A DNA stretch of 64,000 nucleotides from Incurvaria masculella. Its lineage: Eukaryota > Arthropoda > Insecta > Lepidoptera > Incurvariidae. The translations under genes were made by a program, and so were the position numbers. The stretch is taken from NCBI GenBank assembly GCA_946894095.1, contig OX335644.1:25587595-25651594 (forward strand), read 5' to 3'. Below, in pieces: positions 1 to 64,000 of this stretch. A model generated the notes under the pieces. The model was not told the origin of the DNA. It was given only the letters and a program-made list of their open reading frames with translations, and searched no databases. Position 1 is the stretch's first letter; every line of letters starts with the position of its first letter.

Positions 1-70
1 TACGGTTCATGAGATACAGCCCTGTGACAGACGGACGGACGGATGGACGGCGGAGGCTTAGTAATAGGTG
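1..70 (+). repeat. Fragment of dispersed repeat with ACGG run
   Basis: The text from 'tacggttcatgagatacag' through a run of acgg units closely matches the 3' part of the longer copy at 23243-23537. It looks like a truncated copy cut by the window edge. No coding potential is seen. Confidence 0.7.
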
Positions 71-234
71 AAAGTAAAAACAATACTAGCTTACAAAATC
101 AGTCGAGCATATAACGCGAAAAGGACAGACATTTTAGATGAGTCGTATTTATAGGGGCCCTTGCATCATCTCACTTAGCGATTGAAATGGATTCGACCCA
201 ATAATGTTTGTTGCACCAATAGTAAACAGTTCAG

Positions 235-300
235 TGTAGCTCATAAAGGAAAGGTCCTGGCATGGCACCTAATTTGGGCTATCATAACGGTTGTTGTTGG
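235..300 (+). repeat. SINE tail fragment
   Basis: A short piece carrying 'aaggtcctggcatggcacc' and a degraded 'ttgggctatcataacggt' end. These words recur in every copy of the tRNA-headed SINE in this window (for example 15029-15425). Only the 3' part is present. Confidence 0.55.
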
Positions 301-559
301 TAAATTATTTGTCTAATCACCAAATCCTACTACTATGTTTTAGATGACCAGTCATTATTTCCACAACACATAATATGTACTAATCTATAAGTACGTCATT
401 TGGAGCAGCTGTATAAGAAAGCCAGTAGTACTCTGTAGAGTAAACACAGGTTGCATGCACCAAGACCCCTAGTTTACAGAGGGTTAAAACATAATTCGGT
501 GGGAACAGCCAGGTGGCGCTGCCCGATAGCCCTGGAGCTAGGGCATATATTATTAAACA

Positions 560-730
560 AATGTTTTCAAATATCATGGTGTGCAGTACTTGGCTAGTCA
601 GCATGGTTTTCGCCACAGACCTCGCATGCGCGCGCAGCGCGCTTACGTTTTCCCAGCCCTTGTGAAAGTTGGAAATCCCATGGGGGTAGTCGGGCTTCTC
701 CTTGAGGGCCTCGCGAACCCCTTATATTGC
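560..730 (+). repeat. LINE 3'-end fragment
   Basis: The stretch around 'catggttttcgccacagacc' and 'tgggggtagtcgggc' resembles the tail of the better preserved fragment at 55085-55375, where it encodes a LINE C-terminus. Here the frame is broken and only remnants remain. Confidence 0.4.
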
Positions 731-869
731 ACTGTACTTTGTGACTTTTCTGTCAATAATCATAACATGGGTCAAATCATTTTGCTGTATTGTTCTAAAA
801 AAATTTACCATAAAAAATATCCACAAATGTATATTTTTGGCTCAGATATCAGATCATTTTATATATATT

Positions 870-1165
870 AAGTAATGAGCACGGATGAGCACGGCTATAA
901 ATTGAACTGGATGGAAAACACGGACAATGTTTAATTGCTACTTCAACCATATTTTCATCCAATGCGATGGTACCGACCCAGGCGGCTCAACTCTACCACG
1001 GGACCTAGTTCTACATGAATTACCACTCGCATTTGTAACAAAAAGTAATTATCTAACTCAGAGAAAGAAAGAAAGTGGTGAATGAACGGGGCGGGGATCG
1101 AACACATGATCTCTGGTATGGAAAGCAAGTACCCGCGCCCCTAAGCTACGAGCCAATGGAGGTTT
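870..1165 (-). repeat. tRNA-derived SINE, minus orientation
   Basis: Read on the minus strand it starts 'ggctcgtagcttaggggcg' (A-box-like) and then 'gttcgatccccgcccc' (B-box-like), as in a tRNA-derived pol III promoter. A body shared with the copies at 4905-5275, 15029-15425, 17247-17633, 33636-34045 and 56508-56830 follows. It is diverged and the 3' end is ragged. Confidence 0.75.
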
Positions 1166-4100
1166 CGATTTTAGTTTAAACAATGGAACTGGAGAAAAAA
1201 GGTTGGGCGAGACAATGCATAGCGTTACAAATAAAACAACATTGTTTAATATATAATAACTATTTATGTAAGTATATAAACATTACATCAATTAGAAAAA
1301 AATAATTCATTTACCTAATGCACAAATGCAAGAAAAAAGGGGAAATAAAATAACTTAAAAAATAACATACACCCTCACACTACACATTTTTATATTTAAA
1401 TTTAATTTAATATTTTTAAATTAATATTTTTTATTTAAATTATTAAAAACTCGATTTCTCTTCTCAAAATCTATGCTATAAACTAATAATGATAATCCTT
1501 ACATTTATTTTAATTAAATATATATTTTTTAAGTTTCGAGCTCTCCGGTGCAAAATGAGTAGGCATCTCACCTACCTATTTCTATTTTACAAATTCTTAA
1601 AGATAATATATAAAAATGATCATGTCTTGGAAATCCCAGTGTAGATTATCTAAATCCTAACATGTGCATAACCTGAAAATTTACACAATATTCTTGAATC
1701 ATAAATAAATGATTATTTAAAACAATAGATACATAACATTGATGAGTCAGTGTAAAAGCATTCGAAATCCAGAAACAATTTATTTACCCTCGTAAAAAGT
1801 TGTAATACAAAGATTGCATATGCTCGGCTCTTACATCGAACAAAGCTTGAACTATTTTTTTTTTCCCAATGCCTTGATATCTATTGTAAGAGATTCCAGA
1901 GTTGTTCCAGCACCGAAGAGCCCCGAATCAATGCTTCGCTATGGACAAGGTACCGTCACCCCGCCGTGGGCCCCCACACCTTAACCTACCTCGCATTTCT
2001 CACTAAACATCCTAGTATTATACACTATAACACCCACCCCAAAAAACACATTAAACACAATGTATATATTAAGTGTGTGTGAATTCAAAATGATTACTGT
2101 GAAATACCTGATCAAAACACTTTCGCTATTTTGATATCAACATACCAACGTTTAAAAAAATGCATCTTTTACAATAAAGAATCCACGAAGCGATGACATA
2201 TTTTTGAACTTAAATAATAAACTTTTATAGATAGCAAAATAAAATTGCTAGGAACATCAATAGTTACTTAGAACAAAATTATATCTAAAAGTTGTGATTT
2301 CATTTATATCAATTAATTAATTAAGAGTTTTATTCATTCCAGCAAGATTTGATTAATTTTTTTAATAAAATAAATAGAAATAAAATTCAAATAAACATAG
2401 AATAATATCCTAATAAGGATAACATATTATTTTAGCGCATTATTTTTCTATACAGAATAATGCATTGACATATTTTTGCGCCATGATTTTAAAATATTAA
2501 GCAAGCAAAAACATGTTTTATCTGTAAATGTGTAAATGTTAGGACAAATATGTAAATAAACAGTTAAAACAGCTAAAGTTGTCAGAATTTTTTTTTTACA
2601 AAATTTTATTATGGTATTTTTGTTAGTTCATCAAAAAGCTGGTTCGTAGAAAATAATAATAAAAAAATATAAAAAAAATCGTCTTCATTTTGGGAGTGAC
2701 AATTTCATCAACAAGTATATATATCAATACTAAAACATATTCATACAATGTAGGTTTTAAGAAATTGGCGAACACCTCATTAATTCACAAATATATACAA
2801 AACAATACTTGGAAAGTAACATTAGCCAATGCTCTTTTTTTTTCAATCTTCCATTAAAACATGCATAGATATAATCTCGCTGGACTCTGTTTCCACACAA
2901 TTTAATATTTAAAAAATGCATTCAAACTGATACCAATTTAAGATGATATGAAAACAAAAATACTAACCTCATGGTCTACGTGGTTTCATCATAGTTGGAT
3001 TTAACATCAGATTTTTTTTAACTATACACGGGAGTAAAAGGGGGTTACCCCCTTTCCGTTTTTGAAAGCAATACAAAGAATATGAGAAAGAATTTAAATA
3101 AAAAAAATTACAACGATTTTTTATGTTGGCTACTAAAAATATAGTGACCCCAATACATTTTCTATGTGACATAGCAATGTTTTTGTTTTAATTTGAACAG
3201 TGTTTTTTACATTAATTTTCTTTAAAAACAAAATTATTTTAATGTTACCAGACCATCTCATCCACACCGATACAGATACCCCATACGCCCGAGTAAAATA
3301 TAAGTGTTACCGCTTCTCGCATTTAACCCTTAACTACTTATCTGTGATCTGACAGGCACCTGTGATATTATTTTTGTCATCAACTTAAAACATTTTTGCA
3401 TTTTGTGATTCCTTGTACCTTCCGCAAAGTGAGTTCCTCGGTGCCCAGGTTTACAATAAAAGGTGATTGTAAAACTTTGGTCACCGTCCGAGAGACCGGG
3501 TGGAGGTAGTCGAGTAACTTTTTTTCGTTTCATTCTTTTAATGCCAAATGACATCTGAAATTTTGCACACTGGCAAGAGGAAATATGTAGTTTTTGTTTA
3601 CATCAAAATCGGCCGCATGACTACTTTGAGTGTTTCTCGCTATTCCTCGTATTTCGGATTTGGCCAAAAAATCACAGTTTTTAAAATTCACCTGTAGTAG
3701 TGTGTAGTATTTTGTGAGTTCTAAAATCATATGGACACCTTGCTAAATAAACGCGGTTCAATTTGGAGTTCTCTCACACCGCAAATAGGTAGTTAGGTGA
3801 TTAAAAGAGAAGGTAGTTATTTAAGGGTTGTGATGTTAATTAGCCTATAACAGATGGAACAATCAAGCTATACGAAGATTCATACCGCATCAAAATCGGG
3901 TAGGTGTATCTCAAGTCATAGAAACAACAGATTTTGAATTTCATAAGATTGACCAATAACTAAATCCTCTAATAAGTCATTTGATTGGAATTTAAAATAT
4001 GTTTCTGCTTTGGGTGAAACATCTGTTACATATGTACATACATAGGGGAGCTGCATTCTACCCTACGTTCCGAAATGCGCACATTACAAAGATCTCAGAG

Positions 4101-4730
4101 AAAGCGAATACAGTGAATACTTGTGTTCCGAATTGATATCACTGCTCTAAGCAACAATCGCACGATATCAAATCGGAACGAATTTGAGCAGACATATGTG
4201 TCAGAGCCTAACCTAACTACCTCGAAAATGCCTTGTAAGTATCGAGAGTGGTTATTTCAAGCCTAGAATTGTCAAACTAGAGTAACAAACGGCGAAAGAC
4301 CTTAGTTATTTTAGTATACAAGTGCATACGATCAGAGAACTACAGATAAACACGCTTAATGACAGCCATTTGACAGCATACACGGCGCACATGCTCTCAA
4401 CCGTGCGTACTTTGTACGATCTGTGTGCGGTCTGGGTCACGTCCCGCATGTCAACATGACATTTACGGGAGTGAATATAAGCAATTCGGAACGGTCGTGT
4501 ACGCGTACATCGTTGCATTCTCTGCAACCTCTGCAAAATACGCATTTCGGTACGCAGTGCTAGCAAGTCAAATTATGTTAAGGGCGTGATAAATGCTGAT
4601 TGCAAAAGTTCAACAACGGAGTAAGTAAAACAATATTTAACTATGTTTAATAGTAACTACAAAGAATTTCGATACTCAAAAAAGGCTAATTTGTAGACTG
4701 ATGGTCTAGCTACATTTTAAAGATAAAACT
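1166..4730. other. AT-rich intergenic DNA
   Basis: No exon, RNA gene or well preserved repeat was recognised over about 3.5 kb. The open frames here are short, AT-rich and lack any recognisable motif. Segments near 4595-4730 share words with the MITE seen at 14125-14440. Confidence 0.6.
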
Positions 4731-4739
4731 TTAACTGTC

Positions 4740-4853
4740 GTATTCAGGGAGCACCTGACAAAACTTAGTATGAGTTTAGCACCGGAGTAATCATACAAAA
4801 ACCGGTTTACTCAGGCGGATTAAAGTTAGTCCGCCCACTGTGAATACAGATTT
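4740..4853. repeat. Short MITE with inverted ends
   Basis: It begins 'gtattcagggagcacctga' and ends 'gtccgcccactgtgaatac', so its ends are imperfect inverted repeats. The interior 'catacaaaaaccggttta' recurs in a second copy at 13268-13385. It is non-coding. Confidence 0.65.
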
Positions 4854-4904
4854 TTATAATCAGGCAAATAGGCAATATATTCATAACAAGTTTGAACATT
4901 TTTT

Positions 4905-5275
4905 TTATGTAACTGGACCACAATCATTCATGATATTAGCCCAACACACTGCAACCCCGAAGGAATTAGGTGCCATGCCAGGACCCTGCCTTTATGAGCA
5001 TGGCTACATTGAACTACATGAAAAACACGGAAATTTTTCACTGTCGCTTCGACAATCTTTTCATCCGATGCGAAGGTACCAACCCAGGCGGGTTTAACCT
5101 TACCACCTACAATTTTACATGGATCCCAAACCATGGAATAGCTCGATTTCGTGACGAAATGCACTTATCCAACTCAGAGAGAGAAAGAAAGTAGTGCATG
5201 AACGGGGCGGGGATATGAACCCAAATCTCTGGTATGCAAGGCAAGTCCCCGCGCCACTAAGCCACGAGACGCTCA
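4905..5275 (-). repeat. tRNA-derived SINE, minus orientation
   Basis: Full-length-looking copy. The tRNA-like head is at high coordinates (minus reading 'gtggcttagtggcgcgggg' then a pol III B-box-like segment), and the 3' end near 4910-4960 carries 'gatattagcccaacacac'. The overlapping 74-86-codon frames here are SINE by-products. Confidence 0.8.
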
Positions 5276-5435
5276 AGCTAGCTAATAGTTGCTGTTATAT
5301 AATTTTATCTTTAAATTTTTCTAAATTTGGAAATGAGCTGTAAGCAGGTGTTTTTTGTATAATGTGGTTTCATTCACACCCTTATGCAACCGAATGCATT
5401 CAAGTGTCACGCCCTTAACGTAATATAAAAAAAGT

Positions 5436-5441
5436 TTTATT
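5436..5441 (-). terminator. Candidate poly(A) signal of Ssdp
   Basis: On the minus strand this reads AATAAA, about 175 bases past the Ssdp stop codon. It is the first canonical hexamer I found downstream of that stop. Cleavage position not shown by sequence. Confidence 0.5.
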
Positions 5442-5615
5442 ACAAATTTGTGTGCGAATACAAATCTTTAATTTAAACCAAATCCAATTTCTATTAAAAA
5501 AAATCTACATTTTCTCACCGTTCAATGTGATCGTCCGGACATTTGGGGGATGCGTTTACACTTTTGAGGTTATGTGTCACCCGACTGTCACCTCAGACTC
5601 GAGCGACCCGAGTCC

Positions 5616-5749
5616 CTACTGCATGAAGTAGTCCGGATGGTCCGAATCCTTCTCGAACCGCTTCGCCTCCTCCTGCATGCTCTCCTTTATTTTCAAGATG
5701 GCCGCCGATTCCGTTTGGTCGTTCTGATCGCCGCCGGGTCCGCCGAAGC
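5616..5749 (-). CDS. Ssdp: Ssdp terminal coding exon 8
   Basis: Acceptor TTTTTTTAAG|GC; stop TAG at 5618-5616. It encodes [19 protein letters not shown] and [19 protein letters not shown], ending DYFMQ. The frame continues cleanly from exon 7. The Glu/Lys-rich helix is absent from the vertebrate C-terminus I know, so it may be an arthropod version or one of several alternative last exons. Confidence 0.82.
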
Positions 5750-8700
5750 CTTAAAAAAATCCTCCACATAATCTATAATCTAATAAAAATTAAACGAACA
5801 GGAGAGGGGGCAGCGGACTCGGAGAGCGTTGGAAAAATAAAATGAAAATCCAGCTGTTAGGTCTTTAAAAAATTGAAGCAAAGAGAGGTCTGTACGTATT
5901 AAGGTTATTCGAAACGCTCCCTAGTTGATCAACTTTTGAAATAATGACCGCCTAGGCTCCGTTGAAAAACAAGCGAACAGCGAGCATGGAAGGATGGGGG
6001 TAGCAAACGAGGCTACGAGACATATGGGGGGGGGGCGTGCAGCCATTTTTACATACGGACGTTACCGTTACACCGGAAATAGAGACAAATTCGAGATCTC
6101 ATTCTGTCGTAATGACGTCAACCATAGAGTTAAAGGGACTTACGAATTCTTTCTCTTTCCGGTATTCACGTTTGATCGTTAGTGTCCGTACAATGGCAGC
6201 AGCGCCGACGTAAATCATGTAATCAAATTCAATAAATGATTGAAAAAAACGAAGAGGTTTTGGTTGGACATGTCACAGACTAGCACTTCCTTGGATGGAC
6301 CTTAGAAACTTGTGAGGTACGCACCGAGGTTGTAGTCCCCCATTCCCGAGCCGGAGTCCTCCCGGGGCGTGCCGGGCCCCCCGCCGCCCACGCCGCCCGG
6401 CGAGGACTTCATCCCCTCCACCCCGCCTAGACCTACGCAAACCGCACGCGATAAAGCCAAGGAACATCGTCGGCTGGAAACATACATCAAAGTAAGAGAC
6501 GTGCACACAAGTAGTTCGCTTGTATTTTAAGCCGCGTACCTGCGTAGAGGCGGCTTGTACAATGTAAGGCTGTCTCGACACATGCACAAACATTAATCCA
6601 ACTTGCTTGATTCTTACTATGATAAAAAAATAGGTGGCACAGTTTAAGAACAATTGTGAGGTGGCAGTCCTTCTATCCAACCTATTTCACTGCACAGTCA
6701 AGTTGCCTACTTAAGAAACCTTATCTAACCATCTGAATTTAGGCATTAAATTACTCTGCTCTGTTTTAAGAAACGCTGACAACACTTAACAGGAAAGACA
6801 GACGTAGCGCGGTCGTGGCTCCGATACGGCGTGATTCTTAAAAAAATAGAGTACAGGAGTGATGTGCAATTAATGTTTGTCCACATTTTCTCTATGGATA
6901 AGCACAAATTATTGCAAAAATCCAGCAAGAAATTTCCTTGCGGCAACATCGAGTAAAGGCATATTCGCACATATCAGAGCTGTGTCAGCGCCGTGCCGTG
7001 TAATTTTCCTCCGTATCACGTCAAAACAAATATTGTTACAAAGATGACGAATATTGCAAGATTAATTAATCCCAAAATATCTTCACTGGAAACATTTTCT
7101 CCAAAGCCATTTTAAAAAACTTGCTATTATAACATTCAAAAATATGTCTTCTATTGAAGTTAAAATCTTCTGATTTATCAAGGGCTAAACCGAGCCATTG
7201 CAGCAAACCATCTCTACCAAACAAAAAAACGCTGAATGAGACGGACGCCACTTTCAAGGCACGGGCAACGCGACGCGACGTCATTGCCCTGATATGCGGG
7301 AAAGCGCCAAAGAGAAACCACCAGAAGTGGAATTAGAATGTATAACGGCACGACCGCGCCACGCCCGCGGCGGCGCGAGCGTCGCACCTTCGGACTGCGT
7401 CGGCGGCGGCAGGTGCTGCGCGGGCGCGCCATGCTCGCCCGGCAGCGGGAAGTCGCCGCCGAGCCCGCCTCCCCCCACCGGCTTCATCAGCGTGTACATG
7501 CTCTCGCCGCCTGCGACCGGTACGTTTTTACCTCGCACAGTTCGCTCATTGACACACAACATTCATCCCCCCTCCCCCCCTTGTGCCGGCCTCCCACTGC
7601 CACGCTCGCGCACGCACGGACACGAGAGCGCCAATCACTTTTGTACGTGTATCTACGGAAGGCTGTTCCAATGCGGCGCACGGACATGTATTCCCGTGTG
7701 TCATGTGTGACGTTTAGCGACGTTGGCCCTCTCACCGTGCAGTTTTCCGCTTCGCCACATCTTGCGCTCATCGGACATGTTCTATTTTGTTTGTGTATGC
7801 AGCCGGCAATATGAAATACTTTTAATGTCATCTTCGTTAAGCCGATGAATTTCTTCAAATTCGGAAGTATTCAACTTTCATCCAAAAATGTTTTAAATTA
7901 TGTATGGATTTTTTTGCAATGACACTTAAAGGGAGTGTGTTGCTCTAGCCATAATTTGTGTTTCCTTTTAGTCAACCACAATTAGCAATTCTTAACCAGA
8001 TTCCATTGCTGTAGAACTTTCTAGATCGGACAACAAAAGCTGTCTAGTTACAACCGTCACTGGTGTCAGCTCTTCGAGAATGATTCGAGTCAGAATGAAA
8101 CTTGAATGCACGTGGCTTTTAGTGGATACATGCACGCCGTGCAGTCTTGGCTCTCGTGTCCGTGCATGCCCGTGCGTGGCAGTGGAAAGCCAGCTTTAGG
8201 CCGGTTAAGTGCTAGACCAATGAGATGAACATTTCTGGGGACCGGCTTTAAGTGGCCACTAAATCGTAATGCAAGTTTTATAAAGTCATGACAATGAAGG
8301 ATTTATCCGTTCTTTGTTATTAACACGCACTGTGTCGATAACATTCCCATTTGTATCGATAAGTACATTGATCACGACAACACAATGTGCAAAATTATCT
8401 TTGAGGTTATGAATATGCACACGAATGCTGTACGTGCGAATTACACGTCAGACGTCCAACGGTCCCAGTACGCAGTGAATGTGCGCATATCGCCAGTGCA
8501 TCATTAAAGGCACACAATATCTCCATGCATTTGTTAAATGATACTGCAAGCACCGATGTGCTATAACGGCAATCGTGTGTCGGTCGAGCACTCAAAGCAA
8601 GCCTAATACATGATGTACAATTTATTTCCGACTAATAAAACAGTTATAACTTTTTATCTCTGCCACAGGATGTTTGTAACTTCTTCTAAACATCCCACGA

Positions 8701-11700
8701 CCCATGTTTACTCGAGTTACAAACAAGATGTTGGTCCATCATCAGGTCAATAAATGTAAATGATGATAGATCAATTGATATTGCTTTGACTTCTTTACAT
8801 TTTAATTGGTGTGTTTCAGACAGAACAATAATTAAAAGCCGTATATATTTCACTTATTTCGCTGGAATGTTTGAAAACTATATGGCCCAAGGAAAATCGT
8901 GTTTTGAGAGTTCTTTATATCGGGGTTTGATAAACGGAATCAACTAACTTTTATTGAATTTTTTATGCAAGGTGATTCAACAAAAGGTTCTGATAGCTTT
9001 AAAGGGCTAATTTGGACGCAAAATAAAAGACTTTCGTGCTGCAACTTTTGCTGACATTCCTCAATTATGCTTTTAAATTCCTAACCTCAAAATGTATTCT
9101 ATTAAAAAATCGTCCAATCAAATTTCCTTATTTTGGCCTATGGATTCAGCCTTCAAAGTAACGAGACCGTTTCAATTTTATGCATTTATTGTGGCATAAT
9201 ATCTTGAAAATTATTGAAATAAGTATTTGTGACTCAACAAAAATATTGAATGTTTTCTTTGAATTCATAAATGTTTTTACGTTCTTGAAAAAAAAGGTTA
9301 GAAAATTTTTTTTATCACATTGTTACAGAAGTGTCTAATCCCACACATTTGTTATTAAAACAAGGAAAATACGAAATTTGCAATAACTTCTTTCTTTTTC
9401 AATAACTTCCAAGAACGCTGCTGGCGACACCCATAAGCCATACATAGGTTATATTCGGTTTTTCGAGTTTACACTCATCCCAAGACGTAAAACATTTTAT
9501 TACAGGTTCGTTCTGTCGTTTCATTAATTTTCATAGTGTTATAGACATTCTGTGCGTCCATCATTTCACGAAAGTTTGTGATGCTAGAGTAACAGATTAA
9601 TTTTGTATATATACTTTTTCGTACTAAGCAGGTACGTCGCTTATTCCAAGGAATGTGACCGTACTCTCTTTCCGTACTGGGCTCTTTCTTCAATTAATGT
9701 GTCCTTGCTTCACGGTCGATTATACATACATACATGTCACATTCCTTAGATCAATTTTGATTGACCGTTGAACAAGTATGGCCAAATGTACAAACCATAA
9801 GATAATTTAAGGCATCGGTGTAAGATTCATAATCGAAGTAACCGACCGGGAGGATCATGCAGAGGGAGTGCGTCCCACTCTTACTATAGCCAGAGTGAAA
9901 AATGGATTCACATGCAAATATTATTAGTAACAATAAAATGTATCTTAGGTGTTTCTTTCACGAGACAAATTTCACATCATTACTTATAAAATTCCCGTAT
10001 GCATTTGTTCTTAACATTTCTTCGCCCCGGTTTGACCGATTTTGATGTTTTTTTTTAACGTATGTGGTCACTGGGATGGTTCTTAGCTATAGTTGGACTC
10101 ACTAGGGGGCCCTGTTTACGAGATCTGTGCCAGGAAAACGTACGCCTACCGCGTTCACTAGTTTAATTATAAACCTACATGTATGCCAATAAAAAAAAAC
10201 TAAAAAAATATATCCAATTAAAATGATTCAACTCAAAGATGAATAATATATCAGAAAATACAAATGAACATGAAAAATTATATCACGATGCTGTTAGGGT
10301 GACCAAATTTTCGAAACATTGTTGGACTGTTCGACTATCGCCCGGTTCCACCACCTCCAGTTACAAAAATCCCAAAGTTATCTTTCGGTTACATCATACA
10401 AAAATTCAATGTAACCGAAGGTTAACTATCGGATTTCAGGTAGCTGGAGGTGGTGAAATCAGGGGTATGTTACACAGTTAACTTAATTATCACTCAATTA
10501 ACACATATATACGAAAGTAACTTAAACGATAGCTTAGGATGAACCGAAAAAAATACAAGAGAGGTATACAACACAAAACAGGATTGCCAACCAAGAAACA
10601 CAAAGCGTGGTATCTGTAGAAACCAAGCCGGGATGGTGTTATGCAAGAATCAAGCAAGCGGACAACGTACAAGGTCTAAACGAAAAACATCTCAGAGGTA
10701 TGAAATTAAAATACAGTAGCAACATAGGAAAGAAACGGTTAAAATCTAGTGAGTTATGTTTACAGTACACCAACACCGTGAAAATAAAATAAAGATTAAA
10801 GAAGAAAAAAATGGTGTTTCAATCATGATTGATTCAAAACACTCGCTTCATCTTGAACCAAATATAGATGGCACTATTATCGGAACAGTTGGCAAAACAA
10901 TTTATTATAGCTGTACGCTTGTAATTTTTAAATGTTTACATCTGCAGAATCCTAACATCTACTCACAGTATTATGTGAAATCCAATATAATTACCAAAAC
11001 AATTTCTCAATATTAAAAGCACAGAGAAAATATTTTTAAAAGGTATTGTAAAGGCACAGAGAAAATATTTTTAAAAGGTATTGTAATGGTAACTATACAA
11101 TTTTTAAATGTCAATTTAGAAAATTTTTAGAGAGAATTTTTTTTTTTAGAGCCACAATATTTTTTCTACTTTTCCATTGAGGCGCGCCATCTAGATTTCG
11201 TCGAAGAGTCGATTGTTTCGAATTAATTTGATAAATATATTTTTTGTTATTTTGTGTGTGTGTGTAATATATTCCTTTTTGACATTGATAAAAAGGAAGG
11301 AGATATGCCATCTAGCGCGCTTGCTATCAGACCCGCTGTCTGCAACTTTCAAAAAACTACCAACCCAACTTAAACGTACATGCCGCATGCAAACATAGTC
11401 GCAGACATATTGGAGGGTTTGTGTGGGTGGTAACTGACTTGATAAACGCATTTTTAGAGCACATACGCGCTCGGTGGCGATGTTTCGATTCTGTGGCATA
11501 CGAAACGCCGCCCGGATTCCCATATATCTACACGTCTCCACAAATTCCCCCATCTGCAGCGGGAGCACAAATGAAAGTGGACACTGGTCGAGCTAGAGGG
11601 ATAAGAAATTTTGTCGAGGATTTTTATCCACTGCGATATCACAAATGGGGAGCTCGATTAATTTATCGAGATCGAGTGTTAACTCGATAGAGAGTGGCAA

Positions 11701-14700
11701 CACCCACCGTTTTGTCCACAAGAACTGTCACTTTAAACCTCCCGACCCTGGCTGTGTTCGCGCAGACTGCTCCATGATATTCATTGCAAGGAGCGAGAAA
11801 TAGCGTTTTACAGAATAGCGGCGAACAAAATGCCATTTCCTACAAATCGCCTACACCTAAGTTATTTCGAATTGAATTTCGTATTGATGCACAATACGTT
11901 TTTAATGAATTTAGATAAAAATTGCTTGGTTTAGCGCATTTGCCTTGTTAGATTAGAAGGATTGTAGTTTATCTAATGTCAATGTGACGTTAATCTCTGC
12001 ACTTTTTTCGTTTTCCCGTTCAGCTGGAGCGTTGCTCTAAGCCGTCCCGCCTGGTTACTTCCTATAACGGAAAGTAAAGGATGGAATGGAAACGTCTTTG
12101 CCCAAACAAACCCGTCCATCTTTCGCTCTTATTACCGCTTTTCCCATGTCCTTGAACCATGAAAACGTTAATAAACGCCTGTGCCATCGCCACTACATAC
12201 GCACATATTCGTAACACGAACAAACAAAAGTGACAAAATTATCCTCAACAAACGTCAAATTAGTAGGATTAAATTTATTTGTGCTTCCACAAATGGACAA
12301 AATTTATTCTTTGTCGAGATTTGTCTATGGCGTGGGTTTATTTTGACAACCTTGACAAAGTTGGCGACAAGTGTCCCGCACACAAGATAAAGACTATGTA
12401 CGTAAGTTTGTCGGCCAGATAAAATTATTTGTGCTCCCGCTGCTGGAGTTGCTTTAATATAAACCAGTTGCCACAGAAAAGGGACTAAGCTAGATGTGTT
12501 TATGATTTCCCTTACAAGAGTATGCTTGTCGCCATCTTATATTCAAACTGCATAAGTAAACACTACGTAGCATTTGTCGCATACCCGCTGGTAAATAATG
12601 GCGTCTCCAGCCATACACTTAAGGTGGCCCAACCCGGCGGGCCCAACTCATTCGCGGGCACGGTACAAAACCGTGCTGTTGCGCTCTGGGACCTTCTCTG
12701 TTTCAAATAATAAGACAGGCTGCATAGTGGATGATTTGGTAAGATTTACGAAAATTTTAATTTCAAGACGACTTATAGCTAAAAGTAAACCACGACCGCT
12801 GTAGTCAAAAATCTAAGAAAAACCAAATAGATCATAAATCTTGATTAAATAAGCTATGTCTGATGACTAATCTTTTTACGGTGTTCTTACTTTATCATTG
12901 CATAATCCACATCCAAAGTTATTGAATAAAACGCGCGAAAAATTCGAACTTTCGGACCTTATAACTTAGAAACCAAACACAATTTTACAATGCCAATGGT
13001 CATCAGACATCTACTGCGATCAAATAAAGCTATTTTGAGTAAAATTTTGGATCTCCGACAAGAAATATGGGCGTGATCTTCTTTCCCCTTTTGTATGGGA
13101 AGATGAGCGGGATGGGCCACCTTAAGAAAACATTTACATAATGACTTCTTGTTAGTAGACTACCATGATGGTACTAAACATGTACTAAACAAGTATTCTG
13201 CATGCATATCACATTCAATGATAGCTCTAGTTGCGAAAATAGAAATGTGACAACTTCAAACTAAAGGAGTTAGCCGCATTCAGAGAGCATGTGTTAAAAC
13301 TTAGTACGAGATTAGCACCGGACTAACCATACAAAAACCGGTTTAGTCCGGTGGTTTAAAGTTAGTCCGCCCTCTCTGAATACAAATGTTTGTGTCTAAT
13401 AGACCTAGCATAGCGCGCTGTGCGTACAACACTAACAGAGTGTGGGAGTGAGACGTCAGTTCAAGTACCACTACTACTTTATTAGTACACGAGACAACTT
13501 TTTCGAATCGTTATCCGTACACAGGGGCCGCACTTGGGCAATGTGAAATGATTTTTTTGTGAAATCTTTATGAATTCTCCATTTAGCCTACGTAAATGTG
13601 ACGTAATTTTGGCAAATGCGTTGCCAGTAATTGAAGTAGCATTGCAGGCATAATCACGCAGAAGTATGCAACATCTAGCCTATTCCCATATCTGTGCCGG
13701 GTGAATACTTATTGACCCAAAAGAGGTGAATTTTTTACAAGAAATTAAATAGTTACAATCGCACATTACATGACATTTGTGCGTCCAACACCAGCCAAAT
13801 AAAAATATGTATTCAGGCTGTAAACAGGTGAATTTTTAAATGTGCCTTCAATGCCAAACTAAAACTTAGAAGAAATAGCAAATAAAAAAACTTAAATTAA
13901 TCATGTTTTAGTTTAATCCATGGCCCCATGACTTCTTTGAGTGTTTTTCACTGTCTCTTATAATTTTTGATTTGGCCATGAAGGCAAACTTGAAAAAAAT
14001 ATTATGTATACCTGAGGGTTAGAAAACTAAATTTTACAATACCCCATGTACCGTAAAGAAATAGAAATAACAACAAAATAGACTTGAGCAAACAAGTACA
14101 CAATGTTAAATGTTTAACACCTGATTGCATTCAGTTCCGTAAGGGCGTAAGTGATTGGACGCTCATATTCGGTGTTCAAACATTTTCTTATGAATATTTG
14201 TCCAGTTTGAGAACACTAATGCACCAACGACTTACAGATTCATCTTGAAATTATAGCTAGACCATAAATATTCATATTTAGTTTTTTGATTATCGAAATT
14301 CGTTGAAATATAATTAAAATTATACCTAGACCATATTTAGTTTTTGGATTATCGAAATTCGTTGTGGTAATTTTTAAATATAATTAAATGTTCTTTTACT
14401 TACATCCTTATCAAACTGAACGCAATCGGCTCTTATCAATCCCCTTAAACAATGTGTTAACCCCATCATTTACACACACACTCACAAACCAATTCACAAC
14501 CAAAGTTACAAGAGTCGACTCTTATATACAAGTATATAAAACAAAATAAACTTCAAGTGTTGTGATATAGACGCATCATCGAAAGCTGCCAGTCTATCAG
14601 AAATAAAATAATAATAATCCTTTGCAGGATTTTGCCGCGGTTTGACCCAGGACATTTTTTTTAAAAATCAACAAACCCATTGATATCCCAAACAAAAGAC

Positions 14701-17700
14701 GACTCCGTTAGAGTGAAGCGACGACGCCGCACCGGCCCGCCGCGTTACCTGAGTTGGAGGAGTCCTGCGGGCTGGGCATGATGGGCGTGGGCGGGCCCGG
14801 CGGCCCGTTGCTGCCGGGCGGCGCGCCGTACGCGCCGGGCGACCCGCCCGAGTAGTTGAGCGGCGCGGCGCCGCCGCCCGCGCCGCCGCCGCCACCCCAC
14901 GCGCCGCGGGGGCCCATGCCGATCGGCGGCATCCCTGGCGGGGACATTTTGTTTAATTGAATTAAAACATACTTTAATGTTTACCGCAACAAGTACATGG
15001 GATGCAAACGAGACTTAATTATTGAGCGGCTCGTAGCCTAGTGGCACGGGGACTGGCCTGGCGGCCTGGGTTAAATTCAGACATGCAACACTGTCTTTCT
15101 CTTCCCGAGCTTGATAATTGCATTAAGTCACGAATGCGAGCTGCTCCATGGTTCGAAATCCATGTAAAACTGTAGGTCCCATTCCCCTACTAGGTGGTAG
15201 GGTTTAAGCCCGCCCGGGTTGATACCATCGCATTGGATGAAAAGATGGTCGAAGCGGCAATGAAAAAAATTGTCCGTGTTTTCCATCCAGTTCAATGTAG
15301 CCATGCTCATAAAGGGAAGGTCCTGGCATGGCACCTAATTCCTTCGGGAATGTGGCGTATTGGGCTAATATAACGGTAGTTGTATGGTATTAGCCATCCA
15401 TGTCAGGTCACATAAAAAAAAAATCAAATACTTGCTGAGGTATTTCTCAAAAAGTACGTCCGGGGGTTTTTAAAAGTGGTCTGAAGAGGCACCTGGCCGG
15501 CCGTCATGATTTTCAGGGACCCCAGGACAGTTTGTAAATCCATTGGCGTCGTCGGACACCTTAAGGTGGCCCAACCTGGCGGGACTAACTCATTCGCGGG
15601 CACGGTACAAAACCGTGCTGTTGCGCTCAGGGACCTTCTCTGTTTCAAAGAAAAAGACAGGCTCGGTGATGAGGAAGATGCAACATGTCCACAAAAAAGA
15701 CAATGTGCATAGTGTATGATTTGGTAAAATTTACGAAAATTTTGGTTTCAAAATGACTTATAGCTAAAAGTAAACCACGACCGCTGTAGTAAAAAATCTA
15801 ACAAAAACCAAATAGATTATAAATCTTGATTAAATAAGATATGTCTGATGACTAATCTTTTTAAGATTTTATTACTTTATTATTGCGTAATAAACCACCA
15901 AATTTATTGTAAAAAACGCGCGAAAAATTCGAACTTTCGGACCTTATAACTTAGAAACCAAACACAATTTTACAATGCCAACGGTCATCAGACATCTAGT
16001 TCGATCAAATAAAGCTCTTTTGAGCAAAATTTGGGATCTCTGATAAGAAATATGGGGGTGATCTTCTTTCCCCGTTTGTTTGGGGAGTTGAGCGGGTTGG
16101 GCCACCTTAATAGGTCCTAGTGCACGCCATATGCCACGCTTAACAAAAAAAAAAAAAGTCGAGGTATTGACTATCAATGTTCAGTTCCATGAAAAAAATT
16201 TACAGGCTGCAACAGATTGATATGTGGGCACCGACATATTTAAAATAATACAATTACTCTCAAGTTTCGACCATTGAGGCTGATTCGGATTCCATATAAA
16301 ACTGTTGGCCCCTTGCCGTACTTACAAGGCGTTACGAGTTAATTTCGTCTGGGTTGGTACCATCACATAGAATACAAAATGGTTGACGAGGAGATGAGAG
16401 TTGTCCACATTTTCCCTAAAACGTGCATCATAAGGAAGGTCCTGCTATCGGACCTAGTTACTATGAGGTATGTCTATGGTATAAATGTGGAGCCCCTACT
16501 TCCAAAAAGATATTTGTCTACTGGAAAGAGTGCAGAGGCGGGCAACAAAGGTGGTGGCCTCCATAAGAAATAAATCGTATGAGAGCCGTCTAGAGGCCTT
16601 GGGCCTCATCACGCTGGAGGAACGAAGACGTAGGGGCGATCTCATTGAAACATTTAAAATTTTATCAGAACTCTATGATGTGGCAAATTTCAAACTGATG
16701 TTCACAATGAATACCAATGATCACCTACGTGGACACACACTAAAACTGAACCGAACCTCAAGCAATTCAAACCTGAGGAAACACTTTATAACCAATCGTG
16801 TGGTTGAGTCGTGGAACAGGCTCCCGGAGGAAGTAATTAGTGCCGCATCAGTAAACAGCTTCAAAAACAGACTTGACACTTATACAAAAAATCATAAACT
16901 TTTTAAGACTTTTTACAGTTCAGGATAAAAAAGTGCACCCCCAGTTACCAACTCAGATGTACACGCATCAGCTTTAAGCTGCTAATGTATCGAGACAATA
17001 ATAATAATAACTTGCCTGGCCCCTGCGGAGGTGGGCCGCGCATGCCCGGCCCGTAGCCGCCCGGGCTCATGGGCCCGCAGCCCGGCCCGCGCGGCGGGTT
17101 CATGCGCGGGTTCATCATGCCGGGCGGCCCGCCGCGCTCCATCGAGTTGCCCAGCATGCCGGAGCCTGCGACACATAGAAATGAACGGACCGCTACGTGC
17201 GTTAGGTGTGATTACGGCCAAACATCGAGGGAGGAAGGACGGGAGCGGTTCTTAGCCTTATGGCGCGGGAAATTGCCTTGCATTCCAGAGCTCTCGGTTC
17301 GAATCCCTACCCCGATCGAACACCGATTTCTTTCTTTCTGAGTTGGATAAGTGCATTTTGTCATGAATTCGAGCTGCTCCTTGATTCGGAATCCATGTAA
17401 AACTGTAGGTCCCCTTATCTAAGCCCGCCCGGGTTGGTACCATCGCATTGGGTGAAAAGATAGTCAAAGCGGCAATGAAAAATTGTTCCTGTTTTATGTA
17501 GCTGTGCTCATGAAGGGAAGGTCCTGGCATGGCACTTAATAATCCTTCGGGAAAGTGGTGTATTGGGCTAATATCATAACAGTAGTCGTCTGGCATGCCA
17601 TACATACATGCCAGGTTGCATAAAAAAAGAAATCTATCAAAATATGTGGTCAGTCAGTCAGCGTGTTTACGTCCACTGCTGGACATACGCCACTGCAATT

Positions 17701-20700
17701 TTTCTCCAGCCCTCCCGGCCCTCAGCGGTACGGAACCACTGCTTTCCGCCGACGCACTTGATGTCGTCGTGGTCTTCCAAATATGTGGCAGTAAATAAAA
17801 ATAGAACAAAGCGTCGCTCACCGGGGGGCCCGTTGAACTCGTTGCCCATGCCCATGCGGACCTGCGGCCGCGGCCCGCCCGGGTACCAGGGGCCCATGAA
17901 CGGCTGGCCGGCGCCCATCAGCGGCGGCTGCGGCCCGTGCGGCGACGGCTGCGGCGCGGCGTGCGGCGCCGGCGGCGACGGCCGCAGCGACGCGTTCGGG
18001 AAGAAGCCCGGCGGCATGCCCCCTCCGCCCATGCCTGCCGGTTTCGATTAAGTCACACGGCGTACGGCCGAATCTCAACTAAGAGGTGGCCAACTACTGA
18101 CTTGGCAAGTTTCCTAATTTAAATGTGTATCATAGTACCATACCACTCTTTAACAAGTCCCATCCCAGAAAATATTCCTGCAATCAATTACTATAGGAAG
18201 TCATAAGTGCCAAAAGAGTTAATGGGTGCAAAAATGTATTAGACGAATATAAAAATTTTAATGAAATGTAAACACACTATTAAAAACAGAAAAAAACAAG
18301 TGCAATGATACAGAACCCTTCATGTGCGGGTCCGACTTGCACTTGGCCGGTTTTGTTCGTGCCAAGCATGTACGTCGCTTATTCCAAGGAATGTGACATG
18401 TATGTATGTTTAAATCGATACCACTCGCGGGTATTGCATCTAACCAATTTCGCCACCTGCTGTATACCCATAATTTGGAATTCTCCTACAGTCCCTCTTC
18501 CCGTAATGAATGCCTCCTACTAACACAATATTTAAGATTATACCTACATACATTTATTTAACGCTATACCTGCTATAAGTTTAGGTCAACTCTAATGTAT
18601 AATTTATGAAGGAGGTTACTGACCATGCGTTACGGTTCCATCATGTATGGGGAGGGGGGGGCCTGAAGAATTGAGAATTATGAGTTATGTAATTTGTGGG
18701 TGCCCCCCTAGGCCAAAACCTCGCTTCCGTCCTCCACCCTAAGCCAAATTGTGAATCCGCGCCCAACTCACCGTCATTGGGCGGCGCGGGACCGCCGCTG
18801 TGCCCGATGCCGTTGACGCCGTATCCCGAGTTGACGAAGCCGTAGTCGTGGAACGCCTTCGCCTCGCTCGAGTGCTCGCACGTGTCGCGCCGCTCCGGCG
18901 CCGCGCAGTACAGGTCCCAGAACACGCACCACCACGAGTGGAGGAATCTGCAATGGTGGGAATCATTTCATTGAAGGGCGTTGTCACGGGTTTTAGGCAT
19001 TGTCGAACCCGATTGCATTCGGTTCCATAAGGGCGTAAGTGAAACCATATTTTATTATTTTGAAAGAAAAATACTACTTGTTTCAGAATTTCAAAAAGAT
19101 GAAAGATTTATTGATGATCCAGTTATATTTGAAACCTATAATGGTTAATATCTGACGTCATAATCTGTTTTCAAACTTTGTTTTCTAAAAGATTAAGAAT
19201 ATTTGTCTAATTTGAGAACACATAGCATCAGAAACTTAGTTTTATCTTGAAACTATAGTAACAATAGACAATCAACCAACAAATATACTTTTTGGATTAT
19301 TCAAATTCATTTAGTATTTTATTATTATTTTTTTATTTTTTTTATTTATTTGATGAACGAGCAGCCTAAGCTGATGTGTTCATGTCTGGGCTCACTGGTG
19401 CTTTGTTATTACGGTTACTTTAGTTTAGTGTTTTTAGGTGTTTGTCAAGCCTGTTTTTAAAAGAATTGGTGGTGGGTGCTTCAACGACATCTTCTGGCAA
19501 CTTGTTCCACATTTCAACTGCTCTATTCGACAGGAAGCGTTGTCTCGGGTTTGTTGAGCTGACAGTGGCATTGAGCTTTAGGCTATGACCACGGAGATGA
19601 CTATTTGTGTTTCTAGTGAAGAGGTTCTGCAGTTCTGGACAGTCGTAATAGTCATTGAGAATCTTGTATGTTTCTATGAGGTCGCCCCTTTCTCTTCGTT
19701 GTTCCAAGGTTGTCAGCTTGAGCACTTTTAGTCTTTCCTCGTATGGTTTCTTCTTCAGTACTTTTGGTATCTTGGTCGCTCTTCTCTGAACTCGTTCTAG
19801 GAGAGTAATATCTTTGACGAAGTAGGGATTCCATATTTGGAATCCATATTCCAGGAGTGGTCTAATGTGAGATTTGTATATTTTGATTAATGTCTCTATG
19901 GTCAGGTTCTGAAATGATTTCCGTATGACGTAGAGTAGGGCATTTGCTCGTTTAACTATAGTCTCTATATGATTAGCCCATTTTAGGTCTTCTGAGATAG
20001 TTATTCCAAGATCCTTCTGAGCCTGTGTAGGGACTATTATGTCTGTTCCGATTTTGTACTGGAGTCTTGGGTTGTTCTTCTCTATATGCAGCACTGTGCA
20101 TTTCGAAGGATTGGTTCGTATAAGCCAGTGACGGGTCCATTCCAATATTCTGTCCAGGTCGTCTCTGAGTGTCCCACTGCTCACAATGGGGTTGGCGATG
20201 AGTTTGGCGTCGTCGGCGAATAGGCTTGACATGGCTTGGGTAATAGCACAGATATCGGAGATGTAGAGACCGAAAAGAGTCGGTGCCAGAACTGATCCTT
20301 GGGGAACGCCGCTTAAAACGTCTTTCACTCCCGAAAGGCAATCACCCACTCTCACTTGGTATGTTCTACCGACCAAGTAGTTCTCTATCCATGTTAGAAG
20401 CCTTCCTCGTATTCCAAGATGTTCTAATTTAACCAGTAGTCGTCTATGAGGAACTTTGTCAAATGCTCGTTCAAAAATGATTTACGAAAATTTTAATTTC
20501 AAAACGACTTATAGCTAAAAGTAAACCACGACCGCTGTAGTAAAAAATCGTACAAATACCAAATAGATTAAAAATATTGATTAAATAAGCTATGTCTGAT
20601 GACTAATCTTTTTAAGATGTTCTTTATCATTGCGTAATCCACCTCCAAAGTGATTGTATAAAACGCGCGAAAAATGCGAATTTTCGGACCTTATAACTTA

Positions 20701-21231
20701 GAAACCAAACACAATTTTACAATGCCAATGGTCATCAGACATCTAGTTCGATCAAATAAAGCTATTTTGAGCAACATTTTGGATCTCTGACAAGAAATAT
20801 GCGCGTGATTTTCTTTCCCCTTTTGTATGGGGAGATGAGCAGGATGGGCCACCTTAACCCAACATACCGCATTCCCTAAGGGATTAGGTGTCATGCCAAG
20901 ACCTTTCTTTCCATAAAACTGGATAGAAAACACAGTTTTTCATTGTCGCTGCAACCATCTTTTCAATGGCATGACGTTAGGGGTGGTATTAGCCATCATT
21001 GTCCAATTACACGTAAAAGCTATACTAGAAGATGATCAAAACTTTGATTCCAAGTGCTTACCCCGGCGGTTCTCCGAGTGTGATGTTTTTCTCCCAGCGT
21101 ATCTCGGAGAGGAAGGTCTGCGCAGCCTTCTGCGCTCCCACGTGTAGTAAGTACTCGTACACATATAGCGCTAGCTTCTCTCTCGCCTGCGCGTCCGAAG
21201 GCACCGTGGACCCCTTCCCTTTGGCGTACAT
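5616..21231 (-). CDS. Ssdp: Ssdp, single-stranded DNA-binding protein (LisH/LUFS), complete spliced gene
   Basis: Nuclear adaptor of the SSBP2/3/4 family that binds LIM-domain-binding protein (Chip/LDB) and stabilises Chip-LIM homeodomain complexes (known for the family). The minus-strand exons are 21231-21062, 18947-18772, 18034-17822, 17165-17016, 14934-14749, 7510-7388, 6426-6325 and 5749-5616. Together they give 1254 bases, 417 codons plus stop, with every junction in frame. The N-terminus starts [20 protein letters not shown] with the LisH/LUFS segment ([30 protein letters not shown]), then [20 protein letters not shown], as in vertebrate SSBPs. A Pro/Gly/Met-rich middle and a PIMPSP-type block follow. 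The last exon encodes an acidic, helix-prone tail ([19 protein letters not shown]) ending DYFMQ, unlike the SPSMTMSV-type vertebrate end. Six of seven introns are phase 1; the first is phase 2. Identification is very secure; splice sites are read by eye. Confidence 0.95.
6325..6426 (-). CDS. Ssdp: Ssdp coding exon 7
   Basis: Acceptor GGTCTAG|GC and donor CTCG|GTGCGT. It encodes [21 protein letters not shown] and MGDYNLG, equivalent to the SSBP motif PGTPRDDGE. Phase 1 on both sides. Confidence 0.9.
7388..7510 (-). CDS. Ssdp: Ssdp coding exon 6
   Basis: Acceptor GTCGCAG|GC and donor GAAG|GTGCGA, phase 1 on both sides. It encodes [20 protein letters not shown], corresponding to the NIYTMINPV region of vertebrate SSBPs. 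It lies 7.2 kb from exon 5, so intron 5 is the largest. Confidence 0.9.
10346..10458. repeat. Long imperfect hairpin
   Basis: The left arm 10346-10394 (ttccaccacctccagttac ... cggttacat) pairs with the right arm 10409-10458 (atgtaaccgaag ... ctggaggtggtgaaat), with a loop of about 14 bases. Roughly 49 bases per arm with a few mismatches. It may be a tiny foldback element or a folded RNA. Confidence 0.8.
11019..11088. repeat. 35-bp tandem duplication
   Basis: The unit 'gcacagagaaaatattttt' with its flank occurs twice in direct succession (starts 11019 and 11054), nearly identical. This suggests a recent local duplication in AT-rich intron DNA. Confidence 0.85.
12619..13125 (+). mobile_element. 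Non-autonomous TTAA-ended element, copy 1
   Basis: Starts TTAAGGTGGCCCA and ends with its exact complement TGGGCCACCTTAA: a perfect 13-base inverted terminal repeat. About 507 bp, no transposase. The same element appears at 15561-16110, 20478-20857, 24991-25190, 32082-32621, 47131-47302, 49952-50501, 52878-53417 and 57500-57671. If TTAA is a target-site duplication, a piggyBac-type origin is possible (inference). Confidence 0.85.
13268..13385. repeat. Short MITE with inverted ends, copy 2
   Basis: Begins 'gcattcagagagcatgtgt' and ends 'gtccgccctctctgaatac'. The interior matches 4740-4853. Ends are inverted repeats. Non-coding. Confidence 0.65.
14125..14440. repeat. MITE, 'cattcagttccgtaaggg' family
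   Basis: The left end 'cattcagttccgtaagggc' is complementary to the right end 'ccttatcaaactgaacgca' after a few changes, giving inverted termini. Inside, a segment around 'gattatcgaaattcgttg' is duplicated. Related pieces lie at 18998-19320, 44130-44240, 57683-57755 and 58005-58170. Confidence 0.6.
14749..14934 (-). CDS. Ssdp: Ssdp coding exon 5
   Basis: Acceptor CGCCAG|GG with an unusually weak pyrimidine tract and donor CAG|GTAACG. It encodes [15 protein letters not shown], then [18 protein letters not shown] and [13 protein letters not shown]. The last motif matches the PIMPSPADSTNSS block of vertebrate SSBPs and secures the assignment. Confidence 0.92.
15029..15425 (+). repeat. tRNA-derived SINE, plus orientation
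   Basis: The head 'ggctcgtagcctagtggca' resembles a pol III A box. The body includes 'aaggtcctggcatggcacc' and the copy ends 'ccatgtcaggtcacat' followed by an A-run. Sits in Ssdp intron 4. Confidence 0.8.
15430..15560 (+). repeat. LINE C-terminal fragment
   Basis: The plus strand carries a decayed version of the region at 55240-55310 (aagaggcacctggccggcc), which encodes a LINE C-terminus. It abuts the TTAA element starting at 15561. Frame not maintained. Confidence 0.5.
15561..16110 (+). mobile_element. Non-autonomous TTAA-ended element, copy 2
   Basis: 550 bp, starts TTAAGGTGGCCCA and ends TTGGGCCACCTTAA. Internal words (tagctaaaagtaaaccacg, gatcaaataaagctctttt) are shared with the other copies. 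No ORF of transposase type. Confidence 0.87.
16475..17010 (+). mobile_element. 5'-truncated CR1/L2-like LINE, C-terminal 147 codons
   Basis: The plus-strand frame 16485-16928 encodes the thumb/C-terminal part of a non-LTR reverse transcriptase: [20 protein letters not shown], then [14 protein letters not shown] and [20 protein letters not shown]. It is followed by a 3' UTR word shared by other copies (gtacacgcatcagctttaa) and an AAT-repeat tail reaching 17010. It inserted antisense to Ssdp, with the tail directly against the exon 4 donor. The palm and endonuclease are missing. Confidence 0.85.
17016..17165 (-). CDS. Ssdp: Ssdp coding exon 4 (GC donor)
   Basis: Acceptor GTCGCAG|GC. It encodes [24 protein letters not shown] and [16 protein letters not shown]. 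The only in-frame donor is CAG|GCAAGT at 17015, a GC-type 5' splice site. A GT five bases downstream would shift the frame. A LINE 3' tail begins immediately beyond the donor. Confidence 0.9.
17247..17633 (+). repeat. tRNA-derived SINE, plus orientation
   Basis: The head 'gcggttcttagccttatgg' and B-box-like 'ggttcgaatccctaccccg' are followed by the shared SINE body and an A-rich tail (gcataaaaaaagaaatc). Lies in Ssdp intron 3. Confidence 0.8.
17650..17800 (-). repeat. LINE tail fragment, RTE-like
   Basis: The minus strand reads [20 protein letters not shown] then [12 protein letters not shown], the layout of the extreme C-terminus of RTE-type endonuclease-reverse transcriptases. Only about 40 codons survive. 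Located just beyond the Ssdp exon 3 donor. Confidence 0.6.
17822..18034 (-). CDS. Ssdp: Ssdp coding exon 3 (Pro/Gly/Met-rich)
   Basis: Acceptor CGGCAG|GC and donor CCCG|GTGAGC. It encodes [14 protein letters not shown], a Ser-Pro-His-rich stretch, [20 protein letters not shown] and NEFNGPPG, which parallels the SSBP proline-rich region in order and spacing. High GC content gives long open frames on both strands that are not genes. Confidence 0.93.
18772..18947 (-). CDS. Ssdp: Ssdp coding exon 2 (LUFS end)
   Basis: Acceptor TTGCAG|A at 18948 and donor GACG|GTGAGT at 18771. It encodes the highly conserved [16 protein letters not shown] segment and [14 protein letters not shown], the end of the LUFS region that contacts LDB proteins in the family. 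A phase-2 to phase-1 exon. Confidence 0.95.
18998..19320. repeat. MITE, 'cattcggttccataaggg' family
   Basis: Shares 'ttgcattcggttccataag' and the following 'gggcgtaagtgaaaccata' with 57683-57755, and resembles 14125-14440. The right end is obscured by the adjacent LINE. Non-coding. Confidence 0.5.
19320..20478 (-). mobile_element. 5'-truncated CR1/L2-like LINE with open 318+ codon frame
   Basis: Minus strand. The annotated frame 20376-19420 extends upstream to [14 protein letters not shown] near 20478. It covers the RT palm and thumb: [30 protein letters not shown] (catalytic DD), [47 protein letters not shown] and [17 protein letters not shown]. No stops in the retained part, so it is fairly young. 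It is cut at 20478, where a TTAA-type element begins. Endonuclease and 5' half are missing. Confidence 0.9.
20478..20857 (+). mobile_element. TTAA-ended element, 5'-truncated copy 3
   Basis: Lacks the first ~150 bases of the family. It starts at 'tgatttacgaaaattttaa' and retains the right terminus 'gatgggccaccttaa'. The junction with the LINE at 20478 suggests one inserted into the other or a joint rearrangement. Confidence 0.8.
20868..21010 (-). repeat. SINE fragment
   Basis: Partial copy of the tRNA-headed SINE (gattaggtgtcatgccaag and neighbours), truncated on both sides. It sits about 50 bases downstream of the Ssdp exon 1 donor. Confidence 0.55.
21062..21231 (-). CDS. Ssdp: Ssdp coding exon 1 (start codon, LisH)
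   Basis: ATG at 21231-21229 in a good context (GCCAAG before ATG). It encodes residues 1-56 plus two bases, including the LisH helix-turn-helix dimerisation motif ([18 protein letters not shown]). The donor is GG|GTAAGC at 21061. The family begins with the same M-(Y/F)-AKGKG motif, so this start is preferred. Confidence 0.95.
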
Positions 21232-21299
21232 CTTGGCCCCTACACTTTATGCCTTGGTACAAACGCTAAACTATGTCCGTTAGTTTGAGGCGGCGCTGC

Positions 21300-22010
21300 G
21301 CATTTTATACGGCGCTCTTTTTGATGACCTTTGCGCTATTTCATGACGTCCAATGTTACTGAAACATACAGTGAAATACAAAAATTGCATTGTGACACCG
21401 TGTGAGATTTTTTTTTATGTCGAATGGTGGGCCCAATTATTCACCCCATACAAATAAAGTTAAGAAATCATATGAAAATATCAGCGCCGAGTTTTGGGTA
21501 CCTAATATCAGTCAATCAATATGCCTGCATGTAATTTTTTTTAATGGTTACAACAAAAGAAGCACTTGTCAGACACAGATTAAAGCTTTCGATAAAAACA
21601 TAAACTGTTCTACATTTTTCATTTCTTTCATGTCATGTCACAATTTGATTGGTCCGCGGATTCGATCAACTTAGTTAAGAAGAACTTCCAAAGAAACTTC
21701 ACTGGCCTATAAGTTATGATTTTTTTTCGTCCACATCAATGATATAATACACTTATGAATGAATACCTAATTGCCACTGCTAAAATTACATTTTCGGTAG
21801 AACGGTCTAAGGCAAAGAACTAAGAACTACGAGGAAACAACAACTCACAATGTGAACAGTCTAAAATTATATATTACTTAACCTAATCAACTAATAAATA
21901 TATATATTTAGTATTTATTGCAAGGTTTTTCGGGTGTAAACTCCTTTGTCAACTTAACAGCTATGGCGGGTGTACAGAGCCCTCGTCAATTTTGATACAG
22001 TACACTATTA
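21300..22010. other. Intergenic, upstream of Ssdp
   Basis: Region 5' of the Ssdp start codon. A promoter is expected here but no TATA box or initiator could be chosen with confidence. The base immediately upstream is GC-richer (cgcagcgccgcctcaaac), then strongly AT-rich. Confidence 0.45.
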
Positions 22011-22019
22011 TTAAATTAT

Positions 22020-22500
22020 TAAATTTTATATACACTAGCAGCTACAAGCTGATGTGTGTATATTAATTATTGAGTGCACTGTATTCATATTTTGTAAGTA
22101 AAGTTTTTTTTTAAGTTTAGTTTTTATTTATAGCTTCTCGTTTTTTATATTTGTCCAATTTGTTTTTAAAACTGTTCACTGAGTTAGCACTTATAACTTC
22201 TTCTGGCAATATATTCCAAGTGTCAACAACTCTGTTAGATAGGAAGTGCTTTCTCGGGTTTGAAGTAGTATTATTGCGGTTAAGTTTCAAGGAGTGTCCT
22301 CGAAGTCTCTCATTAGTATTTTTTGTATACATTGATTTAAGACTCGGTACATCGTAGTGTTCAGTCAGGATTTTGTAGGTCTCAATTAGGTCTCCTCGCT
22401 GCCTTCTTTTTTCCAATGTAGTAAGACCAAGAGTGTCAAGGCGATCTTCATATGATTTGTGCCTGAGGAACAACACCATTTTTGTTGCGCGTCTCTGAAC
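22020..22500 (-). mobile_element. LINE 3' fragment, 120-codon remnant
   Basis: The minus-strand frame 22479-22117 encodes [32 protein letters not shown] and [20 protein letters not shown]. This is the same CR1/L2-like C-terminus as at 19320-20478 and 50600-51560, with the shared 3' UTR word 'agcagctacaagctgatg'. Heavily 5'-truncated. Confidence 0.85.
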
Positions 22501-23242
22501 ATGTCATTGATGTTAGAAGTGAATTAAGTCGGCGCCATAAGCTTCGAATGTAAAGACACACAGAATCAACGGACGGAGACCAAAATAGTTTTATGCAACA
22601 GTAAATGAATTTTCATTTTCATTTAAAAAAATCTAGCTTAATCTGAAGTTACATTTCAAGTTTGAGTTTAAAATAATGAGGGAAAGTTCCGGCAAAAAAC
22701 TCATGGGTCATTTAACATTTACCAGAAAAAAATGGTATTTATCTAGGTTTTTATGCCCACTCACCTCACAATCTATAACTGTGCAAGTTTCTTTAAGGAA
22801 AACTAGAGAAATTATTGATGATGATTTATTCTATCAAAATAATTATTTTTATCAGGCACTTTTTTTATTTATTACAGTAATATTAAAACCAATGAGTCTA
22901 AAAATTTTTTTGATAATAAGGCATTATTATGATTTATATAAGAGAGCCCTATGTACTTATGACAATTCTAAAAGTTGTCTCATCAGATAGGTATTTTCAG
23001 TCTCTCTCCAACTAGCGGTAGTGTTCCTCGAGTTGAGGTCTCACTCCCAGACTTTGTTCGTCTTGAAACCACAGCTATACGCAGGTCTTACAAGCACGGC
23101 ATAGTTGTTTCAAAGAATTTGCAAGCTTGGTTTGCATCAGGAGTAAACTGCCATCGGTCACCATCATCACACACCCGGCCGCCACACGTAGATTATGTCG
23201 TTTGTTTTTTGATGCATGCATTCTTCACATAACTTTTAACAA

Positions 23243-23537
23243 AAAACCGGCCAAGTGCGAGTCGGACTCGCACACGAAGGGGTCCATACCATCGTACAAG
23301 ATTTAACACAAAATATCACGTTTTTTGTATGTGGCCCCACTTTAATTTTTATTATTTTGCCTATTTCTTGTTATAGCGGCAAAATAAATACACTCTGAGA
23401 AAATTTCAGCTGCCTACCTATTACGGTTCATGAGATACAGCCCTATGGCAGACGAACGGACGGACGGACGGGCGGCCGGACAGCGGAAGCCTAGTAATAG
23501 GGTTCCGTTTTCACCCTTTGGGTACGGAACCCTAAAA
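23243..23537 (+). repeat. Dispersed repeat, 'accggccaagtgcgagtcg' type
   Basis: Opens 'aaccggccaagtgcgagtc' and closes 'tttgggtacggaaccctaa' followed by A-rich bases. It contains 'tacggttcatgagatacag' and acgg repeats, also seen at the window start, and its opening recurs near 18325-18352. It looks like a very common short interspersed element; the exact family name was not assigned. Confidence 0.7.
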
Positions 23538-23559
23538 AGTAAATTGATTTGAACGAAAA

Positions 23560-24700
23560 ATCAACAGAATCTTCGCTTTCACCACCCAGCTAGTAGCTAG
23601 AAAGGTGATATTCATGGGAACCACATCCCTGTTCACTTATAAAGTGAATAGAATTAGGGATTTACTGTTTGTCTGTGCCAGCCGACGATTTTCTAGTGAA
23701 AATCAAAATGGGAAAGATACTTTGGCAGTAGAAAGTGTGATTTCAGGATTGACATGACTTTCAGAGCACCATTACTAAGAATAAAAAGACATGCAAGACT
23801 AGTATCTTATTAGAGTGAAAGTTTAGGAGACTCCGGATGAAAAGATGAAAAATAAAGTGTGTTAGACAGGGGTGTCTCGGAAATACCTGATGGTAACCTC
23901 GTCTCGAGTTGGAAGATGTAAGGCACTGGTTCACCATTACCGCGGATGCCGGCCGCGCGGTACGCACTCCAGGATCTATGGGAGTGGCTGCTCGATCTGC
24001 GCAAGCCTCGTTGGGGAATATAATCACTTGTTTACTGTTTACATCTCATGCCGATCCGCGAGCCTTGTCATTGATCGATGGCGACATCACGGCGTCCTAG
24101 TACGTTCTGTCACCCTTTTCGTTTGACGTTTCTGGAATAAATTATTAGAGTTAATCGCTTTCTTTCATTTGTTAGAAAGAAATATCTCTAGTTCGAAACG
24201 AGTTTTAGATTCCAGTTGAACAAACCTCAATTTTGAACAAACCTTTGTTCATGCCGCGAAAATTTAACGTGTTATGGATTTTGAGTGCTATCCTTTGTAA
24301 CCCTAAAAAAAAAAGAGATGACACCGAAATTCGTGATACGAACGGGTTCTAAAGAATGTCAGATAACTGTCAAAATGAAATCTAAAATATTGTTTATGGT
24401 GACAAATTTCGTAGGGAAGAAATTATAAGTATTAAAGCTGTATATGAGATATATAATTTAATATAAGACTACACAGTAACGAACATGGATAACGGAAAAA
24501 AAGCATATATTTTCATAAAAACCTTCGAAATTAAAGAAATACTTGTCTATGAATTTACCTACCGGATACTCATTATCTATGAGTAATAATGATACCAGCG
24601 TAGAACTAATTCGCATAAAGGTTGGATAAAGGCTTAAATTTCATCTGAAATCATAAAAATAATGCAACTCGAACAGCTGAATTCAGAGTGGGCGCCTAAC
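23560..24700. other. Intergenic, no gene seen
   Basis: No exon, RNA or clear repeat recognised. Short frames around 23761-24126 overlap each other on both strands and show no family motif. Confidence 0.5.
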
Positions 24701-24990
24701 TTAAATCCGCCGGACTAAGGGCCGAGTGCACGAACGTACAAAAAATCAAAATCAACGTCAAAGTATGATCAAACACGTCTCTTTGTGTGTACAGTATGGA
24801 AGGAACTCTATGCGGATCACTAAAAGTGACGTTTTTGAACATTGATTAACTCGGCCGTCTCTTCGTGCAACCGGGGCTAAGACGGTTTTTGAATGGGTAG
24901 TCAAGATTTGACAGGTTCTCTCTGAATACGGCTGTTACTGTCGACGTTTCCTGACAAGGTGGTTAAATCACGGATCCGCTTAAATTTGCT

Positions 24991-25190
24991 TTAAGGTGGG
25001 CCATCCCGCTCAACTCCCCATACAAACGGGGAAAGAAGATCACGCTCATATTTCTTGTCAGAGATCCAAAATTTTGCTCAAAATAGCATTATTTGATCGA
25101 ACTAGATGTCTGATGACCATTGGCATTGCGCAATTGTGTTTGGTTTCTAAGTTATAAGGTCTAAAAGTTCAAAATTTTCGCGTGTTAATT
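24991..25190 (-). mobile_element. TTAA-ended element, partial inverted copy 4
   Basis: Begins TTAAGGTGGGCCATCCC, the right terminus of the family seen in reverse orientation. It follows the family to 'ataaggtctaaaagttc' and is then lost near 25190. Confidence 0.75.
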
Positions 25191-26500
25191 AATTAATATT
25201 AAATATTATAAAAAAACTATCTCGTTTGCTACAGAAGAAAAAACGTATAGATGGCTACAAAACAAGAAATAAGCTCGACCGATTTGATACAACTGTCGGC
25301 CCACTATTGTATACAGCCGTCGTCTTTCGGCTCAATGTGGATCGGGTGGCTCGAGCGGCGGCTCAGAAATAGAGGTGCGGGTAGTACAGGATCGGAAACC
25401 AATCCTGAAATATATTTTTAGGTTGTTATCAAATTGAAGGAAAATTTTAAGGGCGCATTCGCACCGTCAACGACAACGTATGAGGAGAAACCCTACAGGT
25501 AACTGGAGATTCATGAGCAAATCTTGGGTGGAATGCCGAAGGATGGGAGCTTGCTTGAAAGGCACCAGTGCCAAATACGGTCAAAGGCTTTAGAGATGTC
25601 TAATGCCACTGCCAACGACTCCCCAAAATTGTACAGTCTTTCACCCCATATATGCGTAGCGACGGTATAAGATCTCTTTTTAACCGTGATTTTTGTAAAC
25701 CGTGCTTTTATGACTTCTTAAAAATGTTAGCACAACCGATATTGTTACCGGTAAAATTTGACTTCGCGAACCAGTAAGATTACGTGCAGACGGTCGGTTA
25801 TTTATTTGGCGGCTATTAAGCCGCCTCCATAGATCATATGACGATGTATGGACGTGTGGACATGGACAGCTAAATGATTACGGTTGTTTATTAAATAAAA
25901 GTAACCAGGCATATTTTTTTTAAACATAGAGTTTGACAAAAGCCAACAAGAGAACTTCTCGTGTTCGTTTTCATGAGTAGATATGCTGGCAGAAATAGAC
26001 GAGGGCGTGACCACAGAATTTTTTGTAAATTTGGTCTTCTTATTCTGTGTTCGAAGTGCCATTTTACGGGCGCGAATTGTACCCTTAATGAATGAGTTTT
26101 GATTGGAAGTAGTGTTCAGTTTTTATATATAAATAAATAAATAAACATTCTTAATTAACTTATTAAACAATATTTAAAACCAAATCATCTAAATCCTATA
26201 TCATAAATGGCGCCATGAGAAGAAAAGTCAGCCATTGAATTTCCATCTCTATTATCAACTTGCTGCGCGAAAGAGAAAGATCATCTGTTGGTGACGAGCG
26301 TTAACGTCCTTCTGCTTGACAAAATCGCAAATTCAAAGTCCAATTATTGTTTTGTTTATGATATATCATGTTACGAAAATAAGACGCTTACACGAAAATG
26401 TATTTTATGAATTTAAAAATCCAACAAATAATGCTCTTTTCTTATAGTAGCCAAACTCACAAGGTGGCCGTTGTTTGTATGTTTCCACTCTCCTTTATGT
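25191..26500. other. Intergenic, no gene seen
   Basis: AT-rich; no exon or RNA gene supported. The 86-codon frame on the minus strand at 25802-26062 has no recognised domain and ordinary AT-driven composition. Confidence 0.5.
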
Positions 26501-26725
26501 TCAATTTCCGATGAAGCAGTGGTATTAGCCATCCATGTCAGGTTGCATAAAAAAATGTTATGATATTTAATTGAAAATTTTTAATTAACGGTTCGTTCAA
26601 AAAGCCAAGTTTTTGTGTCTGCCTACCTCGTGGATTTTTTTTCGACCTTTTCATTCAATGCGATGAAACCTACCTTACTACCTAGTAGGGGAAGGGGAAC
26701 TTCAGTTTTACATGGTTTATTTTGT

Positions 26726-26845
26726 CAGCCTCAGTGGCCCAGTGGCGCGACACTTCGGCGATCGCTCTCCGAAGTTAAGCAACGCTGGGTCCGGCCTGGT
26801 CTTGGATGGGTGACCATTCGACCGTTGAGAGAGGCTGGCCGTGGT
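26726..26845 (+). repeat. 5S rRNA-derived sequence (SINE head or pseudogene)
   Basis: Contains 'ccgaagttaagcaacgctgg' (5S A-box region) and 'ccggcctggtcttggatggg' with 'gtgacc' (5S C-box region), in the order found in 5S rRNA. The 5' third is diverged and the segment joins a SINE body at about 26845. More likely a 5S-headed SINE or chimera than a working 5S gene. Confidence 0.6.
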
Positions 26846-27255
26846 TCGGATTCCACGTTAAGCTGTAGGTCCCCTTCCTTACTTACTAGGTGGTAGGGTT
26901 TATCCCGCCCGGGTTGCTACCATCGCATTGGATGAACGATGGTCGAAGCGGCAAAGAAAATTGTCCGTGTTTTCCATCCAGTTCAATGTAGCCGTGCAAT
27001 ATAAGGAAGGTCCTGGCATGGCACCTAGTTCCCATGTGGTGTGTTGGGCTAATACCATGACAGAACTTGTGGTATTAGCCATCAATGTCCAAACACATAA
27101 AAAAAAACATGGATTCCGAACCATGGAGCAGCTCGCATTCGTGACGAAATGCACTTATCGAACTAAGAAAGAGAAAGAAAGTGGTGCATGTCGGAATTGA
27201 ACCCAGACCTCTGGTACGCTAGGCCAGTCCCTGCGCCACTAGGCTACGAGCCGCT
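26846..27255. repeat. SINE cluster, head-to-head pieces
   Basis: Plus-orientation SINE body (ggtagggtttatcccgccc ... gtcctggcatggcacctag) to about 27110. It is followed by a minus-orientation tRNA-like head whose plus text reads 'gccagtccctgcgccacta'. Two insertions or a rearranged one. Confidence 0.65.
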
Positions 27256-27405
27256 CAAATCCGATCATGTCATTCTCAAATAAAAGATAAACTCCTGTAG
27301 ATTACGAATAGGTAAAAAGGTCGATTTATTCGATCCTCCCACTTAGCTATATCATATTAATAAAACAAAATTAACAATCACATTTTCAATCATCTTAAAA
27401 ACATT

Positions 27406-27443
27406 GCTGGATTCGTCCTAAGTGTATTTGGGACGAATCCAGC
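27406..27443. repeat. Perfect 13-bp stem-loop upstream of RpL32
   Basis: The left arm gctggattcgtcc (27406-27418) and right arm ggacgaatccagc (27431-27443) are perfectly complementary around a 12-base loop, about 180 bases before the likely RpL32 start site. Function unknown. Confidence 0.8.
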
Positions 27444-27621
27444 GGTTACAAGACAAATTCAAATATTGGCGATATTTTGACATTTGGGAAAATCTTACAT
27501 TGGGTTGGAAGGGGCAGTGAGAAGAATAAAATCAAACAATGCAACCGAATAATCAAATGTCTGAAAATTTTGTTTCCATCATGGCCACACTTCCATCACC
27601 TCATCAAGAAATTGTCTATGA

Positions 27622-27640
27622 TTCTTCCTTTCGTAGCAGC
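27622..27640 (+). promoter_or_regulatory. Candidate 5'-TOP start site of RpL32
   Basis: The pyrimidine run 'cttcctttc' at 27624-27632 lies 55-64 bases before the RpL32 ATG. Ribosomal protein mRNAs of animals start at C within such tracts (TOP motif, established). The choice of this tract as the true start is inference. Confidence 0.45.
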
Positions 27641-27687
27641 GTGTCGGCGAGTCCGCGTGTCTTGCTGTCCTCAAAAAATCGTGCAAA

Positions 27688-27802
27688 ATGGCCATCCGCC
27701 CGGTCTACCGGCCGACAATAGTGAAGAAGCGCACGAAACGCTTCATCCGCCACCAGAGCGATCGTTATGACAAACTCAAGCGCAACTGGCGCAAGCCCAG
27801 AG
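27688..27802 (+). CDS. RpL32: RpL32 coding exon 1
   Basis: Start codon at 27688 in the context AAAATGG. Encodes residues 1-38 of eL32 plus one base. Donor AGAG|GTATGT, phase 1. Confidence 0.96.
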
Positions 27803-30800
27803 GTATGTACCCATCGCACCTTAGTAACATCTCAACGAATTTAATACTTCTAATTATCCGCTGATTGGTGGGTTGTACATTATCATTTATTCCCGTATGT
27901 TATAATATCTTGCGTTTATCAAATTTTAGAAAGCGTTGCACCGGCAGGGTATTTAATTATTGTCAAAAACATAACCTCACTTCTTGACTGTAAACTTAAA
28001 AACATGCTTTTTAGACTAGGAGGTCGCGACAAAAATGGTAACGATAACGTAAATGGCTGAAACTGGGTTCACGGAATAAAGACCAACCCTCTGAAGCTAA
28101 ATGTGTCAGTCTGCCTGTTCCAAGTGGTTGTGTTACGTAGATAAGGTGCCTGGAAAAGTAGTTATGGAGACAATAATATATATTTGATAAGCTAAACGGA
28201 TGCAAATGACGAAGCATGAAAGAATCAGTACATACTTGGTTAGCAATCCAAAAACTGAACAATTTTTTGGTTGCATTTCGTAGTTATAGGCGATTTAGGT
28301 TACAGATATAACTTTAGGTACATTTAAGCATTTAGTTAAAAAAACAACTGGTTATTGTTGCATAGTTAATAGGTATCAACGTTTCTAGAAAATCTGTACA
28401 TTCATCAGCAGGTACATACCAACATCTGTTTTATATATCCAATTTAGATAACGCAACCACTTGGCGCAGGCAGACCGACATATTTAGCATCAGAGGGTTG
28501 GTCTCTCACATGTGAACCCAGATTCAGCCATTTACCTTATCGTGACCTCCCGGAATATTTGTTTTAAAGCTGTGCGTTCCCTATGCTCGCCGTAGCTCTG
28601 CCTAGATTACCGTAAAATTAATTATAGGTTTTATCAGACACTACATACAAATTTACTTCCAAAGCTAAAATTCAAGGTTTATTTATAGATAATTTTACCC
28701 ACCACTTCCACATACAGTCACCATATTAGCTCTACACAACCAAAAATATTACCTGGGAACCTGGTGCCATTCCAGAGCCTTATATTGATGCATTGAACTC
28801 AAGCCTTATGGTCTGGCTCTGGACTCTGTCGGTAACTCGCATTCCCATATTTTTCTCCTATTAAGCGTTGCTTTAAAATTCAGAAAAAATATCAATATAG
28901 ATATACTTACCTATGTAGCTGTGCACTAACTTACTTACTTTTGTTTAAGACATCATACTTTTTTAGAAAAACCTAGATATCTGAAGCTAGCAGTGACGGG
29001 ACCCTCGAAACGTGAACACATTCACGCGGGACCGTTTTTTCTTGTTTAGTTTGGACACTGCAAGGGCACTCTGTGTTAATTGTACTCAATACAAACTACA
29101 CAATTTGTTACCTTGCTACAGTAAGTTCTGCCTATTCCTATTCCGGTTATGACTTAATAGTATGATATCCGGTCATAGTGGTAGATACATTTACATTTGT
29201 GATGCTTTTGGAGAACACCATTTAATAGTTATTATACAGAATGTGTCTGGTTAGGTTATGTAAACTTAGCCATAGGAAGTATGTGTACTAATTATAAGAA
29301 GAACATAGTAGGTACTTCCTATTTATGAAGGGCTTAGGGCCTTGGGACTAGAACCGATTTCAGGCCACGTTTGGACCCACAGGTGACCATGTGTGGTATC
29401 TGGACTCATCCTCTTGCTCCCTCCATTTTCACATGGTATTTGCTGTAAAATTGGTATTGTAATCTGACTGACTGTTCCGCCCATCCGTTGTCTTTGTTTT
29501 GTTTTTGTCTCTCAGACTGCCCCGGGGTTTTTAGTCTTTCCTAATTAATAACTATAATATTGTGACCACTGTGGTGTTTTGATGAACCCCTCCCATGCCT
29601 CAAATCGCTTAAAATCTGATTTCAAACTCCAAGTATTTGAAATCCAAATATTTCAAGTATTTCAAACATCTATTTGTAATGGAATCCAAGGAAATAATTT
29701 ATCAAAGTACACACCGAGCCCTGCGTCACCTATGCACCACTCTGTCCTAGTCTGTGCTCTCCTAATTTATTTGTTTCTTCGGAAACCATCACAAATAGAT
29801 GCATAGTTTCTTGGAAAAAGCTCTTCTATTTCAGATACTGAATCAATCCTGAAATTATGGGCAGGTTTTTTTAATAAGACTTTAAATCGGTACTAACCTG
29901 TCCTCCACAATTTGGCAGATATCATCCAGGAAAGACATGGGAATGTAGTCTTATTGCAAGGGGCATTCATCTCCAGGTCAAAAAAAATATAGAATGCTTA
30001 CAGTTGTATTTTGAATCAGACGCAATAAACCGACGGCAGCTAATGTCACTTTGTCAAATAATGTTGCCCTGTTCGATGTAATAGTGATGAATATTTATTG
30101 TTGTTCACCTCTAAAGACACGGAGGGGTATTATTTTGTTTTATGGTTGTTTCTAAAAAATCCTGCAATAAGCTTAGACCCTTAAAACTATACGTATTTGT
30201 GTCTCTACTCTCTAACTAACTAACTCACTTTGGAACTTTTCAAGATGTATGGGGAAGACAATCATTTGAACTCTTTAAAGAAAAAGTCGTAGAACAAAAG
30301 CTGTTTTGGTGTACAGAAGAGCCTCCTTTCGCCTCCGACTTGTTGTTTTAGTACACCGTGTATACTTAAAATTAGTGTCCGACCGAAACTTGTTTTCTTT
30401 GCCTCCGACTTTTTTCAGTACACCGTGTATACTTCAAATTAGTGTCCGACCGAAACTGGTTTTCTTTGCCTCCGACTTGTTTCAGTACACCGTGTATACT
30501 TCAAATTAGTGTCCGACCGAAACTGGTTTTCTTTGCCTCCGACTTTTTTCAGTACACCGTGTATACTTAAAATTAGTGTCCGACCGAAACTTGTTTTCTT
30601 TGCCTCCGACTTTTTTCAGTACACCGTGTATACTTAAAATTAGTGTCCGACCGAAACTGGTTTTCTTTGCCTCCGACTTGTTTCAGTACACCGTGTATAC
30701 TTAAAATTAGTGTCCGACCGAAACTGGTTTTCTTTGCCTCCGACTTGTTTCAGTACACCGTGTATACTTAAAATTAGTGTCCGACCGAAACTGGTTTTCT

Positions 30801-33800
30801 TTGCCTCCGACTTTTTTCAGTACACCGTGTATACTTAAAATTAGTGTCCGACCGAAACTGGTTTTCTTTGCCTCCGACTTGTTTCAGTACACCGTGTATA
30901 CTTCAAATTAGTGTCCGACCGAAACTGGTTTTTCAACCGAAACCGAATATTCGGCCGTGGCTTCAGTTTCGGCCGAAACCGAAACTCACGTACGTGGTCA
31001 AGTGTAAAATTCCTTAAAATACTGAAATGTGGTGCATTTTACCAATTATTCTGCATTAATTAGGACATGAAATGGAAACACAGTATATTAAGTTTGTTGT
31101 AATCATTTATTTCATATAATATAAAAAAAATATGAATAATATTTAAAAGTTTCGGTTTGGGCAAAAGGTTTGGCCAAAATTGGCCGAAACGGAAACTGCC
31201 GCCGAAACTTGATTTTTGGCCGAAACTCGGCCGAAACAGAAACAGAACTTTCGGTCGGACACTAGTCAAAATACAATGATTCACGCCAATCATTTTGTGA
31301 AATCACTACATATATTTTTTTATTAAAAACTTTCAGCCCAGTAAATATCACTTTACTTTGACTTTAATAGAGAAATCTAAATCTTGTATATCGGCGGTTG
31401 GTGCTAATGTGCGTATTCCCACGTGCAGGTATTGACAACAGAGTGAGGAGGCGTTTCAAGGGCCAGTACCTGATGCCCAACATTGGTTACGGCTCCAACA
31501 AGAAAACCCGTCACATGCTGCCCAACGGCTTCCGAAAGGTATTATCGTGTTATTCGTTCTAGTTATATGTATCCGTGATAGTGTGGTGTCTAGGAAAGAT
31601 AATTGCGGCATAGTGGAGTTGACCTCACCTAGTGGACGTGGTGACAAAATTGAAGTAGGTGGCGTTATAAAAGATTGAGCCATCAAACACCTTAAAACTG
31701 ATTATTGTTATTGCAACAAAACTGGATTACCTGAAAGCCATGATGAGTGTTATGTGTTTAGACTGAATGTTTGTATGTATGTTATTGTGTGTTGTATACT
31801 TGAAAATGTGTAGGAAAATCAATTCAAAATGGAGTTTTTTTTTTTAATCCTACATCAGAAAGTTTTTGTTATTTGGAAAAATATAAACCTTGTCAGTGAA
31901 TGACAACAATAAGGTAATCTTTTTTTTTCTCGTAATTTTTTTAGGAAAAAGAACATCCAGACATTCGTTGATTTATCTAGTGAATTGGGGCAGGGTTCTC
32001 TTTGCAAACTATGTTTGTGTGGGCAGCATTATTTTCTGATGCTACTGGGCTCACCCCCAAAATTAATGACATAACTGGTCTTTAAGGTGGCCCAACCCGG
32101 CGGGACTAACTAATACGCGGGCACGGTACAAAACCGTGCTGTTGCGCTCTAGCGCCTTCTCTGTTTCAAAGAAAAAGACAGGCTCCGTGATGAGGAAGAT
32201 GCAACATGTCCCCAAAAAAGACAATGTACATAGTGTATGATTTGGTAAGATTTACGAAAATTTTTATTAAAAAACGACTTATAGCTAAAAGTAACCCACG
32301 ACCGCTGTAGTCAAAAATCTAACAAAAAACAAATTGATTCTAAATCTTGATTAATCTGATGACTAATCTTTTTAAGATGTTCTTACTTTATCATTGCGTA
32401 ATCTACCTCCAAAGTTATTGTATAAAACGGGCGAAAAATCCGAGCTTTCTGACCTTATAAATTAGCAACCAAAAACCATTTTACAATGCCAACGGTCATC
32501 AGACACCAAGTTCGATCAAATAAAGCCATTTTGAGCAAAATTTGGGATCTCTGACAAGTAATATGTGCGTCATCTTCTTTCCCCGTTTGTATGGTGAGTT
32601 GAGCGGGATGGGCCACCTTAATGAAAACATTTTTTTTTCCCTGATTTATTTAATTATTTCCATTGTTTAGGTATGTTTGTATTGATTAGTTGATCTGCAA
32701 GGGCACTCTGTGTTAATTGTAATCAATACGAACTACACAATTTGTTACCTTGCTACAGTAAAATCTGTCGATTCCTATTCCAGTTAGAACTCCTGTGAGC
32801 TACCTGGTCATAGTGGCAGATACAGGAACCTTTTTTTGTATTTTAGGCCATATTAACGTTTCTAAGGCTGAGATGAATAGTCACAACTGGAACTAACACT
32901 GACCGAAAGTACTACTTTGTGACGTCACTTTGACACATTTTGTATGGAAGATATCTCAAAATAATGCAAAGTGAGGTCACAAACACAAACACGTCATTTT
33001 GTATGGACTGTATGGAACTCCATGCGGTTCGCTTAAAGTGATGTGTTTGAACATTGATTAACTCAGCCGTCTCTTCATGCAATCGGGGCTTAGTTTCTGT
33101 TGCGACTTCTCAGCCTGCGTCTAAACAACCTATTCTACCTACGAGGTATTTATGTATATATTATATATACTATATATATATATATATATATACTATATAT
33201 ATATATATATATATATATACTATACTATATATATTTTTTATTTGGTTTATAACACTAGCAGCTATAATTGATGCGCATGTATCAGGTTTTAGAATTACTG
33301 AGTGCACTTGTTTTTTTTTAGTTTTTGGTTTTTTGTTTATTTATTTATGGTTTATTATTTGGTTCTATATTTATATTTGTCTAGTATATTTTTGAACCCG
33401 TTCACTGTTGTACACTTATTCCTGTGGCAGTTGATATCAGGAGTGTACAACTCTGTTGCAAATAAAATGTTTTCTGGGATTTGTCCTTGTGGAAGAGAGG
33501 TTCAGCTTTAGGCTATGTCCTCTAAAGTGAGCCAATGTGTTTATTGTAAATATTTCATTTGTTTAATTGGTTTCTTTGACATTCTTCTCAGATATGATGG
33601 CAATGAAATAACATGAAGTGTAAGAAAAGGTCGTTTAGAGCGGCTCGTAGCTCAGAGGAGCGGGCACTTGCCTGGAATGCCAGAGGTTGTGGGTTCAAAT
33701 CCCCGCCCCGTTCGTGCTACATTTTCTTTCCCATTCCGCGTTAGATAAGTGTATTTCCTCGCTAATGCGACCTGTTCTATGGATTAGTACCCCTACTAGG

Positions 33801-34875
33801 TGGGAAGGTAAAACCCGGCTGGGTTGGTACCATTGAATTGGATGAAAAGATGACGATGATGTCGAAACAGCAATAATTTTGTTTCCGTGTTTTCCATCCA
33901 GTTCAGTGTAGCCGTGCTCTTAAAGGGAAGGTCTTGCCATCGTATCTAATTCCTTCGAGAATGTGGTGTATTGAGCTATGTTATCATCATCATCATCAAT
34001 TATGACGGTAGTTGTGTAGTATTAACCAACCATGTCATATTATTATTATTATTCACATTATATATTTGTTTAACAAATTTTAGGTTTATATTATCTAATA
34101 AAAAACTTACAAAATCGTAGCCTTAAAAAATATAAACCTAAAACTGTATTTAACCTTAGGGAGGTCCCACCTGGGACAAATCCAATAAGGCCGCTCCGAG
34201 CTACAGAGACAGAAACCGCCGAACGATTCTCGTATTCGAGAGCAGAACCGCTTTCTGCACCTGGAATCGGAGCCCAATATCGATATCTAATTTTTCTAAT
34301 TGTTTGGCCAAATTCTTTGGAACAACGCCGTTCGTAGACATAACAATTGGCACGATGGTGGTTTTCCGTGCACGCCACATGGCGGTAACCTCGTGGGCCA
34401 GGTCTAAATATTTCATTAGCTTTTCATTTTCGGCCCTGTCGTGGTCATGTGGTATTGTTATGTCTACGAGGAAGATCTCATTGGACTTGGGATCGACCAA
34501 GACAATATCAGGCTTGTTGCACTTGATTATTGACTGGCTTGGCTTGTTGCACTTGACACCATTATTATTATTATTATCATGTCAGGTTCCATAAAAAAAA
34601 GTTCAAGGTAATTGGTCCGTGTCACGTATCATAAAAATAAACTTGGTACATGTCAGGTTCCATAACAAAAATGCAACGTGCATGTCGATGTGCAGGTGCT
34701 GGTGCACAACGTGAAGGAGCTGGAGATCCTCATGATGCAGAACCGCAAGTACTGCGCGGAGATCGCGCACGGCGTCTCGTCCAAGAAGCGGAAGGTGATC
34801 GTCGAGCGTGCCAAGCAGCTGAGCGTGCGCGTCACCAACGCGGCCGCGCGCCTCCGCAGCCAGGAGAACGAATAA
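27688..34875 (+). CDS. RpL32: RpL32 (rp49), ribosomal protein L32, complete spliced gene
   Basis: Cytosolic large-subunit (60S) protein eL32. Exons 27688-27802, 31429-31538 and 34696-34875 join to 405 bases, 134 codons plus stop, the length usual for insects. Exon 1 gives [19 protein letters not shown] and [19 protein letters not shown]. Exon 2 gives [20 protein letters not shown] and [12 protein letters not shown]. Exon 3 gives [38 protein letters not shown] and a RLRSQENE end. Donors are G|GTATGT and AAG|GTATTA; acceptors are GTGCAG|GT and GTGCAG|GT. No disabling change is seen. Introns of 3.6 and 3.2 kb are unusually repeat-laden for a ribosomal protein gene. Confidence 0.97.
28016..28555. 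repeat. Foldback element with ~110-bp inverted arms
   Basis: The left arm around 28019-28135 (ggaggtcgcgac ... accaaccctctgaagctaa ... ccaagtggttgtgttacg) is complementary to the right arm 28446-28552 (cgcaaccacttggcgcagg ... tagcatcagagggttggtc ... cgtgacctccc). About 310 bases separate the arms. No ORF. Lies in RpL32 intron 1. Confidence 0.8.
28556..30300. other. RpL32 intron 1, middle part
   Basis: No gene recognised. A segment near 29058-29110 (gcaagggcactctgtgtta) recurs at 32699-32760, so part is a dispersed repeat. Confidence 0.5.
30304..30930. repeat. 67-bp minisatellite, nine copies
   Basis: The word 'attagtgtccgaccgaaac' recurs at 30371, 30438, 30505, 30572, 30639, 30706, 30773, 30840 and 30907: exact 67-base spacing. 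Units differ by a few substitutions (aaact/aaacg context, ttgtttcag versus ttttttcag). The last unit runs into the foldback region 30907-31266. Confidence 0.95.
30907..31266. repeat. MITE with 'tagtgtccgaccgaaa' inverted ends
   Basis: The left end 'tagtgtccgaccgaaac' is matched in inverse by the right end 'tttcggtcggacacta' at 31249-31265. The interior is full of ggccgaaac words in both directions. The left terminal segment is the piece amplified in the adjacent 67-bp array. Confidence 0.75.
31429..31538 (+). CDS. RpL32: RpL32 coding exon 2
   Basis: Acceptor CACGTGCAG|GT, donor CGAAAG|GTATTA. Encodes [18 protein letters not shown] and the [17 protein letters not shown] segment, the core rRNA-binding part of L32. 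Confidence 0.96.
32082..32621 (+). mobile_element. TTAA-ended element, copy 5
   Basis: 540 bp with complete termini (TTAAGGTGGCCCA ... TGGGCCACCTTAA), in RpL32 intron 2. Non-coding. Confidence 0.87.
33150..33237. repeat. (TA)n microsatellite
   Basis: Alternating TA with occasional 'tac' interruptions over about 85 bases. The tyrosine/isoleucine-rich frame across it is not a gene. Confidence 0.95.
33240..33560 (-). repeat. Decayed LINE 3' fragment
   Basis: Contains 'aacactagcagctataatt' and a corrupted copy of the CR1/L2-like LINE C-terminus on the minus strand. Multiple stops; identified by similarity to 22020-22500 and 50600-51560. Confidence 0.6.
33636..34045 (+). repeat. tRNA-derived SINE, plus orientation
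   Basis: The head 'gcggctcgtagctcagagg' and B-box 'gggttcaaatccccgcccc' are well preserved, giving a tRNA-like 5' part. The body matches other copies and it ends in 'accatgtcatattattatt'. In RpL32 intron 2. Confidence 0.82.
34090..34545 (-). mobile_element. C-terminal fragment of a restriction-endonuclease-type LINE
   Basis: The minus strand reads [20 protein letters not shown] with [19 protein letters not shown], then [20 protein letters not shown] and [19 protein letters not shown]-x-V...VDI is the PD-(D/E)XK-like core of the C-terminal endonuclease seen in R2/R4/Dong-type retrotransposons. Truncated at about 34545; no RT domain nearby. Not related in sequence to the U2-inserted element beyond the fold. 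Confidence 0.65.
34696..34875 (+). CDS. RpL32: RpL32 terminal coding exon 3
   Basis: Acceptor GATGTGCAG|GT; stop TAA at 34873-34875. Encodes the C-terminal 60 codons minus stop. An AATAAA hexamer overlaps the stop codon (34871-34876); the functional poly(A) site probably uses another signal downstream. Confidence 0.96.
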
Positions 34876-34982
34876 ACCGCTTTACACTTGTACATTATGC
34901 GTTTTATTTCATCCCAGAACTTCATACGCTACAACATATTCGACATACTCCACACTCGATTACATACACAAACTACTTAAGA

Positions 34983-35360
34983 ACGGCCTGTAAGCTATGC
35001 TCCCCATACAAACGTAGTTTACTAGTCATTTGGCAACCGCTATTCCAATTGAATTAATATGTAATATCTAATATCGGGTAACAAATATCTGTGTCTACAC
35101 GCTTTTGTTTTTTTTGAAATATCCAAATCGAATGAAATGAAAGCAAAAAGAAAATCTTCATACGAATTTTGTTTTCTCTGTGGTTTGACCCAGAATACAT
35201 TTACCGAAAAAACAAAGACATGCCGACACAGATATTTGTAGCCTAATATTAGATACCAAATATCAAGTAAGTTGGAACAGTGGTTTTCAAATTATTAGTT
35301 AACTACCTTTGTATGGGAGGCGAAATTTTCTGATGCTTACGTGCCGACCTTAACCGGACA
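34983..35360. repeat. Palindromic MITE, copy 1
   Basis: Ends 'cccatacaaacgtagttta' and 'aactacctttgtatgggag' are inverted. Inner segments (acaaatatctgtgtctaca / cgacacagatatttgtagc) also pair, so most of the element folds on itself. Copy 2, better preserved, is at 61458-61850. Confidence 0.8.
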
Positions 35361-35429
35361 CATCCCTATTTGAATATATTTAAATACTTATCAGGGAAAC
35401 TTATAATTAGCCTAAACGTATTAGTATTA

Positions 35430-36701
35430 GGTTGGGGAAAAAGTTTCTTCGCATTTTTTAAGAAAATTCAAAACATTTTTTAATATGGTTTATTTACATT
35501 CAACTAAAGTATGTAGGTACCATTTTGTTCGATAACTTTTTGCCATATTGTAGGTAGGGACATGATCCCATTGCTATAGAAATATTGGGACTTCTGATCA
35601 ATATACCGCGACAAGTGGTTTTGGCAGTCCTCTCGTGATGTTAACCTGACACTGCCTAAAGAATTCTGAAGAGACCTAAACAGGTGGAAATCTGAAGGTG
35701 CAAGGTCAGGACTATACGGCGGATGCATTAACACCTCCCAGCCAAACTCTCTTAGTTTTTGCTGAGTGGCTAAAGATGTGTGAGGTCTAGCGTTATCATG
35801 ATGAAAAACCACACCCCTTCTGTTGATTAATTCCGGCCGCTTTCTCTCAACTTCTTGCTTTAATCTCATCAGTTGTTCGCAGTAGAGTTCAGAATCGATG
35901 GTCCTGCCTGGTGGTAACAGCTCATAATGAATAATGTCCTTCCAATCCCACCACACACACAGCATCACCTTGTTGCGAGTTAACCCGGGTTTCGCCACAG
36001 TCTGTGAAGCTTGACCGGCCTTTGACCACGACCTTTTTCGCACGTTCTTGTCGTACGTGATCCACTTGTCATCACCAGTTATCAGCTTCTTCAAAAATGG
36101 TTCGGTTTCATTATGTCGTAATAAAGAATCACAAATGAGTACACGGTTCATTAGGTTTCTTTCAGTGAGCTCGTGAGGTACCCAAATATCGAGCTTTTTT
36201 GTGTACCCAGTTTTTTTCAAATGCGCCAAAACTGTTTTGTGGGCAATTCCTAGTTCTTCAGCTACGTCGTAACTACTGATATGCCGATCTTGCTCCACTT
36301 TTTCAAAAATGGCATCCATTTTATCCGTAATAGGGCGACCAGAGCGACGTGCATCTTTGACATCAAAATTTCCGGATTGAAAACGCTTAAACCAAATTTG
36401 TGCTACTCTCACAGACTAGGTCCATAAACATCGCAAATTTTTTTCGCGGCTTGCGTTGCATTTTTACCTTTTTTGTAGTAAAATTTTAAAATGTATCGAA
36501 TTTCTTCATTAGATTCACTCATTTTGACAGTACGAAAAACAAATGAGAATCATACATTTTCCTAATTTGAATTTGGAATTATGTTCTTTAAAATTTAAAC
36601 TTTCAATGATACCAAAACCAGCCAGATACAAATAGTATAGCCAAAGAGATTTTATTACAAGTTCATACATACTATAATGCGAAAAGACTTTTTCCCCGAC
36701 C
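35430..36701 (-). mobile_element. mariner-family transposon, near full length
   Basis: 1272 bp between TA dinucleotides (35428-35429 and 36702-36703), the mariner target duplication. Termini 'ggttggggaaaaagtttctt' and the inverse of '...gactttttccccgacc' form a ~24-base inverted repeat with three mismatches. Contains a single transposase frame on the minus strand. Lies 550 bases downstream of RpL32. Confidence 0.93.
35504..36522 (-). pseudogene. mariner transposase, single frameshift
   Basis: Cut-and-paste transposase of the Tc1/mariner superfamily. The C-terminal 302 codons (36412-35504) are open, with helix-turn-helix parts (IAHKTVLAHLKKTGY) and the catalytic triad TGDDKW, HHDNARPH and YSPDLAPSD. 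The last two aspartates are 34 residues apart, the D,D34D spacing of mariners. The natural start lies at 36522 (MSESNEEIRYIL...), but that frame ends at a TGA (36411-36409). A small deletion next to 'gacctagtctg' separates the first ~37 codons from the rest. The element is therefore probably inactive, though nearly complete. Confidence 0.9.
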
Positions 36702-36709
36702 TATTATTT

Positions 36710-37830
36710 TTGTAATGGGCTGTTTGTTTTCTTAAATACATTCAAAAAATAAATAAATAGAAGAAATGGGGACCTGGGTCTGTGAGTGAAGGAAGGACGG
36801 GCGAGGCGATAGGAACTCATACAGCTACAGCGTAGCGACTTTATTGAGAATGTATGTGGGAATATATGTATGTGGTGTTTCAACCATAGACCTAGCTTCT
36901 ATGGTTTCAACGGCCACTATATAAAATTTGGGAAATGATTTTTGGGTTTGAAACAAAAAAAAAAGTTTAAAAACTTTTTTCTGAATATCCTCTAATAAAA
37001 AGACTTTCCATGCAAAGTAATTAATTCATTTAGTGTAAAAAGAATGGTATGTTCCGTAAGAACGGGGAACGTTGTATGTAATTGGACATAGATGGCTTAT
37101 ATTACACCTACTGTAATGACATTAGTCTGACACTCCACGTGGGATCTAGGTTCAATGCCAAGATCTTAGCATTTTTTTTAAATTTATTTATTTATTCATA
37201 TGAAATGAAATGCATACCAACTCGACACATGCACAGAGATACAAATCTATAGCATAATGCACCACATTTTTTGTTTTGTTTTTGGTCTCTGTCCAAATGC
37301 ACCACATGCACTCAAAAATGCATTCCAACTGACACATACTGACATCTCAAAGTGAGTGACAGCTAGACTAACGAAAAGTAGTACTTTGTGACGTCAATTT
37401 ACATTACTTTGAAATTTCGTCCATATAAAATGTGTCAAAGTGACGTCACAAAGTACTACTTTGCGTTAGCATTAGTTGCGGTTACGACTATTTATATCAG
37501 CCTTAATGTTTTTGTCAAAAAGGCATTGTGCTTTTCCATAGTGTCCTACAAACTAAACATGGGGCTTCCCGAATTAGTAAGTAAACTAACTAAGCCCAAT
37601 GGGTCAGTCGCTCAGGGAATCTATTGTACAATTGTTTAGTAATCTTAGGTGGGAGTCCGGGGAATCTAATGGGAGTCCGAGGAATCGCTGTATATACAGG
37701 CGTATCTCACAATTATAGCTTTTATATAGATATATAGAATAAATATATAAATTTATTTGCTCTCTCAGCGAAGCTTCTTACCACGTTATTTTTTACAGCA
37801 TCATTTGCAGTATTTTCACTAAAATATTAA
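36710..37830. other. Intergenic, no gene seen
   Basis: No coding region recognised. Contains a palindrome at 37377-37460 and short repeat remnants. Confidence 0.5.
37377..37460. repeat. 20-bp perfect inverted repeat with TGACGTCA core
   Basis: agtagtactttgtgacgtca (37377-37396) faces tgacgtcacaaagtactact (37441-37460) with a 44-base spacer. A related single arm lies near 32907 ('agtactactttgtgacgtca'). It is probably a MITE; the CRE-like core is likely fortuitous. Confidence 0.8.
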
Positions 37831-37839
37831 CTCCTGGGC

Positions 37840-38215
37840 CCTCCCTCCCTCCAACGTAAAGCGAGTGGGAGGGAAAACCGTATGCTTTGACAAAATTCTA
37901 TATGGGAAGGTATTTGAGGTGGTTGTGATGCGGTCGACCTCCTGCCCCCCCCCCCCCCCCCCTCTCCAACGTAAAGCGAGTGAGAGGGAAAACCGTATGC
38001 TTTGACAAAATTCTATATGGGAAGGTATTTGAGGTGGTTGTGGTGCGGTCGACCTCCTGGGCCCTCCCTCCCTCCCCCCCACCCTCTAACGTAAAGCGAG
38101 TGGGAGGGAAAACCGTACGCTTTGACAAATTTCTATATGGGAAGGTATTTGAGGTGGTTGTGATGCGGTCGACCTCCTGGGCCCTCACTCTGCAACGTAA
38201 AGCGAGGTAAAATTG
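37840..38215. repeat. ~115-bp tandem repeat, four units
   Basis: 'aacgtaaagcgagtg' begins units at 37853, 37968 and 38088, with 'aacgtaaagcgag' at 38194. Each is followed by 'gggaaaaccgtatgctttga' and 'ggtggttgtgatgcggtcga'. Spacing varies (115, 120, 106) because of C-runs. The same unit occurs on the other side of the U2 locus at 43445-43640. Confidence 0.85.
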
Positions 38216-39065
38216 CGTTATGGTAAGATGTTTGAGCCCCCCACTTTAGTTTTATCTGAGGGTTGCATCTGCTCTGTCCCCTTTAGCGGCGCTGGGCCCT
38301 GCGCTTTACGCAAATCCCTAAAATGGAGGGAGGGCAAATTACTTCCTCCGACAAATCCATCCTACGCATGGTAGAAAAGTGTAACTTTTGTTATGGTCCA
38401 CTATGCGGGACCTCCCTTGTATATTACGAAAGTTAGCTCCCTCCGAGGACCTCAGTGGGAGGGAACCAAGAAAACTCTTACATATCACCGCAACGCTGAT
38501 GTATTGTATCTAGTGTTTGGTGATTATAATGACATGTCTATCGTCCTTCTATTTCCCAAGTATGAGATAGTGAGTTTTGGCATCTCATGCATCACTCCGA
38601 TCGGCTGCAAACGATCTGCTAACGATGTCAACAGAACGTTCGTTCGAATAGCGTGCAATAAAAATTGATTTAATTTTAATTGTTTTCCTATACCACTCCC
38701 TCGCCCCTCCCATAGAGGGAGGGAATGAGTCCCTCTCGGCTCAGCTTCCTCCGACTTCCGAGTCCGCCTCGAATTATCAGATATGTAACAAAACGTTAGT
38801 TTATGTTAACGTGTAAGTAAAATTAAATTCTAACTATATTCATTGCTTTTATACATAACTCCCTCCCGCCCTACCATACAAGGAGGGAGTAAATGCCTCA
38901 CAGCTCATCTGCGATGTAAAACAGAACGTGTTTCTTTCTACGTGTAAGAAAAATTGAAATCTGACAATTTTCATTATTTACACATACAACTCCCTCTCGC
39001 CCTCCCAGAGAGGGAGGGAAACAGTGAGTCCCTCCCAGTTAAGGGAGGGCGATCTGTAATTAGTT
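38216..39065. repeat. Diverged 'gggagggag/cctcccatagagggag' repeats
   Basis: Several irregular copies of 'ctccctctcgccctccc' followed by 'gagagggagggaa' (38690-38720, 38865-38890, 38990-39045), each about 130-170 bases apart, with 'cgatctgctaacgatgt'-type spacers. No protein is supported. Confidence 0.6.
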
Positions 39066-39070
39066 TGTTA

Positions 39071-39221
39071 TTGGGCCGATCCCGGCGGCACTGCAATGCC
39101 GGGCCAACCCGCGACAGGAGTGGAGCAAGCCCCGAGCATCCCGTCACTTTACAAAAATCAGTTTAATATACTGGTCCTGCATTGCAGGAACTTTCAGATA
39201 TTAAGCTGAAAAGAACAGATA
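39071..39221 (-). ncRNA. U2 snRNA gene, 3' ~150 nt (separated from its 5' end)
   Basis: On the minus strand this reads 'tatctgttcttttcagctta', 'atatctgaaagttcctgca', 'aaactgatttttgtaaag' (Sm-like site), 'gcttgctccactcctgtcg', and ends 'ccgccgggatcggcccaat'. The order and most bases match metazoan U2 from about nucleotide 36 to the 3' end: stem-loops II, Sm site, III and IV. The first 28 nucleotides are at 43147-43120, beyond the retroelement. The branch-point-pairing GUAGUA region is broken, so the copy cannot give a working U2. Confidence 0.92.
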
Positions 39222-39417
39222 TAATATGTTTATTTACTAAAAAAATTCTTAAAAAACAGGTTTTGCTAAATTATAAATAGTATGGGCCCCCGAAAATACT
39301 GTTAATTTCCTAGATCTACATTTTACGATTACAAAAAAGAAAAATACATATTTAGAGTAAGATGGGGGCCCAATGAATTGAAGTAATTAATTATAAAATA
39401 TTAATTAATGCTTATGT

Positions 39418-42400
39418 CTATGTGGGTGGGTCCCTCGCGCGCCGAACTGTGGGTCCTGGGGCAGATCCCACGTCCCGGCGTCCATATTGCCGCCAGCCCG
39501 TAACATGCTCCGTATAGATGTCGCGGTTCCATCTGATCACGTCGGATACCGCCGCTTGGGCAAAGGCGCGAATGGCTCCCGGCCGCAGACCCAACCGGAG
39601 CAGCAGCGGCTCATTGACGCAGTCCCAGGAGCCCAGCGCGCCGACTAGAACAGCGTCGACGGTGACGGTATGCCCCCGGGCGCGTAGCTGCTGCGCCAGC
39701 GGCTCATACTTCTCCTTCTTGTGCTGCCGGGCCGCCATTAGCGCCTCCATCCGGTTCTCAAATGGAACCGCCACATCTACAATGAAAATTTCACCATTAG
39801 TTCGGAACACGAGATCGGGCCGGAGGGTGGAATCCAACTCGGGGATGGTCCGGTTAACAGAGGCAACTCCCGACCCTCGGGGAATAGCCTCTACCAACCG
39901 GTCCAGCACCGAGTTGTGCCTCAACTGCCACGCAGCAGAGTGCCGCGTGCAGTGATTTAGGACGTGGGGAAGCGTCTCATCCACCGAGCCACATCCCCTA
40001 CAAAAGGCACTACCATCACGACCAAATCGCGTAGCGCCCTTGAGGGGAAGACAGTTGAGTCGTGCTCGGTGGATGAAACGCCAGTCACAAAATCTAGTGT
40101 GGCGTCCAGTAGCCATAAAATGGGTGGACCGTGGAGAAGCCACGGCACACTCCATCACCTTGCCCTGGCTCGGCTTGGCCAACAGTTTCGATGCGTGGGC
40201 CAAGCGCAGCGCTAGGTGGAGGGATCTCTGGACGGCCGCACGCGCTGAAGGTGGTACAGTAACCCTTTCAATTAACCGCCCTAGGGTTGGCGCAGACACG
40301 GAGAGCTCATCCCGTTCGCGGCAGTAAGTCCATCGCAGATCAAGGTGGGAGCGCAACCGACGTGCGGCTACCCTCGCTCTCGACCAGAACGAGGTACGCT
40401 CCCGACCTCGACCCACGACAGCCTCACGGTCGCCCGTCAAGAAGCTCGCCAGGTCTGCGCCATCAGGCTGTCTCCGTAAGCCACGATGCACCGCCGCCTC
40501 GAGGGTTAAATGCGCGAGGCGAGCGACTGCATCGTCGCGGCAGGAGAGCATTCTGAATGCGTGCACGACCGTCAAGAGGTCAGACTTCTCACCCAGAGGC
40601 GTAACCGCCGCCCCTCCCATATTGTATGGCAGAACTAAGTAGTCTGCCGAAGCTCTCTGCGGGAGGTGGAGCCATCCCTTAACCGTCCGTTTTATAATTT
40701 TGTCGGCCCGGTTGAGTGGCTCCTTGGCGACGGTCGTGCCCCTGAGTAGGAAGTCCAGTCTGGATGTGATGAAGGTGTTGAGCGCGTCAATCTTTTGCCA
40801 TGGGGCTAAGAGTGAGGCACTCAACATCTCCAAATCACGGAGAAGACGCTCAACGTCCTCCTCCGGAGACCGGGAGATGCGAAACCCGGTAGGGACGCCG
40901 AGATGTTCATAGACATCCCCAGCCCCCAGCGCTTTCAACTCGACACCACCTAAGGTGAAAGTGGATGGCTGCGCCCTCTTCCCGTCGATATGAAGTGACG
41001 CACATTTCGACGGATTAAATTTGAGGCCCAGCCAGTCACCTACCCCGGTGGCAACATCTAACATGCGCTGGAGACCCACCGGAGACTCCGAAAGGATGGC
41101 CAAATCGTCAGCATACGCCAGGACGCTGAACGTGTTCCCTAACAGACTGACTCCACCACGCTGTGCCTCGACTGCTCTCAAGAGGGACTCAATGGCCAAA
41201 TTGAAAACAATCGGGGACAGCGGGCAGCCTTGCCTAACCCCAGCACCAATCGCAATCGGGTCCGTGTAACCCTCCGGCGCGCGGATGACGGTGGTGGAGT
41301 CCCTATAGAGGTCCTCCACCACCGCGATCAGATCCGTCGGAACTCCGGCGCGCGCCAGGGAACTTAATATTGTTGCGTGCGGCACGGACCCGAATGCGTT
41401 GGCCAAGTCCAGCCAGGCCACACACAGCTCCGCTCCACCGCCGGTGGCCTCCTCGATCGCAGTTTGGAGCACGAAATTATGTTCCAGGCACCCCTCGTGC
41501 TCCATGAAGCCTTTCTGCGACCGGGAGATGCGGCCGTTCTTCACTGCCCAGGAGGACAGCCGTGCCGCGATACACCTGCAGTAAAGTTTCGCCATGGTGC
41601 AGCTCAAGGCGATGGGTCTCCAATTATCGGGAGCCGCCCGATCGCCTTTCTTGTAAAGTAGAATAGTGTTGGACATTTTCCAGGCCGCGGGTATACGATG
41701 CTCGCGCCAGCAGAATTGGAAGATCCTGCTCAGCAACAGGCACCCGGGATCCATTCTCCGCAGATCAGCATAAAAGATGCTGTCTGGCCCGGGCGCCGTG
41801 TTGCCGGAGCGCCTCAATTTTTCCTGGATTTCGTCGGCCGAGATGGGGCGCATCAACTGGTCCTGCGAGTCCTCCTCTGGGGGGGTCGGGGGAGGAGGAA
41901 CCTCCCCTGGTGTAGGGCCCACCGCGAATCGCTCTTCACCTCCAAATATCGAGGTAAAATGTTCTCTCAACGTCTCCCCCGGGACCCGGCAGTGGTCCGC
42001 CGACTGCCCAGTGACATTACGAAACGCCCTTACCCGGTTTAGCCGGTAAAGGCGCTGAATGTCCCGAGCAGCACGGACCGGATCGGCGGGCGGCGTGGTG
42101 ACCGCGCGCGCCGGTCCTGTTACTGCCGTACTCCGGGGGCGACGTGAGGGAGGGATTATCTCGGCGGTGAGCTCAGTAATGATTACCTCAAATTCGGACC
42201 AATTGTTAGCGCCCTCAACTCGACCGATCCAGCGCGACTGGAATTCGCTTCCAACTCTGCTGGGAACGTCAACGGTGGCGGCCAAAGCAGGCGATCGAGC
42301 GGCTTGTGTGTCACATCCTTGTACAGGGACGGGGGGCACTCTCGATGTTGAAGCAACGGGCGAAAGCGCGCGAGAGGTGCCCCCCGTCACTGGTGGTAAC

Positions 42401-42840
42401 GCCGCGGCGGCCTCGGAGCGAGCGACAGCGGGGGGACTACGCCCCCGGCTGCCTCCCGCGCCGTTGGCCGCCGGAACGGGCGGCGCGCGGTCGGCCGAAG
42501 CAACTCGGACCCCGCGCGCCCCCCGCACCCGAGCGACTGGGGCGGCGGGGGCTGCGGCGGGGGGACGATTCGATTGCCCCCCCGACGCCTCCTCCGCCGC
42601 CGGCCGGGCAGGGCAGCGTGTTCGCGCGTGGGCTTTGCATCGCCGTCCGTCGTCCAACACCTCGCCACATTCCACACATTTAAAATTGTGGCGAGAATTA
42701 TGGGTTCCCGACAGATGGCGAGACAAGCCTTGAAAAGAGGCATACCCGGACTCCCCCGGCGGATGCCCGCATAGTGGGCATCTAATTGGGATGGGGACAG
42801 GGAAGTCGATTGTCACCACATTTTCGCCGGTCCCGGGCAT
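39418..42840 (-). CDS. Retrotransposon ORF: zinc fingers, reverse transcriptase, restriction-like endonuclease
   Basis: Single intact 1140-residue polyprotein. N-terminus: CCHH finger (C21-x2-C24-x17-H42-x4-H47) followed by a CCHC cluster (C55, C58, H71, C76), used for target DNA binding in R2/NeSL elements. A Pro/Ala-rich linker follows. Then reverse transcriptase with LLYKKGDRAAPDNWRPIALS, QKGFMEHEGCLEHN, WLDLANAFGSVPH, GVRQGCPLSPIVFNLAIESL and the catalytic YADD at about residue 576. Near 945-965 is a CCHC knuckle (CRGCGSVDETLPHVLNHC). Near 1005 comes the endonuclease core RPDLVF...IVDVAVPFE, the R/KPDxx-12-14-D/E pattern of restriction-like endonucleases. No ULP1 protease domain is recognised. 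All hallmark residues are present, so the protein may be active. Confidence 0.93.
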   Translation of the reverse strand: MPGTGENVVTIDFPVPIPIRCPLCGHPPGESGYASFQGLSRHLSGTHNSRHNFKCVECGEVLDDGRRCKAHARTRCPARPAAEEASGGQSNRPPAAAPAAPVARVRGARGVRVASADRAPPVPAANGAGGSRGRSPPAVARSEAAAALPPVTGGTSRALSPVASTSRVPPVPVQGCDTQAARSPALAATVDVPSRVGSEFQSRWIGRVEGANNWSEFEVIITELTAEIIPPSRRPRSTAVTGPARAVTTPPADPVRAARDIQRLYRLNRVRAFRNVTGQSADHCRVPGETLREHFTSIFGGEERFAVGPTPGEVPPPPTPPEEDSQDQLMRPISADEIQEKLRRSGNTAPGPDSIFYADLRRMDPGCLLLSRIFQFCWREHRIPAAWKMSNTILLYKKGDRAAPDNWRPIALSCTMAKLYCRCIAARLSSWAVKNGRISRSQKGFMEHEGCLEHNFVLQTAIEEATGGGAELCVAWLDLANAFGSVPHATILSSLARAGVPTDLIAVVEDLYRDSTTVIRAPEGYTDPIAIGAGVRQGCPLSPIVFNLAIESLLRAVEAQRGGVSLLGNTFSVLAYADDLAILSESPVGLQRMLDVATGVGDWLGLKFNPSKCASLHIDGKRAQPSTFTLGGVELKALGAGDVYEHLGVPTGFRISRSPEEDVERLLRDLEMLSASLLAPWQKIDALNTFITSRLDFLLRGTTVAKEPLNRADKIIKRTVKGWLHLPQRASADYLVLPYNMGGAAVTPLGEKSDLLTVVHAFRMLSCRDDAVARLAHLTLEAAVHRGLRRQPDGADLASFLTGDREAVVGRGRERTSFWSRARVAARRLRSHLDLRWTYCRERDELSVSAPTLGRLIERVTVPPSARAAVQRSLHLALRLAHASKLLAKPSQGKVMECAVASPRSTHFMATGRHTRFCDWRFIHRARLNCLPLKGATRFGRDGSAFCRGCGSVDETLPHVLNHCTRHSAAWQLRHNSVLDRLVEAIPRGSGVASVNRTIPELDSTLRPDLVFRTNGEIFIVDVAVPFENRMEALMAARQHKKEKYEPLAQQLRARGHTVTVDAVLVGALGSWDCVNEPLLLRLGLRPGAIRAFAQAAVSDVIRWNRDIYTEHVTGWRQYGRRDVGSAPGPTVRRARDPPT

Positions 42841-42863
42841 GCCTCTTTTCGAACATTATCTTA

Positions 42864-42917
42864 GCTGCAGAGAGACTTAATTAGCGACGAATTTTAGCTA
42901 AAAAATCTCTCTGCAGC
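42864..42917. repeat. Hairpin in the element's 5' UTR
   Basis: gctgcagagaga (42864-42875) pairs perfectly with tctctctgcagc (42906-42917) around a 30-base loop. It lies 24 bases upstream of the ORF start on the minus strand. Could be a 5' RNA structure used for processing or translation. Confidence 0.75.
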
Positions 42918-43119
42918 GACGAGTGACACACAACGCGGACAAACTACTGTCTTCGGACAACAAATAAATGGTCTACTACCCGCAAGACCGGGCAGGCCCG
43001 CCGATCCGACAGTAGTCTGTCCGGGCCCGGGAGACAACAGATAAGTGGCCTACAAATTAAATGGACGACACACTAGAAATTGTTTTACTTATCTGTCCCA
43101 AGAAAGATGCGGCTGGAAA

Positions 43120-43147
43120 GATCTTAGCCAAAAGGCCGAGAAGCGAT
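43120..43147 (-). ncRNA. U2 snRNA gene, first 28 nt
   Basis: On the minus strand it reads atcgcttctcggccttttgg then ctaagatc, the invariant 5' end of U2 (stem I and the U6-pairing region). The retroelement's 5' UTR begins immediately afterwards. DNA at higher coordinates should hold the U2 promoter; no PSE was assigned with confidence. Confidence 0.93.
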
Positions 43148-43444
43148 AACCAGAGGGAGTTTTCTGACCCTTATAAACTCTATAACAAAAATAAAATTAC
43201 CGCGATATCATAAAAGTTAAAATTTTCCCCCAGCGACATCTAGTGACCAACGCATAGTACTAAAACTACGCTCAAATGCGACGAAACGGCAGGAGGCACG
43301 CAAAAAACGATTAGGACTAGCGCATAGGTTGGTCGGGAGGGCCGTAAATAAAAAAAAAATTTTTTTAAATTGAAACCTAACTTAAAAAAAATTTTTTTTG
43401 GTTGCCAAAAATCATTGATTTTGGTTTGAATGTATCAGATACTT

Positions 43445-43640
43445 ATGCTGCGACAAATTATGATATGGAAATGTTTGGGTTGGTTGTGATGTGGTCGAAC
43501 TCCTGGACCCTCCCTCCCTCCAACGTAAACCGTGTGAGAGGGACACCCGTATGCTCTGATAATTTTCCATATGGGAAGTAATTTTGGGTGGTTGTGATCA
43601 CAGGTTGTGATGTGGTCGACCTCCGGGGCCATACCTCCCT
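43445..43640. repeat. Tandem unit flanking U2, second location
   Basis: Two diverged units with 'ggttgtgatgtggtcgaac', 'ccctccctccaacgtaaac' and 'catatgggaagtaattttg', the same words as at 37840-38215 in the same orientation. Confidence 0.75.
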
Positions 43641-43659
43641 ACGCTACGCCTGTGTATAA

Positions 43660-44730
43660 TAGTGACATTATAAATTATAGGTAAGTAGATAGGTAATTTG
43701 TTTCTTATGGAAAATATACCCCAACCTCGCGAACTAAAGTTTTCTGAAAGTCCTTCGTTTAAAGTTACTTTTTCTAACTTTTCAAGGCGACAACATTTAT
43801 ATGAATACATCCCCGTATAGAGCCGAATGATAAGTGTTTATTTCACAGGTTTATTGGAAATCGTACCCAAAGAGTATGCAAACGCTTATCGTACCATCTG
43901 GGACATCGATGAAAACAATGAGCACAATACAGCTGAACGCCTAGAGTTAAAAATTTGACGTGCCACCTAGCGTAAGCTGAGGAATTCATTGCGTGCGATC
44001 ACCGCACCTGTATTTGTAATGGATTTTAAGACGGTGCGGTAGATGGCGCTATTATGCGGCTGAAGGATTGTTTGAATTTTATTTTTCCGATGTGCTCTTG
44101 TTCAAATATTAGTGTAATATTTGGGCGTAATATTGCGTTCAGTTTTAAAAGAGCGTAAATGACATTACAACCAATTTCGATAGTAAAAAAAGTAAATAAA
44201 ATATGTAGATTGATGGTCTAGCTATAATTTAAAGATAACTAGTGCTTTGTGTTCTCAAATTATAAAAATAGTCATAAATTGACATACAAAAATTGTAACA
44301 CAGAACTTGATGAGCGTCAGATACTACCGTTATAGCTCCGGCATCTTGTTCCAAGATTCTATCATAGATATAATATTACTGATTCTATTAGCCCTCGTTA
44401 TAAATCGTTGTTATAAATAAACTAAAATGGTCTGAGCCCTTATTGACAGCGCCAAAGAATAAGTCAAAGCACTGCGTGACGGCGCATTAGGACGTAGCTT
44501 ACTGTAGTTTGACTACAGATTGATTAAATGAAATAAAAAAATAAAAGTATGTAATAGTACAGAATAAATAATAGAAATACTAATAGAATTTTCCAGAGCG
44601 GAAGCCGTGCTTCGCAAATTTCACAACAATGAGTATAGTATCGCTGATATTATTTTCGTAAGCACATTTAGGTTTTTTAAAGTGTGCCCATATGATCTAT
44701 AAATATTATGCCATCCGAAGTGTGATGTAA
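43660..44730. other. Intergenic, no gene seen
   Basis: No exon recognised. The part near 44130-44240 shares 'ttgcgttcagttttaaaag'-like and 'gattgatggtctagctata' words with the MITE family at 14125-14440. Confidence 0.5.
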
Positions 44731-45106
44731 GGATAGGTTAAGTTAGGGAAGGTTGGGTTAGGTTAGGTTATTCTAGGTTGGGTTAGGTTAGGTTAGGTGA
44801 GGTTAGGTTAGGTTATGTTAGGTTAGGTTGGGGTAGGCTAGGTTAGGTTAGGTGAGGTTAGGTTAGGTTAGGTTGGGATAGGTTAGGTTAGGTTAGGTTA
44901 GGTTAGGTTAGGTTAGGTTGGGGTAGGTTAGGTTAGGTTAGGATAGGTTAGGTTAGGTTAGGTTAGGTTAGGTTAGGTTTGGTTAGGTTAGGTTAGGTTA
45001 GGTTAGGTTGTGGTAGGTTAGGTTAGGTTAGGATAGGTTAGGTTAGGTTAGGTTAGGTTAGGTTAGGTTTGGTTAGGTTAGGTTTGGTTAGGTTAGGTTA
45101 GGTTAT
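44731..45106 (+). repeat. Interstitial (TTAGG)n block
   Basis: About 370 bases of TTAGG pentamers, the insect telomere unit, with variants such as ggggt, ggata and tttgg spread throughout. All in one direction (TTAGG on the plus strand). Passes directly into the GGTCAGAG satellite. Confidence 0.95.
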
Positions 45107-46690
45107 GCTGAAGGTCAGAGAGTCAGTGGGTGAGAGGGTTAGAGGTTCAGAGGGTCATAGGTTCAGAGGGTCAGATGGACAGAGGGATGGAGGGTCAGAG
45201 AGTCAGAGGTTTAGACGTTCAGAGAGTTAGAAGGTCGGAGGATCAGAGGGTCGGTGGTTTAGGGGTTCAGCGGGTTAGATGTTCAGTGGGTCAGAGGTTC
45301 AGAGGGTCAGAGGATAAAAACATCAGAGGGTCAGAGGGTTAGAGGGTCGAAGTTTCAGAGGTTCAGTAAGTTAGAGGCTTAGAGGGTCAGAGGGAAAGAG
45401 GGATGGAGGGTCAGAGGGTCAAACGTCGTAGGGTCAGAGGTTTAGACGTTCCGAGGGTTAGAGGGTCGGAGGGTCAGAGAGTCGAAGGTTCGGAGGTTCA
45501 GTGGGTCAAGTGGTCAGAGGGTCAGAGGGTCGGAAATTCAGAAGATCAGTAGGTCAGAAGGTCTGCGGGTCAGAGGGTCAGAGGGTCAAAGGATCAGACG
45601 GTCAGAGGGTCATAGGATCAGACGGTCAGAGGGTCAGAGGGTCAGAGGGCTAGAGGGTCGAAGTTTCAGAGGTTCAGTCAGTCAAAGGTTTAGAGGGTCG
45701 GAGGGAAAGAGAGAAGGAGAGTCAGACGGTCAAACGTCGTAGGGTCGGAGGGTCAGCGGGTTTAAGGTTCGGAGGTTCAGTGGGTCAGAGGATCAGTGGG
45801 TCAGAGGGTCAGAGCTTCAGAGGGTCAGGTGGTCAGAGTCAGAGTGTCGGAAATTCAGAGGATCAGTGGGTCGGAAGGTCTGCGGGTCAGGGGGTCAGAG
45901 GGTCAAAGGATCAGACGGTCAGAGGGTCAGAGAGTCAGAGGGTCAAAGGATCAGACGGTCAGAGGGTCAGAGGGTTTGAGGATCTGAGGGCATAGGGTTC
46001 AGATGGTCTGAAGATGAAACATCAGAGGGTCAGACGGCTAGAGGGTCGAAGTTTCAGAGGTTCAGTGGGTCAGAGGTTTAGAGGTTCAGAGGGAAAGAGG
46101 GAAGGAGAGTCAGAGAGTCAAACGTTGTAGGGTCGGAGGCTCAGATGGTCGAAGGTTCGTAGGTTCATTGGGTCTGAGGTTCAGTGGTTCAAATGATCAG
46201 TGGGTCAGAGGGTCTGAGCTTTAGAGGGTCAGATGGTCAGAGGGTCAGAGGGTCAGGGGAGAGGGTAGGAAGTTTAGAGGATCAGTGGGTCAGAGGGTCT
46301 GAGGGTCAGAGGGTCAGAGGGTCAAAGGGTCAGACGGTCAGAGGATCTGAGGGTCTGAGTGCATAAGGTTCAGAGGGTCAGAGGATTAAACATCAGAGGG
46401 TCAGAGGGCTAGAGGGTCGAAGTTACAGAGGTTCAGAGGGAAGGAGAGTCAGAGGGTCAAACGTTGTAGGGTCGGAGGCTCAGGGGGTCGAAGGTTCGGA
46501 GGTTCAGTGGGTCTGAGGTTCAGTGGTTCAAATGATCAGTGGGTCAGAGGGTCTGAGCTTTAGAGGGTCAGGTGGTCAGAGGGTCAGAGGGTCAGGGGAG
46601 AGGGTAGGAAGTTTAGAGGATCAGTGGGTCAGAGGGTCTGAGGGTCAGAGGGTCAGAGGGTCAAAGGGTCAGACGGTCAGAGGGTCGTAC
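45107..46690 (+). repeat. GGTCAGAG satellite with higher-order repeat
   Basis: Short units around 'gggtcagag' (8-9 bases) over 1.6 kb with many variants (gttcagagg, ggtcggagg, gatcagtgg). A higher-order period of about 339 bases is visible: the text from 46170 is repeated nearly unchanged from 46509. Open frames rich in S-E-G-Q-R are by-products. Confidence 0.95.
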
Positions 46691-46974
46691 GCAGGTACAA
46701 GGTTACATCGGTAGACCTAATACAACATGGCGGCGAGTTGTCAACACGGCTTTGACACGGCGCTCACGTAGTTCTTCTGAGTTTGGATAGATGGCGCTAC
46801 TTTTTCCTTGTATGGAGAAGATTTCTTTCAATTCTATAGAAGGGCGTATCCTTACCTTTGAAATCATTGGTCGCAACACTATTTGTTGGGGGTATCGTTT
46901 GATTTTAAAAGACCCACGATACCACCAGGGGTATCGCCAGGGGTATCGTGGGTCCGTCCTTCCCTGGACTCCTC

Positions 46975-47120
46975 TATACACACAACTACCGTATGATATT
47001 AGCCCGATATACCACATTCCCGAAGGAATTAGGTGCCATGCCAGGACCTTCCCATCGTGGAAGTACCATTGTCCGTGTTTGCCATCCAGTTCAATGTAGC
47101 CGAGCAATATAAGGAAGGTC
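46975..47120. repeat. SINE fragments
   Basis: Pieces with 'attaggtgccatgccagga' and 'ccatccagttcaatgtagc', in conflicting orientations. Truncated copies of the tRNA-headed SINE. Confidence 0.6.
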
Positions 47121-47130
47121 CTGGCATTAC

Positions 47131-47302
47131 CAAATTAAAAACTATGCACATTGTCTGCGTTGTGGACATGTTGCATCCTCCTCATCACGGAGCCTGTCTT
47201 TTTCTTTGAAACAGAGAAGGTCCCAGAGCCCAATAGCAGAGTTTTGTATCGTGCCCGCGAATGAAGGAATTGTATCGTGCCCGTCAGGAAGGGCCACCTT
47301 AA
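47131..47302 (-). mobile_element. TTAA-ended element, partial copy 6
   Basis: Retains the left terminal region in reverse (catgttgcatcctcctcat ... gggccaccttaa). The other half is missing. Confidence 0.75.
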
Positions 47303-47807
47303 GTTGGGTTGGCCATTTTTTTTAAATTGAAAACAGCGGGTCTTATAGTAGGCTGGCTAGGCGCGGCAGATGGCATATCTCCATCCTTTTTATCTATAGG
47401 TATTATTGTATGAGGGGGCAACAATAAAAAAAGGCAGAAATTTAAATAAAATACATTTTATTATTTCTCTGGATAACATAACTATTTGCAATTCGATTAT
47501 TTACAATTCCCAACAAACTATGAGGGAATTAAGTCAAAATTCCCTCATAGTTTATGCTTCACGTAAAAATCATTGGAAAAAGTGAAAGGTTCGGTGTGGG
47601 ATTTGAACCTGGTACCTCGATTGGTAGCATCAGAAAAATATAAGGCAACGATAAAGAGGAGCAAAGCGGCAATGCCAATTGATAAATAATCCACTAAAAT
47701 GATAAAGTTAATTACAAAGCCTATCGAATATAGAGATAGTTTTTAGATAATTTTTCACTAATTTAAATATTCTCAAAAATATATTATTTTCATTTAATCT
47801 TAATGCC

Positions 47808-47813
47808 TTTATT
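47808..47813 (-). terminator. Candidate poly(A) signal of PRKDC
   Basis: Minus strand AATAAA about 100 bases beyond the PRKDC stop codon. Position is typical; usage unproven. Confidence 0.55.
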
Positions 47814-47913
47814 GTAGCAAAAATAACAATTTCAATGAATGACGACATGATTCTGGAATTTCCAACAGCCAGATGTAAGGGAAGTGATCCCTGCCGAGTG
47901 TCCAGACCCGGTA

Positions 47914-47991
47914 TCACAGCCACGGCTCCCAACCCGCCCGGCTGACTGCGAGGATCTCCTCACTGGTACACTGCCGGAGAATGGAGGACAC
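47914..47991 (-). CDS. PRKDC terminal exon j (FATC)
   Basis: Acceptor GTTTCCAG|GT; stop TGA at 47916-47914. Encodes VSSILRQCTSEEILAVSRAG then WEPWL. The FATC motif of DNA-PKcs is closed by W-E-P-W plus a hydrophobic residue, seen exactly here. Confidence 0.95.
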   Translation of the reverse strand: MSSILRQCTSEEILAVSRAGWEPWL

Positions 47992-50900
47992 CTGGAAACG
48001 CAGAAACACACCAAATTAATGTGGTTCGACACACCTGTACAGTTCTATCTATCCGAGTCACCCTGTACCTGCTCTTCGACACCAAGTCCTGCTGCGTGGA
48101 GTCGTCCAGTGCCGCCAGCACTGGCAATTATTGATCAGGCAATTATTCAACTATTTGACAATTCTATTGATGCTGTGTATTTCATATTTTATGTTGTATT
48201 CTGACAATTCTATTAGAGCTCTGTATTTTAAATCTAATTTTGTATCCTGACAATTCTATTCATGCCCTGTATGTCACATTGTAATCTGTATTCGGACAAT
48301 TATTGCTTATTTGATGAACTTATTTAGTTATTAATTTATAAATAAATTAATTATAAATAAAGATTTCAATACCTCATATTTTTAAAATTTTATAACTGTG
48401 TATACCCAGTAATAGTGAGTTTTTAACTTTTAACTTGAAACTTAGCCTTTTGCCACGGAATAGATTTTGACGACTCTAAGTGTTCCTTATGTGTTCCAAC
48501 AGCGTGCCCTGGAACGAGAGCTACGAGAAATCCCTGCACGGTTGTATCACTACGAGTCACCCTGTACGTGCTCCTCTCCGCGTCCCCGGCGACGTCCAGC
48601 AACATGGCACAGAAGAAGCCTGTTGCGTGGAGGCGTCCAGTGCCGCCAGTGTACTGTGGAGTCACCCTGTACCTGCTCCTCGACGCTATAGAGCGGCCTC
48701 CTCTCCGCGTCCCCGGCGACGTCCAGCAACATGGCACAGAAGAAGCCTGTTGCGTGGAGGCGTCCAGTGCCGCCAGTGTACTGTGGAGTCACCCTGTACC
48801 TGCTCCTCGACGCTATAGAGCGGCCTCCTCTCCGCGTCCCCGGCGACGTCCAGCAACATGGCACAGAAGAAGCCTGTTGCGTGGAGGCGTCCAGTGCCGC
48901 CAGTGTACTGTGGAGTCACCCTGTACCTGCTCCTCGACGCTATAGAGCGGCCTCCTCTCCGCGTCCCCGGCGACGTCCAGCAACATGGCACAGAAGAAGC
49001 CTGTTGCGTGGAGGCGTCCAGTGCCGCCAGTGTACTGTGGAGTCACCCTGTACCTGCTCCTCGACGCTATAGAGCGGCCTCCTCTCCGCGTCCCCGGCGA
49101 CGTCCAGCAACATGGCACAGAAGAAGCCTGTTGCGTGGAGGCGTCCAGTGCCGCCAGTGTACTGTGGAGTCACCCTGTACCTGCTCCTCGACGCTATAGA
49201 GCGGCCTCCTCTCCGCGTCCCCGGCGACGTCCAGCAACATGGCACAGAAGAAGCCTGTTGCGTGGAGGCGTCCAGTGCCGCCAGTGTACTGTGGAGTCAC
49301 CCTGTACCTGCTCCTCGACGCTATAGAGCGGCCTCCTCTCCGCGTCCCCGGCGACGTCCAGCAACATGGCACAGAAGAAGCCTGTTGCGTGGAGGCGTCC
49401 AGTGCCGCCAGTGTACTGTGGAGTCACCCTGTACCTGCTCCTCGACGCTATAGAGCGGCCTCCTCTCCGCGTCCCCGGCGACGTCAAGCAACATGGCACA
49501 GAAGAAGCCTGTTGCGTAGAGGCGTCCAGTGCCGCCAGTGTACTGTGGAGTCACCCTGTACCTGCTCCTCGACGCTATAGAGCGTCCTCCTCTCCGCATT
49601 TCCGGCGACTTCCAGCAGCACGGTGCGGAAGAAGCCCGCGTCCTGCTGCGTGGAGGTGTCCAATGCCGCCAGCGTGCTGTGGAAGGAGAGGTCCTCTCCG
49701 GACAGCTTCCGCTTCATACGCTCCAACTGGAACCATTACATGATGTTTTTTTTTATAGGATTTCTATTAATGTACTCGAGCTTATGTCGAAAGTAAAATA
49801 AATGGTTGAACTATAATTGGTAAGAAGATTATGGGACTGTGTGCATATAATAGATATGTCCCGGTACCTGACTATAACCTCACACTCATACCCTCAAGTT
49901 TTTGGTCACATCGGAGGTGCAGACTTGTACCTGTAAACGTACAGTCGAGAGTTAAGGTGGCCCAACCCGCTCATCTCCCCATACAAACGGGGAAAGAAGA
50001 TCACGCCCATATTTCTTATCAGAGATCCCAAATTTCACTCAAAAGAGCTTTATTTGATCGAACTAGATGTCTGATGACCGTTGGCATTGTAAAATTGTGT
50101 TTGGTTTATAAGTTCTAAGGCCCGAAAGTTCGAATATTTCGCGCGTTTTATACAATAACTTTGGAGGTGGATTACGCAATGATAAAGTAAGAACATCTTA
50201 AAAAGATTAGTTATCAGACATAGCTTATTTAATCAAGATTTATAATCTATTTAGTTTTTGTTATATTTTTTACTACAGTGGTCGTGGCTTACTTTTAGCT
50301 ATAAGTCGTTTTGAAATTAAAATTTTCGTAAATCTTACCAAATCATACGCTATGCACATTGTCTTTTTTGTGGACATGTTGCATCTTCCTCATCACGGAG
50401 CCTGTCTAATTCTTTGAAACAGAGAAGGTCCCAGAGCGCAACAGCACGCTTTTGTACCGTGCCCGCGAATGAGTTAGGCCCGCCGGGTTGGGCCACCTTA
50501 ATTTCTAATTATAACCGGATTATTTATTTATTTATAAAATCAACAGCTCATAATTACAGACATGTTAACAAAAAACTTATACTAGAACACAAGCTAATTA
50601 ATTATAGATTTCCACTTGGTAATATATTATTATTATTATTATTATATTGTAATGCACTAGCAGCATTATGCTGATGCGTGCACTTCTTTTTATGCACTTG
50701 CACTTTTGTTTTTAAGCACTTGCACTTATTTATTTATTTATTGTCTATGAATTTTTTTTTATAAATTATTTTTTTATTTATATATATTTTTTTTATTTTA
50801 AGTAAAGATCCAGTTTGTTTTTGAAAACATTTACTGACGATGCACTTATTATTTCTTCAGGTAGGCCGTTCCAATTATCCACAACTCTGTTTGTTAGGAA

Positions 50901-53900
50901 ATGTTTTCGAGGATTTGTTGATGCTAGGGTGCGATTTATCTTTAGCGAGTGACCGCGTAGCCTTTCGTTAGTGTTAAATATGTACATTGTTTTGAAATTA
51001 TTGACATCATAGAATTCATGCAGTATTTTATATGTTTCGATAAGATCCCCACGCTGTCTGCGTTTTTCCAGTGTTGTGAGGCCTAATAGCTTTAGTCGGT
51101 CCTCATAATGTTTGTTTTTCATGGTGACTACCATCTTTGTTGCTCGTCTTTGGACTTTTTCAAGTACATCTATATCCTTCTTGAAGTAGGGGCTCCAAAC
51201 TTGGTAGGCGTATTCAAGAAGTGGCCGCACATATGTCTTATATAGCTTGATGAATAACTCCGGAGTAATAATAGAGAATGCTTTTCGGATCATGTAAAGC
51301 AGGGAGTTTGTACGTTTCACTGTTTCAGTTATGTGTAGATCCCACTTAAGGTCGTAAGATATAGTTACTCCGAGGTCACTTTGTGATGTGACTGATTTTA
51401 ATTCGTGATCATCAATTGTGTAGCTGCAATGGGGGTTTTTAGGACCAATATGTAACACAGTGCATTTTTCGGGGTTTAATGAAATAAGCCAATCCTTGGT
51501 CCACTGGACAACCCTATTTAGGTCATCATAGTGGTTTGTAAATATTTTCATGGAATGTAACCTTTGTGCAACTGCTAACATATATTACATATTGATGTAC
51601 GGGGGAATATGAGTATAGGGTGTGTGCGAGTGGTGCGTGCAAAGGTGAAAGAGGGTGAGAGGGTGAGGGAGGGTGTGTGTGTGTGTGAGGGTGCGTGCGC
51701 GCGTGTGTGTGTGTATTTGTGTTTATGAGGGAGGGTGATGGAGAATGTGTACATGACTGTGCATTACAACAGACATAGAGGCTCGTACTACTTCATTGCT
51801 ATCTAGCATAGTTCAACTCGCGTCACAAAACGTAAGCAAAATAAATGTGATGAGCGACCTTGACGGGCAGGTCCGCGTCGGAGTCCCAGCGGAAGGCGAG
51901 CGCGCAGGCGGCGTGCAGCGGGCGCCGCGCCGCGCGCAGCTCCGCCACCGCGCGCTCCATCCGCCGCTCGAGCCCTGAGTCCGACATGACGCATCCCGGT
52001 GAGTTGGGCCGCGCATCGGAGGTGCGTTCACATTACCACAATTCGTCGCACTCGAGACATACAGGGGTATCTCACAATTATAGCTTTATATAGATATATA
52101 GAATACAGATATTAATTTATTTTCTCTATTATTTATGATTGAACTCTTAGAAAATCTTCTTACCAGGTTATTTTTTTTTCAGCATTATTTGCATCATATT
52201 CAGTAAAATATAAAAGAAAACAGAGAAACTATCACTTTTTCAACTCTACTGCAAATTTAGTAAAAATTAGATACGCCTGTTTGTCCCGGGTGCGACGATT
52301 TTATGAAATGTCTTATACAGAAGAGATGTTATTTTTATTTAGTTGAGTAATAATCGCTACGTTTAATTTGAAAAAATTGGCCCATAACGCTTCATACTTT
52401 TTTTTCTAGAGAGTGTCAAACTCAGAAAAAGTGGGATGTGGCGCAAATTATTGTTTCTAAGTCCTTGCAAATGCCGAATTTTATTTTAAATATGTGACAT
52501 ACATTTACTAATTTTTTTTTTTTATATTGGTTTCATTTTTAACCATATTATGTCAATCGGAAATTTATACATCTCCTCATGGTAAAGATTTCTTTTAAAT
52601 AAGAGAGACAGAATTCATTACTTTTTGTGTAATTCTTGGACGCACAGTTTAAGCTACATTTGCCTACACATGCTCATGCATACCTTCGTAAGCCTGAGTA
52701 TTTACACTAATAGATTATAACAAATTCAGCTGCAGATAGCTGCGGTCTTCTTGGAAATTTCAGTTCGAAAACATGTACTCAGGTAAAGTCATTCGCGATT
52801 CCGCGCAGGACAGGAGGTGTTTTGGTAATTGCTGGTGCGCTTATCTATCGTTAGCTCTGGTATACCATATTTAAAACTAAAGGTGGCCCAACCCGCTCAT
52901 CTCCCCATACAAACGGGGAAAGAAGATCACGCCCATATTTCTTATCAGAGATCCCAAATTTCGCTCAAAAGAGCTTTATTTGATCGAACTAGATGTCTGA
53001 TGACCGTTGGCATTGTAAAATTGTGTTTGGTTTCTAAGTTATAAGGCCTTAAAGTTCGAATATTTCGCGCGTTTTATACAATATTTATTACGCAATGATA
53101 AAGTAAGAAAATCTTAAAAAGATTAGTCATCAGACATAGCTTATTTAATCAAGATTTATAATCTATTTGGTTTTTGTTAGATTTTTGACTACAGCGGTCG
53201 TGGTTTACTTTTAGCTATAAGTCGTTTTGAAATAATTGTTTTCGTAAATCTTACCAAATCATACACTATGCACATTATCTTTTTTGTGGACATGTTGCAT
53301 CTTTCTCATCACGGAGCCTGTCTTTTTCTTTGAAACAGAGAAGGTCCCAGAGCGCAACGGCACGGTTTTGTACAGTGCCCGCGAATGAGTTAGCCCCGCC
53401 GGGTTGGGACACCTTAATGTGGTAAAATTATATTATAGTTATACATAATATATGTATATAGTTCTATACATAAAATTCAAAACAACATCAGCTCAAAATG
53501 GAAAGTTTCGCGGTTCCCTACAGTGTTCTGTGTTCGGAATTGATAAAGTGATAGGGCTAAACTACGATCATTTTACGAACAAAGTTTGTAAATCAAAGTG
53601 AAGGGAGACTTGAGTGCATCTTGGATGCAGGCTACAAACGATTTTATTCGCAATTCCAACGGAGATGGCAAAATGCACATCACAAAAAACAGAGTTTCGA
53701 GACCAAATATGGCAACAGGCGAAACCAGCCCCGATCGCCGAAATCAACGATTTGAACTAAGACATCATGAAAATGTTTGCCATAATCCTCGATGCAATCA
53801 CATGCAAGGAAAGGGCGAATTTCCAAAAATAATTGGGAAGTATTGCCTCGAGACGGCCAACAAGTTTTTGGCACTATACGATTGGTACAACATTACACCT

Positions 53901-56900
53901 ACAAGTACACAAAGTCTTCATCCATGGAAAGGCGATAATGAATAGCTAACCTAACCTAACCTAACCTAACCCACCCGGAAAGGGTGGGTATTTTGTCGGA
54001 GGAGGCCCAAGAATGCCGCAAAAAATATCTAAAAAAATATCGACTACGACATTCGAGAAAGTGCAGCGAGTAGTCACGAACAAAGACATGATGCACCTGA
54101 TAACGATGACCAGACAACACTGGACCTGATAATCAGACCCAGTGTTGTCTCATTTCAGACCCACATTGAATATTAAAAAAATACTGAAAAAACATAACCA
54201 TCCTTCTTGCGCAGTCGCGTAATTAAGGCGCTAGGACTAGCCAACTACTCGCGCCATACAAATGCACTTTTTAACAAATGTAATAATATGTAGTGAAACG
54301 CTTCAGCAAATCCAAATAGAACTCCAGACTGATAATGGATTAATAATATTTTTTGATTCCATCATTTATTTAAATAATAATAAAAATAAAAAAGTTGATT
54401 TTTCTCATTAGAAATCTGAAAGTAATTCGATTTCTAGATATAAGCAAAAACAGCATAAATGCATAAACAAAAAATTCCATTTGCTTTTAGATTTCTACGT
54501 TTAGTTAAAAAAGTTCGGAAATGGACACCACTTCCGCAATGTATTTTGTATAGAAAAAGGAAATATACATTAACGAAAATAGGTTGATTCCTAGACAAGG
54601 AATCATATATTGTAAGAATGACACTTATAATCGTCAGACTTAGTTAGTTAACTTGGGGTGCCTCGTCTAACTTTGCGATTTGGCTAGTACCAGGGCCTTA
54701 ATGATGAAGCTCTTTTAGAAGACGCACACAACCCCTCAAAAGCGGAAGAAGAGGGGGCGCCGGCTCACCGACGCGCGCGTTCAGGTTGACGGCGAGCAGC
54801 TGGCGCGTGAGGCGCGCGGGCTGCAGCTCGGGCGGCGCGGCGGCGGCGCGCGCGTCCAGCGCGTAGCCCCAGTCGACGGCGCACGCGCGGCCCCCCCGCC
54901 CCTCCACCAGCGCGTTCTCCAGGTGGCGGTCGCCCGCACCTGCCCGACACCAACGCACGACACCGATGTTTTATGCTGTAGTCGAGACATATTGGGTTGA
55001 AGACTTTTGGAACAAGCTGCCGGAGGAGGTCATTAGGTCTGAAACTTTAAATGCTTTTAATGCTTTAAACGCTGTTCCTCCGTCCCCTTTCCACCTTCGG
55101 TCAACGCGGAACAGGGAGAAAATGCACAAATTCACAGTCGACATTCCAAAAATAAGAACCCACCAATCCTCTAGATCCATTATCTATAGGGTCGGTAAAC
55201 AATGGAATGAACTCCCTTCCGAAGTATTTCCCCCAAATTACGACCTGGGGTCCTTCAAACGTGGTGTGAAGAAGCACCTGGCCGGCCGGCATGGTTTTCG
55301 CAGGCCATGTTCTAAAACCCATGGGCGTAGTAGGGCACCTTTGGGCCCTGGCATACGCCATATGCCGCGTTTAACATAAAAAAAATGTATTTAAAAACCG
55401 AAGCGTTGTTAAAAGAAATTAAAAATAATCAATAATAATAGTAAACAATCAATAATCAATAAATAAAATCTAATTAAATATGTAAATAATATAAATGATA
55501 AGTAATATTAGTAATACCAATTTAAAAAATAAACAAGTGCACTCCGAGAAATTCCCACATCAGCTTCAAGCTGCTAGTGATATAAATAACATGATAATCA
55601 TTATTACATATAATGAAGCGTGATCACACATAATGATAAATAAGAATGGTTCAAATTTACCATGTCGTAGAGATGAACCAAAACAATACGTACCGAGTAA
55701 CCAGTGCGAGACTGTCATAGCGGCAACACTGTCTAGGAAAGCAGCCTTCGCCTTGATGAACTGTTCGACGCTTGCGCACGATGCTTCTATGGCGGATCTG
55801 AGATTAATATGTCATAATTACACATAGTAATTAAATTATTATTATTTTCTATATATTCTTATGTTGACCTGATATATGATATCAAAAATGACGATGGCTG
55901 TATACACCCGAACATAGTAATAAGGATAATTTTGTATTATTATAAACCTAAATTTTGAAAAACTTTATATGTGTAATGTAAACTTCTCAAAATTGTGAGC
56001 GGTAGTATTGAAAATGAGGCACCACCATTTTTTATTAATTTACTAATGAAACTTGTATGTCGGCTCTTCTCGAACCGACAGATTGATAACGTGTCCAAGC
56101 GTAGGTATCCTACCTATGGATAAGAAATAAAATGAAATGGTAAAAAAATCTATTTATTTTGGCAACCTTACATGGACAACCAGCATTCCCCAATTGCTGA
56201 CCGAATTCCCCAAGGATTGTGGAATTCCTCACACATCGGCAACACTAGCTGTCGGGCAATCATTTAGCCCTCTACGTCTGTAAATGTTGCAGACCTGAGT
56301 GCGCCCGGCGGAGACTTTGCGACGAGCTCCCGGTGCAGGCTCAGCAGCTTGGAGCGCGGCGTGCGCGGTATGTCCCGGTCGGACGGACGATTCACGGACG
56401 ACAGCAACCCTTTGTACGGCGGATATATTTTTGACACATGTAAAAAAAAAATGAGTTATAATGATAATAGTGCTTTTAGTGACTGGACATGAACCACACC
56501 CACCGTCATAATATGAGCCCAATACATCGCACTCCGGAAGGAATTCGGTACCATGCTAGGACCCTCCCTTTATGAGCACGGCTACATTGAACTCCATCGA
56601 AAACACTGTAAATTTTTCATTGCTGCTTCGACCATCGTTTGGTTCAATGCGATGGTTCCATCAGGGCGGGCTTAACCCTACCACCAAGTAGGGGAAGGGG
56701 TCTAGAGTTTTACATGGGTTCCGAACCATGGAACAGCTCGCATTCGTGGCGAAATTCACTTAGAATTAGAAAACAGAAAGAGAAAGAGAGTGATGCATGA
56801 ACGGGGCGGGGATTTGAACCTAGATCTTTATTCCTAGTACTGTCGTAAAAATAATAATAATAATAAAGTATATAGTTCATTGACGTATTAACAGATTTTT

Positions 56901-59900
56901 TTTTCACTTAATCGTTTTCAGCTCACTTAGGTGCTTATTTTAAAAATGCATTCATTATGGCCAGTATATAAAAGAGTTGATTCATAGGCGCAAGCCTTGG
57001 GTTAGGGTTCAGTTGCAAACAAGAGCAATGTCATGTCTGACCGTTCACGTCGACGGTGCTCTTGATCATGTCCCGCATGGTGCGCCACCCGGCGAGGTAC
57101 TCGATCAGCCCGGCCGCGTCGCCCAGCGGTGTCACCTGTCACGACCATCTCACAATGTAATTTCATTTCTTTAAACATTTTGGTAGTTAAACTACACTAA
57201 GCTACGTCACAAACTGATGGATCCGGGGATTCTATCAACTCGAGTCTACTTATTACAATTTGAAGTTGGGCTGAAAGCTTTTTAGCCCGCTGTCACTGCG
57301 ACCTTTACAGATCTATTGTGGCTTTGAAGTTTACTTAGATGGTGCTCTACATCTTGTCTGGCATGGTCTAAATGGGTATTTTCCCTGAGATGTGGACGAG
57401 AGTAAACGTTATACCCACTTTTTTTCCTAATTCTTGTTATCAGTAAAACATTTGTTATAGTAGTAAATTCGGGAATCTAAGCAATTTTTTGGTTCATTTG
57501 GAACTTATAAATTAGAAACCAAAAATTATTTTACGATACCAATGGTCATCAGACATCTAGTTCGATTAAATAAAGCTGTTTTGAGTATAATTTTGGATTT
57601 CTGACAAGAAATATGCGCATGACCTTCTTTCCACGTTTGCATGGGGAGTTGAGCGGAAAGGCCCAACTTAAGGGCCTATAAAACCTGATTGCATTCAGTG
57701 CCATAAGGGTATATATAAGTGAAACCGTATTTTATTATTTTTAACAATAATTACAAGAACAGGCTCCCGGAGGAAGTAATTAGTGCCGCTTCAGTGAACA
57801 GCTTCAAAAACAGACTTGACACTTATACAAAAAATCATAAACTTTAGACTTTTTACAGGAATAATAAAAAAAAAACAAGTGCACCCCCAGTTACCAACTC
57901 AGATGTACACGCATCAGCTTTAAGCTGCTAGTGTATCGAGACAATAATAACAACAATAACAAAATACAAAATACAAAATACAAATACAAAATTGAGGTGT
58001 CGGGTGACAGTGTGACAAACCGCTTACAGTTTCATTTTTAAATTATAGCTAGACCATCAAACTACAAATTGACAATTTGGATTATCAAAATTCGTCGTAG
58101 CCATTTTCAAACATAATGAAATGTTGTTTTACTTACGTCGTTATCAAACTGAACTCAATTGACTCTTATCACTCCCACAACACACATATTCGAACGTCAC
58201 CGCACCTTGTAGGTATGAACGCGCAGCGTGTCGCGCCGCAGCACGCTGTTAAAGTGCGCCTGCGCGCGCTGGCAGGCGGCGTCGCGCCGCAGGTCCTCGC
58301 CGCACTTCACGAGGTACGTGCGCGCGCGCCCGTCGCTCAGCAGCGCGCCGAGCAGCACGGGCCGCCGCTGCGAGTCCACTATCACCTTCACCTGCGCGTT
58401 GGGAGGTTATAAAGGTTATGCTTTAGTTTTCGGGACGACTGTATCTCATCGTCATGGCAAAGGACCTTTCTTTGCCTACTGCCAATACGAGAACGTTGTC
58501 AAAGAAACAAAGTTGGCATTGGTCTGTCAGTCTGTGACAGATCCATTCTAAATTCGCTGCTAGGTTGCGCTAGCAAAGTTTGGAGAATTGATTGTGGTCC
58601 ATTCGCTAATCGGCGATTTGAGTGCAAACATGTCGCCAAGTGCCAACGGTACCAGCAGCGTCGAGTGTTAAGACGCCCTATTCCATTAGATCTGGACTTA
58701 GGCTAGGGTGGGGCTATTTCCGACGCGTCGGCCGGAAAGCAAAAACATGCTTGAACAGTTATTTTAATTTAATGTTTGCCGACGGTACCCGCTCATGGCG
58801 CTCTATACAGCCGACGCGTCGGATGGAAACCCTGACCTACTGAATCCAGCTAGACATAGGTCATTTCACTACTCTCGGCGCTGGCTGGTCGGCGTTTGCT
58901 GGCTTCTCCGGCCGTTTTCTGTGGCCGGCATTGCCTGATTTGATACTGCCAAACATACTGATAGATCCGCGGATTTTATGAACTCAGTAAATAAAAACCC
59001 GCAAAGAAACTTCACTCCTTTGTGGATTTTTGTAAAATCGTAAAGAAACAAACACTTAGATGTAATGCTACTGACAAACATTTTGTTGTTAGATTGCTGA
59101 GCAGTACCTCGAAACGCGCCATCTCGCTCGCACGCGTCTCCTTCGCATCGTCCATATACGAAGCGAGAGCGAGACGGACGTTCCCTGACCTGCTGGCCGA
59201 ACCTGGCGATGCTGCGCCCCTCCACGCCGAGCAGAACCTCACGACACTTACCGTCCCGCGCGCTCGTGACGCGAGAGCAGGGCGGCCAGACCGAGGCATC
59301 CTGCCGCCCCGCTCGTGTGCAAGATCTATTTACGAAGGGAGAGCGAGACGGACGTTCGCTCACCTGCTGGTCGAACCTGACGATACTGCGCCCTTCCGCG
59401 CCGAGCAGAACCTCACGACACTTACCGTCCCGCGCGCTCGTGCCGCGAGAGCAGGACGGCCAGACGGAGGCATCCTGCCGCCCCGCTCGTGTGCACGATC
59501 TATTTACGAAGGGAGAGCGAGACGGACGTTCGCTCATCTGCTGGTCGAACCTGACGATACTGCGCCCTTCCGCGCCGAGCAGAACCTCACGACACTTACC
59601 GTCCCGCGCGCTCGTGCCGCGAGAGCATGACGGCCAGACAGAGGCATCCTGCCGCCCCGCTCGTGTGCACGATCTATTTACGAAGGGAGAGCGAGACGGA
59701 CGTTCGCTCACCTGCTGGTCGAACCTGACGATACTGCGCCCTTCCGCGCCGAGCAGAACCTCACGACACTTACCGTCCCGCGCGCTCGTGCCGCGAGAGC
59801 ATGACGGCCAGACAGAGGCATCCTGCCGCCCCGCTCGTGTGCACGATCTATTTATGAAGGGAGAGCGAGACGGACGTTCGCTCACCTGCTGGTCGAACCT

Positions 59901-62612
59901 GACGATACTGCGCCCTTCCGCGCCGAGCAGAACCTCACGACACTTACCGTCCCGCGCGCTCGTGCCGCGAGAGCAGGACGGTCAGACCGAGGCATCCTGC
60001 CGCCCCGCTCGTGTGCAAGATCTATTTACGAAGGGAGAGCGAGACGGACGTTCGCTCACCTGCTGGTCGAACCTGACGATGCTGCGCCCTTCCGCGCCGA
60101 GCAGAACCTCACGACACTTACCGTCCCGCTCGCTCGTGCCGCGAGAGCATGACGGCCAGACAGAGGCATCCTGCCGCCCCGCTCGTGTGCAAGATCTATT
60201 TACGAAGGGAGAGCGAGACAGACGTTCGCTCACCTGCTGGTCGAACCTGACGATGCTGCGCCCTTCCGCGCCGAGCAGAACCTCACGACACTTACCGTCC
60301 CGCTCGCTCGTGCCGCGAGAGCATGACGGCCAGACAGAGGCATCCTGCCGCCCCGCTCGTGTGCAAGATCTATTTACGAAGGGAGAGCGAGACGGACGTT
60401 CGCTCACCTGCTGGTCGAACCTGACGATGCTGCGCCCTTCCGCGCCGAGCAGAACCTCACGACACTTACCGTCCCGCTCGCTCGTGCCGCGAGAGCATGA
60501 CGGCCAGACAGAGGCATCCTGCCGCCCCGCTCGTGTGCAAGATCTATTTACGAAGGGAGAGCGAGACGGACGTTCGCTCACCTGCTGGTCGAACCTGACG
60601 ATGCTGCGCCCTTCCGCGCCGAGCAGAACCTCACGACACTTACCGTCCCGCTCGCTCGTGCCGCGAGAGCATGACGGCCAGACAGAGGCATCCTGCCGCC
60701 CCGCTCGTGTGCAAGATCTATTTACGAAGGGAGAGCGAGACGGACGTTCGCTCACCTGCTGGTCGAACCTGACGATGCTGCGCCCTTCCGCGCCGAGCAG
60801 AACCTCACGACACTTACCGTCCCGCTCGCTCGTGCCGCGAGAGCATGACGGCCAGACAGAGGCATCCTGCCGCCCCGCTCGTGTGCAAGATCTATTTACG
60901 AAGGGAGAGCGAGACGGACGTTCGCTCACCTGCTGGTCGAACCTGACGATGCTGCGCCCCTCCACGCCGAGCAGCGCCTCTAGGCACGCGCCATCCCGCT
61001 CGCTCGCGCCGCGCGGGTACGCCGCGAGAGCGGGACAGATGTCCGCGAGCGGCAGGCTCGCGCGCGCCGGCCGCAGCCGCTCGGCCACCTCGCCGAGCAC
61101 GCGGCGCGCGGCCGCGCGGAACTCGCTCGTCGGCTCTGTCAACAGTTTACAAGACTCCCTTTAACAAGCGAGAATGTATATTATTACGGTTAAAGCCCAT
61201 TGTCGGTTAAAGTACGAAATCTTTTTTTCCTTGAAGGTAAATAAAATTTTGAAGATATATCAGTGTCGATTGCACTAATTTCGATTATATGGTAGGAAAA
61301 TAAATCCAATTTTTTCATACCAAAAATTAAAAAATATATTTAAAAGTTCAATTTGTTTTCTTGTGATCGATTCTTAATTAGTGCACTGAACAGTATAAGT
61401 GCAGAAATCGAATACAATTCAAAGAAAACATAATTTCGGGCTTTAACCACCATCGGACTTTAAGGTCGGCCCGTAAGCACCTGAAAATTTAGCCTCCCAT
61501 ACAAACGTAGTTTACTAATCATTTGAAAACCACTGTTCCAATTTACTTGATTTTTGGTATCTAATATTAAGCTACAAATATCTGTGTCTGCATGCCTTTG
61601 TTTTTTCGGTTAATGTATTCTGGCTCAAACCACAGAGAAAACAAAATTCGTATGAAGATTTTCTTTTTGCTTTCATTTCATTCGGTTTGGATTTTTCAAG
61701 AAAACAAAAGTATGCAGACACAGATATTTGTTACCTGATATTAGATATTAAACATCAATTTAATTGGAATAGCGGTTTCCAAAAGATTAGTAAACTACGT
61801 TTGTATGGGGAGCATTGTTTACGGGCCGTTCTTAACCGTAATATTCATACAGAGTCAATTTCTTAAGTGTGCCTTCATGGCCATATCCGAACTATAAGAT
61901 ATAGCGAAAAACGCTAGTGGGGCAGATTTCCATAAAATCTAAAACTATGTTTTTTCTAGCTCGGAATCGAGCTAGTAAATTTTGATATTTATTTATTTTT
62001 AGATAGAGGTGCCTCGTTTGACCGTGGGGTCTATTAGAACCATACTAGTTTGCTTCGACCGACTTTAACCCAAGAGTTGTTGTGAGACAAAATACTTACT
62101 AGTGGTTCTCTGAGCTGACGACCTCGCGAGTCTGCCTTTGCATACGTCTAAACTGAATAAATGTTCACCGCGCAAATTTAAACAAAATCTAGTATTTGTC
62201 TCACTTGGTAATTACCGAAAACTTTAGGTCTTGTGACATAACAAAAGTTTTGTCACATTTTGACCATTCCCAAAAACTGAATGGACAAAAAAATCCATAT
62301 AATTATCGAACCTGCTCACAAAATGTCACAAGAATCGGTTGAGAAATGCGACCTGTAGAGGAGAACAGGCGGACATACGAAAGCATTTTGCCCAATCTGA
62401 AACGGAGACTTTTCCTTCGGTCAAAAATAGTGATCTAGTTTTCTACAGATTTTCGCTTTGTTGCGGTGCGGTCGTGCGGCTGCACTCACGGTAGTCCCGC
62501 ACGGCGAGCAGCGCGGTCCGCTGCGGCTCCAGCATCCGGTAGGCGACGCCGCGCGCCGGCTCGCTCCCGTCGCGCTGCAACTCCTCGCACAGCGCGCGCC
62601 ACCTCGCCTCGT
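47914..62612 (-). CDS. DNA-PKcs (PRKDC) 3' part: PI3K-like kinase and FATC, partial
   Basis: Catalytic subunit of DNA-dependent protein kinase, acting with Ku in nuclear non-homologous end joining. Ten minus-strand exons (62612-62490, 61135-60930, 58391-58206, 57135-57042, 56409-56295, 55797-55694, 54939-54769, 51974-51859, 49726-49562, 47991-47914) join to about 452 codons. Landmarks in order: DICPALAAY, VKVIVDSQRRPV, the ATP-lysine motif YLVKCGEDLRRD, HTYK, SHWLLGAGDRHLENALVE (catalytic loop), CAVDWGYALD (DFG replaced by DWG), LTRQLLAVN, MKRKLSGED and the FATC end AGWEPWL-stop. Human DNA-PKcs has EGWEPWM. The N-terminal thousands of residues lie past the window. One ~30-residue stretch between the last kinase exons has no counterpart here; a small exon may be missed. 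Two exons are followed by tandem arrays copied from their own 3' ends. Confidence 0.9.
48555..49561 (-). repeat. 127-bp tandem array, seven units, copied from exon i end and its donor
   Basis: The donor landmark (inverse cacctgctcct/ctgtacctgctcc) recurs at 49561, 49434, 49307, 49180, 49053, 48926, 48799 and 48672, exactly 127 bases apart. Each unit is about 106 bases homologous to the exon, carrying a shared 7-base deletion relative to it, plus ~21 bases of intron. Units are almost identical to one another. Partial units remain near 48555-48671 and 48055-48130. Open frames on both strands are by-products. Confidence 0.95.
49562..49726 (-). CDS. PRKDC exon i
   Basis: Acceptor GGTTCCAG|TT, donor CAG|GTACAG, 55 codons, phase 0. 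Encodes LERMKRKLSGEDLSFHSTLA, LDTSTQQDAGFFRTVLLE and AERRTLYSVEEQ, matching human YAKRKLAG...AFRDYVAV...LSEETQ. Its 3' end and donor seeded the 127-bp array in the next intron. Confidence 0.92.
49952..50501 (-). mobile_element. TTAA-ended element, copy 7
   Basis: 550 bp, complete termini (TTAAGGTGGCCCAACCCGC ... GGGTTGGGCCACCTTAA), opposite orientation to copies 1, 2 and 5. Within PRKDC intron. Confidence 0.87.
50600..51590 (-). mobile_element. 5'-truncated CR1/L2-like LINE, 262-codon frame
   Basis: The minus-strand frame 51581-50793 holds the RT thumb and C-terminus: [83 protein letters not shown] and LPEEIISASSVNVFKNKL. The YADD part is missing. 3' UTR includes 'gcactagcagcattatgct'. In sense with PRKDC. 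Confidence 0.88.
51640..51735. repeat. GT-rich microsatellite
   Basis: Runs of gagggtgag and gtgtgtgtgt over about 95 bases, 120 bases from PRKDC exon h. Confidence 0.9.
51859..51974 (-). CDS. PRKDC exon h
   Basis: Acceptor GACTCAG|GG; donor AAG|GTCGCT, a weak match. Encodes LERRMERAVAELRAARRPLH then ALAFRWDSDADLPVK, equivalent to human GLMYSIMVHALRAFR...VFVKEPSFDW. In phase with both neighbours. Confidence 0.85.
52878..53417 (-). mobile_element. TTAA-ended element, copy 8
   Basis: 540 bp, left end slightly mutated (ctaaaggtggcccaacccg), right end 'gggttgggacaccttaa'. Very similar to copy 7, suggesting the two are close relatives. Confidence 0.85.
53598..53945 (+). CDS. Unrecognised 115-codon open frame inside PRKDC intron (antisense)
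   Basis: Begins MKGDLSASWMQATNDFIR and ends TQSLHPWKGDNE, stop at 53943-53945. Composition looks protein-like, with a Cys/His cluster (HENVCHNPRCNHMQGKG) that could be a small metal-binding or transposon-derived motif. I recognise no family. It is directly followed by five AACCT pentamers (53946-53971). It could be a domesticated or decayed mobile-element fragment. Confidence 0.3.
   Translation: MKGDLSASWMQATNDFIRNSNGDGKMHITKNRVSRPNMATGETSPDRRNQRFELRHHENVCHNPRCNHMQGKGEFPKIIGKYCLETANKFLALYDWYNITPTSTQSLHPWKGDNE
53946..53971 (-). repeat. Five telomere-type pentamers
   Basis: 'ctaacctaacctaacctaac' is TTAGG in reverse orientation, immediately after the stop of the preceding open frame. A short second telomere-like tract in the window. 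Confidence 0.85.
54112..54150. repeat. Perfect 12-bp stem-loop
   Basis: agacaacactgg (54112-54123) pairs with ccagtgttgtct (54139-54150) around a 15-base loop. In a PRKDC intron; role unknown. Confidence 0.8.
54769..54939 (-). CDS. PRKDC exon g (catalytic and metal-binding loops)
   Basis: Acceptor TCGGGCAG|GT, donor GTCG|GTGAGC. Encodes AGDRHLENALVEGRGG (catalytic D and N present), CAVDWGYALD (metal-binding D kept, F changed to W) and ELQPARLTRQLLAVNLNARV (matches human PFRLTRQFINLM). Strong PIKK signature. Confidence 0.95.
54985..55610 (+). mobile_element. Two joined LINE 3' fragments
   Basis: First a piece of the CR1/L2-like family (FWNKLPEEVIRSETLNAF). Then from ~55085 a different LINE C-terminus (STRNREKMHKF, SRSIIYRVGKQWNELPSEV, PPNYDLGSFKRGVKKHLAGR). 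Finally, at 55500-55610, the first family's 3' UTR (cttcaagctgctagtgata). Begins about 45 bases from the PRKDC exon g acceptor. Confidence 0.7.
55694..55797 (-). CDS. PRKDC exon f
   Basis: Acceptor AATCTCAG|AT, donor CTCG|GTACGT. Encodes SAIEASCASVEQFIKAKAAF then MTVSHWLLG, aligning with human HALICISHWILG immediately before the catalytic loop. Confidence 0.88.
56295..56409 (-). CDS. PRKDC exon e
   Basis: Encodes GLLSSVNRPSDRDIPRTPRS, then KLLSLHRELVAKSPPGAL. Donor AG|GTCTGC. The only usable acceptor is TACAAAG|GG with a distant T-run, so the 5' edge is less certain. Likely the insert before the catalytic loop. Confidence 0.7.
56508..56830 (-). repeat. tRNA-derived SINE, minus orientation
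   Basis: Body words 'gaattcggtaccatgctag' and 'cattgctgcttcgaccatc' lead to a partial tRNA-like head at 56800-56830 (plus text 'aacggggcggggatttgaa'). Head truncated. Confidence 0.7.
57042..57135 (-). CDS. PRKDC exon d
   Basis: Acceptor GTGACAG|GT. Encodes TPLGDAAGLIEYLAGWRTMR, then DMIKSTVDVN, matching the human LGLIEWLENTVTLKDLL segment. The donor is uncertain: AACG|GTCAGA (57041) keeps the frame with exon e, whereas GAC|GTGAAC (57048) does not. Confidence 0.8.
57500..57671 (+). mobile_element. TTAA-ended element, right-end fragment
   Basis: Keeps only the last ~170 bases of the family (aattagaaaccaaaaattat ... ggcccaacttaa). Diverged. Confidence 0.65.
57755..57970 (+). repeat. CR1/L2-like LINE 3' end fragment
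   Basis: Encodes only [24 protein letters not shown] residues, then the shared 3' UTR and an AAT/CAA-rich tail. Nearly identical to the end of the 16475-17010 copy. Confidence 0.8.
58206..58391 (-). CDS. PRKDC exon c (ATP-binding lysine)
   Basis: Acceptor CGCGCAG|GT, donor AAG|GTGCGG, 62 codons, phase 0 both sides. Encodes VKVIVDSQRRPVLLGALLSD, then RTYLVKCGEDLRRDAACQRA and VLRRDTLRVHTYK. K of LVKCGED corresponds to the invariant lysine of PIKK kinases. Confidence 0.93.
59140..60929 (-). repeat. 174-bp tandem array, ten units, copied from exon b end and its donor
   Basis: The motif tgctggtcgaacctgacgat (inverse of the exon end) recurs every 174 bases without indels: landmarks at 60925, 60751, 60577, 60403, 60229, 60055, 59881, 59707, 59533, 59359 and 59185. 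Each unit holds an exon-like 3' part (GRSIVRFDQQ), its 5' splice site (CAG|GTGAGC; ATGAGC in the unit at 59533), and ~74 bases of intron. Since 174 is a multiple of three and stop-free, both strands show long frames (651 codons on plus), which I regard as by-products. Confidence 0.95.
60930..61135 (-). CDS. PRKDC exon b (N-lobe start)
   Basis: Acceptor GTTGACAG|AG, donor CAG|GTGAGC. Encodes PTSEFRAAARRVLGEVAERL, LADICPALAAYPRG and GVEGRSIVRFDQQ, matching the human IDLCPW...RIAGFDERV region. Its last ~100 bases plus the donor seeded the 174-bp array in the following intron, which stays in frame. Confidence 0.88.
61458..61850. repeat. Palindromic MITE, copy 2
   Basis: Starts 'ttaaggtcggcccgtaagc' and ends 'tttacgggccgttcttaa', inverted termini of ~18 bases. 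Inner segments also pair ('acgtagtttactaatcatt' with 'gattagtaaactacgt'). Same family as 34983-35360. Confidence 0.85.
61851..62489. other. PRKDC intron between exons a and b, remaining part
   Basis: No exon or repeat recognised in these ~640 bases. Confidence 0.5.
62490..62612 (-). CDS. PRKDC exon a (upstream of kinase core)
   Basis: Acceptor ATTCGCAG|AC at 62613, donor TACC|GTGAGT at 62489. Encodes EARWRALCEELQRDGSEPAR, then GVAYRMLEPQRTALLAVRDY. Assigned by in-frame joining (phase 1) to the next exon, not by a recognised motif. A LINE tail lies directly upstream of its acceptor. Confidence 0.75.
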
Positions 62613-62624
62613 CTGCGAATGTTT

Positions 62625-62935
62625 ATTTGTATTATTGTTATTATTGTCTCCATACACTAGCAGCTTAAAGCTGATGCGTGTACATCTGAGTTGGTAACTG
62701 GGGGTGCACTTGTTTTTTTTTTATTCCTGTAAAAAGTCTAAAGTTTATGATTTTTTGTATAAGTGTCAAGTCTGTTTTTGAAGTTGTTCACTGAAGCGGC
62801 ACTAATTACTTCCTCCGGGAGCCTGTTCCACGACTCAACCACACGATTGGTTATAAAGTGTTTCCTCGGGTTTGAATTGCTTGAGGTTCGTGTCCACGTA
62901 GGTGATCATTGTTATTCATTGTGTACATCAGTTTG
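62625..62935 (-). repeat. CR1/L2-like LINE 3' end at PRKDC exon a acceptor
   Basis: Minus-strand copy (…[11 protein letters not shown] and the 3' UTR 'gtacacgcatcagctttaa') whose AAT-rich tail ends about 10-25 bases before the exon a acceptor. In sense with PRKDC. Confidence 0.85.
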
Positions 62936-64000
62936 AGATCTGCTGACTTATTACAATTGGCCGGTATTATAGGATAGATAACGCTATCTCTACCAACACA
63001 ATTTCAGTGGACGAGGCTACTACTAAATAAGCTAAAGTACAGAGCCGGTAGTCTCAGTTGTCACCTAAATTGGCGTTACGGCAAACCGATCGACTGGCGT
63101 TTTCAAATGTATGTAGAAATTGAAGAGCGCGCGCAGCGGGTGTTAAGCGAACTAACATTTGCGAGTCCGAGCTTGATTTGACAGCTTACTCAACGTTGCC
63201 ATAAATACGTCGACGTTGCCGTTTACGTCCACTCCGCGTTTTCATACAAATCGGAAGTCCGCGTTTGACTTTGACAGCTTGAAGAAGTAAAACCACAGAA
63301 TATCTAGTAAAAACTTGTATGGAGTTTGGAGAAAACGCCAGTCGATCGGTTTGCCGTAAACGCCAATTTAGGTGAGAACTCAGACTGACCACTCAGAATC
63401 AGATCCAGGATTTCATTGAGAGTTTGCAACATTCTGCAAACCTTAGAGGGCACAGCTTAAAACTAAATTACTATGCATCAAATTCGATCCCAGGAAACAA
63501 TCCTTGGTGAACAGAGTTGTAGACTCTTGGAACACGCTGCCGGGTGAGGTCATTAGTGCTGAAACTGTAAATTGGATTTAAAAACTGACTAGACAAACAC
63601 TTAAAGGCAATAAAAAAAAACAAATATTCAATAATAATAATAAATAATCAATAATAAAAAAAAATCAAAATAAATATATAATGTGAATGATACTATGATG
63701 TAACATTAGTAATTATTATTATTATTATTATTATATTGTAATGCACTAGCAGCATTATGCTGATGCGTGCACTTCTTTTTATGCACTTGCACTTATTTAT
63801 TTATTGTTTTGTCTATGAATTTTTTTATATATATATTTTTTTATTTTAAGTAAAGATCCAGTTTGTTTTTGAAAACATTTACTGACGATGCAACAATATA
63901 ATATTTTTTTTAAATATACAAGTGCACTCCGGGAAAAATTAAATTCATGCATTAGCTTCAAGCTGCTAGTGATATAAATAAGATAATAATAATAATATTT
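62936..64000. repeat. PRKDC upstream intron with LINE fragments
   Basis: No further exon seen. An imperfect inverted pair lies around 63060-63110 and 63320-63370 (aattggcgttacggcaaacc / ggtttgccgtaaacgccaat). LINE 3' remnants follow at 63395-63720 (plus), 63725-63895 (minus) and 63900-64000 (plus). Confidence 0.55.

Follow-up and report, generated by a model that had tools for sequence, protein, structure and literature searches.

The window analysed here, a stretch of 64,000 nucleotides from Incurvaria masculella, contains a U2 snRNA gene split by a retrotransposon. All of the features described below lie on the minus strand, where the order is U2 nt 1-28 (43147-43120), the retrotransposon, and then the rest of U2. 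The 5′ part was recognized by direct reading and by a sub-threshold Rfam U2 match (43147-43059, 29.8 bits); the 3′ part gives a Rfam U2 match of 122.6 bits that ends at 39066 (39263-39066), the initial ∼40 positions of which are element sequence and not U2. The U2 letters proper run from 39221 to 39066, that is, from about nt 38 to the 3′ end, and recur identically in intact U2 genes. These two parts bear out the original prediction that an element splits U2 on this strand. However, the resumption of U2, which had been placed at about nt 36, is corrected to about nt 38-40 (TATCTG or TCTG). The host U2, GATCAAAGTGTAGTATCTG in five intact genes, has one extra A relative to the Rfam consensus.

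Is this a real U2 gene or a chance resemblance? The 120 bp 5′ of U2 nt 1 (43148-43267) reach a mean alignment score of 77.6 against five promoters taken from intact U2 genes of the same genome (at least five exist, this being a lower bound from a search with the first 30 nt of U2), and the maximum in 100 shuffles is 6.2. Because the upstream region matches these five promoters, the window locus was a genuine U2 gene, and its flanks are not due to chance. In addition, over 162 bp the downstream U2 portion shares 99.4% identity with a second locus, C8.

Between the two U2 parts is an intact ORF of 1140 aa (39418-42840, stop included). Its translation contains a pair of zinc-finger-like motifs at the N-terminal end (residues 21-47 and 55-76; 42613-42780), an RVT_1 reverse transcriptase (RT) domain (residues 398-630; 40951-41649; Pfam E 8.6e-29) with YADD at 41115-41104, a CCHC motif (residues 947-964; 39949-40002), and a restriction-like endonuclease (RLE) region, RPDL...VDV (about residues 1007-1045; 39706-39822). 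The CCHC motif and the PD..D region can be aligned with solved R2 proteins, and the N-terminal C/H motifs align weakly with the R2 N-terminus. The protein had been described as a 1140-codon ORF with zinc fingers, a YADD RT, and an RLE, and this description stands, with the N-terminal fingers identified by motif only, as no Pfam zinc-finger match in the ORF exceeds the cut-off. Nor does Pfam match Exo_endo_phos in this ORF, the RLE region being present instead. Values of dN/dS are 0.14-0.23 in the seven ORF pairs involving C2 or C18, and therefore the ORF has been under selection.

The 3′ UTR (39222-39417) ends in the conserved AATAAACATATTA, which 19 of 24 clear 3′ ends carry exactly and the other five with 1-2 differences, and an AATAAA (39234-39229) stands seven bases 5′ of the ...CATATTA terminus. 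On the other side, the remaining 5′ UTR (42841-43116) was delimited by its match to sister copies. It is preceded, at the junction with U2, by TTT (43117-43119), where the sister copies (L002-L006) have 220 nt, namely U2 nt 29-31 plus 217 nt. Since these 217 nt of 5′ UTR are present in five near-identical sister copies, the window copy is not full length, contrary to what had been proposed.

With regard to classification, the element is best read from its sequence as a new Utopia family, Utopia being a group of RLE non-LTR retrotransposons that target U2 snRNA genes (Kojima & Jurka 2015, PMC4640811). As in Utopia, the target is U2, the orientation is that of U2, and the downstream U2 begins at nt 39 in the usual numbering; likewise, a single ORF combines N-terminal zinc fingers, a central RT, a C-terminal zinc finger, and an RLE (PMC4640811). 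Absence of a Myb domain is a Utopia criterion in PMC13188248, and none occurs among the Pfam matches of the ORF up to E 5. In the RT tree, which has no rows labeled Utopia or NeSL, the element is inside a starred set of 12 rows (96/95) and apart from the three R2 rows (94/81, slightly below the starred level). Hosts of the RT rows include Pelodiscus sinensis, Camponotus floridanus, Dendroctonus ponderosae, and Ladona fulva, which also appear in the Utopia host table, as does the butterfly Heliconius (PMC4640811). The U2 site, the domain order, the lack of Myb, and the separation from R2 all back the earlier assignment to this group.

Target choice is loose. Of 23 distinct clear 3′ ends, five adjoin U2 (the window and four others), and the remaining 18 are elsewhere, so that a search of the genome does return further copies at U2 but does not sustain the view that insertion is strictly U2-specific. 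The original prediction held that unrelated insertion sites would reduce the U2 flanks to chance or an assembly join; most ends are indeed away from U2, but the promoter score shows that the window flanks are not chance. A resemblance of the off-target sites to U2 was considered and rejected: positions 4-9 after ...CATATTA match U2 in just 2 to 8 of the 18 non-U2 ends. Positions 1-3 match TAT in 14, 15, and 13 of these 18, bases that are possibly the element's own. A fixed duplication length was discarded as well (∼147 bp at C22, about 95 bp by eye at C6, and none recognized at C20 or C18). Loose targeting is also a trait of reptile and some ant Utopia families, whereas arthropod families were reported without target duplication, in contrast to the long duplications found here at some off-U2 sites (PMC4640811).

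The 5′ ends of the copies are more informative about how the element might be expressed. A leader consisting of the start of U2 is present on 6/7 of the element 5′ ends found, the seventh (old, 72%) having no recognizable one. In all six 5′-complete copies the leader ends at U2 nt 31, and this switch point is also that of a 92%-identical old copy; the same arrangement, U2 to nt 31 followed by the element, is thus common to copies inside and outside U2. In three of the six, the DNA flanking the 3′ side is not U2, and the leaders of these three start at U2 nt 1 to 3. At C22, a duplication of 147/149 bp (96.6% identity) lies on either side of the insert, U2(3-31) plus the element. At C20, which is in a repeat, the flanks match a C7 locus devoid of U2, both up to the junction (97.8% over 1425 bp) and after it (94.9% over 602 columns). 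Because of this bracketing duplication and this flank match, the leader is part of the inserted copy. Neither a duplication nor a matching empty locus was recognized for C18.

Upstream of the leader, the U2 promoter scores 89.8 at C8, compared with 77.6 in the window, and the three off-U2 copies do not have it (scores 3.2, 4.6, and 4.2). The upstream region of C18 has a faint promoter likeness (z 3.1; score 4.6 versus a shuffle maximum of 4.9), and the likeness at the U2-inserted C2 copy is weak (8.2 versus a shuffle maximum of 4.8). No likeness was found at two U2-flanked copies that are truncated, those at C11 and C2:4.6 Mb (0.9 and 1.7). These low values count against the model given below, as do the seventh 5′ end, the small number of off-U2 copies, and the lack of a recognized duplication or empty locus at C18.

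The leader on copies outside U2 suggests transcription from the U2 promoter, by analogy with Drosophila R1, copies of which likewise carry 28S tags. The earlier proposal that this promoter could drive the element is backed, indirectly, by the three off-U2 copies starting at U2 nt 1-3. Overall, we think it likely that this is a young Utopia family for which the host U2 snRNA gene is both landing site and promoter. The snRNA promoter upstream would direct RNA polymerase II to begin at U2 +1, and the product would be an RNA composed of U2 nt 1-31 and the element, the end of which is perhaps aided by the AATAAA. The element protein would then nick U2, or another site, and copy the RNA to its 5′ end. 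When the target is U2, the cDNA end with U2 1-31 could anneal to the upstream U2 stub, and each new insertion would thereby regain promoter and leader. The nucleotides in between would be lost, and 5′-complete U2 insertions do lack 6-8 nt of U2, which presumably include part of the branch-site-pairing sequence. Copies landing outside U2 would keep the leader as a tag, without the promoter.

Could a single capture instead have built the leader permanently into the 5′ UTR, transcription being driven by an internal promoter with its start close to the first leader base, and U2 sites being matched by homology only? The constant switch at nt 31 in the six 5′-complete copies, and also in the 92%-identical old copy, would fit, as would the intact, near-identical copies outside U2, but an internal promoter need not coincide with the expected U2 transcription start, which is where the off-U2 copies begin, and the U2 promoter is kept at the U2-inserted copies C4 and C8; we regard this alternative as unlikely. 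A jump of the RT onto mature U2 snRNA as cDNA synthesis finishes, comparable to the snRNA chimeras known for mammalian LINEs, is a highly improbable source of the leader, because independent jumps would differ in length or include more U2, whereas the switch is at nt 31 in 6/6 copies and is common to the U2-inserted ones. As for a misassembly, to which near-identical repeats are prone, or mere chance, the flanks differ among different large contigs, and the 147-bp duplication, the matching U2 promoter, and the matching U2 3′ part leave these a negligible probability.

If the U2 gene does act as landing site and promoter, insertions into U2 would each regain the promoter and copies elsewhere would lose it, so that U2 targeting would be favored despite the majority of insertions falling outside U2. 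Against this model, the off-U2 copy at C20 has an intact ORF and is 99.9% identical to the window copy, and the absence of the U2 promoter is thus not yet visible there as decay. Copies outside U2 would also be natural maps of the 5′ end of the mobile RNA, and 3/3 indicate U2 nt 1-3. The main text of PMC4640811 is silent on how a retrotransposon residing in a Pol II snRNA gene of low copy number is expressed, and the word "promoter" is absent from it; the consulted text does not describe a U2 leader on Utopia copies outside U2. We do not claim that the use of the U2 promoter by Utopia is unpublished. The 6-8 nt loss at 5′-complete U2 insertions is a further feature seen here that contrasts with Utopia.

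Among other systems, R1 of the melanogaster type offers a parallel for the leader: between 6 and 27 nt of the target upstream are included in its full-length transcripts, copies located away from the target bear this tag, and a small deletion of target DNA accompanies full-length insertions (Stage & Eickbush 2009, PMC2718515). The elements themselves differ, R1 being of another clade, with a 28S rDNA target and an apurinic-type endonuclease (PMC4640811), and its tag comes from within 28S, whereas the present one corresponds to the beginning of a Pol II snRNA gene. R2 shares the protein plan except for Myb and provides the closest solved structures, although R2 inserts in 28S rDNA and the window flanks are U2. 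Moreover, R2 is co-transcribed with 28S and freed by a self-cleaving ribozyme (PMC12192640), while here the leader is retained. No Rfam ribozyme matches L002 at E<=5, and an HDV-like ribozyme was rejected after the initial 480 nt had been scanned with a descriptor (0 start sites versus 0-2 in 30 mononucleotide shuffles), a crude scan that a large R2-type fold could escape. Finally, Keno, of the Tx1 clade, also targets U2 and shares its U2 3′ flank with our element, but its endonuclease is apurinic-like instead of restriction-like (PMC4640811).

Two features of the leader RNA deserve mention. The U2 leader and the first 31 element nt can form a hairpin of -19.1 kcal/mol (z -3.77 over the 62 nt, or -4.65 when trimmed to 50 nt), and with the leader fixed, shuffled element parts did as well in 5/1000 cases. 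This hairpin is not claimed, as it was equalled by 133/2000 random window 31-mers and 36/298 element 31-mers, and it is weaker in the old copy and absent in the window copy. If the U2 promoter is used, the element RNA would open with the U2 5′ stem-loop. It is very doubtful, on these sequence features, that the RNA would pose as a U2 precursor, capped, Sm-bound, and returned to the nucleus like an snRNP. Shortly 3′ of the leader, TTGATTTTTTGTTA resembles the Sm-site region of the host U2, CTGATTTTTGTAAA; it is lost from the window copy and identical in the 92%-identical old one.

The main result concerns what heads the element rather than where it sits, although the locus itself has to be described first. 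The U2 gene of the window is indeed split by a retrotransposon, as the original prediction had it: on the minus strand, U2 nt 1-28 (43147-43120) are followed by TTT and then by the element, after which U2 runs on to its 3' end. The 28 nt of the 5' part stand; the 3' part resumes at about nt 38-40, not at about nt 36. The 120 bp upstream score a mean of 77.6 against the promoters of five intact U2 genes (shuffled sequence, at most 6.2), so the element split what had been a normal U2 gene.

As for the element, the predicted 1140-codon frame with reverse transcriptase and endonuclease holds. The 1140-aa ORF is intact and carries an RVT_1 domain, and the closest solved structures are R2 proteins, with which it aligns across the CCHC and endonuclease regions; Pfam gave no Myb match up to E 5. 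Because the top identity among the 120 of 344 relatives listed is 48%, none of these is a close relative. The comparison with R2 proposed earlier comes from a 48-row reverse transcriptase tree that combines 44 of the 164 fetched proteins with three R2 sequences and the window element; several of its outgroup rows have long branches, and no row is named Utopia or NeSL. It separates the element from R2 (94/81, just below the program's starred level) and places it in a starred set of 12 rows of turtle, nematode, scorpion, beetle and environmental proteins (96/95), outside an 11-row set in which Arctia and Parnassius, both lepidopterans, are joined by Athalia and by wasps, bees and ants. Most likely the element represents a new family within the known Utopia group, for which insertion into U2 as such is expected.

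How many copies does the host carry? A protein search of the assembly (552 Mb in 31 contigs) returned five intact ORFs with 99-100% identity (contigs C20, C8, C2 and C18, and C4, which holds the window), together with broken and older copies. The size and contig number of the assembly, taken with the TTAGG-type repeats of the window, suggest a moth or butterfly host. At the DNA level, the principal aligned segments of C20, C8, C2, C18 and C22 share 98.4-99.9% identity with the window. For the seven ORF pairs that include C2 or C18, dN/dS is 0.14-0.23; the remaining three pairs differ at only 2 to 6 sites. Contrary to what had been supposed, the window copy is not full-length: it lacks U2 nt 29-31 and 217 nt of the element's 5' UTR, all of which the others have. 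A cluster of broken, nested, older copies lies at C8:21.29-21.34 Mb (L010, L011, L018); promoter-like sequence and the U2 leader head one of them.

Searching with the 3' end yielded 26 matches. L040 and L042, whose 3' ends are unclear, and L044, which duplicates L034, were set aside, leaving 23. Further copies at U2 do exist: with the window copy on C4, five ends adjoin U2, the others being C8, C11, C2:6.3 Mb and, as an old copy, C2:4.6 Mb; 18 do not. Target choice is loose here, as PMC4640811 reports for reptile and some ant Utopia families.

The observation worth following is the U2 leader on copies outside U2. A search with the element 5' end including this leader gave 12 matches: six 5'-complete copies, the five intact U2 genes (C20, C17, two on C16, and C7; Rfam 177-180 bits) and an old relic of 72% identity, which aligns only from query base 49 onward and in which no leader was recognised within 4 substitutions. 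All six 5'-complete copies carry U2 up to nt 31 (GATCAAA), then TACATG; three are at U2 loci and three are not. At the U2 loci, C8:21319 has U2 on both sides, C2:6321 has U2 downstream and a weak promoter likeness (8.2; shuffle maximum 4.8), and C8:21328, broken and 92% identical, has a U2-like promoter directly upstream (17.0), no U2 being found downstream. Outside U2, the C22 insert starts at U2 nt 3 between duplicated flanks of 147/149 bp (96.6%). The C20 insert, which starts at U2 nt 2 or 3, lies within a repeat; as far as the junction, both of its flanks match a C7 locus that lacks U2 and carries a separate, truncated element copy. The C18 insert starts at U2 nt 1, with non-U2 DNA downstream and no target duplication found. 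None of these three copies has the U2 promoter (3.2, 4.2 and 4.6; shuffle maxima 4.9, 5.6 and 4.9). The C22 duplication and the C20 flanks place the leader inside the inserted DNA at both loci, its start agreeing with that of U2. The complete C20 copy (L046) and the truncated C7 copy (L047) share one insertion point in one and the same repeat, and seem to have inserted separately.

Judged from these alignments, a unit of U2 to nt 31 plus element exists in and out of U2, its leader beginning at nt 1-3. Such a unit probably arises by transcription of the element from the U2 promoter, with reverse transcription running to the 5' end of its RNA; AATAAA, seven bases before ...CATATTA, possibly helps to form the 3' end of that RNA. 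The leading alternative, that the leader was captured and transcription starts from an internal promoter, seems rather unlikely. The upstream junction is probably closed by homology guidance, the cDNA end bearing the leader annealing to the upstream U2 stub. This would resemble Drosophila R1, where, according to PMC2718515, full-length copies with a leader give precise small deletions and truncated copies do not. Here, U2 is kept to nt 31 in the 5'-complete copies that lie in it and starts again at nt 38-40; the window copy has 28 U2 nt plus TTT. For the truncated C11 copy the end of the retained U2 can be placed only within nt 33 to 38, as U2 and the element share GTAGT at this point. An Sm-site-like stretch of the element is a weak lead, and so is a leader hairpin, which was not exceptional when compared with random sequence from the window.

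The window holds other features. At 44730-46686, about 1.6 kb from the U2 gene and inside a chromosome-size contig, insect-type telomere repeats (AGGTT, i.e., TTAGG) form an interstitial array of 376 bp with 85% matches; a degenerate G-rich 8-mer (GGTCAGAG) follows directly and extends over about 1.6 kb. The motif AGATGKCGCT occurs three times (43232-43241, 44041-44050 and 46789-46798; 0.17 expected), one of these lying in the promoter region of U2; similar letters occur in the promoters of intact U2 genes. A long perfect-looking hairpin (37362-37476) matches several microRNA families, from plants as well as animals, at scores below threshold; it is probably a small inverted-repeat transposon. 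A 302-aa open frame (35504-36412) was recognised by eye as resembling a mariner-type transposase, and a 174-bp tandem repeat (59157-61013; 10.7 copies, 97% alike) has long open frames on both strands.
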